Below, one piece after another: positions 1-49,650 of a DNA stretch of 49,650 nucleotides. Position 1 is the stretch's first letter, and each line of letters starts with the position of its first letter. The stretch comes from Candidatus Rokuibacteriota bacterium (lineage in GTDB: Bacteria; Methylomirabilota; Methylomirabilia; Rokubacteriales; CSP1-6). Both the position numbers and the translations under genes were made by a program. The notes under the pieces were generated by a model. It saw only the letters and a program-made list of their open reading frames with translations. It was not told where the DNA came from and did not search any database. The DNA is taken from assembly GCA_003220495.1 (NCBI GenBank), contig QHSP01000052.1, positions 1 to 49,650 on the forward strand, given 5' to 3'.

Positions 1-48
1 AACCAGACGGCCGGTCCGTTCATGAACCAGACGGCCGGTCCGTTCATG
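1..48. repeat. Perfect 2 x 24-bp tandem repeat at the window edge
   Basis: Positions 1-24 and 25-48 are identical. The unit keeps the reading frame and encodes NQTAGPFM twice in the pilin fragment. Lying exactly at the sequence start, it could be a contig-end assembly artefact rather than a protein repeat. Confidence 0.9.
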
Positions 49-165
49 GCCTCGGTCCCGAATCCGCCCACGGGTTGGCAGGCGTACTCGTACACGCCTA
101 ACAGCGCGGCCGGTACCTTCAACATCTCCGCGACGGGCGACGGCACCAGCGTCACCCTGCCGTAA
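1..165 (+). CDS. C-terminal fragment of a type IV pilin-like protein
   Basis: Reading frame 1 is open from the window edge to a TAA at 163-165 and encodes about 54 residues. The stretch is rich in Gly, Thr, Ser and Asn and ends in ATGDGTSVTLP, as the C-terminal beta region of many prepilin-type proteins does. The N-terminal prepilin helix lies outside the window, so the family call rests on this style of C-terminus and on context: a strong terminator follows, then prepilin peptidase and minor pilin genes. It would be the major pilin or another pilin of the system below. The first 48 bases are a perfect tandem duplication of 24 bases, giving the peptide NQTAGPFM twice, which may be real or an assembly-edge artefact. 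Confidence 0.55.
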   Translation, partial: NQTAGPFMNQTAGPFMASVPNPPTGWQAYSYTPNSAAGTFNISATGDGTSVTLP

Positions 166-183
166 CGGATCCACGGCTCAACC

Positions 184-220
184 GCGCCCGGGAAGGGGTG
201 GACCCTTCCCGGGCGCTTGT
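184..220 (+). terminator. Intrinsic terminator after the pilin gene
   Basis: A perfect 14-bp GC-rich stem (184-197 pairs with 203-216) closes a 5-base loop and is followed by a T-containing stretch (TTGTTCGTGT). It begins 18 bases after the pilin stop codon and should end the pilin transcript. A GTG at 198 that would extend the next gene upstream lies in this loop and is not a credible start. Confidence 0.75.
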
Positions 221-266
221 TCGTGTCTACACGCTGAGCACGCTGCCACACGCTGAGAGGAACGTC

Positions 267-2201
267 ATGCCCGGCATCAAGAGCGCCGAACTCGTAGTCG
301 GTCCATCCACGCTCCCGCTCGAGACTTCGGGCGTGCTCCCCCGCTGGCTGAGCGCCCGCCTGCTACGCCCGTGGATGATTCCGCTGGCGCTGGCCGGCGT
401 CACGTTCCTGGTCTTCCTGCCGATCCTCTGGAACGGATTCGTCGCGTGGGACGACCAGGCCAACCTCTACGAGAACCCAGCCTACCGAGGGCTTACCTGG
501 CCGCAGATCCGATGGATGTTCAGCAACACCACGATGGGACACTGGATCCCGCTCACCTGGCTCACGTTTGGTCTCGATTACATCCTCTGGGAGATGAAGC
601 CGTTTGGGTATCACTTGACGAGCCTGGTGATCTTCGCCGCGAACGCCCCCGCGTTCTACTTCGTCGCCCTGCGCCTCCTCCGTCGAGCGACCAGCTTCGC
701 TGCGGGCGCGCTTCGGCTGTCGGCCGTAGCGGCGACGCTCTTCTTCGCGCTGCATCCGCTGCGCACCGAATCGGTCGCGTGGGCCACCGAGCGGCGCGAC
801 GTCCTCTCCGGCCTCCTGTTCCTGCTGACGGTCCTGATGTATCTCAAAGCTCAGGACGAGACCGGAAAGCGTCGGCGCTGGCTGCTCGCGGGCTCGGTCG
901 GCATCTACGTGCTGGCGCTCGTCTCGAAGGCGAGCGTCATGGTGCTTCCGGCGGCGCTCATCGTGCTCGATGTCTACCCGTTGCGCCGGCTCGGCGGCCG
1001 CTGGCGGGAATGGGTGGGGCCTGCGGCGCGCGCCGTCTGGCTCGAGAAGATTCCGTTCACGGTGCTGGGCGTCGCGGGTGCCGCGGTCGGGTACTACGCG
1101 CAGAACGCGAACTCGTTCATCACAACCCTCGAGCGGTATCCGATGACCGCGCGGCCGGCGATGATCTTCTTCAGTCTTTGGTTCTATCTCGAGAAGACGG
1201 TGATGCCGATGGGCCTCTCGCCGCTCTACGAGCTTCCAATCCGGGTGAGCCTGCTCGACCGGCGATTCCTGCTCCCTGCCCTCGCCGTGACGGCAATCAC
1301 CGCGACGGTCGTGCTCCTTCGACGGCGGTGGCCGGCGGGGCTCGCAGTGTGGGTGTACTACGCGATCGCGCTCGGTCCCGTGATCGGTATCGTCCACTCC
1401 GGGTACCAGCTGACCAACGATCGATACAGCTATCTCCCCGCGATCGGCTTCGCGCTCATCGTCGGCGCAGCCGTCGGAGCGGTCGTCAGCGCGGGCGCGG
1501 ACGGAGTCCTGCGCCCAGCGCTGGTGAAGGCCGTGATCGTGCTGATGATCGTGTGGCTCGGCGGGCTGGCCTACCTCAGCGCGCAGCAGACTCAGATCTG
1601 GCGCGATACCGAGAGCCTGTGGCGCTACGCGGTCGAAGTGGAACCCGACTGCTCGCTCTGTCACGGCAACGTCGGTACTTACCTTCTAGACCGGGGATAC
1701 CATCAGGCGGCGATGATCGAGTTCGAGCGCGTCAAGGCGCTCAGGCCCGAGAGCAAGAAGGTGCACTTCTACCTGGGCTACATGTACGTGATGCGCAACG
1801 ATTTTTCACGGGCGGTCGACAATTTCAAACTGTATGTAGGGCAATACCCGAACGACGCCGAGGGGCTCAACAATCTGGGCGCCGCGCTCGTCAACGATGG
1901 GCGCCCGAAGGAAGCCCTGGAGCCCTTGGAGCGCGCGCTCCGGCTCAAACCCAAACACGCGGGCGCTCACGTCAGCCTGGCGTACGCGCAGCTCGACCTC
2001 GGGAACGCCGCTCGAGCCCGGAGCCTCTTCCGCGAGGCGATCGCGCTGAAGTACGACTCTCCGCAGGCGTGGTACGGGCTCGCGCGCGTCAACCTCCAGA
2101 GCGGCAACGTCGATGCCGCGCACAAGGCGTGGGGTTTGCTGGGACAGTTTGACCCCAAGCTCGCCGCTTCCCTCGGACCTGCCTTCATTCCGACCTGGTG
2201 A
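267..2201 (+). CDS. Polytopic membrane protein with GT-C-like N-terminus and C-terminal TPRs (TMTC-like)
   Basis: About 644 residues. The first two thirds are hydrophobic with many membrane segments. An early extracytoplasmic loop carries WDDQ, at the position of the acidic first-loop motif of GT-C glycosyltransferases such as the PMT and TMTC families. From roughly residue 450 a soluble part carries about five tetratricopeptide repeats (for example LNNLGAALVNDGRPKEALE). Known relatives with this layout (eukaryotic TMTC1-4) are protein O-mannosyltransferases; activity here is inferred only. The ATG at 267 is chosen because GAGAGG lies at 255-260; a GTG at 198 falls in the preceding terminator loop. 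Its stop overlaps the prepilin peptidase start (GTGA). Position between a pilin gene and pilD suggests a role in pilin modification or surface glycosylation. Confidence 0.75.
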   Translation: MPGIKSAELVVGPSTLPLETSGVLPRWLSARLLRPWMIPLALAGVTFLVFLPILWNGFVAWDDQANLYENPAYRGLTWPQIRWMFSNTTMGHWIPLTWLTFGLDYILWEMKPFGYHLTSLVIFAANAPAFYFVALRLLRRATSFAAGALRLSAVAATLFFALHPLRTESVAWATERRDVLSGLLFLLTVLMYLKAQDETGKRRRWLLAGSVGIYVLALVSKASVMVLPAALIVLDVYPLRRLGGRWREWVGPAARAVWLEKIPFTVLGVAGAAVGYYAQNANSFITTLERYPMTARPAMIFFSLWFYLEKTVMPMGLSPLYELPIRVSLLDRRFLLPALAVTAITATVVLLRRRWPAGLAVWVYYAIALGPVIGIVHSGYQLTNDRYSYLPAIGFALIVGAAVGAVVSAGADGVLRPALVKAVIVLMIVWLGGLAYLSAQQTQIWRDTESLWRYAVEVEPDCSLCHGNVGTYLLDRGYHQAAMIEFERVKALRPESKKVHFYLGYMYVMRNDFSRAVDNFKLYVGQYPNDAEGLNNLGAALVNDGRPKEALEPLERALRLKPKHAGAHVSLAYAQLDLGNAARARSLFREAIALKYDSPQAWYGLARVNLQSGNVDAAHKAWGLLGQFDPKLAASLGPAFIPTW

Positions 2202-2992
2202 CCGTGGCGCAGTTCGAATCTGTCGCAGACGCTTGGCCGATCGGTCTGGTCGTCGTCGTCGGCCTCTTCGGGCTCGCGCTCGGAAGTTTCCTGAACGTCG
2301 TCATCGCCCGCGTCCCGGCCGGGGGCAGCCTCGTGCATCCCGGATCGGCCTGCCCAGGTTGCAGGGCACCACTGGCGTGGTACGACAACATCCCGGTGCT
2401 CTCGTTCGTGGTGCTGCGCGGTCGCTGTCGCGCGTGCGCAATGCGGATCTCGTGGCGGTATCCGATCGTGGAGGTCATCACGGCGGCCGCCCTCGTGCTG
2501 GCCTACGTCGCCTTCGGTCCATCCGCCGAGTTCCTGGTCGCGTGCGTTCTGCTTCCCGCCCTCGTCGCGATGACCGCGATCGATCTTCAGCACCAGATGA
2601 TCCCGGATGCGATCACCTTGCCCGGAATCCCCGTCGGACTGCTGATCAACGTCGCGACCGGGCGCATTTCCTGGATCGATTCCGTCATCGGCATCCTCGT
2701 CGGCGGCGGCCTATTCCTGGTGATCATCCTGGCGAGCCGCGGCGGCATGGGTGGCGGCGACCTGAAGCTCGGCGCGATGCTCGGCGCGTTCCTCGGCTGG
2801 AAGGCGCTGCTGTGCGCGCTGTTCGTCGCCATCGTGCTGGGCGGGGCCACCGGGGCCGTGCTCCTGGCGACGGGCCGGCGCGGCCGGAAGGATCCCATTC
2901 CGTTTGGCCCGTTCCTTGCCGCGGGTGGGGCGATGGCTCTCTTCTGGGGCGAGCGCGCGTTCGGTTGGTGGATGGGCGGGTTCGGCGGATGA
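2198..2992 (+). CDS. pilD: Prepilin peptidase / N-methyltransferase
   Basis: A 264-residue inner-membrane aspartic protease that removes the leader of prepilins and methylates the new N-terminus. The N-terminal methylase-type domain contains ALGSFLNVVI and the two zinc-type Cys pairs CPGC (52, 55) and CRAC (77, 80). The peptidase domain has Asp129 in TAIDLQHQMIPD and Asp188 in GGGDLKLGA, the two catalytic aspartates of the family. Length is normal for PilD. The GTG start at 2198 overlaps the upstream stop and the TGA at 2990-2992 overlaps the next ATG, so the gene is translationally coupled on both sides. Its substrates should include the minor pilins encoded immediately downstream and the pilin upstream. 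Confidence 0.96.
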   Translation: MTVAQFESVADAWPIGLVVVVGLFGLALGSFLNVVIARVPAGGSLVHPGSACPGCRAPLAWYDNIPVLSFVVLRGRCRACAMRISWRYPIVEVITAAALVLAYVAFGPSAEFLVACVLLPALVAMTAIDLQHQMIPDAITLPGIPVGLLINVATGRISWIDSVIGILVGGGLFLVIILASRGGMGGGDLKLGAMLGAFLGWKALLCALFVAIVLGGATGAVLLATGRRGRKDPIPFGPFLAAGGAMALFWGERAFGWWMGGFGG

Positions 2993-3441
2993 ATGCTCGG
3001 GGGTTCACGCTGGCCGAGATCATCGTCGTGCTCGCGATCACCGGCGCCCTGGCGACGCTCGTGACGCCGGCACTCTCGAGCTATGCGAGGACGGCGGCGC
3101 TCCAGGCGGCGGCGCGCGAGCTGGCCACCTCGATCAACCTCGGCCGTCAGGTCGCGATTTCCCGGAACACGACGGTGTGCGTCGAAGTCGCTTCCCTGAC
3201 GAACATCCGGCTCAGAACCGGCGGGTGCGGCGGCGCGATCTGGACTGGACCGGGAACCGACGGCTCCGGCGCGATCAAGATCTCGGACTCGAGCACGCTC
3301 CAGATCAGCACGACGGCGAACGTCGTCTTCACGAACCTCGGAGCCGCGAGCCCGGCCGGAACCTACACGCTGACAAACCCCGTGAACAACGGGACGCGGA
3401 CCGTGGTCGTCGCCGCCACGGGTCGCGTCAGCGTGCGATGA
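2989..3441 (+). CDS. Minor pseudopilin, FimT/GspH family
   Basis: About 150 residues. The N-terminus ARG|FTLAEIIVVLAIT is a class III prepilin leader of only five residues, with cleavage after Gly5 and Glu at mature position 5, followed by one hydrophobic helix. The rest (GRQVAISRNTTVCVE and a beta-rich C-terminus ending TVVVAATGRVSV) fits the GspH/FimT domain. Such proteins prime or cap the pilus, and some FimT proteins bind DNA for natural transformation; I cannot tell which applies here. Start and stop overlap the neighbouring genes by ATGA, so expression is coupled to pilD and the next pilin. Confidence 0.9.
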   Translation: MNARGFTLAEIIVVLAITGALATLVTPALSSYARTAALQAAARELATSINLGRQVAISRNTTVCVEVASLTNIRLRTGGCGGAIWTGPGTDGSGAIKISDSSTLQISTTANVVFTNLGAASPAGTYTLTNPVNNGTRTVVVAATGRVSVR

Positions 3442-3872
3442 GACGCTCGGCGCGCGACGACCGGGGCTTCACCCTCGGCGAGGTCCTCGTGGCGACTTTC
3501 GTTCTCGCCATCGGCCTGGTGGGGATCGCCACTGGATTCCAGTACGCCACCAGCGGCGTGGAGCTGGGTCGAGGAGAAACGACCGCGGCCTTCCTCGCCG
3601 AGCAGCGGCTCGAATGGCTCAAGTCGCGGGCGCTGACTAACTGGACGAGCGCGACCCTGGAGGCCGGCGTCACGACGGAAGGGTACGGTTCCATCGCCGA
3701 CGCGGCGCTCTACCGTCGCGTGACGACGATCACCGACAGCCCGGGTGGCGCGTGCAGGGCGAACTGCAAGCTCGTGCAGGTGACCGTCTTCTACCGGCCG
3801 GTGACGGGGCAAGGCCAGCTCGATCAGGAGCGGCGGCTGGACGTGGTCACCATGCTCGTGGCCCGAAGCTGA
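3438..3872 (+). CDS. pilV: Minor pilin, PilV-like
   Basis: About 144 residues with leader MRRSARDDRG, cleavage before FTLGEVLVATFVLAIGLVG, Glu at mature position 5 and one long hydrophobic helix. The GEVLVA...LAIGLVGIA pattern and the downstream AAFLAEQRLEWLKSRA segment are typical of PilV/GspI proteins. It overlaps the FimT/GspH gene by ATGA. A PilW-like gene would normally follow but is absent: the next gene, after 34 bases, is PilX-like. Minor pilins of this kind form the pilus tip initiation complex in the inner membrane. Confidence 0.85.
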   Translation: MRRSARDDRGFTLGEVLVATFVLAIGLVGIATGFQYATSGVELGRGETTAAFLAEQRLEWLKSRALTNWTSATLEAGVTTEGYGSIADAALYRRVTTITDSPGGACRANCKLVQVTVFYRPVTGQGQLDQERRLDVVTMLVARS

Positions 3873-3906
3873 CGCGCGCGGTCGGCGCGCGATAGAGGCG
3901 CTCGCC

Positions 3907-5253
3907 ATGCAGAGAATCAGCCAGCTCATCCACAACGAACACGGCGTCGCGCTGGTCCTGGCCCTGATGATTCTCCTGACCCTGACCGGGCTCGTCCTGG
4001 CGTTTCTCTCGGCGAGCGCCTTCGAGCCGCAGATCTCGCGGAATCACAGCGAAACGGTTCGCGCACGCTACGTGGCCGAAGCCGGTGTCGAATACGCGTA
4101 CGACACGCTCGCCTCGAACGTCGGCTCATGGGACACCTATCTCGACGGGGCCACGTGCGCTCAGGGGGCCGTGCTCGGGGCGCCCAACTCGACGCTCCCC
4201 GGGCTCGGCGGCGCGCACGGCATGTTCACGGTCAGGATCCGCAACGACTGCAAGCCGGGCGACGACAAGTTGACCGGCGGCGCCGTCGACACCGTCACGG
4301 GTCGGTGCGATCCAGCCGTTCCCGGCGACGCCACGCACGACGGCAACTGCAAGGTCGTCGTGACGTCCACGGGCACGATCGGCGCCACGACACGGACGAT
4401 TACCGTCGTCGTCTCGAAGACCGCCGCCCTTCCGATCAACGGCGCGCTCGGATTCCCCGGCGCCCAGGCGGACGTGGTCGTCCGGGGGTCGAGCTTCGTG
4501 ATCGACGGGCGTGATACGAAGATCGCTGATCGGCCCGGCGCGCCGACGGGCGTCGCGGCGGCGGTCTACGGCATCGCGGTCAACGGCGCCCTTCCGGCGC
4601 TCGCGACTCGGCTCGAGACAGCTCTGGCGGCCGGCGGTCAGAGCGACGTGCGCGGGACGGACCGGACGGATCCGAGCGCGACGGGGCGCGGCGCCAACAC
4701 CATCCGGGCCGACGGCGCGCTCACGTCGCAAGCGGTCACCGATTTCGTCGACGCCGCGAAGTCGGCGGCCGACGTGACGATCAACGCCAGCCCCGGCAAC
4801 GGATCCTCGCTCAGCAATGTCGGCTCGACATGCGCGACCGATGTCGAGAGCTCCACGTGCTGGGGCACGAGCGCGCGCCCGAAGATCGTCTACGTCCGCG
4901 GCGCCCTGCCCGACATCGGGACGCGCTACACGGGGCTGAGCCTCGGGGGCACGAGCGCCGGCACCGGCATTCTCATCGTCGAGAACGGCATCGTGGAGAT
5001 CGGCGGGAGCTTTCGTTGGAACGGGCCGATCGTCGTGACCGGAAGGAACGTCGGCATTCGCTTCCGCGGCGATGGCAGCCAGGTCGTGTACGGCGCCACG
5101 ATCGTCAATGAGCTCAACCCGGTCGCCGTCGCGAACATCGAGGGCGACAGCGCGGGCAAACCACACATTCTATACAGCAATGAGGCTCTTAGCCTCGTAC
5201 AGAACGCGCTCAAACGTCGGCTCGTGACCGCTCAGAATTGGACCGACCGGTAG
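3907..5253 (+). CDS. PilX/GspK-type pilus assembly protein
   Basis: A 448-residue protein. After a short leader, Gly13 is followed by VALVLALMILLTLTGLVLAFL, a single helix that lacks Glu at mature position 5 (Leu there), as in PilX and GspK. The sequence SETVRARYVAEAGVEYAYDTL is the diagnostic segment after the helix (cf. 'AEAG.e.A'). The remaining 380 residues are beta-rich, Gly/Thr/Asn-rich and much longer than PilX of Pseudomonas; the last 150 (ILIVENGIVEIGGSF...VVYGATIVNE) look like a beta-solenoid. It is the final gene of the minor pilin block. No PilY1-like gene follows, so the large C-terminal part may do a tip-adhesin-like job (inference). Confidence 0.82.
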   Translation: MQRISQLIHNEHGVALVLALMILLTLTGLVLAFLSASAFEPQISRNHSETVRARYVAEAGVEYAYDTLASNVGSWDTYLDGATCAQGAVLGAPNSTLPGLGGAHGMFTVRIRNDCKPGDDKLTGGAVDTVTGRCDPAVPGDATHDGNCKVVVTSTGTIGATTRTITVVVSKTAALPINGALGFPGAQADVVVRGSSFVIDGRDTKIADRPGAPTGVAAAVYGIAVNGALPALATRLETALAAGGQSDVRGTDRTDPSATGRGANTIRADGALTSQAVTDFVDAAKSAADVTINASPGNGSSLSNVGSTCATDVESSTCWGTSARPKIVYVRGALPDIGTRYTGLSLGGTSAGTGILIVENGIVEIGGSFRWNGPIVVTGRNVGIRFRGDGSQVVYGATIVNELNPVAVANIEGDSAGKPHILYSNEALSLVQNALKRRLVTAQNWTDR

Positions 5254-5351
5254 GCGCCGTGGACGCGGATAGCCCGAAATCCGAAAACCGGGGCCGGACG
5301 CGCCCGCAGTCACGAATTTTCCGGCGGCATGCCCTCTCGACAGGGGTCGGT

Positions 5352-5423
5352 GGGCCGGCTAGGGCCCCCCGAGCCTGGCCCAAAGCGTTCCATGGTCTGG
5401 GGGCCGGGGGTCCGTAAGACCCC
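5352..5423 (+). other. Two adjacent GC-rich hairpins between pilX-like gene and pilM
   Basis: The 253-base gap 5254-5506 holds no gene. Hairpin 1 pairs 5352-5360 with 5372-5381 (one bulged T). Hairpin 2 pairs GGGGTC (5407-5412) with GACCCC (5418-5423) around loop CGTAA. Neither has a T-run, so they may be a terminator of the minor pilin transcript, a factor-dependent stop, or an RNA structure; the sequence alone does not decide. Confidence 0.45.
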
Positions 5424-5425
5424 GA

Positions 5426-5498
5426 ATGTAGTAGATGGGAAATTATTGGCCCCCCCGGCGGGGGTCGCCCTATACTACATAGCCAACAGGGAGAAAGG
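5426..5498 (+). promoter_or_regulatory. Candidate promoter, inverted repeat and RBS for pilMNOPQ
   Basis: TATACT at 5471-5476 is a good -10 box; TTGGCC at 5446-5451 is a weak -35 with a long 19-base spacer. An 8-bp inverted repeat, ATGTAGTA (5426-5433) and TACTACAT (5473-5480), brackets the -35 and covers the -10, as an operator might. A purine-rich site AGGGAGAAAGG precedes the pilM ATG at 5507. Confidence 0.5.
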
Positions 5499-5506
5499 CT
5501 TTTAAT

Positions 5507-6553
5507 ATGGCGTTCTTCCGCAAGTCTTCGGAAATCTTCGGCCTCGACATCGGGTCGAGCGGTGTGAAGGCCGTCCACGTCAGGGAGTCGGGCGGGTCCC
5601 ACACGCTGACCTCGCTGGGGGTGGCACCCCTTCCCCCAGATGCCATCACAGACGGCACCATCAAGGACCCCACGACCGTTGTGGAGGCGATCCGAAGCGC
5701 GGTATCCCGGGCGGGACTGAAGGGCACGAACTGTGCGATCGCGGTCTGTGGTCGAGAGCTGATCATCAAGAAGGTCCAGATTCCGGAAGTTCCCGCGAAG
5801 GAAGTCGGCGACGTCGTGCAGCTCGAGGCGGAGCACCACGTTCCCTTCGCAATCGACGAGGTGTTCCTCGACTACCAGAGCATCGGGCAGCACAACGGCG
5901 TCCTCGATCTGATCCTGGTCGCGGTCAAGAAATCCAAGGTGCTCGAGTACGCGGCCGTCGTCGAGGAGGCGGGGCTCGTGCCGTCGATCGTCGACGTCGA
6001 CTCCTTCGCGCTCGGCAATCAGTTCGAGCTGAACTACCCGAGCGATCGTGGCGAGACGGTCGCCCTCATCGACATCGGCGCCTCGATCATGAAGACCAAC
6101 GTCGTGCGCGGCGGATCGACGATCTTCGCGCGGGACATTCCATTCGGCGGCAACAACTACACGCAGGCCATCGCCCAGCAGCTCAAGATTCCCTTCGAGC
6201 AGGCGGAAGCCGCCAAGCTCGGCCGCGACGTGGGCGTCCGCTGGGAAACCGTCGTGCCCGCTCTCGAAGCAGTCTCGCGCGAGTTGTCGCTCGAAGTCCA
6301 GCGGACCTTCGACTACTTCGCGTCGACGGCGGAGTCCGAGCGCATCGGGAAAATCGTTCTCGCCGGAGGGTGCTCCCAGCTGCCGGGTCTCAGCGACTAT
6401 CTGTCGTCGAACTGGGGCATCCCGGTCGAGCTGACCAAGCCGTTCCAGCGCATCGAGATCGACTCGGGGTACGCGGACGAGGTCCACGCCGCCGGGCCGT
6501 CTCTGGCCGTCGCGGTTGGGCTGGCGCTGCGTCGGCCGGGGGACAAATCGTAA
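5507..6553 (+). CDS. pilM: Type IV pilus actin-like ATPase PilM
   Basis: A 348-residue cytoplasmic actin-fold protein that binds the N-terminal tail of PilN and anchors the inner-membrane alignment subcomplex. Nucleotide-binding motifs are visible: phosphate-1 GLDIGSSGVKAV near residue 12, phosphate-2 ALIDIGASIMKTNV near 186, and the adenosine motif VLAGGCSQLPGL near 286. Length is that of PilM. The ATG at 5507 follows a strong purine-rich RBS. The TAA at 6551-6553 shares its last A with the pilN start (TAATG). It heads a five-gene operon pilMNOPQ with promoter-like sequence directly upstream. Confidence 0.96.
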   Translation: MAFFRKSSEIFGLDIGSSGVKAVHVRESGGSHTLTSLGVAPLPPDAITDGTIKDPTTVVEAIRSAVSRAGLKGTNCAIAVCGRELIIKKVQIPEVPAKEVGDVVQLEAEHHVPFAIDEVFLDYQSIGQHNGVLDLILVAVKKSKVLEYAAVVEEAGLVPSIVDVDSFALGNQFELNYPSDRGETVALIDIGASIMKTNVVRGGSTIFARDIPFGGNNYTQAIAQQLKIPFEQAEAAKLGRDVGVRWETVVPALEAVSRELSLEVQRTFDYFASTAESERIGKIVLAGGCSQLPGLSDYLSSNWGIPVELTKPFQRIEIDSGYADEVHAAGPSLAVAVGLALRRPGDKS

Positions 6554-7119
6554 TGATCAAGATCAACCTCGCACCCGAGCGGGGCCGCCGGCGCAAGGTT
6601 GGATTCAAGGGGATCAAGCTGGGCTTGCCGGCCTTCAATCTTGGCATGCTCTTCGGCGTCGTCTATCTCGCCCTCGTGCTCGGGATCGGCTTGTACTGGT
6701 GGTTCCTGACGAGCACCAAGGCGAGCCTGAACGCGGACATCGATCGGGCGAACCAGGACCTCACCCTGCTGAAGGCGCAGATCGGTCAGGAGAGCAAGGT
6801 TCGCGATCTGGCCAACGAGCTTCGCAAACGCGTCGACGTGATCGAAGCGATCACCAAGGCGCCGGGCCAGAAGATCCAGCTCGTCGAGGCCTTCGCGAGC
6901 GTCATTCCAAGCGATCTCTGGGTGACCGCATTCGAAGAGAAGAGCGGACAGATCAAGGTCACCGGATCCGCGTTCTCTCCGACGGCGATCGCCGATTTCA
7001 TGTCGAACCTGCGGTCTTCGGGAAAATTCAAGGACGTCGACCTCGTCGTGACTCGCCGCGATCTGGCCCGGCCAGCGCCGCTGGTGACCTTCGAGGTCAC
7101 CTGCCGGTACGAGGGCTGA
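6553..7119 (+). CDS. pilN: Type IV pilus inner-membrane protein PilN
   Basis: 188 residues. The N-terminus MIKINLAPERGRRRK holds the INLxP-type motif by which PilN docks into PilM. One transmembrane segment (about residues 31-54, NLGMLFGVVYLALVLGIGLYWWF in shorter form) is followed by a coiled-coil (DIDRANQDLTLLKAQIGQ) and a small ferredoxin-like periplasmic domain (residues about 100-188, DLWVTAFEEKSGQIKVTGSA). It forms heterodimers with PilO. The ATG is chosen from the family start motif; it overlaps the pilM stop by one base. Confidence 0.94.
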   Translation: MIKINLAPERGRRRKVGFKGIKLGLPAFNLGMLFGVVYLALVLGIGLYWWFLTSTKASLNADIDRANQDLTLLKAQIGQESKVRDLANELRKRVDVIEAITKAPGQKIQLVEAFASVIPSDLWVTAFEEKSGQIKVTGSAFSPTAIADFMSNLRSSGKFKDVDLVVTRRDLARPAPLVTFEVTCRYEG

Positions 7120-7120
7120 C

Positions 7121-7717
7121 ATGGCGCTCCCGCCGATCTTCGACCCGATCGTCAATGCCCCCAGGTCGCAGAAGCTCGTCGTCGGCATCATGGGCGCGAT
7201 CGTGATCGCGGCCGCCGCGTACTTCCTCCTCCTGGCGCCCGTCGAAGCCGAGGTCTCGCAGCTCCGCGCACAGCTGAGCTCCCTCCAGAGCGAGATCGCG
7301 CGAAGCAAGGCGATCGTCGCCGATCTGCTCAAGTACCGCCGCGAGGTCACGGAGCTCGAGGCGCGCCTCAACGCGCTCAAAGACAGGCTGCCCGGTGAGA
7401 AGGAGATCCCGACCCTCTACCGGTCGGTTTCCGATGCGGCGACCGCATCGGGGCTGGGCGTCTCGCTCTTTCAGCCGCGCCCGCCGGTGGTGCGGGACTA
7501 CTACAGCGAGATCCCGATCGCGGTGAGCGCCGAGGCGGGTTATCACCAGCTCGGCGAGTTCTTCGAACGTGTCGCCAAGCTCTCGCGCGTCGTCAACGTC
7601 ACCGAGATCAAGCTGGGGGGCCTCAACCGCCCGCGCAGCCCGATCCGCGCCGAGCTGGTCCTGGCGACGTACATGTACCGGCCCGTCGGCTCGGCGCCGG
7701 CGCCGAAGCCAAGGTAA
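7121..7717 (+). CDS. pilO: Type IV pilus inner-membrane protein PilO
   Basis: 198 residues. A short cytoplasmic tail is followed by one membrane segment (VGIMGAIVIAAAAYFLLLAP), a coiled-coil (LRAQLSSLQSEIARSKAIV...LEARLNALKDRLP) and a periplasmic domain that starts with the typical EIPTLYRSVSDAATASGL and contains the YHQLGEFFERVAKLSRVVNV segment conserved in PilO. It partners PilN and contacts PilP in the periplasm. It begins one base after the pilN stop. Confidence 0.94.
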   Translation: MALPPIFDPIVNAPRSQKLVVGIMGAIVIAAAAYFLLLAPVEAEVSQLRAQLSSLQSEIARSKAIVADLLKYRREVTELEARLNALKDRLPGEKEIPTLYRSVSDAATASGLGVSLFQPRPPVVRDYYSEIPIAVSAEAGYHQLGEFFERVAKLSRVVNVTEIKLGGLNRPRSPIRAELVLATYMYRPVGSAPAPKPR

Positions 7718-7728
7718 GGACCAGACAC

Positions 7729-8181
7729 ATGCATGCACACCGGGGGGTGCTGATGTCGGTCGGCTTGGCCGTAATGCTGGGGGCCTGCGGGAACACCCCG
7801 CCGCCCGCTCCGCCGAAGCCGACCGCCGCATCCTCCCAGCGCGCGGCCGCCGCAGAGCAAGCGCCACCGGCCGAAGTCGTCGTTGCGGTGCCGAAGTATG
7901 ACGCCAGTGGGCGTCGCGATCCATTCGAAACCCTCGAGGTCCGCGAGGGCTCCGGAGGACTCACGGTGGCAGCCACTCGGCTCACGGGCATCGTTCGCAG
8001 CAATCGCGTAGCGCTCGCGCTGGTCGAGGCGCCCGATGGTATCGGGTACATCCTCAAACCCGGTGACACGCTCGGGGATGGCCGCCTGCTGGAGATCGGC
8101 TCCGACAGCGTGGTGTTCGTGGTGGCGCCCAAGACCGGCGCCGCGTCAAACCGCGTGGTTCTCAGACTGGCGACCAACTAA
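7729..8181 (+). CDS. pilP: Type IV pilus lipoprotein PilP
   Basis: 150 residues. A lipoprotein signal ends with lipobox MLGAC (Cys about residue 20). A Pro/Ala-rich linker follows, then a small beta-domain with YDASGRRDPF, the conserved 'grRDPF' entry of PilP, and TRLTGIVRSNRVALALVEAPDGIGY, continuing into the GxYLVKxGDxLG-type turn (here ILKPGDTLGDG). PilP links the PilN/PilO periplasmic domains to the secretin PilQ. The stop TAA directly abuts the pilQ ATG. An alternative start at Met9 would still give a valid lipoprotein signal. Confidence 0.92.
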   Translation: MHAHRGVLMSVGLAVMLGACGNTPPPAPPKPTAASSQRAAAAEQAPPAEVVVAVPKYDASGRRDPFETLEVREGSGGLTVAATRLTGIVRSNRVALALVEAPDGIGYILKPGDTLGDGRLLEIGSDSVVFVVAPKTGAASNRVVLRLATN

Positions 8182-10371
8182 ATGAACGCTGAAAGACGCA
8201 TCCCCATCGTGCTGGTCGTGGTGAGCCTCGCGCTGGTGCTCCTGGTCCCGACCGGTCCAGGGGCCCAGACCGACCCGGCGCGACTCAGCAATGTGACGGT
8301 GACGCCGCATCCGGACTCCGTCACCGTCTTCGTGAAGACCTCTCGCGACGCCCAGTACAAGGCCGACCTGGTGGACTCGCCCAGCCGCCTCGTCATCGAC
8401 CTTGAGAACACGGTCTACGCGTGGCGCAAGACGCCGTTGAACGTCGGCAAGGATCCGGTCAAGCAGATCCGTGGCGGTCAGTATCGGCAGGGCGTCGCCC
8501 GTCTCGTGCTGGACCTGAGCCGCACCGTCGGATACGCGATTCGCGAAGAGTCCGACGGCCTCGCAATCGTCATCCCCACCGCCGCGCCGCCGGCCTCGGC
8601 GGTCAGCACGAACGTCACGCCGGTGACGCCGGCCCCGCAAGACCCGCAGCGGGCGGCGACTCCCCGACCGGTACAGCTGGCCCAGGCGACGCCGGCGCCG
8701 GCCGCGCCGGCCCCGAGCAACGGCCAGCGCCTGATCTCGTTCGACTTCAAGGACGCGGACGTCGTGAACCTGCTCCGCATCCTGGCCGCGGAGAGCAACA
8801 AGAACGTGGTCATCGGGGACGACGTCAAGGGCAAGATGTCGATCACGCTGAAGAACGTCCCCTGGGATCTCGCCCTCGACACCGTCCTCGAGACCCGTGG
8901 GCTTCGGAAGCTCGAAAAGGACGGCGTCCTCCGCATCGTCTCCAACGAGCAGCTGATCAAGGAGCGCGAGGCGGCCGCGCGGGTCGAAGAAGCGCGGATG
9001 AAGGCGGAAAGCGACGTCCGCACGAAGCTCGCCGAAGCGCAGCTCAAGGAGCAGGAAGCGATCGACAAGAAGCGCCTCGCCGAGGCGGCCGTCGCCGAGT
9101 TGCGAGCGCGCGGGCCGCTTCGGGAAGAGACGATCCGCCTCTCCTACGCGGATCCCGAGGAGGTCGCCAAGACCCTGCAGGGGATCCTCGGAATCCCGCC
9201 GTCGGGCGTCCAGGCCCAGATCGCGCCGGCGGCCGAGGGAATGCCGCCCATCGCGGCGCCGCCATTCTCCGCGCTGTACGGGACCGCGCCCCAGGTCCCG
9301 CTGGTGCCTCCGCCCTCGCCGACCGCCGAGGTGCTGGCGAAGGGCATCACGATTCGCGCGTACAAGCCCACGAACTCGATCTTCATCCGCCACTACGAGG
9401 CGGACCTCGAGCGCATCAAAACGTTGATCCGTGAGAAGCTCGATGTGCCGCTTCCACAGGTGAAGATCGAGGCGCGCATGGAGATCCTCGATCGCGACGA
9501 TCTCTTCGCGATCGGTGTCCAGTGGGGCGGCGGCGGCATTCTCCAGGCCAACCAGAACTCGATCCTGGTCGGGCGCGGGTTCACCAGCGACACCCAGAAT
9601 AATCTCGGGGTACAAGGTGGCGTGCCCGTCTCCGGCGTGTTCGGTCCTCCGAACGCCGCGTCGGGCTTCTCCAACACGCTTCCGGTGAGCGGCACGACCG
9701 GCCTGCCGCAGGGGGGAAACCTGGTCAATCTTCCCATCGGGGCGGTCCTCGGCGGCGGCCTGGTGCCGGCGGGCGCCGGCGGTATCGCGTTCGGGTTCAC
9801 CAGCAGCCGGTACAACGTCAACCTCGCGCTCGAGGCGCTACGCCTGCTCAGCAAGACGCGGACGCTGGCGCGCCCCGAGGTCGTCACCGTGGAAAACGGC
9901 ACCGCCACGATCTCGCTCGGTGAAGAAATCCCGTACGCGACGGTCAGCTCCGCCGGTACGCAGATCCAGTTCAAGGAAGCGGTGCTGATGCTCGAAGTGA
10001 TTCCGACCGTCATACGCGAAGGCGACGTCACCAGGATCAAGATGAAGGTCACGATCGAGAACAACTCGCGCAGCAACACGACCGTGAACCTCGGTACCAC
10101 CGCCGGCGCCCCGCCGGTCATCAACAAGCGCAAGGCGAAAACCGAGGTCCTGATCAAGGAAGGTGAGCGTCTGGTCATCGGCGGCGTCACGACGAACCTG
10201 GACCAGGACGAGACGCGGAAGATCCCGCTCTTCGGCGATATTCCCGTCATCGGGTGGCTGTTCAAGCAGACGGCCTCGCAGACCACGGGCCGTGAGCTGG
10301 TCGTGTTCATCACGCCTTCGGTCCTCAAGGTCGAGACGGCGCAGGCGCAGCCCGCGACCCCGAAGAAGTAG
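8182..10371 (+). CDS. pilQ: Type IV pilus secretin PilQ
   Basis: 729 residues, the outer-membrane channel for the pilus. Order: signal peptide (about 1-28, ending GPGAQ), one AMIN domain (about 35-130, binds peptidoglycan), Pro/Ala linker (about 132-180), STN/N0 domain (about 183-255, LISFDFKDADVVNLLRILA), a charged Glu/Ala/Lys-rich helix of about 50 residues (258-310), an N1-type secretin domain (about 315-425) and the secretin barrel to the end. The barrel contains IPYATVSSAGTQIQFKEAVL and GGVTTNLDQDETRKIPLFGDIPVIGWLFK, the secretin C-terminal signature. Only one AMIN domain is visible. It is the last gene of pilMNOPQ; the following 148 bases have no gene. Confidence 0.96.
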   Translation: MNAERRIPIVLVVVSLALVLLVPTGPGAQTDPARLSNVTVTPHPDSVTVFVKTSRDAQYKADLVDSPSRLVIDLENTVYAWRKTPLNVGKDPVKQIRGGQYRQGVARLVLDLSRTVGYAIREESDGLAIVIPTAAPPASAVSTNVTPVTPAPQDPQRAATPRPVQLAQATPAPAAPAPSNGQRLISFDFKDADVVNLLRILAAESNKNVVIGDDVKGKMSITLKNVPWDLALDTVLETRGLRKLEKDGVLRIVSNEQLIKEREAAARVEEARMKAESDVRTKLAEAQLKEQEAIDKKRLAEAAVAELRARGPLREETIRLSYADPEEVAKTLQGILGIPPSGVQAQIAPAAEGMPPIAAPPFSALYGTAPQVPLVPPPSPTAEVLAKGITIRAYKPTNSIFIRHYEADLERIKTLIREKLDVPLPQVKIEARMEILDRDDLFAIGVQWGGGGILQANQNSILVGRGFTSDTQNNLGVQGGVPVSGVFGPPNAASGFSNTLPVSGTTGLPQGGNLVNLPIGAVLGGGLVPAGAGGIAFGFTSSRYNVNLALEALRLLSKTRTLARPEVVTVENGTATISLGEEIPYATVSSAGTQIQFKEAVLMLEVIPTVIREGDVTRIKMKVTIENNSRSNTTVNLGTTAGAPPVINKRKAKTEVLIKEGERLVIGGVTTNLDQDETRKIPLFGDIPVIGWLFKQTASQTTGRELVVFITPSVLKVETAQAQPATPKK

Positions 10372-10478
10372 TCGAGATGAGCGCGATGTTCCGGTTCCTC
10401 GCCGCGAGCGAGTTCCCACCGCGAGGATCTTTACGACACTTATCTCGCCACCCTGAAAACCTGGTAGCCTGATTGGGC

Positions 10479-10508
10479 GGCGATTCGCTCCTCCGGGGGC
10501 GAATCGCC
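10479..10508 (+). other. Hairpin in the aroB leader
   Basis: GGCGATTCGC (10479-10488) pairs perfectly with GCGAATCGCC (10499-10508) around a 10-base loop. It ends 11 bases before the aroB start, and only a weak GGGA follows as RBS. There is no T-run, so this is either a factor-dependent terminator of pilMNOPQ or a structure affecting aroB translation. Confidence 0.45.
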
Positions 10509-10519
10509 GGGAAATCCAG

Positions 10520-11602
10520 ATGATCGTCGACGTCAATCTCGGGAGCCGGTCGTATTGCATCGTCGTCGCATCCGGCGAGCTTCAGAGCGTCGGTCAGCGC
10601 CTGCGCGAGCTGCGCCTCGGAACGCGCGCCGCGCTGGTCAGCGATGCCGCCGTCATGCGCCTCTACGGAAAGACCGTCGTCGCGAGCCTCGAGGCGGCGG
10701 GCTTCACCGTCACGACGATCGACGTCCCGGAGGGCGAGGCCGCCAAGACCCTCACGGTCGCGCAGCACTGCTGGGACCAGCTTCTGACGGCGGGCCTGGA
10801 CCGGACCTCGACGGTGCTGGCGCTGGGCGGCGGCGCGGTGGGTGACGTGGCCGGCTTCGCCGCCGCGACCTACATGCGCGGGATCAACTTCGTGCAGCTT
10901 CCGACGACCGTGCTGGCCCAGGTCGACGCCTCCATCGGCGGCAAGACCGCGATCGACCACCCGCTCGGAAAGAACATGATCGGGGCGTTCCATCAGCCGC
11001 GGCTCGTCGTCGTCGATCCCGCCGTCGCCCGCACCCTGCCCGAGCGTGAGTTCCGCTCCGGGCTCGCCGAGATCGTCAAGCACGGCATCGTGCTGGACGC
11101 CAGCTACTTCGCCGAGCTCGAGCGCGATCTGGCGCCGCTCGCGGCGCGCGATCTGGGAGTGCTTGAGCGGATCATCGGAGGCTCCTGCCGGCTCAAGGCT
11201 TCGGTGATCGAGCGCGACGAGCGGGAGGCCGAGCTCCGTCACGTGCTGAACTACGGGCACACGATCGGCCACGCGCTCGAGGCCTCGACCGGCTACGCTC
11301 GCTACGCCCACGGCGAAGCGGTCGCCCTGGGAATCGTCGCCGAGGCGCGCCTGGCCCGGCGGCTCGGCATCGCCGACGAGGAGACGACCACGAGACAAGA
11401 GCGCATGCTGGACACGCTCGGGCTCCCGGTGCGGGCACCGTCGATCGACGTCGAGCCTGTGGTGACGGCGATGGCCCGCGACAAGAAGGCGAAGGACGGA
11501 CGGATCCCGTTCGTGCTGGCGCCTCGGATCGGCGAGTTTCGCCTCGTCTACGACGTGCCCTCCGCCGAGATCCGCGCGGCCATCGCGTCCCTCGGGTTGT
11601 GA
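10520..11602 (+). CDS. aroB: 3-dehydroquinate synthase
   Basis: 360 residues, normal for AroB; cytoplasmic, second step of the shikimate pathway (DAHP to 3-dehydroquinate; NAD and a divalent metal). Visible are the NAD-binding GGGAVGDVAGFAA (103-115), the substrate-site GGKTAIDHPLGKNMIGAFHQP (split across 140-160), metal-ligand candidates Glu184 in GLAEIVKHG, His247 in NYGHTIGHALE and His264 in YAHGEAVALG, and the C-terminal DKKAKDGRIPFVL. It follows pilQ by 148 bases, an association seen in many Gram-negatives. Its stop overlaps the next gene by GTGA. Confidence 0.97.
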   Translation: MIVDVNLGSRSYCIVVASGELQSVGQRLRELRLGTRAALVSDAAVMRLYGKTVVASLEAAGFTVTTIDVPEGEAAKTLTVAQHCWDQLLTAGLDRTSTVLALGGGAVGDVAGFAAATYMRGINFVQLPTTVLAQVDASIGGKTAIDHPLGKNMIGAFHQPRLVVVDPAVARTLPEREFRSGLAEIVKHGIVLDASYFAELERDLAPLAARDLGVLERIIGGSCRLKASVIERDEREAELRHVLNYGHTIGHALEASTGYARYAHGEAVALGIVAEARLARRLGIADEETTTRQERMLDTLGLPVRAPSIDVEPVVTAMARDKKAKDGRIPFVLAPRIGEFRLVYDVPSAEIRAAIASLGL

Positions 11603-12282
11603 CGACGGAGGCAAGGTTGACAACGGAAAGTTGGGCTCCGTATAACCGGCTTGGGATGCCCGAGGACGACCAGACGATCGTCGGCGCCATCCGCCGGCAG
11701 GAGGAGCGCCTGGCGCGGGATCCCGCTTCCCTCGCCTTCGCGCAGCTGGCCGATCTCTATCGCAAGGCCGGGCGGACGCGCGACGCGGTGGCGCTCTGCC
11801 GGAATGGGCTCACCCGCTACCCGCACTACACGACGGCCCGGCTCATCCTGGCCAAGGCGCTCGTGGCCGACGGCCAGCTCGCCCCGGCCCAGGTCGAGCT
11901 CGAGGCGATTCTCGAGGCGAGCCCGAAAGACGTGCAGTGCCATCGCCTGGCGGCGGAGATCCAGCGGCGGATGGGCCACATCGACGAGGCCGTGAGGCAC
12001 CTGGAAGCGGCGGTCGCCCTCGATCCGAGCGACCGCGAGTCGCAGGGGCTGCTCTCGCTGTTGCGGGCAGCCGGGCCGTCGGCCGAGGCCACCGGGCTCG
12101 GGCGAGTGCTGAGCGACGACACGTTCGCGACGGTCACCTTCGGCGCGCTCTGCCTCGAGCAGGGATGCGTCGAGGAGGCCGCGCAGATTTTCACCCGGAT
12201 CTTGAGAAAGAATCCGGATCATCGAGAGGCGCTTGATCAGCTCGAGGGGGCGCTCCGCGCGCGTCAGCGACGGAAAGGCTAG
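11599..12282 (+). CDS. Tetratricopeptide repeat protein
   Basis: 227 residues, soluble, no signal peptide. After an N-terminal helix come several TPR-like units: LAFAQLADLYRKAGRTRDAVALC, TTARLILAKALVADGQLAPAQ, VQCHRLAAEIQRRMGHIDEAV and a last one near residue 180 (LCLEQGCVEEAAQIFTRIL). A GTG start at 11599 overlaps the aroB stop; an ATG at 11656 is the alternative and would remove 19 residues. TPR proteins scaffold complexes; the partner is unknown. Position between aroB and efp gives no clear functional hint, although TPR proteins often accompany pilus loci. Confidence 0.8.
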   Translation: MTTEARLTTESWAPYNRLGMPEDDQTIVGAIRRQEERLARDPASLAFAQLADLYRKAGRTRDAVALCRNGLTRYPHYTTARLILAKALVADGQLAPAQVELEAILEASPKDVQCHRLAAEIQRRMGHIDEAVRHLEAAVALDPSDRESQGLLSLLRAAGPSAEATGLGRVLSDDTFATVTFGALCLEQGCVEEAAQIFTRILRKNPDHREALDQLEGALRARQRRKG

Positions 12283-12287
12283 GGTCG

Positions 12288-12860
12288 ATGCAGGTGTCAA
12301 CAGCCGAGTTCAAGAAGGGGCTGCGGATCGTCTTCGACGGCAACCCCTACACGATCGTCGACTTTCAGCACGTGAAGCCGGGCAAGGGCGGCGCGTTCGT
12401 CCGGACCAAGCTCAAGCACATGAAGCTCGGCAAGGTCATCGACAACACGTTCCGGTCCGGCGAAAAGGTCGAGCTGGTCGACTTCGAAGAGAAGCACATG
12501 CAGTTCCTCTACCGTGACGACCGCTACAACTTCATGGACACCGAGACGTATGAGCAGGTCTCGCTGTCGGCCGACGAGGTCGGCGACGCCCGCGAGTACC
12601 TGAAGGAGAACACCGAGGTGGACGTTCTGTACATCGCCGGCTCGCCGGCGGCGGTCGAGCTCCCGAACTTCGTCGAGCTCGCGATCGCCCGGACCGACCC
12701 CGGTGTCCGAGGGGACACCGCCCAGGGCGGGACGAAGCCCGCGACGCTCGAGACGGGCGCCGTCGTCCAGGTCCCGCTGTTCTTGAGCGAGGGCAACGTG
12801 GTCAAGGTGGATACCCGGACCGGCGAATATCTCGGGCGCGTCGCCGCGGGGGGTGCCTGA
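12288..12860 (+). CDS. efp: Translation elongation factor P
   Basis: 190 residues in three beta-barrel domains. EF-P binds between the P and E sites of the ribosome and relieves stalling at polyproline. The domain I loop reads [15 protein letters not shown], with Lys33 at the position that is beta-lysylated or otherwise modified in many bacteria; no modification gene (epmA/epmB, ymfI or earP) is visible in the window. Domain III contains [24 protein letters not shown], the EF-P signature. It starts five bases after the TPR gene and its TGA overlaps the accB ATG (TGATG). Confidence 0.97.
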
Positions 12861-13351
12861 TGGCGCGGCGACGCCGACAGGCGGGCGCGGGCCAGACGGC
12901 GGCGGGCGAGCTCGCGCCCGTCGAGCTCGTGCGGCGGCTCGGGACCTTGCTGACGGAGCTCGGTCTGACAGAGCTCGAGGTGACCGCCGGTGACGTCCGT
13001 GTGCGCTTACAGCGCGTCGTCGTCGTGTCGACTACGCCCGCCATCGCCCCGGCCGGGGTCCCGGTCGAGCGGGCCGGCGCGCACGCCGCCGAGATCGAGT
13101 CGGCGTCAGGCGTGACGATCGAGGCGCCGATGGTCGGGACCTTCTATCGGGCTTCCTCGCCGACAGCGGACCCCTACGTGAGCGAAGGCGATCTGGTGAA
13201 GGAAGGCCAGATCCTCTGCATCATCGAAGCGATGAAGCTCATGAACGAGATCGAATCCAAGGTGGCCGGTCGGGTGGTCAAGATCTTCGTCGAAAACGCG
13301 CACCCCGTCGAGTTCGGCCAATCCCTGTTCCTGATCGACCCCGCCCGCTGA
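12860..13351 (+). CDS. accB: Biotin carboxyl carrier protein of acetyl-CoA carboxylase
   Basis: 163 residues. A helical N-terminus and a Pro/Ala/Val-rich linker are followed by a biotinyl domain: [15 protein letters not shown], then [10 protein letters not shown] with the biotin-accepting Lys126, and a C-terminal [10 protein letters not shown]. It carries carboxybiotin between AccC and the carboxyltransferase (AccA/AccD, not seen here) in the first step of fatty acid synthesis. It overlaps efp by one base. Unusually, accC does not follow directly; another gene intervenes. Confidence 0.96.
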
Positions 13352-13359
13352 GCACGGGC

Positions 13360-14643
13360 GTGGCGCCCATCCGGAACCTCAGCCTGCTCGTCCTCGCCGC
13401 GCTGCTGCTCGGCACCGCGGCGCTGACGCTCGGCTGGCGCGAAGGCCGCCGCTACGAGCGTGGCGGCGGCGAGCGAACCGTCGTGTTCGCGGCCCTTCAC
13501 GAGCGTGACGCGCAGGCCCTGACCGAGGAGGCGATCCATCTGTACGCCGCCGGACAGTTTCCGCGAGCGTGCGAGAAGTTCGGCCTCGCCGCCGCGGACG
13601 ATCCAGCCAGCTCGGCGCGGCGTCAGGACGTGATTCGCTGCTTCGAGGGCTGGGGCTGGCACGCGCTCCGCGACGGCCGCCCGGACGAAGCGGCGCTGCT
13701 GTTCAGGCAGGGGCTGACCGAGACGCCGGACGATCCGGCCCTCCTGAAAGGCCTCGGAGTCGCCGCGGTGCACGCGGGACGGCCGGACGAGGCATTCGCC
13801 CCGCTCGAGCGAGCGGCGCTGGTGGAGTACGATCCGGAGGTGCGGCTCCTGCTCGCCCATCTTCACGACCGCCGTGACGATCCGGCGCAGGCGGTCGTGA
13901 ATCTCCGGGCCGTGCTCGATCATGAGCCGACGAACGAAGCCGCGCGCCGGATGCTCGACAAGGTCGAGCGCGAGTGGCGCGCCGAAGCCGGCTTCCGACG
14001 CGAGGTCACACCGCGCTTCGTCGTGAAGTACCGCGACACCCTCGACGCCGTGGCGCGCCGTGAGATCGTCGCGCATCTCGAGGCGGCGGCCGCCCGCGTC
14101 AGTCTGACGCTCGCGTACGCCCCGCAGCAGCGGACGACGGTCGTGCTGTACGAGCACCACGAGTTCCGGAGCGTGACGCGCGTTCACGCATGGGCGACCG
14201 GGCTGTTCGACGGGAAGATCCGCCTCCCGGTCGGCGGCGTCCGGCCGTCGGCCCACGAGCTCGAGCGTCTGGCCGGTCACGAGTACGCCCACGCCGCCAT
14301 CCACGAGCTGACGCGCGGTCGGGCGCCGCGCTGGCTCCACGAGGGGCTCGCGCAGGTCCTGGAGGGCGCGGCCTCGGACCCGATTCTCCGGGCTCCGGCG
14401 GGCCTCACGCTCGCCGGCGTCGAGGCGCTGGCCGGCGACGCCGATCCGCTTCGCGCGCGCGCCGGCTACGAGATCGCGCTCTGGATCGTCCGCGATCTCC
14501 TCGACCGGGGCGGGGTCGAGCCGCTGCGCGAGCTGCTGGCTCGACTCGGCGCCGGCGAGACCATGGCCGAGGCGATGCCGCGCGTCTACGGTCTCCGGCT
14601 GACCGAGCTCGAATCCCAGTGGCGGCGGGTCCTCGGCGGCTGA
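13360..14643 (+). CDS. Membrane-anchored TPR protein with gluzincin (peptidase MA-like) domain
   Basis: 427 residues with a GTG start. A single hydrophobic segment (about 8-25, LLVLAALLLGTAALTLGW) anchors or exports it. TPR-like repeats fill about residues 45-200 (LLKGLGVAAVHAGRPDEAFAPLERA). The C-terminal domain carries HEYAH at 307-311 and, 16 residues later, WLHEGLAQ with Glu328: the HExxH...E arrangement of zinc metallopeptidases of the peptidase MA-like family. All three ligand positions are present, so it could be active. It sits between accB (8 bases upstream) and accC (3 bases downstream), an unexpected position for a peptidase. Substrate unknown. Confidence 0.83.
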   Translation: MAPIRNLSLLVLAALLLGTAALTLGWREGRRYERGGGERTVVFAALHERDAQALTEEAIHLYAAGQFPRACEKFGLAAADDPASSARRQDVIRCFEGWGWHALRDGRPDEAALLFRQGLTETPDDPALLKGLGVAAVHAGRPDEAFAPLERAALVEYDPEVRLLLAHLHDRRDDPAQAVVNLRAVLDHEPTNEAARRMLDKVEREWRAEAGFRREVTPRFVVKYRDTLDAVARREIVAHLEAAAARVSLTLAYAPQQRTTVVLYEHHEFRSVTRVHAWATGLFDGKIRLPVGGVRPSAHELERLAGHEYAHAAIHELTRGRAPRWLHEGLAQVLEGAASDPILRAPAGLTLAGVEALAGDADPLRARAGYEIALWIVRDLLDRGGVEPLRELLARLGAGETMAEAMPRVYGLRLTELESQWRRVLGG

Positions 14644-14646
14644 GAC

Positions 14647-15983
14647 GTGTTCCACAAGATCCTGATCGCGAACCGGGGCGAGATCGCACTGCGGATCATC
14701 CGCACGTGCCGCGAGCTCGGCATCCGCTCGGTGCTCGCCCACTCGAAAGCTGACGCCCATTCCCTCCCGATGCGTCTCGCCGACGAGACGATCTGCGTCG
14801 GGCCCGACTCGGCGCGGGAGAGCTATCTCAACATTCCCGCGATCATCTCCGCCGCCGCGGTCACCGACAGCGAGGCGATCCACCCGGGCTACGGATTCCT
14901 CGCCGAGAACCCGGCCTTCGCCGAGGTGTGCCGGGCGTGCTCGATCACGTTCATCGGCCCGTCGCCCGAGGCGATCCGCCTGATGGGCGACAAGGCGCAG
15001 GCGCGTCAGATCGCGATGCAGGCGGGCGTCCCGGTGATTCCCGGCAGCGAGGTCGCGTTGAAGGGCTCCGCGGAGGCGCTCGAAGTCGCCGATCGGATCG
15101 GCTACCCGATCATGTTCAAGGCCGCCGCGGGCGGCGGCGGCCGCGGGATGCGGATCGTCCGAGAGCGGGGCGAGGTCGTGCAGGCGTTCGACGCGTGCCA
15201 GACCGAGGCCGGCGCCGCATTCGGCTCGTCGGAGGTCTACTGCGAGAAGTTCATCCAGAACGCGCGCCATGTCGAGGTCCAGGTGCTGGGCGATCGCAAC
15301 GGCATCCGCGTCCATCTCGGCGAGCGCGACTGCTCGGTCCAGCGGCGTCACCAGAAGCTCCTCGAGGAGTCTCCCCCACCACTCCTGGCCGAGCGAACCC
15401 GCGATGGTCTGCGCAAGGCCGCGCTCACCGTGGCGGCGGCCGTCAACTACGTCAGCGCCGGCACGGTCGAATTCCTGGTCGACGAACAAGGCGACTTCTA
15501 CTTCATCGAGATGAACACGCGGATCCAGGTCGAGCACCCGGTGACGGAGCTGGTCACCGGGATCGATCTCGTGCGTGAGCAGATCCGGATCGCCGTCGGC
15601 GAGCCCCTCGGCTACCGGCAGGACGGGGTGCGCTTCGAGGGCCACGCGATGGAGTGCCGGGTCAACGCGGAGGACCCCGAGACGTTCGCGCCGAGCGCCG
15701 GCCGCGTGACCGCGTGGGTGCCGCCCGGTGGCTTCAACGTGCGAGTCGATAGCCACCTGATGGCGCCCTACGCGGTCCCGCCGTTCTACGACTCGCTCCT
15801 CGCCAAGATCATCGTGCGTGGCGCCAGTCGCGAGGAGGCGATCGACCGGATGCGTCGAGCTCTCCGCGAGACGGTGCTGGAGGGCGTCAAGACCTCCATC
15901 CCGTTCCACCTGAGAGTGCTGGACGATCCGGCGTTCCAGGAGGGCCGCGTCAGCAAGGTGGAGCTGGTCCGACGCCGGGGCTG

Positions 15984-15984
<1 letters not shown>
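14647..15984 (+). CDS. accC: Biotin carboxylase subunit of acetyl-CoA carboxylase
   Basis: 445 residues, normal for AccC. It carboxylates the biotin on AccB using ATP and bicarbonate. Biotin carboxylase N-domain MFHKILIANRGEIALRIIR; ATP-grasp domain with FKAAAGGGGRGMRIV (glycine-rich loop) and EMNTRIQVEHPVTE (catalytic Glu/Arg/Val-Glu-His motif); C-domain with GHAMECRVNAEDP. The GTG at 14647 aligns with the usual N-terminus. The last base of its stop is the first of the thiE ATG. A biotin carboxylase of acyl-CoA carboxylases is the alternative, but the linked accB favours AccC. Confidence 0.96.
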
Positions 15985-16628
<644 letters not shown>

Positions 16629-16687
16629 TGACGCCGCGCCGACCGGCGCTCATCACGTGACAGAACGCGACCGAATTCTGTTGTGGT

Positions 16688-16736
16688 GCGCGCTGCCGGC
16701 CGTCGCGGGGCTGGGGCCCCGCCGGCCAGGGCGCGC
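16688..16736 (+). other. Long imperfect hairpin in the livK leader
   Basis: GCGCGC (16688-16693) pairs with 16731-16736, GGCC (16698-16701) with 16724-16727, and GCGGGGC (16705-16711) with 16716-16722 around a TGGG loop. It ends seven bases before the strong RBS AAGGAGGG (16744-16751), so it could control livK translation or act as an attenuator. No known riboswitch class is recognised. Confidence 0.5.
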
Positions 16737-16756
16737 CTAATTCAAGGAGGGCACCG

Positions 16757-17962
16757 ATGAACCGTCACAGGGGCTACCTCGTTCTTGCGCTCGTCGCCAT
16801 CCTGGCCGTGGCGCTGCTTCCGGCCTCGAATCTGGAGGCGCAAGGCAGCAAAGGCACCGTCAAGATCGCCACGCAGAGCCCTCTCAGCGGCGGTCAGGCG
16901 GCGCTCGGCGAGGGCATCAAGCTCGGCGCGCAGCTCGCCGTCGAGAAATTCAAAGGCGCCCTCGAGAAGCAAGGCTTCAAGGTCGAGCTCGTCCCGTTCG
17001 ACGACCAGGCCAAGCCCGACGTCGGCGTGGCGAACGCGAAGAACATCATCGCCGACAAGGACATTCTCGCCGTCATCGGTCATCTGAACTCGGGCGTGGC
17101 GATTCCGTCCTCCGAGGTCTACAAGGAAGTCTCGCTCGCGATGATCTCGCCCGCGAACACGAACCCCGTCGTCACCGACCGGGGCTATCCGAACGTCAAC
17201 CGGGTCTGCGGGCGTGACGACGTCCAGGGCGTCGTCGGCTCCGAGTTCGCGTCCGCGACGATGAAGGCGAAGTCCGTCTACATCATCCACGACAAGACAC
17301 CGTACGGCCAGGGCGTCGCCGAGTTCTTCAAAGCCGATGCCGAGAAGAAGGGCATCAAGGTCCTCGGCTTCGAGGGAACGGAGGAGAAGTCGAACTTCGA
17401 CCCGATCGTGACCCCGATGAAGGCGAAGAACCCCGACGTGATCTACTTCGGCGGCATTTACGACCAGGCGGCGCCGTTCTTCAAGCAGTCCCGCGAGAAG
17501 GGCGTGAAGGGCAAGTTCTTCGGTCCGGACGGCATGGACTCCTCGGATCTGACGAAGATCGCCGGGAAGGCCGTCGTGGGCATGTACTACACCTCGGCCG
17601 CCGGCCCCGCCTCGGAGCTCCCGCGGGCGAAGGCGTTCGTCGACGAGTTCAAGAAGAAGTTCGGCAAGAACCCCGAGCCGTACGCGGCGGAGGCCTACGA
17701 CGCCGCCACCATGGCCCTCAAGGGCATCGAGGCGGCCGCGAAGGGCGGCAAGCTGCCGACCCGCGAGGACGTCGCGACGGCAGTCCGCAAGACGAAGCTG
17801 CCCAACGGCATCACCGGCGACATCGAGTTCGACTCGAAGGGCGACCGGAAGAAGGCCCTCTACTTCGTCTTGCAGGTCGCGAGCGACGATCCCGGGAAGT
17901 GGGGCAACAACAAGATCGTCAAGCAGCTGGCGATCGCCGCACCCGCAGCGCCGAAGAAGTAA
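16757..17962 (+). CDS. livK: Branched-chain amino acid ABC transporter, substrate-binding protein
   Basis: 401 residues. A Sec signal peptide (about 1-30, VLALVAILAVALLPASNLEAQ) is followed by a periplasmic-binding-protein type I fold: VKIATQSPLSGGQAALGEGI at the start of the mature protein, AVIGHLNSGVAIPSSEVYKE in the ligand cleft, and AAEAYDAATMALKGIEAA near the end. This is the LivJ/LivK family, which binds Leu/Ile/Val or related small amino or carboxylic acids; exact ligand cannot be read from sequence. It has the strongest RBS of the window (AAGGAGGG at 16744). A very stable hairpin separates it from the permease genes, which should favour excess binding protein. Confidence 0.92.
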   Translation: MNRHRGYLVLALVAILAVALLPASNLEAQGSKGTVKIATQSPLSGGQAALGEGIKLGAQLAVEKFKGALEKQGFKVELVPFDDQAKPDVGVANAKNIIADKDILAVIGHLNSGVAIPSSEVYKEVSLAMISPANTNPVVTDRGYPNVNRVCGRDDVQGVVGSEFASATMKAKSVYIIHDKTPYGQGVAEFFKADAEKKGIKVLGFEGTEEKSNFDPIVTPMKAKNPDVIYFGGIYDQAAPFFKQSREKGVKGKFFGPDGMDSSDLTKIAGKAVVGMYYTSAAGPASELPRAKAFVDEFKKKFGKNPEPYAAEAYDAATMALKGIEAAAKGGKLPTREDVATAVRKTKLPNGITGDIEFDSKGDRKKALYFVLQVASDDPGKWGNNKIVKQLAIAAPAAPKK

Positions 17963-17967
17963 GCGCG

Positions 17968-18054
17968 GTCCGAGGGGGAGGGCAGGGGGCGCGGCGGGTC
18001 CGGGGCTTCGGAACCCACTCGCCCCAGACCCGCCCCCTGCCCTCCCCCTCGGAC
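17968..18054 (+). terminator. Very strong hairpin between livK and livH
   Basis: A perfect 24-bp inverted repeat pairs 17968-17991 with 18031-18054. Inside it a second helix pairs 17997-18006 with 18021-18030 with one mismatch. No clear T-run follows (TATTGCGGCT), so it may be a partial terminator or, more likely, an RNA-protecting element at the 3' end of livK mRNA, as intergenic structures do between binding-protein and permease genes in other operons (malE-malF). livH starts 16 bases after it. Confidence 0.8.
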
Positions 18055-18070
18055 TATTGCGGCTTAGGGC

Positions 18071-19042
18071 ATGGACGTTGACCTTCTCATCGGAATCTTT
18101 CCGCAGGTCTTGCTCGACGGCATCACCCTCGGCTTCATGTACGCCCTCATCGCGCTCGGGTACACGATGGTGTACGGCGTCCTCGAGTTCATCAACTTCG
18201 CCCACTCCGAGATCTTCATCTTCGGCGCCTTCGTTGGCGTCGAGGTCCTGCTCGGCCTGAAGAGCATCGGGCTTCTCGACGGCCTGCCGTGGCCCCTCGT
18301 GCTCATCCTGGCCCTGGTGGTGGGCATGGGCGCCAGCGGGCTGCTCGCCGTCACCGTGGAGCGGATCGCCTACCGTCCCCTGCGCGGCGCGCCCCGGCTG
18401 ATTCCACTGATCTCCGCCATCGGCATCTCGTTCTTCCTGCAGGACCTCATCCGGCTCGTCGAATCGCTCTGGCGGAACGCCTTCAACCTGGTGTACCCGA
18501 CGATGGACGTGCTCAACCTCCGCTTCGAGCTCAGCGAGACGATCGACGTGTCGGTCAAGTCGCTCGTGGTCATCGGCGGCGCGCTGCTCATGCTCTGGGC
18601 CCTTCACCTGATCGTGAACCGTACGAAGGTCGGCACCGCGATCCGCGCGGTAGCCGAGGACCAGGCCGCGGCGAGCCTCATGGGCATCGACGTCAACCGG
18701 ATCATCTCGCTCACGTTCCTGATCGGGGGCGCGATGGGCGGCGCCGCGGGGGTGCTCTTCGGCGTCCAGTACGGGCTCATCAATCCCTACAGCGGCTTCA
18801 TCCCGGGCCTGAAGGCGTTCACCGCGGCCGTGCTCGGCGGGATCGGGAACATCCCGGGCGCGATGCTCGGTGGGCTCGTCCTCGGGCTTCTGGAGGCCTT
18901 CGCGGCGGCATATCTCTCGCTGCTCACGGGGGGCGCGTTCGGCGCCGAATACAAGGACATCCTCGCCTTCTCGATGCTGATCTTGATCCTGATCTTCCGG
19001 CCCAAGGGGCTGCTCGGCGAAGTCGTGCGGGAGCGCGCGTGA
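18071..19042 (+). CDS. livH: Branched-chain amino acid ABC transporter permease LivH
   Basis: 323 residues, an inner-membrane permease of about eight segments. The N-terminus LLDGITLGFMYALIALGYTMVYGVLEFINFAHSE is the LivH hallmark (split by a few residues here), followed by the conserved loop RAVAEDQAAASLMGIDVNRI, the cytoplasmic contact with the ATPase subunits. The C-terminus GGIGNIPGAMLGGLVLGLLEA is also typical. It forms the channel with LivM. Its TGA overlaps the livM GTG (GTGA). Confidence 0.95.
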   Translation: MDVDLLIGIFPQVLLDGITLGFMYALIALGYTMVYGVLEFINFAHSEIFIFGAFVGVEVLLGLKSIGLLDGLPWPLVLILALVVGMGASGLLAVTVERIAYRPLRGAPRLIPLISAIGISFFLQDLIRLVESLWRNAFNLVYPTMDVLNLRFELSETIDVSVKSLVVIGGALLMLWALHLIVNRTKVGTAIRAVAEDQAAASLMGIDVNRIISLTFLIGGAMGGAAGVLFGVQYGLINPYSGFIPGLKAFTAAVLGGIGNIPGAMLGGLVLGLLEAFAAAYLSLLTGGAFGAEYKDILAFSMLILILIFRPKGLLGEVVRERA

Positions 19043-20232
19043 TCCGGTCGCTGATCGCCGTGGCGCTGGTTGGCCTGTCGGCGCTCGCGGTCGCCACATT
19101 TCCCAGGTCCGTCCTCGTGTTCCTCCTCTTCCAGGGCTCGCTCCTCTACGTCTTCAAGGCGAGGATGCCGGATCCGCTCCGCTGGGGTCTGCTGGCGACC
19201 AGCCTCCTGGTGCTGATGCCGACCATCGGCTACTTCAACAGCTACTATCTGGAGGTCGCGACGCAGGTCGGGATCTTCGTCGCGCTGGCGCTCGGCCTCA
19301 ACATCGTGGTCGGTCTAGCCGGGCTCCTCGATCTCGGCTACGTCGCCTTCTTCGCCGTCGGCGCGTACTCCTGGGCCATCCTCGGCTCGCCGCACGCCAA
19401 CGTCATCTTCGGCGGCGAGACCTTCCCGCTGGCCGGCTGGTGGTTCTACGTCTTCCTCTTCGTCGGGCTGGGCACCGCCGCGATCACCGGAATCCTGCTC
19501 GGCCTGCCCGTGCTGCGACTGCACGGCGACTATCTCGCCATCGTCACCCTGGGCTTCGGCGAGGTGATTCGAGTCCTCGCCAACAACCTCGACAAGCCGA
19601 TCAACTTCACGAACGGCCCCAAGGGCATCACGCCAATCTCGCGGCCGCCGACGCCGTTCGGGATCCCGTACGGCGAGTTCTTTTACTTCCTCGCGCTGCT
19701 GATCGTGGTCGCGGTCATCGTCGTCAACCGCCGGCTCGAAGATTCCCACATCGGCCGGGCGTGGGAGGCGATTCGCGAGGACGAGCTGGCGGCGCGGGCG
19801 ATGGGGGTGTCGCTGGTACGCATGAAGCTCATGGCCTTCGCCTGCGGCGCCTCGTTCGCCGGCGTGATGGGCGTGCTGTTCTCGGCCAAGCAGGTCTTCA
19901 TCAACCCGGAATCGTTCACCTTCCTCGAATCGATCGGAGTGCTCGCCATGGTCATCCTGGGCGGGATGGGCTCGATTCCCGGCGCGATCGTCGGCGCCAC
20001 CGTCGTGACCGTGCTCAATCTTCAAGTGTTGAAAGGGTTCTCGCTCTGGCTCAACGAGCTGAAGAACGCGGGAGTGACCGTCCTCGGCTACAGCCTCGCC
20101 GATCTCCCGACCCAGTTCGAGCCGGCCAAATACGAGCGCATGGTCTTCGGGATCATCCTCGTCCTGATGATGATCTTCCGCCCCCAGGGGATCTTCCCCG
20201 CGCGCCGCCGTCAGCGCGAGCTGGCGAAGTGA
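19039..20232 (+). CDS. livM: Branched-chain amino acid ABC transporter permease LivM
   Basis: About 397 residues; N-terminal extra membrane segments, then VALALGLNIVVGLAGLLDLGYVAFFAVGAY (family signature), VTLGFGEVIRVLANN, and the ATPase-contact loop AIREDELAARAMGVSLVRMK. The C-terminal ILVLMMIFRPQGIFPARRRQ is typical. The GTG at 19039 overlaps the livH stop and gives the expected N-terminus; longer upstream frames are read-through of livH. It forms the heterodimeric permease with LivH. A 55-base gap to livG contains no feature I can name. Confidence 0.95.
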   Translation: MIRSLIAVALVGLSALAVATFPRSVLVFLLFQGSLLYVFKARMPDPLRWGLLATSLLVLMPTIGYFNSYYLEVATQVGIFVALALGLNIVVGLAGLLDLGYVAFFAVGAYSWAILGSPHANVIFGGETFPLAGWWFYVFLFVGLGTAAITGILLGLPVLRLHGDYLAIVTLGFGEVIRVLANNLDKPINFTNGPKGITPISRPPTPFGIPYGEFFYFLALLIVVAVIVVNRRLEDSHIGRAWEAIREDELAARAMGVSLVRMKLMAFACGASFAGVMGVLFSAKQVFINPESFTFLESIGVLAMVILGGMGSIPGAIVGATVVTVLNLQVLKGFSLWLNELKNAGVTVLGYSLADLPTQFEPAKYERMVFGIILVLMMIFRPQGIFPARRRQRELAK

Positions 20233-20287
20233 CGCCGGTGCCGGCTCGGCGCGGGCCACTCGCGGCGGCGTCCTAGAGCCCGCGACC

Positions 20288-21085
20288 GTGCCGGCCCTAT
20301 TCGAAGCCCGAGGCGTCACCAAGAGGTTCGGCGGGCTCACGGCGCTGCACGATGTGCACTTCGCGATCGATCAGGGGATCTCGTCGATCATCGGGCCGAA
20401 CGGGGCCGGCAAGACGACGCTCTTCAACATCTTCACGGGTCTCTACGGGGCGGACGAGGGCAGCGTGACGTTCCGCGACCAGCCGCTGCTCGGGCTGCGC
20501 CCCGATCAGATCACCGCACTCGGCATCTGCCGCACGTTCCAGAACATCCGGCTCTTCGCCAACATGACGGCAATCGAGAACGTGCTGGTCGGCATGAACT
20601 CGCGCATCTCGCTCCGCCTGTGGGACGTCCTCTCGCGCAGCCCGGGCTTCCGCCGGACCGAATCCGAGCTGGCCGCGCGCGCAGTCAGCCTGCTCGACCG
20701 CGTCGGGCTCCAGGCCAGCGCGAACATCGTCGCGCGCAACCTGCCGTACGGCGACCGGCGACGGCTCGAGCTCGCGCGGGCGCTCGCGTCCGAGCCCGCG
20801 CTGCTGCTCCTCGACGAGCCGACCGCCGGGATGACCCAGGGCGAGGCGTCCGCGCTGATGCACCTCCTAAGGAACCTGGTCGCCGACCTGGGGCTCGCCA
20901 TCATCCTGATCGAGCACAACATGCGCGTGGTCATGGAGGTATCCGACCGGGTGACCGTGCTGGATCACGGCGAGAAGATCGCCGAGGGGCCGCCACGCGA
21001 GGTCCAGAGCGACGCGCGCGTGATCGAAGCCTACCTCGGCAAGCGCGGGGCGGCGCCGAGGACGAGGGGGCGTGCGGCACACTGA
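20288..21085 (+). CDS. livG: Branched-chain amino acid ABC transporter ATP-binding protein LivG
   Basis: 265 residues. Walker A GPNGAGKT at 36-43, Q-loop in CRTFQNIRLFANMT, ABC signature region NLPYGDRRRLELARAL (the LivG-type 'PYGD' variant), Walker B LLLLDEPTAGMTQGE and switch His in LIEHNMRVVME. The C-terminal BCA-type tail DARVIEAYLGKRG matches LivG. It energises LivH/LivM with LivF. The GTG start is chosen by family alignment; RBS is weak. Its 3' end overlaps the next gene by 14 bases, in a different frame. Confidence 0.95.
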   Translation: MPALFEARGVTKRFGGLTALHDVHFAIDQGISSIIGPNGAGKTTLFNIFTGLYGADEGSVTFRDQPLLGLRPDQITALGICRTFQNIRLFANMTAIENVLVGMNSRISLRLWDVLSRSPGFRRTESELAARAVSLLDRVGLQASANIVARNLPYGDRRRLELARALASEPALLLLDEPTAGMTQGEASALMHLLRNLVADLGLAIILIEHNMRVVMEVSDRVTVLDHGEKIAEGPPREVQSDARVIEAYLGKRGAAPRTRGRAAH

Positions 21086-22556
21086 CTCCTCGGTGTGGCT
21101 GACACTGCTCTGCCTGCTCGGTGCGCTGCGTGTCGGGGTGTTCGCGGCGGCGTTGCCGCCCTTCCATCCGGTGGACGAGGCCTTCCACTACGACCTGGTC
21201 GTCAAGTACGCGCGCGGCCACGTGCCCGTACGGCTCACCGCCGAGCCGCTGGATCCGGTGACCCGCGAGACGATCGTCCTGTTCGGCACCGGCATCTCGA
21301 GCCCTCGCCCCGACTCGATCCTTCTGCACCGCAGTCCCGAATATCTGACCCCCCGGTCTCCCGATGGAGTGCCGCCACCCGTGTGGACCGCGCCTCCCGC
21401 CATACGCGCAGCCGCGGTGCCGTGGGGGATCCAGGACTGGGATCGCCTCAACTACGAGGCCGTCGAGCCGCCACTCTATTACGTCGCCGCCGGTGCCTGG
21501 CATCGTCTGGGGATCGCTCTCGGGTTCGCGGGGGCCCGGCTCTTCTACTGGACCCGATTCCTCAACGCGCTCCTGGAAGTGGCGCTCGTAGCGGTGGCGG
21601 CCGGCGCGGCGCGCCTCGCGTTGACCGAGGCGCCGATGCTCGCCGTTGGCGTGGCGCTCTTCGTCGCGCTCGTGCCACGAGGGAGCTTCTACGGCGTGAG
21701 CAATGATGCGCTGGCGCCACTGACGGGTGGCCTCGCGTTCTATGCGCTCTTACGCCTCACACGCGCGTCCGCGCCCTCCGTGAAGCTCTCGATCGGGGCT
21801 GGGGCTCTGGTGGCCGCCGCGCTGCTCACGAAAGGGACCGCCATCGCGATGCTCCTCGTCCTCCTGGTCGTGCTGGTCGCCCGCCGTCCGTGGGCGAGTC
21901 GCGCTGAAGCGATCGGGGCGCTCGCGACGCTCGCGAGCGTCGGAATCCCCGTCCTGGCGTGGCAGAGCCTCTACTGGATCGCGGGAGAGCCGTCGGGATC
22001 GACGCAGAAGGCGATGGCGCTCGGGTGGACACCGAAGGGCCTGGACGAGCTCTGGTCGCACCCGATTTTCGGGCCCGCGTTCTTTACGGCGTTCCTTCGG
22101 GAGCTGCTCGCGACCTTCTGGCGGGGCGAGCTCGTCTGGCACCTGGCACCGATCGGCTGGCCACGTCTGGACCTCCTGTACGCCGGATCCACCGTCGTGT
22201 GCCTGGCGGCCGCAGTGGCCAGGCGCCCCAGGTGGGCTCACGTCGGTGTTTGGAGCTCGTCCATCGCCGTGCTCGGCACCATCGCGCTCCTGGCGCTGCT
22301 ATCCGTCCGGTTCGACTTCGGTACTCGCACGCAGTACCCCTCACCGAGCTCACCGTTCTTCGTGGCGGGTCGACTCCTTTTCGGCGTATTCGTGCCCATC
22401 GCGGTGCTCTACGTCAGCGGCCTGGCCCGGATTCTGCGGGGCGATCGCCGCGCCGTCGTCGCGCTCACGGTTCTTCTGCTCGTGCTGACTGGCGCCGAGG
22501 CGACGACGACACCGGGGATCTTTGGCAGCGCCTACAACTGGTTTCATCTTCCCTAG
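21072..22556 (+). CDS. DUF2142-like polytopic membrane protein inserted between livG and livF
   Basis: 494 residues with about ten or more hydrophobic segments. After the first segment it reads LPPFHPVDEAFHYDLVVKYARG, close to the 'PpDExaHf' first-loop motif of DUF2142/GT-C-type membrane proteins thought to act in surface glycan synthesis. The long extracytoplasmic loop (about residues 60-130) and C-terminal SAYNWFHLP fit this group. It begins inside livG and ends 158 bases before livF, so it splits the ATPase pair. A GTG start at 21072 is assumed from the first membrane segment; other starts are possible. Function unknown; a role in the transporter is unlikely. Confidence 0.7.
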   Translation: MRHTDSSVWLTLLCLLGALRVGVFAAALPPFHPVDEAFHYDLVVKYARGHVPVRLTAEPLDPVTRETIVLFGTGISSPRPDSILLHRSPEYLTPRSPDGVPPPVWTAPPAIRAAAVPWGIQDWDRLNYEAVEPPLYYVAAGAWHRLGIALGFAGARLFYWTRFLNALLEVALVAVAAGAARLALTEAPMLAVGVALFVALVPRGSFYGVSNDALAPLTGGLAFYALLRLTRASAPSVKLSIGAGALVAAALLTKGTAIAMLLVLLVVLVARRPWASRAEAIGALATLASVGIPVLAWQSLYWIAGEPSGSTQKAMALGWTPKGLDELWSHPIFGPAFFTAFLRELLATFWRGELVWHLAPIGWPRLDLLYAGSTVVCLAAAVARRPRWAHVGVWSSSIAVLGTIALLALLSVRFDFGTRTQYPSPSSPFFVAGRLLFGVFVPIAVLYVSGLARILRGDRRAVVALTVLLLVLTGAEATTTPGIFGSAYNWFHLP

Positions 22557-22604
22557 CCGACGAGTACGTCTAGTCGTCATGACCTTGCCTTCTCCGACGG
22601 GAGC

Positions 22605-22617
22605 CTCGCGTACAATC
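22605..22617 (+). promoter_or_regulatory. Candidate -10 region upstream of livF
   Basis: CTCGCGTACAATC contains a good -10 box TACAAT (22611-22616). The best -35 candidate, TTGCCT (22585-22590), is 20 bases away. The identical 13-mer occurs at 27144-27156 ahead of the MOSC gene. This suggests livF has its own promoter after the inserted membrane-protein gene. Confidence 0.45.
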
Positions 22618-22714
22618 GAGGCCGCAAGCATGCGCCCGGGGCGAGGTCGACCTGTGAAGGAAAGCATCGTCCGGATCGGCCTCTGCCGCGCGTGCGGGCC
22701 AAGGGCGAGGCCGC

Positions 22715-23416
22715 GTGCTTAAAGTCCAGGCGCTCGACGTCGCGTACGGCGAGATTCGGGCGCTCCAGGGCGTCGGGCTCGAGGTGGGACGGGGCGAGAT
22801 CGTCACCATCCTCGGGAACAACGGCGCCGGCAAGACGACCACGCTCAAGACGATCTCCGGGCTGCTCCATCCGACCCACGGCACGATCACGCTCGAGAAC
22901 GAATCGCTCCTCGACGTGCCGCCACACGCGATCGTCTCCCGGGGAGTCGCGCACGTGCCCGAGGGACGGCGGATCTTCAACCGCCTGACGGTCCGCGAGA
23001 ACCTCATGATGGGCGCCTACCTCCGCGGCGACTCGGGCATCGGCGCCGATCTCGAACGGGTCTTCGGGCTTTTCCCGCGACTGTCCGAACGGATCGCTCA
23101 GGTGGCGGGCACCTTGTCGGGCGGCGAGCAGCAGATGCTCGCGATCGGGCGCGCGCTCATGGCGAGCCCGCGGCTCCTGCTGCTCGACGAGCCCAGCATG
23201 GGGCTGGCGCCGGTTCTCGTGGAGCAGATCTTCGACACGATCACCGATATCAATCGCCAGGGCATGACGATCCTGTTGGTCGAACAGAACGCCGCCATGG
23301 CCCTCTCGATCGCGCACCGGGGGTACGTGCTGGAAACCGGCTCGATCGCGCTCACGGGGACCGCGGCCGAGTTGTCGGACAACGCCGATGTCCGCCGAGC
23401 GTACTTGGGCGAATAG
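22715..23416 (+). CDS. livF: Branched-chain amino acid ABC transporter ATP-binding protein LivF
   Basis: 233 residues, normal for LivF. Walker A GNNGAGKT at 34-41, Q-loop region around VPEGRRIFNRLTVREN (LivF hallmark), signature LSGGEQQMLAIGRAL, Walker B LLLLDEPSMGLAPVL, and switch region LLVEQNAAMALSIAHRGYVLETG. The GTG at 22715 gives the standard N-terminus MLKVQALDVAYG. It pairs with LivG. The 158-base upstream gap holds a promoter-like site. The 3' end may overlap the next gene by 29 bases if that gene uses its first ATG. Confidence 0.96.
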   Translation: MLKVQALDVAYGEIRALQGVGLEVGRGEIVTILGNNGAGKTTTLKTISGLLHPTHGTITLENESLLDVPPHAIVSRGVAHVPEGRRIFNRLTVRENLMMGAYLRGDSGIGADLERVFGLFPRLSERIAQVAGTLSGGEQQMLAIGRALMASPRLLLLDEPSMGLAPVLVEQIFDTITDINRQGMTILLVEQNAAMALSIAHRGYVLETGSIALTGTAAELSDNADVRRAYLGE

Positions 23417-25019
23417 CGCGGGCGCGTCCGTGAGGTCTCGCGTGTGGGCCTGGCTCGCGGTCGCCGCGGTCGTGACGGCCGCGGCCGCGATCCGGCTCAG
23501 GCTGCTCGATGTCCCCCTCGATCGCGATGAGGGCGAGTACGCGTATTTCGGCCAGCTTCTGCTCGGTGGGGTGCCGCCCTACGCCCTGGCCTACAACCTC
23601 AAGCTGCCCGGCATCTACGGCGTCTACGCCCTGGTCCTCGCGACATTCGGTCAGACGCCAGCCGGCATCCGGACCGGCCTCATCCTGATAACCTCGGCCA
23701 CCACGGTGGGCATCTATCTCCTCGGCACGCGCCTCGCCCGGCCGGCCGTGGGCGTCGCCGCCGCGGCGATCTTCGCCACGCTCTCCCTCAGCCCAAAGAT
23801 CCTCGGCATCGCCGCCTACGCCGAGCACTTCGCGCTGCTCCCGGTCATCGCGGGAAGCCTCCTCCTGTGGAGCGCCACCCGCGAGTGGCGACCTGGGCTC
23901 GTGTTCGCCTGTGGGATCCTGTTCGCCCTCGGCCTTCTCATCCGTCAGAGCACGGCACTCTTCGTCGCCGGCGGAGTCGCCTACCTGCTGGTGTCGGATG
24001 CGGGCGCCACGGATCGGCCCCGCGCGGGCCGGGCCCGCGCCATCGCCGTCTTCGCCGCGGGTGCCCTGGTACCGCTGGCGCTCACGTGTGGCGGGCTTTT
24101 CGCGGCCGGGACGTTCAGAACCTTTTGGTTCTGGGTATTCTTGTACGCGCCGCACTATCAGGCGGGCCTGTCGACGGGTTGGAGCAATCTCGTTCGGACT
24201 CTCGGGACGGTGGCGCCGTCCACGTCGGTGGCTCTCGCCCTCGCTGCCATCGGTGTCGCCGCGCTCCTGCGCGACCCGCGCCGAGATCGGCCAGCCTTCG
24301 TGCTCTCGCTGGCGGCCTCGGCCCTCCTGGGAACAATGATGGGGCTCCAGTTCAGGCCGCACTACTTTCTGATCGCGCTTCCGGCGCTCGCCCTGCTCGC
24401 GGGCCTGGGGCTGGCTGCGCTGGCCGATCTTCTCGCGCGGTGGTGTCCCGACGGGCTCCGCTGGGCTCTTCCGGGTGTCCTCCTCGTGGCGGCGCTCGGC
24501 CAACCCCTGCTCGCGTCGCGCACCGTCCTGTTCGAGCTCACGCCGGACCAGGTCTCGCGCGCCATCTACGGGCGCAACCCATTCCCGGAGTCGGTGGAGA
24601 TCGCGCGCTACATCCGCGAGCATAGCTCGGCGAGCGACCGGATCGCCGTCGTCGGGTCCGAGCCGCAGATCTACTTCTACGCGTCCCGTCGATCGGCGAC
24701 CGGCTACATCTACACGTATCCCCTGATGGAGCTCCAGCCCTACGCGTCGGCGATGCAGCGAGAGATGATCAAGGAGATCGAGACCGCCGCGCCTCGATTC
24801 CTGGTCTTCGTCAGCGCGACCCGATCGTGGAACGTGTCACCGGGCTCCGATCAAACGATCTTCGGCTGGTTCGAGGCCTACCAGCGCGGCTTCACCCGGG
24901 TGGGCGTGGCCGACATCTCGCGGCAGGAAACCGTGTACCGGTGGGGTGAGGCAGCTAGCGGCTATGCGCCGCGTTCCGACGTCTGGCTCATGGTCTTCGA
25001 GCGGCAGCGGCCACGGTGA
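23388..25019 (+). CDS. GT39-type membrane glycosyltransferase (ArnT/PMT-like)
   Basis: 543 residues with about ten membrane segments. The first periplasmic loop has LDRDEGEYAYFGQLLLGG, the acidic D-E motif of GT-C enzymes that use lipid-linked sugar donors, followed by NLKLPGIYGVYAL. A soluble C-terminal part contains IAVVGSEPQIYFYASRRSATG. Such enzymes move a sugar from a polyprenyl phosphate to lipid, protein or glycan on the outer face of the inner membrane; donor and acceptor are unknown. The ATG at 23388 overlaps livF by 29 bases; a GTG at 23430 is an equally plausible start. It ends overlapping its paralogue (GTGA). Confidence 0.85.
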   Translation: MSAERTWANSAGASVRSRVWAWLAVAAVVTAAAAIRLRLLDVPLDRDEGEYAYFGQLLLGGVPPYALAYNLKLPGIYGVYALVLATFGQTPAGIRTGLILITSATTVGIYLLGTRLARPAVGVAAAAIFATLSLSPKILGIAAYAEHFALLPVIAGSLLLWSATREWRPGLVFACGILFALGLLIRQSTALFVAGGVAYLLVSDAGATDRPRAGRARAIAVFAAGALVPLALTCGGLFAAGTFRTFWFWVFLYAPHYQAGLSTGWSNLVRTLGTVAPSTSVALALAAIGVAALLRDPRRDRPAFVLSLAASALLGTMMGLQFRPHYFLIALPALALLAGLGLAALADLLARWCPDGLRWALPGVLLVAALGQPLLASRTVLFELTPDQVSRAIYGRNPFPESVEIARYIREHSSASDRIAVVGSEPQIYFYASRRSATGYIYTYPLMELQPYASAMQREMIKEIETAAPRFLVFVSATRSWNVSPGSDQTIFGWFEAYQRGFTRVGVADISRQETVYRWGEAASGYAPRSDVWLMVFERQRPR

Positions 25020-26683
25020 GCGAGTCAGAGGCCACGGACATGCCAGGTGGGTCGAGAGGCCGGGAATCAGGGCGTGCGTTGCTCCAGGCCTGGATCGTGG
25101 TGGCCCTGATCCTGGCCGGCGTGGCGATGGTTCGACTGCGGCTGGTGGACCTGCCACTCGATCGCGACGAGGGCGAGTACGCGTACTTCGGCCAGCTCCT
25201 GCTGCAGGGCATCCCGCCCTACGCGGGCGCGTACAACTTCAAGATGCCCGGCATCTATGTCGTTTACGCCGCCATCCTCGCCGCGCTCGGGCAGACGCCG
25301 ACGGCGATCCATGTCGGGCTCTTGATCGCGAACGCGATCGCGATCGTGCTGATGTTCCTGGTCGGCCGGCGCCTGATCGGCACGCTCGGCGGCGTGGTCG
25401 CCGGTGCGGCGTATGCCACGCTCACCCTCAGCCCGCGCTTGCTCTCCTCGTCGGCATACGCGGAGCACTTCGTGGTGGTGCCCGTCCTCCTGGGCGTTCT
25501 GTCGGTCACGCGAGCGAGTGGGCGCCCGCGGCTGGCCGCGCTGTTCGGTGCCGGGGCACTGTTCGGCGCGGCGTTTGTCGTGAAGCAGAGCGGCGGCGTC
25601 TTCGCGCTGTTCGGTCTTCTGTGCGCACTGACCGGAGCTCCGAGCCATCTTCGGCGGAGGCTGGCGGCCGGAACGGCGTTCGTGGTCGGCGCGCTGGCGC
25701 CGTACGTCGCGCTCTGTCTTCTGATGCTCCTCGCCGGCACCTTCGGCTCCTTCTGGTTCTGGACCTTTACATACGCGTACCACTACGGGACGGGCGAGCC
25801 GCTCGCGCAAGGCGTGAAGAACCTCTGGACGGCGCTGGGCCTCATCTTGCCTACCTGCTACCTCGCCGTCGCGCTCTCTGCGCTCGGCCTCTCGGCGGTC
25901 GCCTGGGACCCCGTCACCCGCTCGCGGTTCGCGCCCGTCGGCCTCCTCCTGCTGTGCGGCGTCACCGCCACGTCGGCGGGGCTTTACTTCCGGCACCAGT
26001 ACTTCATCCTTTTGCTTCCCGCTGTCACGCTCCTCGCCGGCCTCGCCGTCGATGCCGTCACACGCCGCCCGGCAATGCGCGCCGCGCCAACCCTGCGAGC
26101 GGCCGTCGCGATCGCGCTCACGGCGGTCCCGCTTCTCCACCTCGTCTACCTGGAGCGCGCGATCCTCTTCATCGGCACGCCGCGCCAGGTAGGGCGGGCC
26201 CTGTACGGCATGAATCCCTTTCCCGAAGCCGTCGAGATCGGCAAGTACCTCAAGGACCGGACGTCCGTCGAAGATCGGATCGCGGTGGTCGGCTCGGAGC
26301 CCGAGATCTATTTCTACGCGCAGCGGCGAGGCGCCACTGGATACGTCTACACGTATCCGCTGATGGATCCTCATCCGTACGCGGTCCGGATGCAGCAGGA
26401 GATGATTCGCGAGATCGAGGCGGGAGATCCACGTTTCGTGGTCTACGTGCGCTTCTGGTACTCGTGGCTCGTTCGCCCGGAGTCGGATCAGGCGATCTTC
26501 CGCTGGTTCGACGAGTACCAGAAGCGATTCGAGCGCGTCGGCGTCGTCGACATCCTCTCGCCCGGGCAGACGCGCTATCTTTGGGGCGAGGCGGCGGCGG
26601 CCTACACGCCGGCCACGGACCGCTGGATCGCCGTCTACGAGCGCCGCCGGGCGCCCGCCGCCAACGAAAGGACCCGGCCATGA
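25016..26683 (+). CDS. GT39-type membrane glycosyltransferase, tandem paralogue
   Basis: 555 residues, collinear with the gene just upstream throughout: LPLDRDEGEYAYFGQLLLQG in the first loop, NFKMPGIYVVYAAIL, and the C-terminal IAVVGSEPEIYFYAQRRGATGYVYTYPLM. It is a clear tandem duplication that has diverged by many substitutions, so the two probably have different donor or acceptor specificity rather than redundant roles. The acidic loop motif is intact in both. The GTG start overlaps the upstream stop, and the TGA overlaps the next ATG, so all three genes are cotranslated. An internal Met at residue 9 or 10 is a possible alternative start. Confidence 0.85.
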   Translation: MSESEATDMPGGSRGRESGRALLQAWIVVALILAGVAMVRLRLVDLPLDRDEGEYAYFGQLLLQGIPPYAGAYNFKMPGIYVVYAAILAALGQTPTAIHVGLLIANAIAIVLMFLVGRRLIGTLGGVVAGAAYATLTLSPRLLSSSAYAEHFVVVPVLLGVLSVTRASGRPRLAALFGAGALFGAAFVVKQSGGVFALFGLLCALTGAPSHLRRRLAAGTAFVVGALAPYVALCLLMLLAGTFGSFWFWTFTYAYHYGTGEPLAQGVKNLWTALGLILPTCYLAVALSALGLSAVAWDPVTRSRFAPVGLLLLCGVTATSAGLYFRHQYFILLLPAVTLLAGLAVDAVTRRPAMRAAPTLRAAVAIALTAVPLLHLVYLERAILFIGTPRQVGRALYGMNPFPEAVEIGKYLKDRTSVEDRIAVVGSEPEIYFYAQRRGATGYVYTYPLMDPHPYAVRMQQEMIREIEAGDPRFVVYVRFWYSWLVRPESDQAIFRWFDEYQKRFERVGVVDILSPGQTRYLWGEAAAAYTPATDRWIAVYERRRAPAANERTRP

Positions 26684-27135
26684 GAAGCCATGGTTTGACC
26701 TTCGAGCAGCACGAAGTCGGCGCCACGTTCCGCACGCTCAGCCGGACCGTGTCGGAGACCGATATCGTGACCTTCGTCAATTTGTGCGGCTTCACCGAGC
26801 CCCTCTTCATGGACATGGAGTACGTCACGCGCGAGTCGGTGTTCAAGCGCCGCGCGGCGCCCGGGGCCCTGACCTTCGCGCTCTCCGAGGGGCTCATCAT
26901 GCAGACCGGGCTGATCCACGGGACAGGGATGGCCTATCTCGGCGGCGAGATGCGTCTGACGGCGCCGGTGCTCGAGGGCGACACACTGACCGTGGAGATC
27001 AAGGTCGCCGAAAAACGAGAGACCCAGAAGACCGACCGCGGGATCGTCACCTACCTCCACCGCGTGCTCAACCAGCGCGACGAGCAGGTGCTGGAAGCCC
27101 GCGTGCAGCGGATGATCCGCCGCGACAGCCGCTGA
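26680..27135 (+). CDS. MaoC-like hot-dog fold protein with altered catalytic motif
   Basis: About 151 residues, start supported by GAAAGGA eight bases upstream. The fold pattern is MaoC-like: FEQHEVGATFRTLSRTVSETDIVTFVNLCG, then PGALTFALSEGLI, the beta-strand MAYLGGEMRLTAPVLEGDTLTVEI and a closing VLEARVQRMIR. Canonical (R)-hydratases have a G-D-x-N-P-x-H catalytic motif; here it reads CGFTEPLFMD, so the Asp, Asn and His positions are Phe, Glu and Phe. Hydratase activity is therefore doubtful. It may be a binding protein, thioesterase-like, or act on another substrate. It is coupled to the glycosyltransferase upstream by ATGA. Confidence 0.8.
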   Translation: MRSHGLTFEQHEVGATFRTLSRTVSETDIVTFVNLCGFTEPLFMDMEYVTRESVFKRRAAPGALTFALSEGLIMQTGLIHGTGMAYLGGEMRLTAPVLEGDTLTVEIKVAEKRETQKTDRGIVTYLHRVLNQRDEQVLEARVQRMIRRDSR

Positions 27136-27143
27136 GCGGACCG

Positions 27144-27156
27144 CTCGCGTACAATC
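27144..27156 (+). promoter_or_regulatory. Candidate -10 region upstream of the MOSC gene
   Basis: CTCGCGTACAATC, identical to the 13-mer at 22605-22617, gives TACAAT at 27150-27155. No convincing -35 is seen. An RBS-like GGAGTGGAGG lies at 27175-27184 ahead of the GTG at 27192. Confidence 0.4.
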
Positions 27157-27191
27157 ATCAGGAAGCCAATCCTCGGAGTGGAGGTTCGGAA

Positions 27192-27695
27192 GTGAACGCC
27201 AGGATCGTCCAGATCAGCGTCTCGCGGGGAGGAGTCCCCAAGACGGCGGTTCCCACCGCGCGGGTGACCGCCGACGGGCTCGAGGGCGACGCGCAGCGAG
27301 ACCGCGAGCACCACGGGGGACCGGAGCGCGCGGTGTGCCTCTACTCGCTCGAGGCGATCGAGCATCTCCGGGCCGAGGGCCACTCGATCGCGCCCGGGAG
27401 CATCGGCGAGAACGTGACGGTGGAAGGGCTCGACTGGTCCGCGGTCGCGCCGGGCGACCACCTGCTTCTCGGCGAGCGGGTCCTGGTCCAGGTGACGCGC
27501 TACACGAGCCCGTGCCTGAACATCAGGGGCTCCTTCAAGGACGGAGAGTTCGCCCGCGTCTCCCAGAAGCGGCACCCTGGCTGGAGCCGCGTCTACGCGC
27601 GGGTGCTCGTCGAGGGGACGATCCGCCGCGACGATCCGGTGCGCCTGCTCGACGAGATCCGGGCCGCCGAGCTCACCGCCGCCGCCTGGAGGTGA
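27192..27695 (+). CDS. MOSC domain protein
   Basis: About 167 residues with a GTG start after a good purine-rich RBS. It matches the single-domain YiiM-like MOSC layout: ISVSRGGVPKTAV, then ADGLEGDAQRDREHHGGPERAVCLY (the GDxQ...HGG motif), IGENVTVEGLDWSAV, and TRYTSPCLNI with the conserved Cys that in molybdenum-cofactor sulfurases contacts the persulfide sulfur. MOSC proteins handle molybdenum cofactor or use it to reduce N-hydroxylated compounds. The stop overlaps the flavoprotein gene by GTGA, hinting at a joint redox role. Confidence 0.88.
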   Translation: MNARIVQISVSRGGVPKTAVPTARVTADGLEGDAQRDREHHGGPERAVCLYSLEAIEHLRAEGHSIAPGSIGENVTVEGLDWSAVAPGDHLLLGERVLVQVTRYTSPCLNIRGSFKDGEFARVSQKRHPGWSRVYARVLVEGTIRRDDPVRLLDEIRAAELTAAAWR

Positions 27696-28864
27696 GCCGC
27701 CGGGCCTCCGTCGTCATCATCGGCGGCGGTGTCACCGGCGCTTCGATCGCCTTTCACCTCACCCTCGCCGGTGTGCGCGACGTCGTCCTGCTCGAGCGGC
27801 GGAGCCTGGCGTCCGGCGGCACCGGCCGATCCGTCGGGATCGTCCGCCAGCTCTACCCCACGGCAGAGACCAGCCAGATGGTCGTGCGGTCGCTCGGCGT
27901 CTTCCAGCACTTCCGCGACGCCGTCGGCGGCGAATCGGGCTACGTCGCGTGCGGCGCGTTGATCGGCGTCTCGGCAGGGATGCGAGCGAAGCTCGAAGCG
28001 ACCGTGAAGCTCCAGCGGTCGGTCGGCGTCCGCGCCGAGGTGCTGGAGCCTCGTGATCTCGCGCGCGTCGAGCCGCGGATCGATCCGGAGAATCTCGGCG
28101 CGATCCTCTACGAGCCCGACTCGGGCTATGGCGATCCCACGGCGGTGACGAACGGCTACGCGGACGCGGCGCGCCGCAACGGCGTGCGTATCGAACAGGG
28201 CGTCGAGGTCGTGGCGGTCCGCAGCTCGGCTGGGCGCGTCGCGGGTGTCGAGACGGCGGCGGGCGAGCGCATCGACGCGCCGGTCGTCGTCAATGCGGCA
28301 GGCCTCTGGTCCCCAGCCGTCGCGCGGCTGGCCGGCATCGAGCTTCCCATCGTCGTCGGCCGCCACCCCGTGTTCGTAGTCGAGCGTGACGCCTCGTTCG
28401 GGCGTCCGCACCTCGTCTATCTCGATCTTGCCGGCGGGAGCTATGCGAGGCCGGAGACGGGGGGACTCACCCTCACCGGCTCTCTCACCGACGACGAGGC
28501 GCAGCATCCGATGGAGCCCGAGCGGCTCGGCGCCGACGTGGGCCTCGACGAAGCGGCAGAAGTTCTCGAGCGGACCGGTCGTGCGATCCCGCGCCTCGCC
28601 GAAGCGCGCTACCGGCGCGGCTGGGCCGGGGCGTTCGACATCACGCCGGACTGGATGCCGATCCTCGACGAGTCGCCGTTGCGCGGCTTCTGGATCGCGG
28701 CCGGAATGAGCGGGCACGGCTTCAAGCTGTCGCCCGCCGTCGGCGAGATGATGGCGGCGCGGATCACCGGGACGACGCCGCCCGTCGACCCGGCGCCATT
28801 CGCCTTCGGACGCTTCGGCGCGAAGGGCTCGAGCGGGACCTTCGTCGCGTCGTACCTGGGCTGA
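27692..28864 (+). CDS. FAD-dependent oxidoreductase (DAO / sarcosine-oxidase beta-like)
   Basis: 390 residues. N-terminal Rossmann motif VVIIGGGVTGASIAFHLTLAG with the acidic end VLLER; next SGGTGRSVGIVRQLYP, as in glycine/sarcosine oxidase-type enzymes; and the C-terminal FAD contact GFWIAAGMSGHGFKLSPAVGE. This group oxidises secondary or tertiary amines or amino acids (sarcosine, dimethylglycine, D-amino acids); the substrate cannot be inferred. The GTG at 27692 is four bases inside the MOSC gene. It converges on the histidine kinase gene with 13 bases between the stops. Confidence 0.88.
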   Translation: MSRRASVVIIGGGVTGASIAFHLTLAGVRDVVLLERRSLASGGTGRSVGIVRQLYPTAETSQMVVRSLGVFQHFRDAVGGESGYVACGALIGVSAGMRAKLEATVKLQRSVGVRAEVLEPRDLARVEPRIDPENLGAILYEPDSGYGDPTAVTNGYADAARRNGVRIEQGVEVVAVRSSAGRVAGVETAAGERIDAPVVVNAAGLWSPAVARLAGIELPIVVGRHPVFVVERDASFGRPHLVYLDLAGGSYARPETGGLTLTGSLTDDEAQHPMEPERLGADVGLDEAAEVLERTGRAIPRLAEARYRRGWAGAFDITPDWMPILDESPLRGFWIAAGMSGHGFKLSPAVGEMMAARITGTTPPVDPAPFAFGRFGAKGSSGTFVASYLG

Positions 28865-28877
28865 AGACGCCGCGACG

Positions 28878-30416
28878 TCAGGCGTGCGCGACCGGTAGCT
28901 CGACGGTGAACGTCGTGCCGGCGCCTTCCATGCTCTCGACGCGTATCCTACCGCCGACCGACTCCACGATGGTCTTGGTGATCGCGAGCCCCAGACCCGT
29001 GCCGGCGATCTCGCGGGTCGCCTTGCTCTCGACCCGGTAGAACTTGTCGAACACGTGAGGGAGGTCGCGGGCCGGGATCCCCAGGCCCGTGTCCGACACG
29101 CGGATCGTCACGGTCTCGGCGCCGTCGCCCCCGGCGGAGAACGCGGCCGAGACCGTGACCCGCCCGCCCGACGGTGTGTACTTGATGCCGTTGTCGATCA
29201 GGTTGACCAGCGCCTGCTTGATTCGAATCGGCGCGGCCATGACGATCGCCTCCGCCGGAAGATCGGTGCGGAGCTCGATCGCCCTGCGCTCGGCGTTGGG
29301 CCGCACGATCCGCAGCGCCTCCTCGGCGACGGGCACCAGGTCCATCGGCTCGCGGGCCGCGTCGAGCCCGGCTTCGATCTTGCCGATGTCGAGAAGGTCG
29401 GTGACGAGATCGGCCATGTGCTGGGCCGTATCACGGATATCCTGACAGTGCTTCTCGAACCCCGGGTTCGTCGGCCCGGCCATCCGCATCAGGTCCGCAA
29501 GCCCCGCGATGACCGTGATCGGGCTCTTGAGGTCGTGCGAGACGGTGTTGACGAAGTCGTTCTTCATCTGCTCGAGGTTCTTCAACAGCGTGATGTCGCG
29601 AAGGACCACCGCCAGCCCGACCGGCTCGCCGAACGGCGTGACCACCTGGACCATGCTCGCCTGCGCGACGCGTCCGTCGGGCAGCGGCAGCTCGGAGATG
29701 CCGGGCTTGCCCTTCACGAACAGCTCACGCAGCGGGCCGTAGTCGACCACCTCGAGGAGTGGCCGGCCCTCGACCGCGTCTGGCGCGAGGCTCAGCATCT
29801 GGCGCACGGCTCCGTTCGCCAAGAGCACGAGGCCGCCCGGGTTCATCGCGATCACGGCGTCGGCGGTGCTGCCGAGCACGCCGAGCATCGTCATGCGTTC
29901 GTCGGCGAGCGCCTGATAGGCCTGCGAGGTCTCGAGCGCCGCCGACAGCCCCGCCGCCAGGAGGGCGGCAACCTGGACGTCATCGTCACCGTACGTGATC
30001 GGCGGACGGGCGGCAAACAGCAAGGCGCCGAGCGCATCGAGCCCTCGACGGATCGGCACCGCCAGAGTGGCGCGCAGGCCCGCCGCGATCAGCACGCCCT
30101 CGAGGTCGTGGACGCCGTCGTGGACGCGGGCCAGGTCTTCGATCCGCTGCGCCTGTCCCGTCATGATCGCGCGACCCGGCAGTCCCTCGTAGAGCGAGAA
30201 TCCCCGCAGGCTCACGGCGCCGGCGTCGAGGCCGGCGAGCGTGTGCACGAGATAGCTGCCCTTCTCGGGATCCGGGAGGCACACGGCGAGGTAATCGTGC
30301 GGCACCACGCGGCCCGCGTGATCGCCGAGCGTCTGGAAGAAGTGCGTGGGAATCGGCGAGCGGAACAGCTCGATGAGGATCTCGCTGAGCCGCGTCAGGC
30401 GCTCGGTCTGGCTCAT
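28878..30416 (-). CDS. Soluble sensor histidine kinase with GAF and PAS domains
   Basis: 512 residues without membrane segments. GAF domain about 15-160 (GFSLYEGLPGRAIMTGQAQRI), PAS about 175-280 (STADAVIAMNPGGLVLLANGAVRQML, VVLRDITLLKNLEQ), HisKA with the H-box VNTVSHDLKSPITVI (phospho-acceptor His294), and HATPase with N-box NLIDNGIKYTP, G1 SDTGLGIP, F-box FDKFYRV and G2 GTGLGLAI, all intact. It should autophosphorylate in response to a cytoplasmic ligand or redox signal. No response regulator gene is in the window. The ATG overlaps the TGA of the peroxiredoxin-like gene (ATGA), so the two are cotranslated. Confidence 0.94.
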   Translation of the reverse strand: MSQTERLTRLSEILIELFRSPIPTHFFQTLGDHAGRVVPHDYLAVCLPDPEKGSYLVHTLAGLDAGAVSLRGFSLYEGLPGRAIMTGQAQRIEDLARVHDGVHDLEGVLIAAGLRATLAVPIRRGLDALGALLFAARPPITYGDDDVQVAALLAAGLSAALETSQAYQALADERMTMLGVLGSTADAVIAMNPGGLVLLANGAVRQMLSLAPDAVEGRPLLEVVDYGPLRELFVKGKPGISELPLPDGRVAQASMVQVVTPFGEPVGLAVVLRDITLLKNLEQMKNDFVNTVSHDLKSPITVIAGLADLMRMAGPTNPGFEKHCQDIRDTAQHMADLVTDLLDIGKIEAGLDAAREPMDLVPVAEEALRIVRPNAERRAIELRTDLPAEAIVMAAPIRIKQALVNLIDNGIKYTPSGGRVTVSAAFSAGGDGAETVTIRVSDTGLGIPARDLPHVFDKFYRVESKATREIAGTGLGLAITKTIVESVGGRIRVESMEGAGTTFTVELPVAHA

Positions 30417-31060
30417 GCCGGTACTGGTGTCGCGCCGCAGCGGGCGCGCGCCAGCTCGGCGAGCTCGGCGCCGCCGGGAACCGGATCGATCGGGCCGACC
30501 ACCGTGACGTTCCGGATCACCCCGTGCTTGTCGATCAGGAACATGCCCTGCTCGTGCGCGGTCATCGCATGATGGTGAAGGCGGCGCACGAAGTTGCGGT
30601 TCATGACATCGAAGAATGCTCCGCGTGTCTGGTTGACGCTGTCGCCGTGGGTGAACGCGTGGGCAAAGCTCACCACCGCCGTGCGGGTCGCCTCGAGAAC
30701 GCCGCGGTCGCCGAGGCCGTAGACTGCGAAGAGCCGTTTGTCAGGATCGCACACGAACGGAAATGGCAGCGGCGACGACCCGAAGTAGCGTCGCGCGCTT
30801 TCCAGAAGGTTCGGCGCCACCTGGATCACCTCGGTCTCGGCGCTCTGCAGATCTTCGTAGTTGCTCCGGATTCCGTCGGTGTAGACGCGACAGAAGGGGC
30901 ACGTGAAGCCGCGCGAGAACCACACGATCACGTTGCGTCGCTCACGGTAGGAGGCCAGATCCACCATCGGCCCGCGGACCGACGGAAGCGAGAAGAGGGG
31001 CGCCCTCGCGCCGACTGAGGGGCGCCCGGGTGTCTGCTCGACGGACGCGCTGGTCGCCAT
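30413..31060 (-). CDS. Peroxiredoxin-like (AhpC/TSA, redoxin) protein
   Basis: 215 residues. Thioredoxin-fold start VGARAPLFSLPSVRGPMVDLASYRERRNVIVWFSRG, then TCPFC with Cys54 and Cys57: Cys54 is where the peroxidatic cysteine of peroxiredoxins stands, and the CxxC pair would allow disulfide cycling as in thiol-disulfide proteins. A further conserved-looking stretch FVCDPDKRLFAVYGLG follows. No signal peptide, so cytoplasmic. It is the first gene of an operon with the histidine kinase and could be its redox input (inference). An AT-rich region with two palindromes lies upstream. Confidence 0.87.
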   Translation of the reverse strand: MATSASVEQTPGRPSVGARAPLFSLPSVRGPMVDLASYRERRNVIVWFSRGFTCPFCRVYTDGIRSNYEDLQSAETEVIQVAPNLLESARRYFGSSPLPFPFVCDPDKRLFAVYGLGDRGVLEATRTAVVSFAHAFTHGDSVNQTRGAFFDVMNRNFVRRLHHHAMTAHEQGMFLIDKHGVIRNVTVVGPIDPVPGGAELAELARARCGATPVPA

Positions 31061-31577
31061 GGTTCCGCCCTCGCTGGCCTCTTCCTCCCTCTATACCAGG
31101 CAAGAGACATACCAAGGGCAACGAGCTGGTTTATATAAACTTATTGGCTTGTAAGGGCGGGCCGTGAACGGAAATTTCCGGCCGAGGTGGCCAGGAACAG
31201 CCCAGCCGGCTTGGGCAGGAAGCTCGCCAGTCTATATCGCTCGACTCCGCCGAGTATCCGTCTGCACGTCACACTGCTGGTCACGAAGTTGTCGAGAGAG
31301 GCGAGGACATTGCGGCAAAGAGCTCACCACCGCTGTCAGACCGATCGCAGAGGGCTGCTGCTCACGTGTAGCCGAGCTGGCGGCGCCCCATACGGATCAG
31401 CCACTTGCGGCCTTGCGGCGACTGTCCGCTTCGATAACGCTCTACGAACTCTCTGGCTCATCGATTGCACTCTGGATGGCGAGACAAAGGAGCGTACCCG
31501 TCTTGCCATCTTTCCGGACGCCCGTCGCTCCCCGAGACGCGCGCACTCGAAGGCCCGGCGACCTCACCCACCCTGAA
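31061..31577. promoter_or_regulatory. Divergent intergenic region with two 12-bp palindromes
   Basis: The 517 bases between the peroxiredoxin-like gene (leftward) and a GT2 gene (rightward) hold no gene I can support. GTTTATATAAAC (31129-31140) and CGGAAATTTCCG (31169-31180) are perfect palindromes in an AT-rich patch and may be operators. On the leftward strand TATAGA, preceded by TGG (extended -10 type), lies about 31090-31095 and could serve the peroxiredoxin gene. Bases 31190-31570 are of mixed composition; open frames there look random. Confidence 0.45.
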
Positions 31578-32282
31578 ATGTCGATCGTGATGCCCGTCTA
31601 CAACGAGGCCGCCGTAATCGCCGAGGTCGTGACCTCGTGGCTCCAGGAGCTCGCGCGCCTCGGCATCGACTACGAGTTCCTCGCGTACGACGACGGCTCG
31701 CGCGACGAGACTGGGCGAATCCTCGAGCGGCTCGTAGAGCGGCAGCCCCGCCTCGTCGTCACGAGCCAAGCGAACTCGGGCCATGGCCCGACAATTCTCC
31801 GCGGCTATCGCGAGGCGCGCGGCGAATGGGTCTTCCAGGTCGACAGCGACGACGAGATGGGACCCGAGCACTTCGCCGGGCTCTGGGAGCAGCGGGAAGA
31901 CTACGACCTCCTCGTCGGCCGTCGACACCGCCGCGACTCACCGCTCGCGCGCCGGCTCATCGCCGCCCTGTCGCGAGCCACGGTATGGACCTTGTTCGGG
32001 CGTGCCGTGACGGACGTCAATGCGCCCTATCGGCTCATGCGCCGGTCCTGCCTGGCGGCGTTGCTTTCCGCGATCCCGGCCGAGACGTTCGCGCCGAACG
32101 TGATCATCTCCGGGCTGGCCGCCCGGCAAGGACTTCGAGTTCGCGAGGTGTGGGTGCCTCACCGCGGGCGGCGGACGGGAACGGTCTCGATCGTCAAATG
32201 GCGTCTCTGGAAGGCCGCGCTGCGGGCGTTCGGGCAGACCCTGGCGGTCGCGCTTCGCGCGCGGAGCCGCCGGTGGCATTGA
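31578..32282 (+). CDS. Family 2 glycosyltransferase
   Basis: About 234 residues. GT-A fold start MSIVMPVYNEAAVIAEVV, nucleotide-sugar motif FLAYDDGSRDETG, and the metal-binding D-x-D region FQVDSDDEMGPEHF, followed by DVNAPYRLMRR, typical of dolichol-phosphate-mannose-synthase-like enzymes. No C-terminal membrane segments, so cytoplasmic or peripheral. The frame is open upstream to 31164, but residues before MSIVMP do not look like the family, so ATG 31578 is preferred although no clear RBS precedes it. The 3' end overlaps the next gene by 10 bases. Probably supplies a lipid-linked sugar or extends a surface glycan. Confidence 0.87.
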   Translation: MSIVMPVYNEAAVIAEVVTSWLQELARLGIDYEFLAYDDGSRDETGRILERLVERQPRLVVTSQANSGHGPTILRGYREARGEWVFQVDSDDEMGPEHFAGLWEQREDYDLLVGRRHRRDSPLARRLIAALSRATVWTLFGRAVTDVNAPYRLMRRSCLAALLSAIPAETFAPNVIISGLAARQGLRVREVWVPHRGRRTGTVSIVKWRLWKAALRAFGQTLAVALRARSRRWH

Positions 32283-33682
32283 CCCACGATCCCGGCCGGG
32301 TTCTCATTCTCGGGGCGGGACCGACAGGGCTTGGCGCCGCTCATCGGTTCCAGCAGCTCGGCTTCGACAACTTCCGCCTCCTCGAGGCGGCCACGTCCGC
32401 GGGCGGGCTCGCGACGAGCGTCGTGGACGAACAGGGCTTCACGTGGGACCTCGGGGGCCACGTGCAGTTCAGCCACTACTCGTACTACGATGACGTCCTC
32501 GAGGCCGCCCTGGGCGACGAGTGGCTCTGGCACGAGCGCGAGTCGTGGGTGTGGATCAAGGGGCGCTTCGTTCCGTATCCGTTCCAGAACAATATCCACC
32601 GGCTCGATCCTGAGGACATGGAGCTCGCGTTGCGCGGGCTCGAGCGCGCCGCCGCGGTCCGTCCAACGACCGCGGCCGCCCACTTCGGGGCGTGGATCCA
32701 GACGACGTTCGGCGAAGGTATCGCCCAGCTCTTCCTCTATCCCTACAACTTCAAGGTCTGGGGCGTGCCGCCTGAGAGAATGGGCGTCACGTGGATGGGC
32801 GAGCGCGTCGCCGTTCCGGATCTCGAGCGCATCCGGAGGAATATCGCCGAGGGCCGCGACGACGTCTCGTGGGGGCCGAACCATCGTTTTCGATTCCCCA
32901 AGCGGGGAGGCACCGGCGCGATCTGGCGGCGAGTCGCCGCGCTCATCCCGCCCACGCATCTGCTCTTCGACCATCGGATGGCCCGCGTCGACGCCGCGGG
33001 CCGTGCCGTGACGCTCGCCAACGGCCGGACGATGCGATACGACACGCTGATCACGTCGGCGCCCCTCGACCTGTTGGCCGAGTCGTGCGAGGGCCTGCCG
33101 GCCGACACGAGGCGCGCCGCGCGCGCGCTCGTCCACAGCTCGGTCCACATCGTCGGCGTCGGCCTCAAGGGTCCGATGCCCGCCGAGCTTGGCCGCAAGT
33201 GCTGGATGTACTACCCGGAGGATCATAATCCCTATTACCGGGTGACCGTCTTCTCGAACTACTCGCCCGCCAACGTCCCGGACCCTGAGAGCCATTTCTC
33301 GTTGATGGCCGAGGTGTGCGAGTCCCCGTACAAGCCGGTCGACGAATCCTCGCTTCGGGATTGGGTGCTCGCCGCGATGCGAAAAGATGGGCTGATCGGC
33401 GCCGACGCGGACGTGGTCAGCTTCTGGCACCGGCGCGTCCAGCACGGCTACCCGACGCCGTTTCTCGGCCGCGACGCGGTGCTCGACCATCTGATCCCTG
33501 CGCTGGCCCGACGCCGCATCCACTCGCGCGGGCGATTCGGGGGCTGGAAATACGAGGTCGCGAACCAGGACCACAGCTTCATGCAGGGCGTGGAGCTTGC
33601 CGACCGGTTGCTCGACGGCAAGCCCGAAACGACCTACTTCGATCCGGTCCGAGCCAACTCCGGCGTCTTCCTCCGCAAGTGA
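32273..33682 (+). CDS. UDP-galactopyranose-mutase-like FAD protein (amine oxidase fold)
   Basis: 469 residues. Rossmann motif VLILGAGPTGLGAAHRF with the FAD-ribose acidic end LLEAATSAGGL; mid-part LFLYPYNFKVWGVPPERM; and the C-terminal RGRFGGWKYEVANQDHSFMQG, seen in UDP-galactopyranose mutase-like flavoproteins of polysaccharide clusters. True Glf proteins are shorter and ring-contract UDP-galactose; this longer type may act on another nucleotide sugar. GTG 32273 is preferred (TTG 32279 possible). It overlaps the GT2 gene upstream and the GT39 gene downstream (GTGA), so all are one operon. Confidence 0.85.
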   Translation: MALTHDPGRVLILGAGPTGLGAAHRFQQLGFDNFRLLEAATSAGGLATSVVDEQGFTWDLGGHVQFSHYSYYDDVLEAALGDEWLWHERESWVWIKGRFVPYPFQNNIHRLDPEDMELALRGLERAAAVRPTTAAAHFGAWIQTTFGEGIAQLFLYPYNFKVWGVPPERMGVTWMGERVAVPDLERIRRNIAEGRDDVSWGPNHRFRFPKRGGTGAIWRRVAALIPPTHLLFDHRMARVDAAGRAVTLANGRTMRYDTLITSAPLDLLAESCEGLPADTRRAARALVHSSVHIVGVGLKGPMPAELGRKCWMYYPEDHNPYYRVTVFSNYSPANVPDPESHFSLMAEVCESPYKPVDESSLRDWVLAAMRKDGLIGADADVVSFWHRRVQHGYPTPFLGRDAVLDHLIPALARRRIHSRGRFGGWKYEVANQDHSFMQGVELADRLLDGKPETTYFDPVRANSGVFLRK

Positions 33683-35235
33683 AAATCCCCTCCCGGCAGA
33701 CCTCGATGGTGGTCGTCGTGCTCGGCGCGCTCGCGCTCCTCATCGCCCTGGCCCGACTGCACACCTACCACGAGCCGCTCGAGCGCGACATCACGTCGGC
33801 GGCGGTGATCGGCCGCGAGCTGCTCGACGGCCGCTCGCTGTACGCCGACATGTGGGACCATAAGCCGCCCGCGATCTACGTGACCCACGCGCTCGCGATC
33901 CTGCTCGTGGGCCAGGGTCCGGGCGCCATCTACCTTCTCAACGTCGCCGCCGCAGTCGCCACGCTCCTCGGCGTCTACGTCGCGGCCTCCGCCGTCGGCG
34001 GCTTCGCCGGCGGGCTCTGGGGCGCGGTGTTCTGGACGCTCGTCTCCGGCGACGTGTGGCTGCAGGCCAACCAGCCCAACGCCGAGGTCTTCCTCAACGC
34101 CTGTATCGTCTGGGCATTCGCCCTTCTCCTCCATGCCGGCGGTCGGCCGCGCCTCTGGCGCGTTCTCGCGATGGGAGGCCTCTTCGCGCTGGCCTCCCTC
34201 TACAAGCCGATCGCGGTCGCGCCCGCGGCCCTGCTGGCGCTCGCTCACATCGTCGCGCCCTGGCCAGGGTGCTCACGCCGCCGCGCCCTCGCCGATGCTC
34301 TTCTCATCGGTGGCATCGGTGCCGCCGCCTGGCTCGCCACCGGCGCGTACTTCGCCGCTCGCGGACACTTCACCGATTTCTATCAGGCCGTCTTCACCTA
34401 CAACCATTTCTATTCGTCTCACTACTGGTCCGACAACGACACGGTCAGGTCCCAGAGCGTCCTGGCGAATCTCCTCAACAGCGTTCCCCCCGATGAGCTC
34501 TTCCCCAAAATCCTCTCACTCGCAACGACGCTCGCGGTGGTTGCGGTCGTGGGCACGGTGCGTGGCGCGATCTCCGGCCCACGCCGTCCGTGGCTCTTGC
34601 TGATCGGGCTCGGTATCGGGACTCACCTCGCCGTGGCGCTGCCCGGCCAGTGGCACCCACACTACTACCAGCTCTGGCTCCCGCTGCTCGCGGTCGGCGC
34701 GGGCTGGGCGGGAGCGGCCCCGCCTGCTCCGGGCGCACGGCGGCTCCTCAGATGGGCGCCGTCGGCCGTTGCTTTGGCCGCGGTCATCCTGCTGCTCGCC
34801 CAGCAGGTCCCGCTCTACCAGGTCCCGCCTGAAGCGTGGTCGCGGCTCAAGTACGGCGAGGCGTTCGTCATGGAGCAGAAGCTCGGTCGCGAGCTGGGTG
34901 TTCTGCTGGCGCCGGGCGAGACCTTTTACGAATGGGGCGCCGAGACCGGGCTGTACTTTGAGAGTCGGCACTCGCCGCCGAGCGGCGCGTTCTACGTGTT
35001 TCCTCTGGTGGAGGGCCCGGCCGCGTCGCCACTCACCATGCGCGCGGTGGCCGATCTCGATCGCCGTTCGCCGACGATGTTCGTCGTCAACTTGAGCTTC
35101 CGGCCCCGGACACGCCATCCCATCCTGGACTGGGCCGAGGGGCGCTACGTGGCCATGGCGGGCGGCGTCGATCGCGGGACGTACGTGCTGCTCGTCAGGC
35201 GAGGTAGTCGCCTCGACGTCACCCCTGCACGATAG
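33679..35235 (+). CDS. GT39-type membrane glycosyltransferase
   Basis: 518 residues, about ten membrane segments. The first loop reads PLERDITSAAVIGRELLDG followed by YADMWDHKPPAIYVTHAL, the GT39 layout in which RD carries the acidic residue and DHKPP is a recurrent second motif. A C-terminal soluble part (ETFYEWGAETGLYFESRHS) resembles that of the tandem pair at 23-27 kb. It should transfer a sugar from a polyprenyl-phosphate donor at the outer face of the inner membrane. The GTG start overlaps the preceding stop. The run of coupled genes ends here, with a hairpin about 75 bases downstream. Confidence 0.84.
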   Translation: MKIPSRQTSMVVVVLGALALLIALARLHTYHEPLERDITSAAVIGRELLDGRSLYADMWDHKPPAIYVTHALAILLVGQGPGAIYLLNVAAAVATLLGVYVAASAVGGFAGGLWGAVFWTLVSGDVWLQANQPNAEVFLNACIVWAFALLLHAGGRPRLWRVLAMGGLFALASLYKPIAVAPAALLALAHIVAPWPGCSRRRALADALLIGGIGAAAWLATGAYFAARGHFTDFYQAVFTYNHFYSSHYWSDNDTVRSQSVLANLLNSVPPDELFPKILSLATTLAVVAVVGTVRGAISGPRRPWLLLIGLGIGTHLAVALPGQWHPHYYQLWLPLLAVGAGWAGAAPPAPGARRLLRWAPSAVALAAVILLLAQQVPLYQVPPEAWSRLKYGEAFVMEQKLGRELGVLLAPGETFYEWGAETGLYFESRHSPPSGAFYVFPLVEGPAASPLTMRAVADLDRRSPTMFVVNLSFRPRTRHPILDWAEGRYVAMAGGVDRGTYVLLVRRGSRLDVTPAR

Positions 35236-35311
35236 CTCCAGGGGTCGCTCGCCTCCTCACTCTCAGGGACAGTGAGTCCGGCCATCCGAGTCACATATGT
35301 CAGGGCACGAT

Positions 35312-35380
35312 GGCCCGATCGTCGCCCGGGAGACCTCCGATGTGATCGGGCCAAAATTATGCATTAATATCAATCTCTTG
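35312..35380 (+). terminator. Hairpin and AT-rich patch between polysaccharide operons
   Basis: GGCCCGATC (35312-35320) pairs with GATCGGGCC (35344-35352) around a 23-base loop and is followed by AAAATTATGCATTAATATCAAT, unusually AT-rich for the window (shown here in part). It may end the upstream transcript; the AT-rich patch may also be the promoter of the next gene. The rest of 35236-35435 shows nothing. Confidence 0.45.
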
Positions 35381-35435
35381 TGACTCACCTCGATGGGCCG
35401 AGCCTGGCTCGTCGCTTGCAATCTCAGATCCCTCC

Positions 35436-36757
35436 GTGGAGCGCGGCGACACGAGCGCGGTGCGTACTCAAGGGCTGAGCCACGAGCATCCCGAGGTCTT
35501 CCAGAGACCCGACGCGCTGGGGCCCTCGCTGGCCGAACGCGTGACGTGGGCGGAGCGTCCGCTCGCCGTCGTGCTGTTGCTGCAACTCGCCCTGTCAGCG
35601 GTGCTGGTCGTCCTCATGGCGACGAGGAGCCCTGGCAACGCGCACCCCGACGAGATTTTTCATCTGGCGGCCGCTCGGTACTTTCGCGAGCACTGGCTGC
35701 CGCCATCGGTGGGCGCGCCAGGTGCCGAGTCGTCGTACAGCGGATACGGCTTCTCCTATCTGAACGAAGCCGACATCGTCTACTGGGCCTTCGGCAAGGC
35801 CGCCGCCGTCGCCCGCCTCGTGGGGATAGAGCCCGCCCTCGCGATGCGATGGCTCCAGGTGGGTCTCTACTCCGGGCTGATCGCCTGGATGATGTTTCGC
35901 GCCAGACGATTCACCCCGGCGCTCGGCTTCCTGCTGTTGACCCCGCAGGTCTGGTACGTCTTCTCGTACATCAACGGGGACGCGTTGCCCTTCGCGCTCC
36001 TCACGGCCCTGCTGGTGGAGCTCGGCTGGCCCGACTCCAGCGTCCGTCGCTTCTTCAAGGGCACCCGGGCGAGACCGACGCCAGGGGTCTTCGTCGTGGG
36101 TGCGCTGCTCGGCCTCCTCGCCCTCTCCAAGCTGAACTATCTGGTCAGCTTCGTGTTCCTCGGCTGGGCCATCCTGTGGCTCAGGAGCGAAGTTCGACAC
36201 TGGGGGCGGATCGCCCTCCTCGCGTCGATTGCGGCCGTCATCGCGATGCCGTGGGTTGTCTATCACGGCTGGGTGAACGACTGGGAGACCGGGAAGCGCG
36301 TGGCGGACTATTCGGAGCAGGTCGCGGCGCCCCAGATGAAGCCTTCGGCGCAGGCGAGTCCCGACTCGTTTCCGTTCCGAGCTTCTGCGGCGTCTACGGT
36401 TGGATGACTGTCGCGGCGGATCCGCTGGTCTACGGCGTGTTCGGCGGCCTCTATGCCGTCTTGCTGGCGCTCCTCGTCTTTCCGTCGTTCCGGCGAGGGT
36501 CGCCCGGCCTTCAGTCCCTGCTGATCGGCGTCCTGGTCTGCGCCGCGCTCGTCTTCGCGCAATCAGCCTACTGGTCCTGGGTGTACCACTTCCAGCCACA
36601 GGGGCGGTACCTGTTTCCCATTCTCCCGATGCTGTTTTTCTACTGGCGGCAGTGCGAGGCAGCGCCTCTACGCCTCCTCGCGCTCGTCGTGACGGCGCTG
36701 CTCGGCGCCCACGGGTTGCTCTCCTTCGCGCTGATCGGGCTCGGCAACCTTGTCTGA
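35436..36757 (+). pseudogene. DUF2142-like membrane protein, frameshifted
   Basis: Two frames together encode one polytopic protein of about 440 residues. The first part (35436 to about 36350) has a hydrophobic start, the first-loop motif NAHPDEIFHLAAARYF and segments such as VLLLQLALSAVLVVLMAT. It then loses membrane character and stops at 36407. The second part continues in the -1 frame with SFCGVYGWMTVAADP and four further hydrophobic segments up to the TGA at 36755-36757. The switch lies about 36315-36385 and equals one missing base (or two extra). It is either a sequencing/assembly error, a recent inactivation or, less likely, programmed frameshifting; no slippery heptamer is evident. 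If intact it would be a GT-C-like surface-glycan protein. Confidence 0.8.
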
Positions 36758-36827
36758 GGACCGGAGCGATGCTGGACATGGTGAACGCCGGACGGTTCGT
36801 GTCGACTCCCCGGTCGGTGGGGCGGTC

Positions 36828-37544
36828 GTGAGCGCGCGCGCCTTTCGCGATCTCCGCGAGTTCAAGTCGTGGAACGACGCGATGGTCGAGAAGTACGACG
36901 TCGAGCAGTTCCACGATCACCCGAGCCCGCTGATCCGGTACATCGAGCGCAAGCGGGTCCGTCGCATCCTGGCCCTGCTCGCTGCATGCCCCGGGGATCG
37001 AGTGCTGGAGATCGGCTGCGGCGCCGGAAACATCCTGGCCCAGATACCCAATGCCCGGCGTTGCGGGCTCGATCTCGCGGAGTCGCTGCTGGCGAAGGCG
37101 GCGCGCCGGCTCGTGAAGCGGGGAACGCTCGTGCAGGGCGACGCCGAGCACCTGCCCTTCCGAGATCGCGCGTGGGAGCGCGTCTATTGCTCGGAGGTAC
37201 TCGAGCATATCCCCTCGCCGGGCTCGGCGCTCGCCGAGATGCGCCGGATCGTGGCGGACGGCGGTGTCGCCGTCGTTTCAGTGCCGAACGAGCGGTTGAT
37301 CAACACGCTCAAGGCGATGCTTCGCGCGAGCGGGCTCTACCGCGTCCTGCTGGGCGCGCGCTCCGGCAACTACCAGATGCCGGAACGGATGGACGACGAG
37401 TGGCATCTGCACGTCTTCGATCTCGCCGGGCTGCTCGCGTTGATCCCGAAGGGGCTGCGCGTCACGCGCGTCGAGGGCATCCCGTTCGGGTGGCTTCCCC
37501 TTCGCTACGTCGTGCGCTGCGAATCCGACACTCGGGAGCCGTGA
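36828..37544 (+). CDS. Class I SAM-dependent methyltransferase
   Basis: About 238 residues. SAM-binding motif I VLEIGCGAGNILAQIP, post-I CGLDLAESLLAKA, and DAEHLPFRDRAWERVYCSEVLEHIPSP (motifs II-III), as in UbiE-like Methyltransf_11 proteins found in polysaccharide clusters. The GTG at 36828 follows GGTGGGGCGG and gives the start MSARAFRDLREF; an upstream ATG at 36750 would add 26 unlikely residues and overlap the previous gene. It overlaps the next GT2 gene by one base (TGATG). It may methylate a sugar, a polyprenyl intermediate or a small molecule. Confidence 0.87.
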   Translation: MSARAFRDLREFKSWNDAMVEKYDVEQFHDHPSPLIRYIERKRVRRILALLAACPGDRVLEIGCGAGNILAQIPNARRCGLDLAESLLAKAARRLVKRGTLVQGDAEHLPFRDRAWERVYCSEVLEHIPSPGSALAEMRRIVADGGVAVVSVPNERLINTLKAMLRASGLYRVLLGARSGNYQMPERMDDEWHLHVFDLAGLLALIPKGLRVTRVEGIPFGWLPLRYVVRCESDTREP

Positions 37545-38506
37545 TGGCTGAGCTCGAGGGCGTCTCGGTCGTCCTGCCGGTCCTCAACGAGCGCGACAAT
37601 CTCGAGCCGCTCCACGCGCGGCTCACCGAGGCGCTCAAGCCGCTCGGCCGCGACTACGAGATCATCTACGTGGACGATGGCTCCAGCGACGGCTCGTGGG
37701 ACGTGCTGCGCGCGCTCGCCGCGGGTGACTCCAGCGTTCGGCTGGTGCGTCTGCGGAAGAACTTCGGCCAGACGCCGGCGCTGTCGGCGGGTCTCGCTCA
37801 CTCGCGCTATCCAATCCTCGTCACGCTGGACGCTGATCTGCAAAACGATCCTCGCGACATCCCGAGGCTCCTCGAGGCGCTCGGCGATTCCTACGACGTG
37901 GTCTCGGGGTGGCGGCGCCACCGGAACGATCTCTGGCTCTCGCGCCGTCTGCCCTCGAATGCGGCGAACTTCCTGATTCGCAAGGTCAGCGGCGTGCCGC
38001 TCCACGACTTCGGGTGTACGCTCAAGGCCTACCGGCGCGAGGTCATTCAGGACGTGAGCCTCTACGGGGACATGCACCGGTTCCTCCCGGTTCTCGCCGC
38101 GTGGGTCGGCGGCCGGGTGACCGAGATGGAAGTGACCCACCACCCGCGGACTCGCGGCGTGTCGAAGTACGGGTTGACGCGGATCTACAAGGTGCTGGTC
38201 GACCTGATCACCTTGAAGTTCATCGGAGATTTCTCGTCGCGCCCCAACTACATCTTCGGCGGATTCGGGCTCCTGAACCTCGCCCTCGGGATGCTCGCGT
38301 TCGCTGTCGTTGCCTATCGCGTCCTGGTCATGCACCACCTGGAGGCGACGCCGCTGGTCTTCCTGATGGTGCTGTTCTCGATCACCGGCATTCTCTCGCT
38401 GTTCATCGGCTTCCTCGCTGACATCATCATCCGCGGCTTCTACGACGCGAAGCGCAAACCCACCTACTACGTGCGCGAGTCGGTGGGCATCGAGCGGCCG
38501 GACTAG
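37544..38506 (+). CDS. GT2 glycosyltransferase with C-terminal membrane segments (DPM1/GtrB/ArnC-like)
   Basis: 320 residues. VSVVLPVLNERDNLEPLHARL, nucleotide site IIYVDDGSSDGSWDVL, metal site VTLDADLQNDP, then HDFGCTLKAYRREV, all typical of polyprenyl-phosphate glycosyltransferases. Two C-terminal membrane segments (about 240-300) match the GtrB/ArnC subgroup, which makes polyprenyl-phosphate-linked sugars such as those used by GT39 enzymes. It is a good candidate donor-synthase for the GT-C proteins around it (inference). Start overlaps the methyltransferase stop. asnB follows after five bases. Confidence 0.92.
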   Translation: MAELEGVSVVLPVLNERDNLEPLHARLTEALKPLGRDYEIIYVDDGSSDGSWDVLRALAAGDSSVRLVRLRKNFGQTPALSAGLAHSRYPILVTLDADLQNDPRDIPRLLEALGDSYDVVSGWRRHRNDLWLSRRLPSNAANFLIRKVSGVPLHDFGCTLKAYRREVIQDVSLYGDMHRFLPVLAAWVGGRVTEMEVTHHPRTRGVSKYGLTRIYKVLVDLITLKFIGDFSSRPNYIFGGFGLLNLALGMLAFAVVAYRVLVMHHLEATPLVFLMVLFSITGILSLFIGFLADIIIRGFYDAKRKPTYYVRESVGIERPD

Positions 38507-38511
38507 GCGAC

Positions 38512-40404
38512 GTGTGCGGCATCGTCGGTAACGTCCTCGCGCGCGGGGACCGGGCGCCGGACCCGGCCGTCCTGAAGCGGATGAACGACCAACTTGCCCA
38601 TCGGGGCCCCGACGACGAGGGATTCTTCATCGAAGGCCCGGCCGCGCTGGCGATGCGCCGGCTCAAGATCATCGACCTCGCGACGGGCCATCAGCCGATG
38701 AGCGGTGAGGACCGCCGCGTCTGGACGGTCTTCAACGGCGAGATCTACAACTACCGCGAGTTGACCGCCGAGCTCACCGGCCGCGGCCACGGCTTCCGGA
38801 CGCGCTCGGACACCGAGGCCATCGTGCACGGATACGAGGAGCGTGGGCTCGCCTTCCTGGGCGAACTCGAAGGGATGTTCGCGTTCGCGCTCTGGGATGC
38901 GCCGGCGCGCACGCTCGTCCTCGCCCGCGACCGGCTCGGGATCAAGCCGCTCTACTACGCGGTCCTGCCCGACCAGATCGTCTTCGCCTCCGAGCTCCGA
39001 GCCCTCGTCGAGCACCCGGCGATCGACCGCACCCTCGACCTGACTGCGCTGTCGCGCTACCTCGCCCACGAGTACGTCCCGGCGCCGGCGTCGATCTTCC
39101 GCTCGATCCGCAAGCTCCCGGCCGGCCACTGGCTGACGTACACCGACGGACGCGTCAAGATGGAGCCGTACTGGGCGGTCTCGTTTCGCCCCGATCACAC
39201 GATCGGTGTCGCGGATGCAGTCGAGAGGCTCCGCGGCGCCTTGGACCTCGCCGTCCGCCAGCACCTCGTCAGCGACGTGCCGCTGGGCGTCTTTCTCTCC
39301 GGCGGCATCGACTCGAGCACCGTCGCGGCCTTCGCCGCCCGGCACGTCGGAAGCCGCCTCAAGACCTTCTCGATCGGCTTCGAGGATGCGTCCTTCGACG
39401 AATCGGTCCACGCCCGCCGTGTGGCGCAGGCGCTCGGCACGGAGCACCACGAGGAGGTCCTGGATGCCCGTAGAGCACGGGACCTCGTCGAGCGACTTCC
39501 AGATCTCCTCGACGAGCCGCTCGGCGATGCGTCGCTGATCCCGACGTTCCTGCTCTCGCGCTTCACGCGCCGCTCGGTGACCGTCGCGCTCTCGGGCGAC
39601 GGCGGCGACGAGCTATTCGCCGGCTACCCGACGTACCAGGCTCATCGCCTCGCCCGCGGGGTGGAGGCGATCCCGCGCTGGCTCTGGCGCGGGCTCGTGC
39701 GGCCCGCCGTCGAGCGCCTCCCGGTTTCGCTCAGCAATCTGAGCCTCGACTTCAAGCTCAAACGGTTCGTCGAAGGAATGGACTATGCCGACGTCGAGCG
39801 CCACGCCGTCTGGCTCGGCTCGTTCACGCCGGCCGAGCAGCAAGAGCTGTTCACACCCGAGGCGCTCGGGCGCATGGAGGCGCCGCCCTCGTACACCGCG
39901 TTCCACGAGATCCTGGCGTCGGCACCGTCGCTGGACGGCCTCGAGCGTATGCTCTACCTCGACCTCAAGGGCTACCTCGGCGAGGGGGTCCTGACGAAGA
40001 CCGACCGCGCCAGCATGGCCTGTTCTCTGGAGGTCCGCGTGCCGCTCCTCGACCGCCGTGTCGTCGAGCTGGCGGCGCGACTTCCGATGGACCTGAAGCT
40101 CCGCGGCCTCACGACGAAGTGGGTGCTCAAGCGCGCCCTCGCCGGTGCCCTCCCCGCCGAGATCCTGGCGCGGCCGAAGAAGGGCTTCGGAATCCCGATC
40201 GGTCACTGGTTCCGCGACGAGCTCCGCCCGCTCATGCGGGACGTGTGCGGAAATGATGCGATCCGTCGCGGCGGCCTCTTTCGCCCGGAGACGGTCGAAC
40301 GGCTGATGACCGAGCACGAGAGCCAGCGTCGAGATCATCGCAAGAAGCTCTACACGCTCCTCGCGTTCCAGCTCTGGGCTTCCCGCTACCGCCTCGTGAG
40401 CTAG
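38512..40404 (+). CDS. asnB: Asparagine synthase (glutamine-hydrolysing) family amidotransferase
   Basis: 630 residues. N-terminal Ntn glutaminase domain with Cys2 (MCGIVGN), HRGPDDEGFF, and NGEIYNYREL; C-terminal synthetase domain with PP-loop SGGIDSS from residue 263, DGGDELFAGYPTY, and KTDRASMACSLEVRVPLLD. Length is that of AsnB. The GTG start is fixed by the essential Cys2. In polysaccharide clusters this family may amidate sugar or lipid acids rather than aspartate; context leaves this open. The stop codon shares a CTAG with the stop of the convergent GT39 gene. Confidence 0.95.
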   Translation: MCGIVGNVLARGDRAPDPAVLKRMNDQLAHRGPDDEGFFIEGPAALAMRRLKIIDLATGHQPMSGEDRRVWTVFNGEIYNYRELTAELTGRGHGFRTRSDTEAIVHGYEERGLAFLGELEGMFAFALWDAPARTLVLARDRLGIKPLYYAVLPDQIVFASELRALVEHPAIDRTLDLTALSRYLAHEYVPAPASIFRSIRKLPAGHWLTYTDGRVKMEPYWAVSFRPDHTIGVADAVERLRGALDLAVRQHLVSDVPLGVFLSGGIDSSTVAAFAARHVGSRLKTFSIGFEDASFDESVHARRVAQALGTEHHEEVLDARRARDLVERLPDLLDEPLGDASLIPTFLLSRFTRRSVTVALSGDGGDELFAGYPTYQAHRLARGVEAIPRWLWRGLVRPAVERLPVSLSNLSLDFKLKRFVEGMDYADVERHAVWLGSFTPAEQQELFTPEALGRMEAPPSYTAFHEILASAPSLDGLERMLYLDLKGYLGEGVLTKTDRASMACSLEVRVPLLDRRVVELAARLPMDLKLRGLTTKWVLKRALAGALPAEILARPKKGFGIPIGHWFRDELRPLMRDVCGNDAIRRGGLFRPETVERLMTEHESQRRDHRKKLYTLLAFQLWASRYRLVS

Positions 40405-42062
40405 GGCGTCTGGCGGCGAGCGATGTGCATCGGCGGGCCGCCTTCGGGCACCCGGTACCAGTGCAGGTGTGGCTCCGGAATATTGTCCCACGGCGTGTCA
40501 GTCGCCGGTGACAGCACCCCAGCGTAGTGATTCGTGCCCACGATGCTCCGGACCCAGGCGTGTTTCCGCTCCGTGTCGGCGCGGTGAACTGGCCGATCGA
40601 CGAAGGAGAAGGGGGTTCGGACGACGATCCACTCCGGCTCCGGCCACCCGTCGAGCGGTCGACCCGACTGGCCACCACGAACCTCCAGCCCGGTGTAGAA
40701 CACGACGACGAGGTCGCCATAGCTGATGAAGACTCGGTCGGTCGGCGCCGCTGAGTGCGCGAGCACGTTCAGGAGCAGCTCCATGGGGCCGGGGTAGGAA
40801 CGCGTCATCTCGTGCAGGACATTCCCCAATGGAAAGAAGACGTCGTAGACCTGAAAGGCCTGGCGTTTCGCGTCGCGCATACTGAAGGATGGCTGGGGCA
40901 GGGGCGCGACCACATGGAACATCGCCGTCAGCAGCAGGCACGCCGTGATCGGAGCGCCCACGAGTCGGCTCCAGCGCAGCAAGCACGCACACATGAAGGC
41001 CAGCATGACGCTGGCGACGGGAAGCAGGCCCACCGTATAGCGGTAGAAGAACCAGGGGGCCGCCGTGACCGCCGCCAGGTAGGCGCCCTGGAACACGACG
41101 AGCGCGAGAAATGGACGCCAGGCCCAGGGCTCGACGAACGGACGGCGGCGCGCCCACCACGCGAGTGTCAGAAAGAGCGGGAGCGTCACGAATGGGAACG
41201 TGTAGCGGTTCGTCAGCGCGAGGTAGACCCGGACAGTGTCCCAGACTCTATACAGCCGTGGCTCCGACGTCGCCGGGCTGAAGAGATAGACGGACGGAGC
41301 GTTGAGGAGGAGCACCACGGCGGCCGCGAGCGCGACGCGCCGCCGGGCCGGTGCATCGAAGCGGATCACCAGCGCACACGGGACAAGGGCCATGACCGTG
41401 GTCGCGGCGTTCAGGATGCTCGACTGAAACAGCAGGGTCATCGCTGCCACGAATCCCGCGATGGCGAACCGCCGTCCGCGCGCTATCCCCGCGAAGAAGT
41501 ACAAGACCCAGATCGTGCACAGGATGGCCGGGCTGTAGTAGCGACACTGGCGGACATGAAGGATGAACGGGACGGACAGCGCGAGAAACGCCATCGCGAG
41601 GACGCCGATCCAGCGGTCACGGAAGAACGCCAGCGCCAGAGGATACATCGAGATGACGCAGACAAGCCCGAGCAACGCGAACGGAAAGCGCGCGGAGAAC
41701 GTCGACTCCCCGAGCACGGCGAAACTGGCGGCGGCAAGGTACTTGTCCAGCCACGGCGTCCACCGCCACACGTAGTCGGGGCCGTACTCTCGACCCACCT
41801 CCTGCGAGATGATGTTTCGTCCGTCGAAGGCGGTGGGCACACCGTGAGCGAGGATGCTGCGGCCCAGCAGCGCAGTCTCGGCCTCGTCCATCCAGAGCAT
41901 TCGGTTGTCGAGTGAGAAGAAGATGAGCAGCGCGCTGACGAGGACCACCGCCATCGCCGTCGCCGTGACCGCATCGGGCGCCCTCGCGGTCGCCAGATTG
42001 GCCGTAACGTCGCTCACCGACGGGCGCCGGATGGCCGATGGGATGAAGCGTGCCAAGGGCAT
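40401..42062 (-). CDS. GT39-type membrane glycosyltransferase
   Basis: 553 residues with about ten to twelve membrane segments. First loop MLWMDEAETALLGRSILAHG (D-E acidic motif), then TFSARFPFALLGL, VRQCRYYSPAILC (the 'R.aRyYs' segment seen in GT39 proteins) and a soluble tail with PTDRVFISYGDLVVVFYTG. Function as for other lipid-linked sugar transferases, substrate unknown. ATG 42062 lacks a clear RBS; a Met at residue 37 just before the first membrane segment is a possible alternative. It converges on asnB with a 4-base overlap of stop codons. Confidence 0.84.
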   Translation of the reverse strand: MPLARFIPSAIRRPSVSDVTANLATARAPDAVTATAMAVVLVSALLIFFSLDNRMLWMDEAETALLGRSILAHGVPTAFDGRNIISQEVGREYGPDYVWRWTPWLDKYLAAASFAVLGESTFSARFPFALLGLVCVISMYPLALAFFRDRWIGVLAMAFLALSVPFILHVRQCRYYSPAILCTIWVLYFFAGIARGRRFAIAGFVAAMTLLFQSSILNAATTVMALVPCALVIRFDAPARRRVALAAAVVLLLNAPSVYLFSPATSEPRLYRVWDTVRVYLALTNRYTFPFVTLPLFLTLAWWARRRPFVEPWAWRPFLALVVFQGAYLAAVTAAPWFFYRYTVGLLPVASVMLAFMCACLLRWSRLVGAPITACLLLTAMFHVVAPLPQPSFSMRDAKRQAFQVYDVFFPLGNVLHEMTRSYPGPMELLLNVLAHSAAPTDRVFISYGDLVVVFYTGLEVRGGQSGRPLDGWPEPEWIVVRTPFSFVDRPVHRADTERKHAWVRSIVGTNHYAGVLSPATDTPWDNIPEPHLHWYRVPEGGPPMHIARRQTP

Positions 42063-42396
42063 ATGGCGGGCGGCCGTCCTATCGGAACGCGAATTCGGTC
42101 GAGGAGGAGTGGACGGACTCCTGATCCTGACGCGCGCGCAGCCGAATCATCACAAATCGATTCTCTCTGGGTCGCTGACCAATCATGAAGCTTTCTGAGA
42201 TGCGTGGCGACGGCCGTCTGGCCAGTTGCCAACATGGCGTTTGATTTGGTGAAACTGCGCGCTCACTCGAGCCGGCGTTCACGGCGATCGCGCTGCGGCG
42301 ATCAGTGGATCGCGAGAGGCAGGCTCACCGCGCCGAGTGGTTACGTCCGAGCGATCTCGGCGGGCGAAGGCTAGACCGGTTCGATAGCTGAGCCGA
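42063..42396. other. Gene-free interval
   Basis: The 334 bases between the two leftward genes contain no frame I can support. Around 42150-42260 composition is less GC-rich (AAATCGATTCTC, GATTTGGTGAAAC), which could be the leftward promoter of the GT39 gene, but no clear -35/-10 pair or terminator is seen. Confidence 0.5.
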
Positions 42397-45069
42397 TCAC
42401 GGCCCGGACACCGTGAGCGTCGCGCTCCCGAAGAAACTGAAGGAGTTGGTCCCGGTCTGCAGCCAGACCTGAGCCTGAACCGTGCCCGCCGACAGGCCCG
42501 GCAGATTCGGCGTGAGCGTTGTCGCCGTCGTCGGGAACGGCACGGTCAGCGTGGTGCTCATGAGCGCGGTAGCCCGCGCCTGCGCGAGCAGCGTGCCGCC
42601 GCGCATGAAGTTCACGACCGGCAGGCCGAACCCGAGGTTCGCGAAGCCGTTGCCGGTGATCGTGAAGCTGGCGGGCGGCATCGCCACGTTGATCGCGTCG
42701 GGGCTGATGCCGGTCACTCGCGTGTCGGTCACCGTGAGCGTGGCGCTCCCGATCAGGCTGAAGGAATTCGCGCTCGTCTGCTGCCAGACCTGGGCCTGGA
42801 CGGTACCGACCGAGAGCCCGGGCAGGTTCGGCGTGAGCGATGTGGCCGGCGTCGGGTACGGCACCGTCAACGTCGTGCCCCCGGCGAGCCCCGTCGCCCG
42901 GGCTTGCGCGACGAAGGCGCCGTTGCGCATGAAGTTCACGACCGGCAGGCCGAACCCGAGGTTCGCGAAGCCGGTGCCGGTAATCGTGAAAGTCGCCGGC
43001 CGGGTCGCCAGATCGACCGGGTTGGGAACGATGCCACTCACGCCCCGGGTGTCGGTCGCCGTGAGCGTGCCGCTCCCGATCAGGCTGAAGGTCGGCGTGC
43101 TCGATGTCTGATGCCACACCTGAGCCTGTATCTGCCCCGCCGAGAGCCCGGGCAGGTTCGGCGTGAGCGATGTGGCCGGCGTCGGGTACGGCACCGTCAA
43201 GGTCGTGCTCCCGGCGAGCCCCGTCGCCCGTGCTTGCGCGATCAAAGCGCCGTTGCGCATGAAGTTCACGACCGGGAGGCCGTAACCGAGATTCGCAAAG
43301 CCGTAGCCGGTGATTGTGAACGTCGCCGGTGGCGTCGCCAGGTCGATCGGGCTGGGAACGATGGCGCTGACGCCCGCGCCGATGCCGGTGACCGCAACGG
43401 TGACGTCACCGCCATTCGAGGTGAAGCTCACGTTCGCCGAGACCACGCCGGGCGCCGTCGGGCGGAATCGCACCACGACCGACTGGGTCGAGTTGGGGCC
43501 GAGGTTGAAGGAACCCCCGGAGACGATGCTGAACGGGGAATTTGCAGATGCGCTGCCGGTGAGAATCCCGCCGCCGGTATTCTGGACGACGAACGTTCTG
43601 TCAACAGAGCCGCCCACGGCCACCGTGCCGAAGTCCTGCGAAGTCGGAGTCACCGACAGGGCTGGAGGCTCCTGATTGTCCCCGAGCAAGACGCTCAGCG
43701 CGAGGTCGACCTGGATCCTGGGCTTGGTCGTGCCCGTTCCCGCCCGTGGGTCCGTGATCGGGAGCCCCGTGCTGGTGAGGGCCTGGAGGATCGCGTCGAC
43801 GCTCGCCGTCGGCGCGGCCTGCTTCAGGATGGCCCACGCGCCCGCCACGTGCGGGGCTGCCATCGACGTGCCGCTCGCCACCGCGAAATTCTCGCCGGGG
43901 TACGATGAGATGATCTCGTCGCCGGGAGCGAACAACGACATGAAGGGCGCCACGTTCGAGTAATCGGCGACGCGGTCGTCCTTCGTCGTGGCACCGACGC
44001 TCACGGCGCTGGACACGCACGCCGGCGCGCTGATCTGGTTGGGCGACCCGTCGTTGCCGGACGCGATGACGGTCGCGATGCCCGCGGCGCGCAAGTTGTC
44101 GATAAAGGGCTTGTACGGCTCGTCGTCGCACGGCCCGCTGAAGAGTCCGCCCCCGAGACTCATGTTGACCGACGCGAAATCGTGCACGGTCCGCAGATCG
44201 TAGACGCGCTCAAGGGCGGCGAGGATGTCCGACGTGTACGCGCCCAGGCACGGAGGCGCGCCGCCGCAGTCGAGGAAGCTCGTGATCCGCGAGAAAACCT
44301 GGATCGACATGATGCTGGCGCCACGGCCGACGCCCCAGATGGGCAGGTCGAACGGCGTCCCGTCGCCGGCGACGATGCCGGCCACGTGGGTCCCGTGCCA
44401 GCAGCCCTCGAGGTCGAGCGGGCAGTACACGCCGGCGCCGGGCCCGATCTGCTCGTCGGCACCGTTCGGGCAGAGCGACTGGCTCTGGAACCCCGACGTG
44501 GTGGAATAGCACGCCTCGTCGATGACCTTGCCCGCGAGGAACGGGTGCGCGGAGTCGACGCCGCTGTCGATCACCGCCACCGTACGGCCGGAGCCGTCGA
44601 AGCCGAGGGCCCAGGCCTGATCGGCGCCGATCAGGGGGACGCTGTCCCACAAGACCGGCTTGTGGATCCTGTCGGCCATCACGCGCTTGACCGGTAGGTT
44701 GGCCGCTTCGAGCTCCTTGAGCGCCGACGGCCCGACGCTGAGCGCCAGCAGCGGCGACGTCAGGTAGCGACGCAGAACGCGATAGTGATGCGACGCCAGC
44801 CGACCCAGGACCCGCGAGCCGGTGGCGGTGATCTCCTGTCGGTACGCGTCACGCGCCTGGGACGCGAGCGCGCCCTCGGCGACGCGGCCGGAGGGAAGCG
44901 CGAGCTCGACGAGCACGCGAACCTCGCCTTCAGCGAGCGCACGATCATGGAGCGCACGCGGCACCACGCCCGGCTTCTGATCCGGAGGCGCCGCGAGCGC
45001 GTACGCGGGCAGGATGATGCCCAGCAACAATAAATTTACGGAAATTGGCCATCGGAGCCGTCGCCACAT
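42397..45069 (-). CDS. Secreted subtilisin-like serine protease with C-terminal repeat domains
   Basis: 890 residues. Signal peptide about 1-26 (LLLLGIILPAYALA), an inhibitor-I9-like propeptide (about 48-140, VRVLVELALPSG...LASHHYRVLRRYL), then an S8 catalytic domain with Asp168 (VAVIDSGVDSAHP), His225 (CWHGTHVAG), oxyanion Asn in ASGNDGS and Ser402 (SGTSMAAPHVAG). Residues about 470-565 form a choice-of-anchor-D-like beta domain (VTPTSQDFGTVAVGG). Three repeats of about 108 residues follow (from 568, 678 and 786), each with TFTITGxGFANLGxGLPVVNFMR; they look like IPT/TIG-type beta-sandwiches. All catalytic residues are intact, so a working exported protease is likely. Remnants of a homologue lie just upstream and at 48.5-49 kb. 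Confidence 0.93.
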   Translation of the reverse strand: MWRRLRWPISVNLLLLGIILPAYALAAPPDQKPGVVPRALHDRALAEGEVRVLVELALPSGRVAEGALASQARDAYRQEITATGSRVLGRLASHHYRVLRRYLTSPLLALSVGPSALKELEAANLPVKRVMADRIHKPVLWDSVPLIGADQAWALGFDGSGRTVAVIDSGVDSAHPFLAGKVIDEACYSTTSGFQSQSLCPNGADEQIGPGAGVYCPLDLEGCWHGTHVAGIVAGDGTPFDLPIWGVGRGASIMSIQVFSRITSFLDCGGAPPCLGAYTSDILAALERVYDLRTVHDFASVNMSLGGGLFSGPCDDEPYKPFIDNLRAAGIATVIASGNDGSPNQISAPACVSSAVSVGATTKDDRVADYSNVAPFMSLFAPGDEIISSYPGENFAVASGTSMAAPHVAGAWAILKQAAPTASVDAILQALTSTGLPITDPRAGTGTTKPRIQVDLALSVLLGDNQEPPALSVTPTSQDFGTVAVGGSVDRTFVVQNTGGGILTGSASANSPFSIVSGGSFNLGPNSTQSVVVRFRPTAPGVVSANVSFTSNGGDVTVAVTGIGAGVSAIVPSPIDLATPPATFTITGYGFANLGYGLPVVNFMRNGALIAQARATGLAGSTTLTVPYPTPATSLTPNLPGLSAGQIQAQVWHQTSSTPTFSLIGSGTLTATDTRGVSGIVPNPVDLATRPATFTITGTGFANLGFGLPVVNFMRNGAFVAQARATGLAGGTTLTVPYPTPATSLTPNLPGLSVGTVQAQVWQQTSANSFSLIGSATLTVTDTRVTGISPDAINVAMPPASFTITGNGFANLGFGLPVVNFMRGGTLLAQARATALMSTTLTVPFPTTATTLTPNLPGLSAGTVQAQVWLQTGTNSFSFFGSATLTVSGP
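42400..43368 (-). repeat. Three tandem coding repeats of about 320 bp in the subtilase gene
   Basis: Units lie at about 43039-43368, 42715-43038 and 42400-42714. The first two share long identical DNA stretches (for example around 42830-42880 and 43150-43206), showing recent duplication or conversion; the third is more diverged but keeps GNGFANLGFGLPVVNFMR. Confidence 0.85.
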
Positions 45070-45184
45070 GGCCCTGCATAGTGCGCAACGACCGTGCCAT
45101 CCGCAACCTGCTTGAACGGCAGGATTTCAGGGCATGTGACGCGTGACGCTTTGGCAGTCGCAGTGACCCAGGGCGTCACTCGTG

Positions 45185-45411
45185 AGCGTCAGCGACGCGA
45201 CGACCGGTCTTCGTAGAGCGGAGCGCCCGAGACGCGCGCCAGAGCCCGCCACTCGGCGCGGAGCCTCGTCCTGGGTCCTCTCGATCACCGAAGGGTCGCC
45301 GGTGACGCGAAGATCGACGAAGATACGCGCGATGCCCGCGCCGATGGCAGCGGCGCAACGAGGACAGCGGCCGTCTGCAGGGCCCACGTCTCTCGGCCGC
45401 GTCCGCGCCAA
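45185..45411 (-). pseudogene. Subtilase propeptide remnant (copy A)
   Basis: On the minus strand this encodes IARIFVDLRVTGDPSVIERTQDEAPRRVAGSGARLG in parts, which aligns with VRVLVDLRV...STQDEALRRLAGSGARLV of the relic at 48.7-49 kb and with the propeptide of the intact subtilase. No signal peptide or catalytic domain remains. Compared with copy B it lacks about 110 bp before the shared motif TCTTCxTAGAGCGGAG (plus strand). The region 45070-45185 between it and the intact subtilase shows nothing else. Confidence 0.75.
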
Positions 45412-45880
45412 CGCGCGATTGCCGTGTGGACAGCGCGGAATCGATTCATCGACTCATGTTACTCGCACCGTCACGTCGGGGATGCGGCACTGAGCGCCAT
45501 CACGATGTCCTGGGGGCATCGACACGGACGGTGGGGTCTCGAGTCGCAACTCGCCGCGGACCGCCCCAACAGATAGTGCTCATTGTGTCGTTCGCCCCCT
45601 CGGGGTGCCACCGAAAAGGATTGTTTGTAGCCCTCTCACGCCCACGCTATTCGTGGAAGATGGGTCGCGCGCGGCCGTGGGCGTCGGCGCCGGGCGCTCA
45701 ACCGTAGCGCAACGAGGCTCGCTCCGGACTCCGCGACCGCGCAGCTGGCTCTGGGAGCGGCCGCCGAAGCCCTCGGAGAGTTCGACGAAGCGCTGAGCGC
45801 CTACCAGGCGGCGGCTCGGCGCGCTCCCTCCACCACGACCTGGCTCCGCCTTGCCGAGATGGCTGATCGGATCGGAGTGA
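45190..45880 (+). repeat. Direct repeat, copy A of the relic/TPR module
   Basis: This segment aligns collinearly and in the same orientation with 48640-49548: a subtilase propeptide remnant on the minus strand, a shared upstream block (CCCCTCGGGGTGCCACCGAAA, then GGATTGTTTGT and CGCCCACGCTATTC), and the start of a TPR lipoprotein gene on the plus strand. Copy A carries internal deletions in both genes. Confidence 0.8.
45660..45880 (+). pseudogene. TPR lipoprotein gene remnant (copy A)
   Basis: The start ATGGGTCGCGCGCGGCCGTG parallels the intact gene at 49214, but the frame stops after MGRARPWASAPGAQP. About 110 bases holding the lipobox and first TPR are deleted. Homology resumes at ACGAGGCTCGCTCCGGACTC (about 45711) and stays near 90 per cent to about 45875, in a different frame from the start. 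The gene is inactive. Confidence 0.85.
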
Positions 45881-45979
45881 GTGCCTGTCCATGGCCGGCT
45901 CTATCACAATCCGCTTGACGCTGGCGAGCTTCGCGCATCGCGCTGATGTTCTCTCAGCTCCTCGAGCCGCGCGAGGTCC

Positions 45980-46043
45980 GGCGCTACACCGTGGGCTGCG
46001 AATCCGATGACCGGGAACACGCGAACCATGGCTGAGCCCGAGG
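45980..46043 (+). other. Fragment resembling the methyltransferase-GT2 gene junction
   Basis: About 60 bases (GGGCTGCGAATCCGA...CGGGA...ATGGCTGAGCCCGAGGG) match the junction at 37501-37562 (GCGCTGCGAATCCGA...CGGGA...ATGGCTGAGCTCGAGGG), with a small insertion before the ATG. The left part would encode the end of a methyltransferase (RYTVGCESDDRE against RYVVRCESDTRE). It suggests recombination at this site. Confidence 0.6.
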
Positions 46044-47644
46044 GCAGCGCGGTGAGGAGGCGCGACCGGACCCTGCAAGGGGTTAGGCTGTCTCCGGACG
46101 TTCTCGTGATCGTGCTCCTATCGCTCGCCCTCGCGGTGGCCTGCCTCTTGGTGCAGGGCAACATCGACCTCAACCTTGCCGACGAGGGACAACTCTGGTA
46201 CGTGACGACGCGCACCGCGCTCGGCGACGTTCCGATGCGCGACATCCGCAGTTACGATCCTGGCCGCTATTACTGGGGCGCGGCGTGGTTCAAGCTGCTT
46301 GGACCTGGCATCATCTCGCTGCGGATCAGCACTACCTTTGTGCAGGCGCTGGGCCTGCTCTTCGGCCTTCTCACACTCCGCCGCGTCGTCTTGCGCTGGT
46401 GGCTCCTGGCCACCCTCGGGGTGCTCCTGCTCGCATGGATGCATCCGGTCTACAAGGCATACGAGTCCGCGACGGCCCTCGCCCTCGTGTGGCTCGCCGT
46501 GCGACTCCTGGAGGCGCCGACGCCCGTCCGCCACTTCGCCGCCGGGGTCGGCATCGGACTTGCCGCCTTCGTCCGCGTGGACCACGGCCTCTATTCCACC
46601 GCCGCGTTCGCGCTCCTGATCCTCTTCCGCGCCCTGCGCGAGCGGAAGGTGTCGGCTCGCGATCTCGGCGCCGCGGCGGCCGGGATCGTCGTCGGATACT
46701 CTCCGATGCTCGTCATGCTGGTCGCCGTGCCTGGGTTCTTCGGCGGCCTCATCGAGCACGTCGCCTACCTCGTGCGCATCGTGGCGTCGAACGGCACCGC
46801 GAACCTCGCCAAGCCAGTGCCGTGGCCCTGGGTCGTCAGCGCCGACCTGCCGGCCCTCGAGCGCCTGCACCAGATCTGCGTCGGGGCCTTATTCATGGCA
46901 GTCCCGGCGCTCTATTTGCTCGCAGCGGTCGTCGTGGTGCGCTCGCCGGGCGACGATACGGCCGGACGCCGGCTCGTCCTGGCGGCCGGCTTCGTCGGCG
47001 TCATGTACGCACAGTACACGTTCGCGCGTCCCGACCTCGAGCACCTCGCGCAGAGCTTCCATCCGCTCGTCATCCTGGTGACCGGCCTTGGGGCAACGCT
47101 CGGTTCGCGGCTGCGCGCGAGAGCGCCTGCGCTGCTGCTGCTTGTGGTGGGGTGCACAGGGCTGACCGTCGTCATCAAGAGCCCCGTCTACCTTTGGGCC
47201 ACCGAAGTCCGCAACCCATACGTCCAGGTGCGGGTGGCTGATGACGTGCTCTGGGTGCATCCCGGCGTCGCGGGGTTACTCGACAGCGTGCGCGTGACCG
47301 CCGACGCGGTGCTGGCCCCCGGCGAGCGGATCCTCGTCGCTCCACACTGGCCGGCCTTGTATGTGCACCTCCACCGCGAGTCACCGCTCTGGGAGACGTA
47401 CTTCATCGTTCCCGAGCCCGAGGAACGCCAGCGCCGGATGATCGGCGACCTCGAGCGGCGCAATGTAACGGCCGTCCTCCTGAGCGACCTTGTCATGGAC
47501 TCCCGCGCCGATTTGCACTTCGGCCGAACGCACCCGCTCGTTTACCGTTATCTGCTGGAGCGCTATGAGAAGATCCCGGTAGGCGGCATGCCACCGTGGG
47601 CGCATTTTCTCCGTCGGAAGGCCACAGCCGCGGTGGCCCGGTGA
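46028..47644 (+). CDS. GT-C-type membrane glycosyltransferase-like protein
   Basis: About 538 residues with many hydrophobic segments. The first loop has NIDLNLADEGQLWYVTTRTALGD (given in part: DEGQLWY), an acidic motif like that of GT39 proteins, followed by RDIRSYDPGRYYWGAAWFKL. The soluble C-terminus (ERILVAPHWPALYVHLHRES) resembles those of other members here. ATG 46028 (MAEPEGS) is preferred because its upstream matches the start region of the GT2 gene at 37544; an ATG at 46007 would add seven residues. It sits between direct repeats A and B with the next gene. Donor and acceptor unknown. Confidence 0.78.
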   Translation: MAEPEGSAVRRRDRTLQGVRLSPDVLVIVLLSLALAVACLLVQGNIDLNLADEGQLWYVTTRTALGDVPMRDIRSYDPGRYYWGAAWFKLLGPGIISLRISTTFVQALGLLFGLLTLRRVVLRWWLLATLGVLLLAWMHPVYKAYESATALALVWLAVRLLEAPTPVRHFAAGVGIGLAAFVRVDHGLYSTAAFALLILFRALRERKVSARDLGAAAAGIVVGYSPMLVMLVAVPGFFGGLIEHVAYLVRIVASNGTANLAKPVPWPWVVSADLPALERLHQICVGALFMAVPALYLLAAVVVVRSPGDDTAGRRLVLAAGFVGVMYAQYTFARPDLEHLAQSFHPLVILVTGLGATLGSRLRARAPALLLLVVGCTGLTVVIKSPVYLWATEVRNPYVQVRVADDVLWVHPGVAGLLDSVRVTADAVLAPGERILVAPHWPALYVHLHRESPLWETYFIVPEPEERQRRMIGDLERRNVTAVLLSDLVMDSRADLHFGRTHPLVYRYLLERYEKIPVGGMPPWAHFLRRKATAAVAR

Positions 47645-47723
47645 TGGCATCGAGCACGAGGGAATTCACACCTGGAACGAGCGTTATGCAACCTCGCGCC
47701 ATCGCGGAAAGGGCTCGCGCCGG

Positions 47724-48494
47724 ATGAGCGCGCGGCGGCAGACGACCTTCACCAGCGAGGAGTACGCCAACGCCTACCCGGAGGGGATCGAGCGCCACTA
47801 CTGGACCCTCGCCCGCAACCACTACGTCGCGAGGCTGCTGCGGTGGGCGCCCGGCTCGGGAGACCTCGTGCTCGACATCGGCTGCGGGCGAGGTCTCACC
47901 GTGGAGTATCTGCGCGAACACGGCTTCGACTGCCGTGGTTGCGAGCTCTCCGACGTGGCAATCCCAGCGCATCGGCAGGCATACTGCGCGTCTTCCAGCG
48001 ACGCCTTCGCGCTTCCCGAGAAGTTGCGCGGCCGAGTCGGGGCCATCCTGTTGCTGGACGTTCTCGAACATCTGGAGGATCCGGCCGGCTTCCTCGACCA
48101 ATGCGTCACGACGTTCCCGGCCCTGCGGTCGCTTGTGGTGATGGTTCCGGCGCGGATGGAGCTCTGGTCCAACTACGACGAGTACTATGGCCACAAGACG
48201 CGCTTCGACCTGCCGTCGCTGCACGCGCTCGTCGCGCGTGAGGGTCTGAAGGTGGCGGAGATTGGGTACTTCTTCCACGCGCTCTACCCGCTGCTCCGCC
48301 TGTTGAAGGCGTTCCGCTGTAGACGCGAAATTCGCAACTCGGCACCACGCCGGATGTTCGTGCACCGGTTCCTCGCGCGCGGACTGGTGGCCGACGGTTT
48401 CCTTCCGAGCCGCTGGTATGGCAGCTCGATTGCGGCGATCCTTCACCGCGTGCCGGAAGACCGAAGCCCAGGTTCGCGAAGCCGTTGCCCATGA
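47724..48494 (+). CDS. Class I SAM-dependent methyltransferase with altered 3' end
   Basis: 256 residues. Motif I LVLDIGCGRGLTVEYL, acidic post-I region CRGCELSDVAIPAHR, and ILLLDVLEHLEDPAGFLDQ mark a Methyltransf_11/23-type enzyme; FFHALYPLLRLLKAF near the end is typical of surface-glycan cluster members. Native-looking sequence runs to about SSIAAILHRV. The last dozen residues (EDRSPGSRSRCP) are read from the antisense of a subtilase relic that starts about 48453, so the gene's original stop has been replaced. Probably still functional because the fold is complete. It follows the GT-C gene by 79 bases. Confidence 0.85.
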   Translation: MSARRQTTFTSEEYANAYPEGIERHYWTLARNHYVARLLRWAPGSGDLVLDIGCGRGLTVEYLREHGFDCRGCELSDVAIPAHRQAYCASSSDAFALPEKLRGRVGAILLLDVLEHLEDPAGFLDQCVTTFPALRSLVVMVPARMELWSNYDEYYGHKTRFDLPSLHALVAREGLKVAEIGYFFHALYPLLRLLKAFRCRREIRNSAPRRMFVHRFLARGLVADGFLPSRWYGSSIAAILHRVPEDRSPGSRSRCP

Positions 48495-49005
48495 TGTAGC
48501 CCGCGCTTGCGCGATCGAGGATCTCGTCGGCGCTCGCCGTCGGCGCGGACCGCTTCAGTATCGCGCACGCACCCGCCGCGTGCGGGGCCGCCACAGACGT
48601 GCCGCTCGCCAGCGCGAAGCTCTTCCCGGGGTAGCAGCGGCGCGACGAGCGCTCTTCCTAGAGCGGAGTGATTCGATCCACGCGAACGCGCGCGACGATG
48701 TCGCGCATCGCTTCGAGGCGGGCCAACGCCGGAGCATCGATCTCGAGCGCCAGCAGCGGAGCCGTCGCAAAACGACGCACGAGGCGCGCACCGGAGCCGG
48801 CCAGGCGGCGTAGCGCCTCGTCCTGGGTGCTCACGATGGCCGATGGTCCACCCGCGGCGACACGAAGGTCGACGAGCACCCGCACCGTGCCGGCACGGAT
48901 GGCGGCACGAACGTCGGGGTCGATCACCGGATCATCCGCGCCGCTCGCGCTCCATGCGCCCGCCAGCGCGACCAGGGCCATGGCGGCCACGCTGAATCGA
49001 ATCAT
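48453..49005 (-). pseudogene. Subtilase relic with internal deletions (copy B)
   Basis: One minus-strand frame preserves three parts of a secreted subtilase. First come a signal peptide and I9-like propeptide (49005 to 48661; MIRFSVAAMALVALAGAWSA, then VRVLVDLRV and LRRLAGSGARLVRRF), ended by an in-frame TAG at 48658-48660. Then the catalytic-serine segment YPGKSFALASGTSVAAPHAAG continues into ILKRSAPTASADEIL. Last is a scrap of the C-terminal repeat, MGNGFANLGFGLP. The Asp/His half of the catalytic domain and most of the repeats are missing. All three parts share one frame, so the deletions were in-frame. Each part matches the intact subtilase at 42397-45069. Confidence 0.88.
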
Positions 49006-49548
49006 GGCGTCATCTTACCCGCTCCGTCGCATTCGGCACGCGGGCCGAGCGCCGTCACGACACGCCTTGGCGTGGACATTGTCGGTGGCCGCGCTCGAGT
49101 CGCGGAGTGACGCGCAGCGCCCCAACCACTAGTGCACATCGTGCGCATCTCCCCTCGGGGTGCCACCGAAAGGATTGTTTGTCGCCCTCTCGCGCCCACG
49201 CTATTCCTGGTAGATGGGTTGTGCTCGGCCTTGGGTGCCGGCGCTCGGCGCTCTCGGCCTCATCGCGCTGCTCGCCGGATGCGAGACATCACGGCAGGCC
49301 GGCGCCGCGGTCGATGCGGGACGTCGGGCGACGGAGCAGGGCGACCTTCCCGTGGCCCTGGAGCACTACCGCACCGCGACGAGGCTCGCTCCGGACTCCG
49401 CCACGGCGCAACTGGCTCTGGGAGAGGCCGCCGAAGCCCTCGGAGAGTTCGACGAAGCGCTGAGCGCTTACCAGGCGGCGGCTCGGCGCTCTCCTTCCAC
49501 GAGGACCTGGCTCCGTCTTGGCGCGATGGCCGATCGTATGGGCCAGGT
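48640..49548 (+). repeat. Direct repeat, copy B of the relic/TPR module
   Basis: The fuller partner of 45190-45880, in the same orientation. Shared sections are the TCTTCxTAGAGCGGAG junction, the propeptide remnant, the block CTCGGGGTGCCACCGAAA with GGATTGTTTGT and GCCCACGCTATTC, and the TPR gene up to about residue 110. Confidence 0.8.
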
Positions 49549-49650
49549 GGACGTGGCGATCCAGTCGCTCGAGCAAGCGTACGGGCCGTGGCGCGAGCAC
49601 GCCTCGATCGGTCTCAAGGTCGGCGTGGTCATGTTCGTGACGTGCGTGCC
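49214..49650 (+). CDS. TPR lipoprotein, truncated by the window end
   Basis: The frame opens at ATG 49214 and is still open at 49650 (145 residues seen). The N-terminus MGCARPWVPALGALGLIALL ends in the lipobox LLAGC (Cys about residue 23). TPR units follow: RRATEQGDLPVALEHYRTAT, AQLALGEAAEALGEFDEALS, TWLRLGAMADRMGQVDVAIQ. It should be a lipidated periplasmic or outer-membrane scaffold protein. No clear Shine-Dalgarno precedes the ATG; the upstream block GGATTGTTTGT...GCTATTC is conserved with the dead copy at 45.6 kb and may be its promoter. It diverges from the subtilase relic. Confidence 0.85.
   Translation, partial: MGCARPWVPALGALGLIALLAGCETSRQAGAAVDAGRRATEQGDLPVALEHYRTATRLAPDSATAQLALGEAAEALGEFDEALSAYQAAARRSPSTRTWLRLGAMADRMGQVDVAIQSLEQAYGPWREHASIGLKVGVVMFVTCV

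Follow-up and report, generated by a model that had tools for sequence, protein, structure and literature searches.

What does a small cytosolic redoxin do for a soluble histidine kinase with whose gene its own gene shares four nucleotides? The question is raised by a locus on a 49,650-base contig (C117) of a Rokubacteria assembly totaling 5.98 Mb, and the whole of this contig is referred to below as the window. We propose that the two proteins form a dedicated redox input module for a two-component circuit, a reading to which we give roughly an even chance, and the main competing readings make the redoxin either an output enzyme under shared regulation or a reductase that maintains the kinase.

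The redoxin and kinase genes

The redoxin gene (P0002, 215 aa; 30413..31060, minus strand) is recognized by its AhpC-TSA score and the peroxiredoxin fold of its model, and the gene for a soluble GAF-PAS-HisKA-HATPase histidine kinase (P0001, 512 aa; 28878..30416, minus strand) by its Pfam domains, its catalytic residues and the lack of a membrane segment. The two share the tetranucleotide ATGA (30413..30416, minus strand), in which the stop codon of the redoxin overlaps the start codon of the kinase, and this junction sequence bears out the first-pass annotation, in which the kinase ATG overlapped the stop of a CPFC-containing redoxin. Such an overlap suggests that the two genes are translationally coupled; overlapping genes are frequent in operons and are also common where genes merely share regulation.

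The kinase scores above the Pfam cut-offs for GAF_2, GAF, PAS, HisKA, and HATPase_c. By Pfam, the GAF domain covers residues 28–162 (29931..30335), the PAS domain residues 182–275 (29592..29873), and the catalytic HATPase_c domain residues 396–510 (28887..29231), and the HisKA dimerization and phosphoacceptor domain (29367..29567), placed by Pfam and alignment, contains His294 in the motif SHDLKSP (all minus strand). The H, N, D/G1, F, and G2 boxes retain their key residues, which are invariant in a 14-row alignment, and with HisKA and HATPase_c above their cut-offs P0001 is an orthodox histidine kinase. Its highest Kyte-Doolittle mean over 19 residues is 1.41, hence there is no evident membrane segment, and the original description of a soluble GAF-PAS kinase with all of its catalytic boxes stands by domain content, alignment and hydropathy. 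Among the 25 of 82 matched NCBIfam families that were listed, none of the named kinase equivalogs (PnpS, PhoR, WalK, and others) reached its cut-off, the best of the 25 being PnpS with 247.8 bits against a cut-off of 400.

The redoxin scores 62.0 bits with AhpC-TSA (PF00578; cut-off 26.0) and is also above the cut-off for the Redoxin family, and it carries the motif TCPFC, with the CPFC codons (C54 and C57, placed by cysteine alignment) at 30890..30901 on the minus strand. Its structure model has a peroxiredoxin fold, with a Z score of 21.4 over 157 residues and an rmsd of 2.2 to yeast TSA2 (5dvb_A), and a Z score of 21.2 to AhpE. The mean pLDDT is 76, with values below 50 for residues 120–136 and 139–153, and these fall in a segment, residues ∼120–171, that is conserved although it is weakly modelled. 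By domain score and predicted fold, P0002 is therefore placed in the AhpC-TSA/peroxiredoxin superfamily. With the profile for SelL-related redox proteins (NF040769) it reaches 51.1 bits, below the cut-off of 120, and a Chloroflexota relative reaches 61.8 bits. The peroxiredoxin fold and the intact CxxC motif would suit a working enzyme, as expected if the kinase senses something else through its GAF and PAS domains and the redoxin is a protective thiol peroxidase or reductase that is coupled to it for co-regulation only, an explanation that we regard as unlikely but as one to be weighed at each step below.

More distant redoxins of the phylum point to the residue that reacts. Thirteen such loci were examined, most of them picked for a reported TGA, and in 11 of these an in-frame TGA is found exactly at the position that aligns with C54, the first cysteine of CPFC (L067, from contig C30 of the window's own genome, at 3911–4213, and L022, L024, L025, L026, L032, and L034–L038). 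These are probably selenocysteine redoxins that recur within the Rokubacteria phylum, and the alignment of the TGA with C54 indicates that this position is the reactive one. An Rfam search around L067 gave no RNA family above the gathering score. Prx-like selenoproteins of the UxxC type are an already known kind (PMC13188914), and the Prx-like thiol:disulfide oxidoreductases that include them and the SelL-related NF040769 family likewise have a PF00578 domain, with CxxC or UxxC at the position that aligns with the CxxC of P0002. P0002 differs from the SelL-related and UxxC redoxins in having Cys rather than Sec, in its conserved segment at residues ∼120–171, and in being tied to a kinase. That distant homologues probably have Sec in place of C54, like the UxxC oxidoreductases of that report (PMC13188914), would also fit a redoxin that keeps the kinase able to sense a ligand of its own, by reducing or repairing a GAF cysteine or by protecting a cofactor bound there. 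We consider such a maintenance role improbable, and no cofactor site was identified in support of it.

Conservation of the gene pair

Of 95 genomes from the Rokubacteria phylum, 13 have an orthologue of the redoxin (64–91% identity, with the window's own as the thirteenth), and a separate search placed kinase orthologues in the same 13 genomes, that of G043 being partial and at a contig end. Other redoxin matches, with at most 38% identity (up to 47% for short partial ones), were not counted as orthologues, nor were the kinase matches of G016 and G070 (40% identity over residues 150–511, the core only, and once more confined to the core with the family profile) or a second kinase match in G069 that came from the family-profile search. 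The two genes are adjacent in 12 of the 13 genomes, in 11 of them directly; in G043 the contigs end inside the pair, with 35 kinase codons following the redoxin and the kinase core at the end of another contig. At all 12 of these junctions the genes overlap by four nucleotides, ATGA or GTGA. In G069, redoxin and kinase are located on different contigs, neither of them near an end, which shows that the genes need not be adjacent.

A scan of a collection of genome contigs with the redoxin alone returned 14 loci, nine on Rokubacteria contigs, which are apparently the same as loci already examined, and five from Chloroflexota (L096–L100). In all five of the latter the kinase is next to the redoxin on the same strand, with a spacing that ranges from a slight overlap to ∼220 nt, and identities to the window pair are 36–54% for the redoxin and 37–49% for the kinase. 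Conservation of the gene pair, the check proposed with the original annotation, thus holds in both phyla, and the refuting outcome named there, a pairing that is not conserved, did not come about. The distribution is at the same time narrow: in addition to the 13 of 95 phylum genomes, it extends to 5 of 56 genomes of a Chloroflexota order. Searches of overlapping sets of Chloroflexota genomes for further pairs, wanted for the covariation of kinase C46 with redoxin C104 discussed below, gave matches at the limits set in 4 of 396, 3 of 346, and 5 of 56 genomes, the best 7–8 candidates per genome being scored in the two larger sets, and the only addition was G364, which is considered below. Distant redoxins were found in 108 plasmid records, every one of them with less than 60% identity, and the 19 stretches of viral contigs that matched the search pattern included no relatives.

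Could the two genes be together by chance, or through a shared promoter only, and have no functional link? Neighboring genes are also shared within genus code g1, hence linkage inside g1 is uninformative. Yet the pair is intact in four Rokubacteria genus codes (g1, g5, g7, and g8) and in Chloroflexota, and the other direct neighbors differ, none besides the pair being common to more than one of these five groups with the heuristic choice of open reading frames used here. Redoxin and kinase moreover co-occur in 13 of 13 genomes. As a control, flanks of up to 1.5 kb around the 17 more distant redoxin loci of the same phylum (L022–L038), shortened by contig ends in 7 of the 17, were searched and gave no kinase match at E 1e-10, and in the same search other kinases of the window's genome did match the kinase query. 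Chance linkage is disfavored, and we regard a neighborhood devoid of functional meaning as very improbable. The trees of the two proteins from 16 genomes have 10 of 13 splits in common and a distance correlation of 0.96, but this concordance shows co-inheritance rather than interaction, as it is expected under plain vertical inheritance.

The same data also bear on the redoxin as a mere output enzyme. The unlinked genes of G069 are compatible with it, but a plain output gene needs no tie to a kinase and the pair has been kept in two phyla, with the four-nucleotide overlap retained at 12 of 12 Rokubacteria junctions.

Some loci have features of their own. The kinase copy of a close relative (G050; 89–93% identical) is frameshifted near codon 148 (L049, ∼10764), where an assembly error and decay cannot be told apart. 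In G062 the kinase is followed, with a four-nucleotide overlap, by a 175-aa open reading frame with a cyclic-nucleotide-binding domain (L055, 7573–8100, minus strand), and a similar reading frame lies several kilobases away in the other g8 genome (L056).

Conserved cysteines and family signatures

Both proteins have kept cysteines. In the redoxin, C54 and C57 are conserved in 18 of 18 sequences, C104 in 16, and C208 in 14. The kinase alignment, which has 16 rows and omits the frameshifted G050 copy and the partial G043 sequence, shows Cys46 of the GAF domain (codon 30279–30281) in 14 kinases and C324 in 10, so that the search for a conserved GAF cysteine, suggested at first pass, was successful. 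The N-terminal read-through of the frames from L049, L054, L059, and L084 was trimmed before alignment. Conserved pairing taken together with conserved cysteines in both proteins makes a functional link well founded, which supports the initial interpretation in part; a peroxide or thiol signal from redoxin to kinase, as first suggested, belongs to the mechanism that we propose below.

The redoxin C104 and the kinase C46 are absent from the same two species (L099 and L100), and a joint loss is what might be expected if the redoxin serves to maintain the GAF cysteine. These are sister species, however, with kinases that are 84.5% identical, hence the joint absence represents one event and is a weak hint. 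The pair persists in both of them, which argues against maintenance of C46 and also means that a disulfide at C46 cannot be the universal mechanism.

Neither DPDKRL nor RLHHHA, the signatures of the paired family, is present in the redoxin of G364 (L107, 40% identical), whose gene sits between genes for a TerC-family protein and a DUF433 protein. Searched with the kinase family profile, this genome gave no match at E 1e-70, whereas the G069 member scores 796 bits. The lack of the signatures in a genome that lacks the kinase suggests, from this one case, that they may serve the kinase, which is not what a redoxin acting solely as an output enzyme would lead one to expect.

Upstream elements and transcriptional control

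Two palindromes upstream of the redoxin had been put forward as possible operators. Both are present and perfect over 12 nt, GTTTAT/ATAAAC at 31129..31140 and CGGAAA/TTTCCG at 31169..31180, but the first is not conserved, the second lies only partly inside a conserved block, and in none of eight aligned relatives is either kept as a palindrome, so an operator role is not supported. Better regulatory candidates, on the basis of the alignment, are a −24/−12-like element, TGGTATGTCTCTTGC (31100..31114, minus strand), which is conserved upstream of the redoxin in g1 and g8, and the conserved block CCTGGCCA-N5-GCCGGAAATT (31173..31195, minus strand), a candidate activator site.

The first of these belongs to what we take to be the sigma54 −24/−12 class (TGG-N8-TTGC type). 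The form TGGTAY-N5-TTGC is found upstream of the redoxin in eight of the nine g1/g8 pairs and with one mismatch, TTG for TGG, in the ninth, and random sequences give a chance of 0.0003 to 0.0024 per locus within 150 nt, although the nine sequences are related and do not count as independent of one another. The window as a whole contains two sigma54-type matches, with 0.14 expected. The other one, TGGCACGGTCGTTGC (45085–45099, minus strand), ends ∼15 nt before an 890-aa subtilase-like open reading frame (42397–45069, minus strand). Of the 95 phylum genomes, 91 encode the RpoN DNA-binding domain (Sigma54_DBD), and so does the genome to which the window belongs, so the upstream element and RpoN occur together there, as a predicted sigma54 promoter requires. 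No RpoN match was found in G050, an 87% complete genome in which the element is present.

The left half of the block is present in all nine g1/g8 sequences and CCGGAAA in seven, by a pattern that was written after the alignment had been inspected, and the block is about 65–85 nt upstream of the element in eight of them and about 26–40 nt in G061. In g8 (G061 and G062) the element is only 22–28 nt before the assumed start codon, which is too near, and the true start would have to be further downstream. A pattern scan of 500 nt upstream of the genes in G043, G069, g7, and the five Chloroflexota loci did not find the element, and scans of 28600–31500 for sigma70-like promoters and terminators returned nothing. 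We infer sigma54 control of the operon for genera g1 and g8. An element of this kind suggests specific transcriptional control of the redoxin in two genera, which is among the points in favor of the redoxin being a regulated protective enzyme.

Response regulators

The absence of a response regulator, as first described, holds for the window and not for all relatives of the pair. A receiver HMM built from eight of the genome's own domains found no receiver domain at E 1e-5 among window open reading frames of at least 60 aa, hence there is no complete linked two-component system with an adjacent regulator, and 121 receiver matches were counted genome-wide at E 0.001. Genus g7 differs: in each of its two genomes with the pair (G056 and G060) a receiver-only regulator (Response_reg 70.9 bits in G060) is encoded directly upstream of the redoxin with an ATGA overlap, so that the gene order is regulator, redoxin, kinase. 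Another g7 genome (L111) has a homologue of the regulator, 66 nt upstream of an open frame with two GAF domains, and together these provide the best hint that the redoxin operates inside a two-component circuit.

Used as a query for a partner in the window's genome, the g7 regulator retrieved only general receiver matches, the best having 47% identity and lying inside a 962-aa open frame, and we name no partner from these. Some 1.7 kb upstream of the g7 operon in G060 (L058, 2401–7162) are genes for a receiver-containing protein of the metallo-beta-lactamase fold and for a hybrid kinase of 1118 aa that combines GAF, two receivers, and an Hpt domain.

A proposed redox input module

How might such a module work? 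We propose that a single message gives rise, by translational coupling, to a cytosolic CxxC peroxiredoxin-like protein and a soluble GAF-PAS histidine kinase. Cys54/Cys57 of the redoxin would react with peroxide or with some other oxidant of thiols, and the kinase would read the oxidation state of the redoxin by direct contact through its GAF-PAS part, possibly by disulfide exchange in which GAF Cys46 might be the acceptor. Contact with the redoxin would then alter autophosphorylation at His294, and the phosphoryl group would pass to a response regulator that is encoded away from the pair in the case of the window and by the gene directly upstream in g7.

A fuller version, which we put forward tentatively and hold to be rather doubtful as a whole, is a bacterial peroxiredoxin-to-histidine-kinase thiol relay made up of three proteins, a redoxin receptor, a soluble GAF-PAS kinase and a receiver protein. 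In such a relay the oxidized redoxin would form a transient mixed disulfide with the GAF domain, RpoN would control expression in some of the Rokubacteria, and the system would be of ancient origin or else have passed between Rokubacteria and Chloroflexota by exchange.

Relationship to known systems

In Rhodobacter, PrrC/SenC is genetically tied to the kinase PrrB/RegB, RegB being a membrane kinase. The likeness to the present pair is that a protein of the thioredoxin fold has a genetic tie to a sensor kinase under redox regulation. RegB has a disulfide and PrrC is a periplasmic, Sco-type copper chaperone (PMC7278568 and PMC7558416), whereas in the pair described here the redoxin is of the AhpC-TSA family and the GAF-PAS kinase is soluble. 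The HbpS-SenS-SenR system of streptomycetes likewise combines an accessory protein, a sensor kinase and a regulator in redox-stress signaling but, from the available part of PMC4991794, HbpS is secreted and SenS is embedded in the membrane; here neither protein has a membrane segment, and the accessory component is a thiol protein with the peroxiredoxin fold. Mak2 and Mak3 of S. pombe are also PAS- and GAF-containing histidine kinases, in a peroxide pathway that requires a peroxiredoxin as well, but that peroxiredoxin, Tpx1, comes into play after the phosphorelay, by disulfide signaling to the MAP kinase Sty1, and a gene pair is not described in the available part of PMC3644883.

Accessory redox proteins for sensor kinases are therefore already known. 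Searches of open-access full text turned up no soluble kinase that is coupled to a cytosolic protein of the peroxiredoxin family, and no report of this redoxin-kinase pair, which is no proof of its absence from print. To our knowledge, peroxiredoxin-based relays to kinases are known mainly from eukaryotes. If the proposal is correct, a compact and soluble bacterial version that consists of two genes and is present in two phyla would offer a simple test system for the hand-over of a signal from a peroxidase-like protein to a kinase. It would also propose what feeds one of the numerous two-component circuits in these soil bacteria, the present genome having 121 receiver matches.

Follow-up and report, generated by a model that had tools for sequence, protein, structure and literature searches.

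Direct repeats around two glycan genes of a Rokuibacteriota surface-glycan cluster as probable remains of a doubled and pruned segment

In bacteria, tandem duplications that arise by recombination are regarded as widespread and unstable (PMC8942028). Fractionation, or reciprocal gene loss, is described for maize after tetraploidy (PMC2893956). On the protein side, Plasmodium has SUB1-ProM, a stand-alone propeptide-like protein that is encoded beside subtilases and inhibits SUB1 (PMC6993865). Here, we compare these systems with a locus in a window of 49,650 nucleotides (contig C117) from a draft genome of 5.98 Mb in 159 contigs (labelled G000). For comparison, 38 genomes of relatives were used, and all genomes in this study are draft assemblies. 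The arrangement at the right end of the window is, with fair probability, what erosion has left of a segment that was doubled and then lost its redundant genes reciprocally.

Two diverged copies of an I9-leader-TPR unit

Comparison of the window with itself revealed two direct repeats that run collinearly in one orientation, 45190-45875 (copy A) and 48635-49542 (copy B). They consist of three matching pieces: 34 bp at 88% identity (45190-45223 and 48635-48668), 488 bp at 71% (45224-45699 and 48776-49253; E 1e-53) and 186 bp at 88% (45690-45875 and 49357-49542; E 1e-64). Throughout, the copies are 71-88% identical with many indels, and the longest exact run measures 42 bp. An earlier note on this DNA had placed such repeats at 45190-45880 and 48640-49548, with about 90 per cent identity in the TPR part and a shared non-coding block. 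These repeats are real, the TPR part was measured at 88% over 186 bp, and the non-coding block is present as the leader of the TPR gene; the similarity also extends beyond the TPR part. Across all 159 contigs, the repeats match only copies A and B and the start of contig C29, where it overlaps the window.

The repeated unit comprises an I9 (propeptide-like) gene, a divergent leader and a TPR lipoprotein gene, and together with subtilase pieces these follow in identical order in both copies. Since this is the unit, its earlier description as a "subtilase/TPR module" is inaccurate, and the decay ascribed to it holds for one copy only. Copy A is a double pseudogene: its I9 gene (45190-45552, minus strand, aligned to 48635-49100) is broken by a 107-bp deletion and frameshifts. 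The leader and first codons of its TPR gene (45596-45699, plus strand) are 86% identical to 49169-49253, and the truncated TPR pseudogene behind them (45700-45875, plus strand; 88% to 49357-49542) carries an internal deletion of about 104 bp that shifts the frame, while its 3' end is gone and unrecognisable past 45875. Copy B has only a 181-bp subtilase remnant, followed by intact I9 and TPR genes.

The TPR lipoprotein gene of copy B (49214-49650, plus strand; PF13432; dN/dS 0.22 against the congener G006) runs on into contig C29 and encodes 453 aa in total across both contigs. The window ends 437 bp into this gene, and 49479-49650 is identical to the first 172 bp of C29 (G000:C29:1-172, 100%); the join is supported by the unbroken alignment of 48635-55476 to G006. 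Two adjoining TPR genes, 25-28% identical, stand head to tail here (49214-49650 and L009 1-2461), and the neighbourhood of the further genes after this pair is kept in G003 and G006. Upstream, the divergent intergenic region (49006-49213) holds the conserved leader (49151-49213, and 45596-45659 in copy A; CCCCTCGGGGTGCCACC...ATTGTTTGT...CACGCTAT), which is conserved to about the same degree as coding sequence in G003, G006, G007 and G008. Neither the window nor the repeat region gave a match in Rfam, and the shared non-coding block was therefore treated as the TPR leader and not as a known RNA. The leader is possibly a regulatory element.

The I9 gene of copy B (48658-49005, minus strand) encodes an intact, stand-alone secreted protein of 115 aa with an I9 fold and is under purifying selection (dN/dS 0.27 against G006). 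The protein is homologous to the prodomain of the subtilase encoded at 42397-45069 (49% over 78 aa), and a sequence search of the PDB with it returned no match. Its structural model adopts the beta-alpha-beta-beta-alpha-beta propeptide fold (pLDDT 77). Foldseek ranks 1-6 for this model are subtilisin propeptides or pro-forms (E 0.005-0.03), and VIA-align to subtilisin propeptides gave Z 7-9, at an identity to solved propeptides of only about 8-27%. As modelled, the protein is a propeptide fold without a protease domain, and by analogy it could possibly act as a dedicated inhibitor or chaperone of a subtilase. In G006, G008, G002 and G011, a conserved counterpart directly precedes the subtilase gene. 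At least four relatives encode a stand-alone secreted protein of propeptide (I9-like) fold directly before a large subtilase (L051 7572-7853, L055 6116-6442, L057 8850-9179 and L058 8221-8565).

The only intact subtilase gene of the locus lies to the left of copy A (42397-45069, minus strand) and encodes a secreted S8 protease with Ig-like repeats (PF00082, E 8e-33; dN/dS 0.23 against G006). In copy B, recognisable subtilase-derived DNA is limited to the 181 bp at 48453-48633 (minus strand). These consist of separate pieces matching the resident gene, namely 43 bp of an Ig-repeat, about 21 bp, and 117 bp of the catalytic end with its Ser motif, with most of the sequence between them missing. 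The pieces are 86% identical to 42618-42660 and 85% to 43786-43902, and no relative is a closer match to the remnant than the resident subtilase.

The genes between the repeats and the home site of the GT-C gene

As the earlier note had stated, only a GT-C gene (46007-47644, plus strand) and a methyltransferase gene (MT2; 47724-48494, plus strand) lie between the repeats. The former encodes an intact GT-C-like membrane glycosyltransferase, the second of the cluster, without a match in Pfam or NCBIfam. Homologues were found on contig C65 of the same genome and in G006 at only 41-42% identity, and in Planctomycetota at 34-39%; a donor search across 95 genomes of the phylum and 84,980 species genomes returned only 34-42% homologues. 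MT2 is a SAM methyltransferase (PF13489, E 4e-14) for which the 38 relatives contain no close orthologue (at most about 42% over any stretch and at most 36% over most of its length). The antisense strand of the subtilase remnant supplies the last 13 codons and the stop of MT2, so that the 3' end of this gene was remade at the joining. The GC content of the two genes is unremarkable (0.68 and 0.66). No transposase or integrase domain was found among the scanned proteins of the window and no tRNA by a tRNA scan, which, together with the empty Rfam result, agrees with the proposal of an arrangement made without a transposase.

The left part of the cluster contains a methyltransferase gene (MT1; 36750-37544, plus strand; PF08241/PF13489), a GT2-type glycosyltransferase gene recognised from its translation (37544-38506, plus strand) and an XrtA-type amidotransferase/asparagine synthase gene (38512-40404, plus strand; PF00733, and TIGR03108 at 629 bits, below the cut-off of 816.9), the left anchor of a variable interval. 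Next to it lies GT-C glycosyltransferase 1 (GT-C1, PMT_2; 40401-42062, minus strand; PF13231), and over these last two genes the DNA is 90% identical to that of G006, a member of the same genus. Between MT1 and GT2, G006 carries about 40 N-terminal and about 36 C-terminal codons of the GT-C gene fused by an in-frame internal deletion (82 bp at 79% for the C-terminal remnant), and G003 carries a C-terminal fragment of it (51 bp at 80%). The two relatives have deleted the gene differently (L052, on C6 of G006, about 7854-8046; L059, on C18 of G003, about 3750-3820). In G003, another methyltransferase gene and a fatty-acid desaturase-like gene follow the remnant.

The relocated GT-C gene has kept a trace of this site. 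A remnant of the MT1 tail overlaps its start (45981-46053, plus strand; 75% to 37503-37569): it matches the resident MT1/GT2 junction over 72 bp at 75% (genome-wide E 3e-5) and, over 36 bp at 83%, the junction between MT1 and GT-C in G006. In a control, none of the random windows scored as high (0/1963; best 28.3 vs 45.5 bits). Given the leftovers of the GT-C gene between MT1 and GT2 in two congeners, and the MT1 tail preceding the intact copy here, this gene is, by sequence, most likely native to the cluster and now lies 8.5 kb from home with the end of MT1 still before it. The MT1 3' tail (37503-37544) is presumed to mark the left edge of the doubled segment. Between the end of copy A and the MT1-tail remnant, 105 bp of junction filler (45876-45980) have no useful match in this genome or the 38 relatives.

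The locus in relatives and the origin of copy A

G006 is the only close relative in which subtilase, I9 and TPR form this locus, with contig breaks inside the subtilase gene. There, the subtilase region corresponding to 42838-45238 is joined directly to that of 48635-55476, at 86% identity on the left of the junction and 87.6% over 6.9 kb on its right; the repeat is single, and GT-C and MT2 are both absent from this place. A 2.3-kb insertion between GT-C1 and the subtilase of G006 (L052 977-3242), encoding a spermine-synthase-domain protein of 789 aa, has no counterpart in the window. In G003, the TPR leader lies within about 130 bp after the asparagine synthase gene, and in G007 the interval from that gene to the TPR gene is filled by 5.7 kb of other genes (methyltransferase, hydantoinase). 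The interval is thus variable within the genus, and far from all relatives carrying both copies and both genes, these three differ. The cassette-free, single-repeat allele predicted earlier exists in G006, and the site is therefore polymorphic.

Such an allele could be expected if the two genes were an active cassette that came and went through recombination of the repeats on either side and so made the surface glycans variable. In principle, an exact match of 42 bp, as found inside the TPR block, suffices for RecA-type recombination. However, a crossover at this match would, as read from the sequence, leave the TPR gene frameshifted and remove the sole intact I9 gene, and a G006-like locus would be restorable only via the far-left 34 bp, which lack an exact 15-bp run. 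A working, reversible cassette is unlikely for these reasons. In addition, the repeats are only 71-88% identical and riddled with indels, the GT-C gene was relocated from inside the cluster, and the difference to G006 is one between species and not between strains. We therefore give an active cassette very little credence; of the earlier proposal, the cassette-free allele stands and movement by repeat recombination does not. The locus is most likely a fossil, and nothing suggests that the block still moves. More probably than otherwise, the flanking repeats are by-products of the doubling history and not working recombination arms.

The age of copy A can be approached through its TPR piece. 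Synonymous divergence (dS) in the TPR block is 0.28 between copies A and B and 0.165 between B and G006, and amounts to about 0.28-0.30 from either copy to G003 (0.295 for A), with w at 0.2-0.3 (0.21 for A versus B). In the TPR tree, copy A falls outside B and G006 with a bootstrap of 97, and the alternatives, at an AU p of about 0.05 (0.049), are only narrowly rejected. As the block is short (171 bp), this reading of age and source is a lean rather than proof; the subtilase remnant (118 bp) and I9 (223 bp) are too short or too fast for their trees to fix the branching order, and the combined data do not decide it. Apparently, the TPR piece of copy A diverged under purifying selection and before the split from G006, so that most of its changes would have been gathered while it was still coding and the second copy would be old or introgressed. 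Copy A is probably older than the G006 split or comes from a sister lineage, and a recent local duplication is unlikely.

An origin in a sister lineage would also suit a different history, in which a foreign GT-C-MT2 fragment, flanked by the I9-TPR and subtilase sequences of a relative, entered by homology-facilitated recombination and left a partial merodiploid that subsequently decayed. The TPR divergence is consistent with it, since copy A stands at the same distance from B as G003 does (dS 0.28) and falls outside the pair of B and G006; furthermore, close orthologues are absent for GT-C in 94 relatives and for MT2 in 38, and the locus differs between congeners. Nevertheless, the MT1 tail and the fragments of the GT-C gene left in G006 and G003 place that gene in the cluster of this genus, the GC content is unremarkable, and the subtilase remnant is at least as close to the resident gene as to any relative. 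We regard entry of a foreign fragment as a minority possibility. Somewhat more doubtful still is a general form of this idea, that the interval between the asparagine synthase and TPR genes is a site of recurrent exchange, where glycan segments enter from sister species via homologous flanks and without a mobile element, copy A being the footprint of one entry.

Finally, two strain variants of the locus could have been joined in tandem during assembly. The genome is a draft in 159 contigs, and the window, which overlaps C29 by 172 bp, breaks off within copy B of the TPR gene. Against this, the copies are too diverged for confusion, both outer junctions show the native gene order, and deletions accumulated on alternating sides fit a long decay; an artefact is highly improbable.

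Doubling, reciprocal loss and comparison with known systems

The doubling that we favour starts from a pieced-together order of MT1 - [GT-C] - GT2 - asparagine synthase - GT-C1 - subtilase - I9 - TPR. A second copy of the segment from the MT1 tail to the 5' half of the TPR gene would have been placed in tandem with the resident one, either by an internal duplication predating the G006 split or as a segment introgressed from a related lineage. This single placement would have made both repeats and the relocated GT-C gene, and with them a new join of TPR 5' half and MT1 tail. Such a novel join of right and left edges is what the window contains, where the 5' half of the TPR gene is followed by the 105-bp filler and then by the MT1 tail and the GT-C start. 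Subsequently, in an order of losses that we also infer, the left copy would have kept GT2, asparagine synthase, GT-C1 and the subtilase, while its GT-C gene was lost from the home site and its I9 and TPR genes decayed. The right copy would have kept GT-C, I9 and TPR, its subtilase shrinking to 181 bp. Loss of GT2, asparagine synthase and GT-C1 from the right copy is an assumption, made because a search for their remnants there found none. In the present locus, GT-C, GT2, asparagine synthase, GT-C1, subtilase, I9 and TPR are each intact once, and remnants are present for I9, TPR and the subtilase. Leftovers of every internal gene would strengthen the case for doubling but are not strictly demanded by it, as a deletion may take a whole gene. 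The doubling leaves MT2 and the junction filler unaccounted for.

The locus offers a readable case of how doubling and pruning, and not a mobile element, can rearrange the genes of a surface-glycan cluster. As a consequence of the rearrangement, a surface subtilase and its propeptide-like partner, adjoining in relatives, now lie 3.6 kb apart, separated by glycan genes. The case also cautions against reading every pair of repeats around genes as a working cassette.

A literature search for a described case of this kind yielded general parallels only. With bacterial tandem duplications (PMC8942028), the locus shares the direct repeats in the same orientation, the novel join of 3' and 5' edges and the independence from a transposase; unlike them, it is fixed and heavily eroded, its copies are complementary and long perfect repeats are gone. 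As in the fractionation described for maize (PMC2893956), redundant genes would have been lost from either copy, here too by deletions, whereas only one segment of a bacterial genome, no longer than about 12 kb, is concerned and not a whole genome. SUB1-ProM (PMC6993865) and POIA1 (PDB 1v5i) resemble the I9 protein as small secreted propeptide-fold proteins without a protease domain, and SUB1-ProM shares with it the position beside subtilases. The I9 protein differs from both in being bacterial, 115 aa long and only about 8-27% identical to solved propeptides. Taken together, the features of the locus are a new instance of processes already known.
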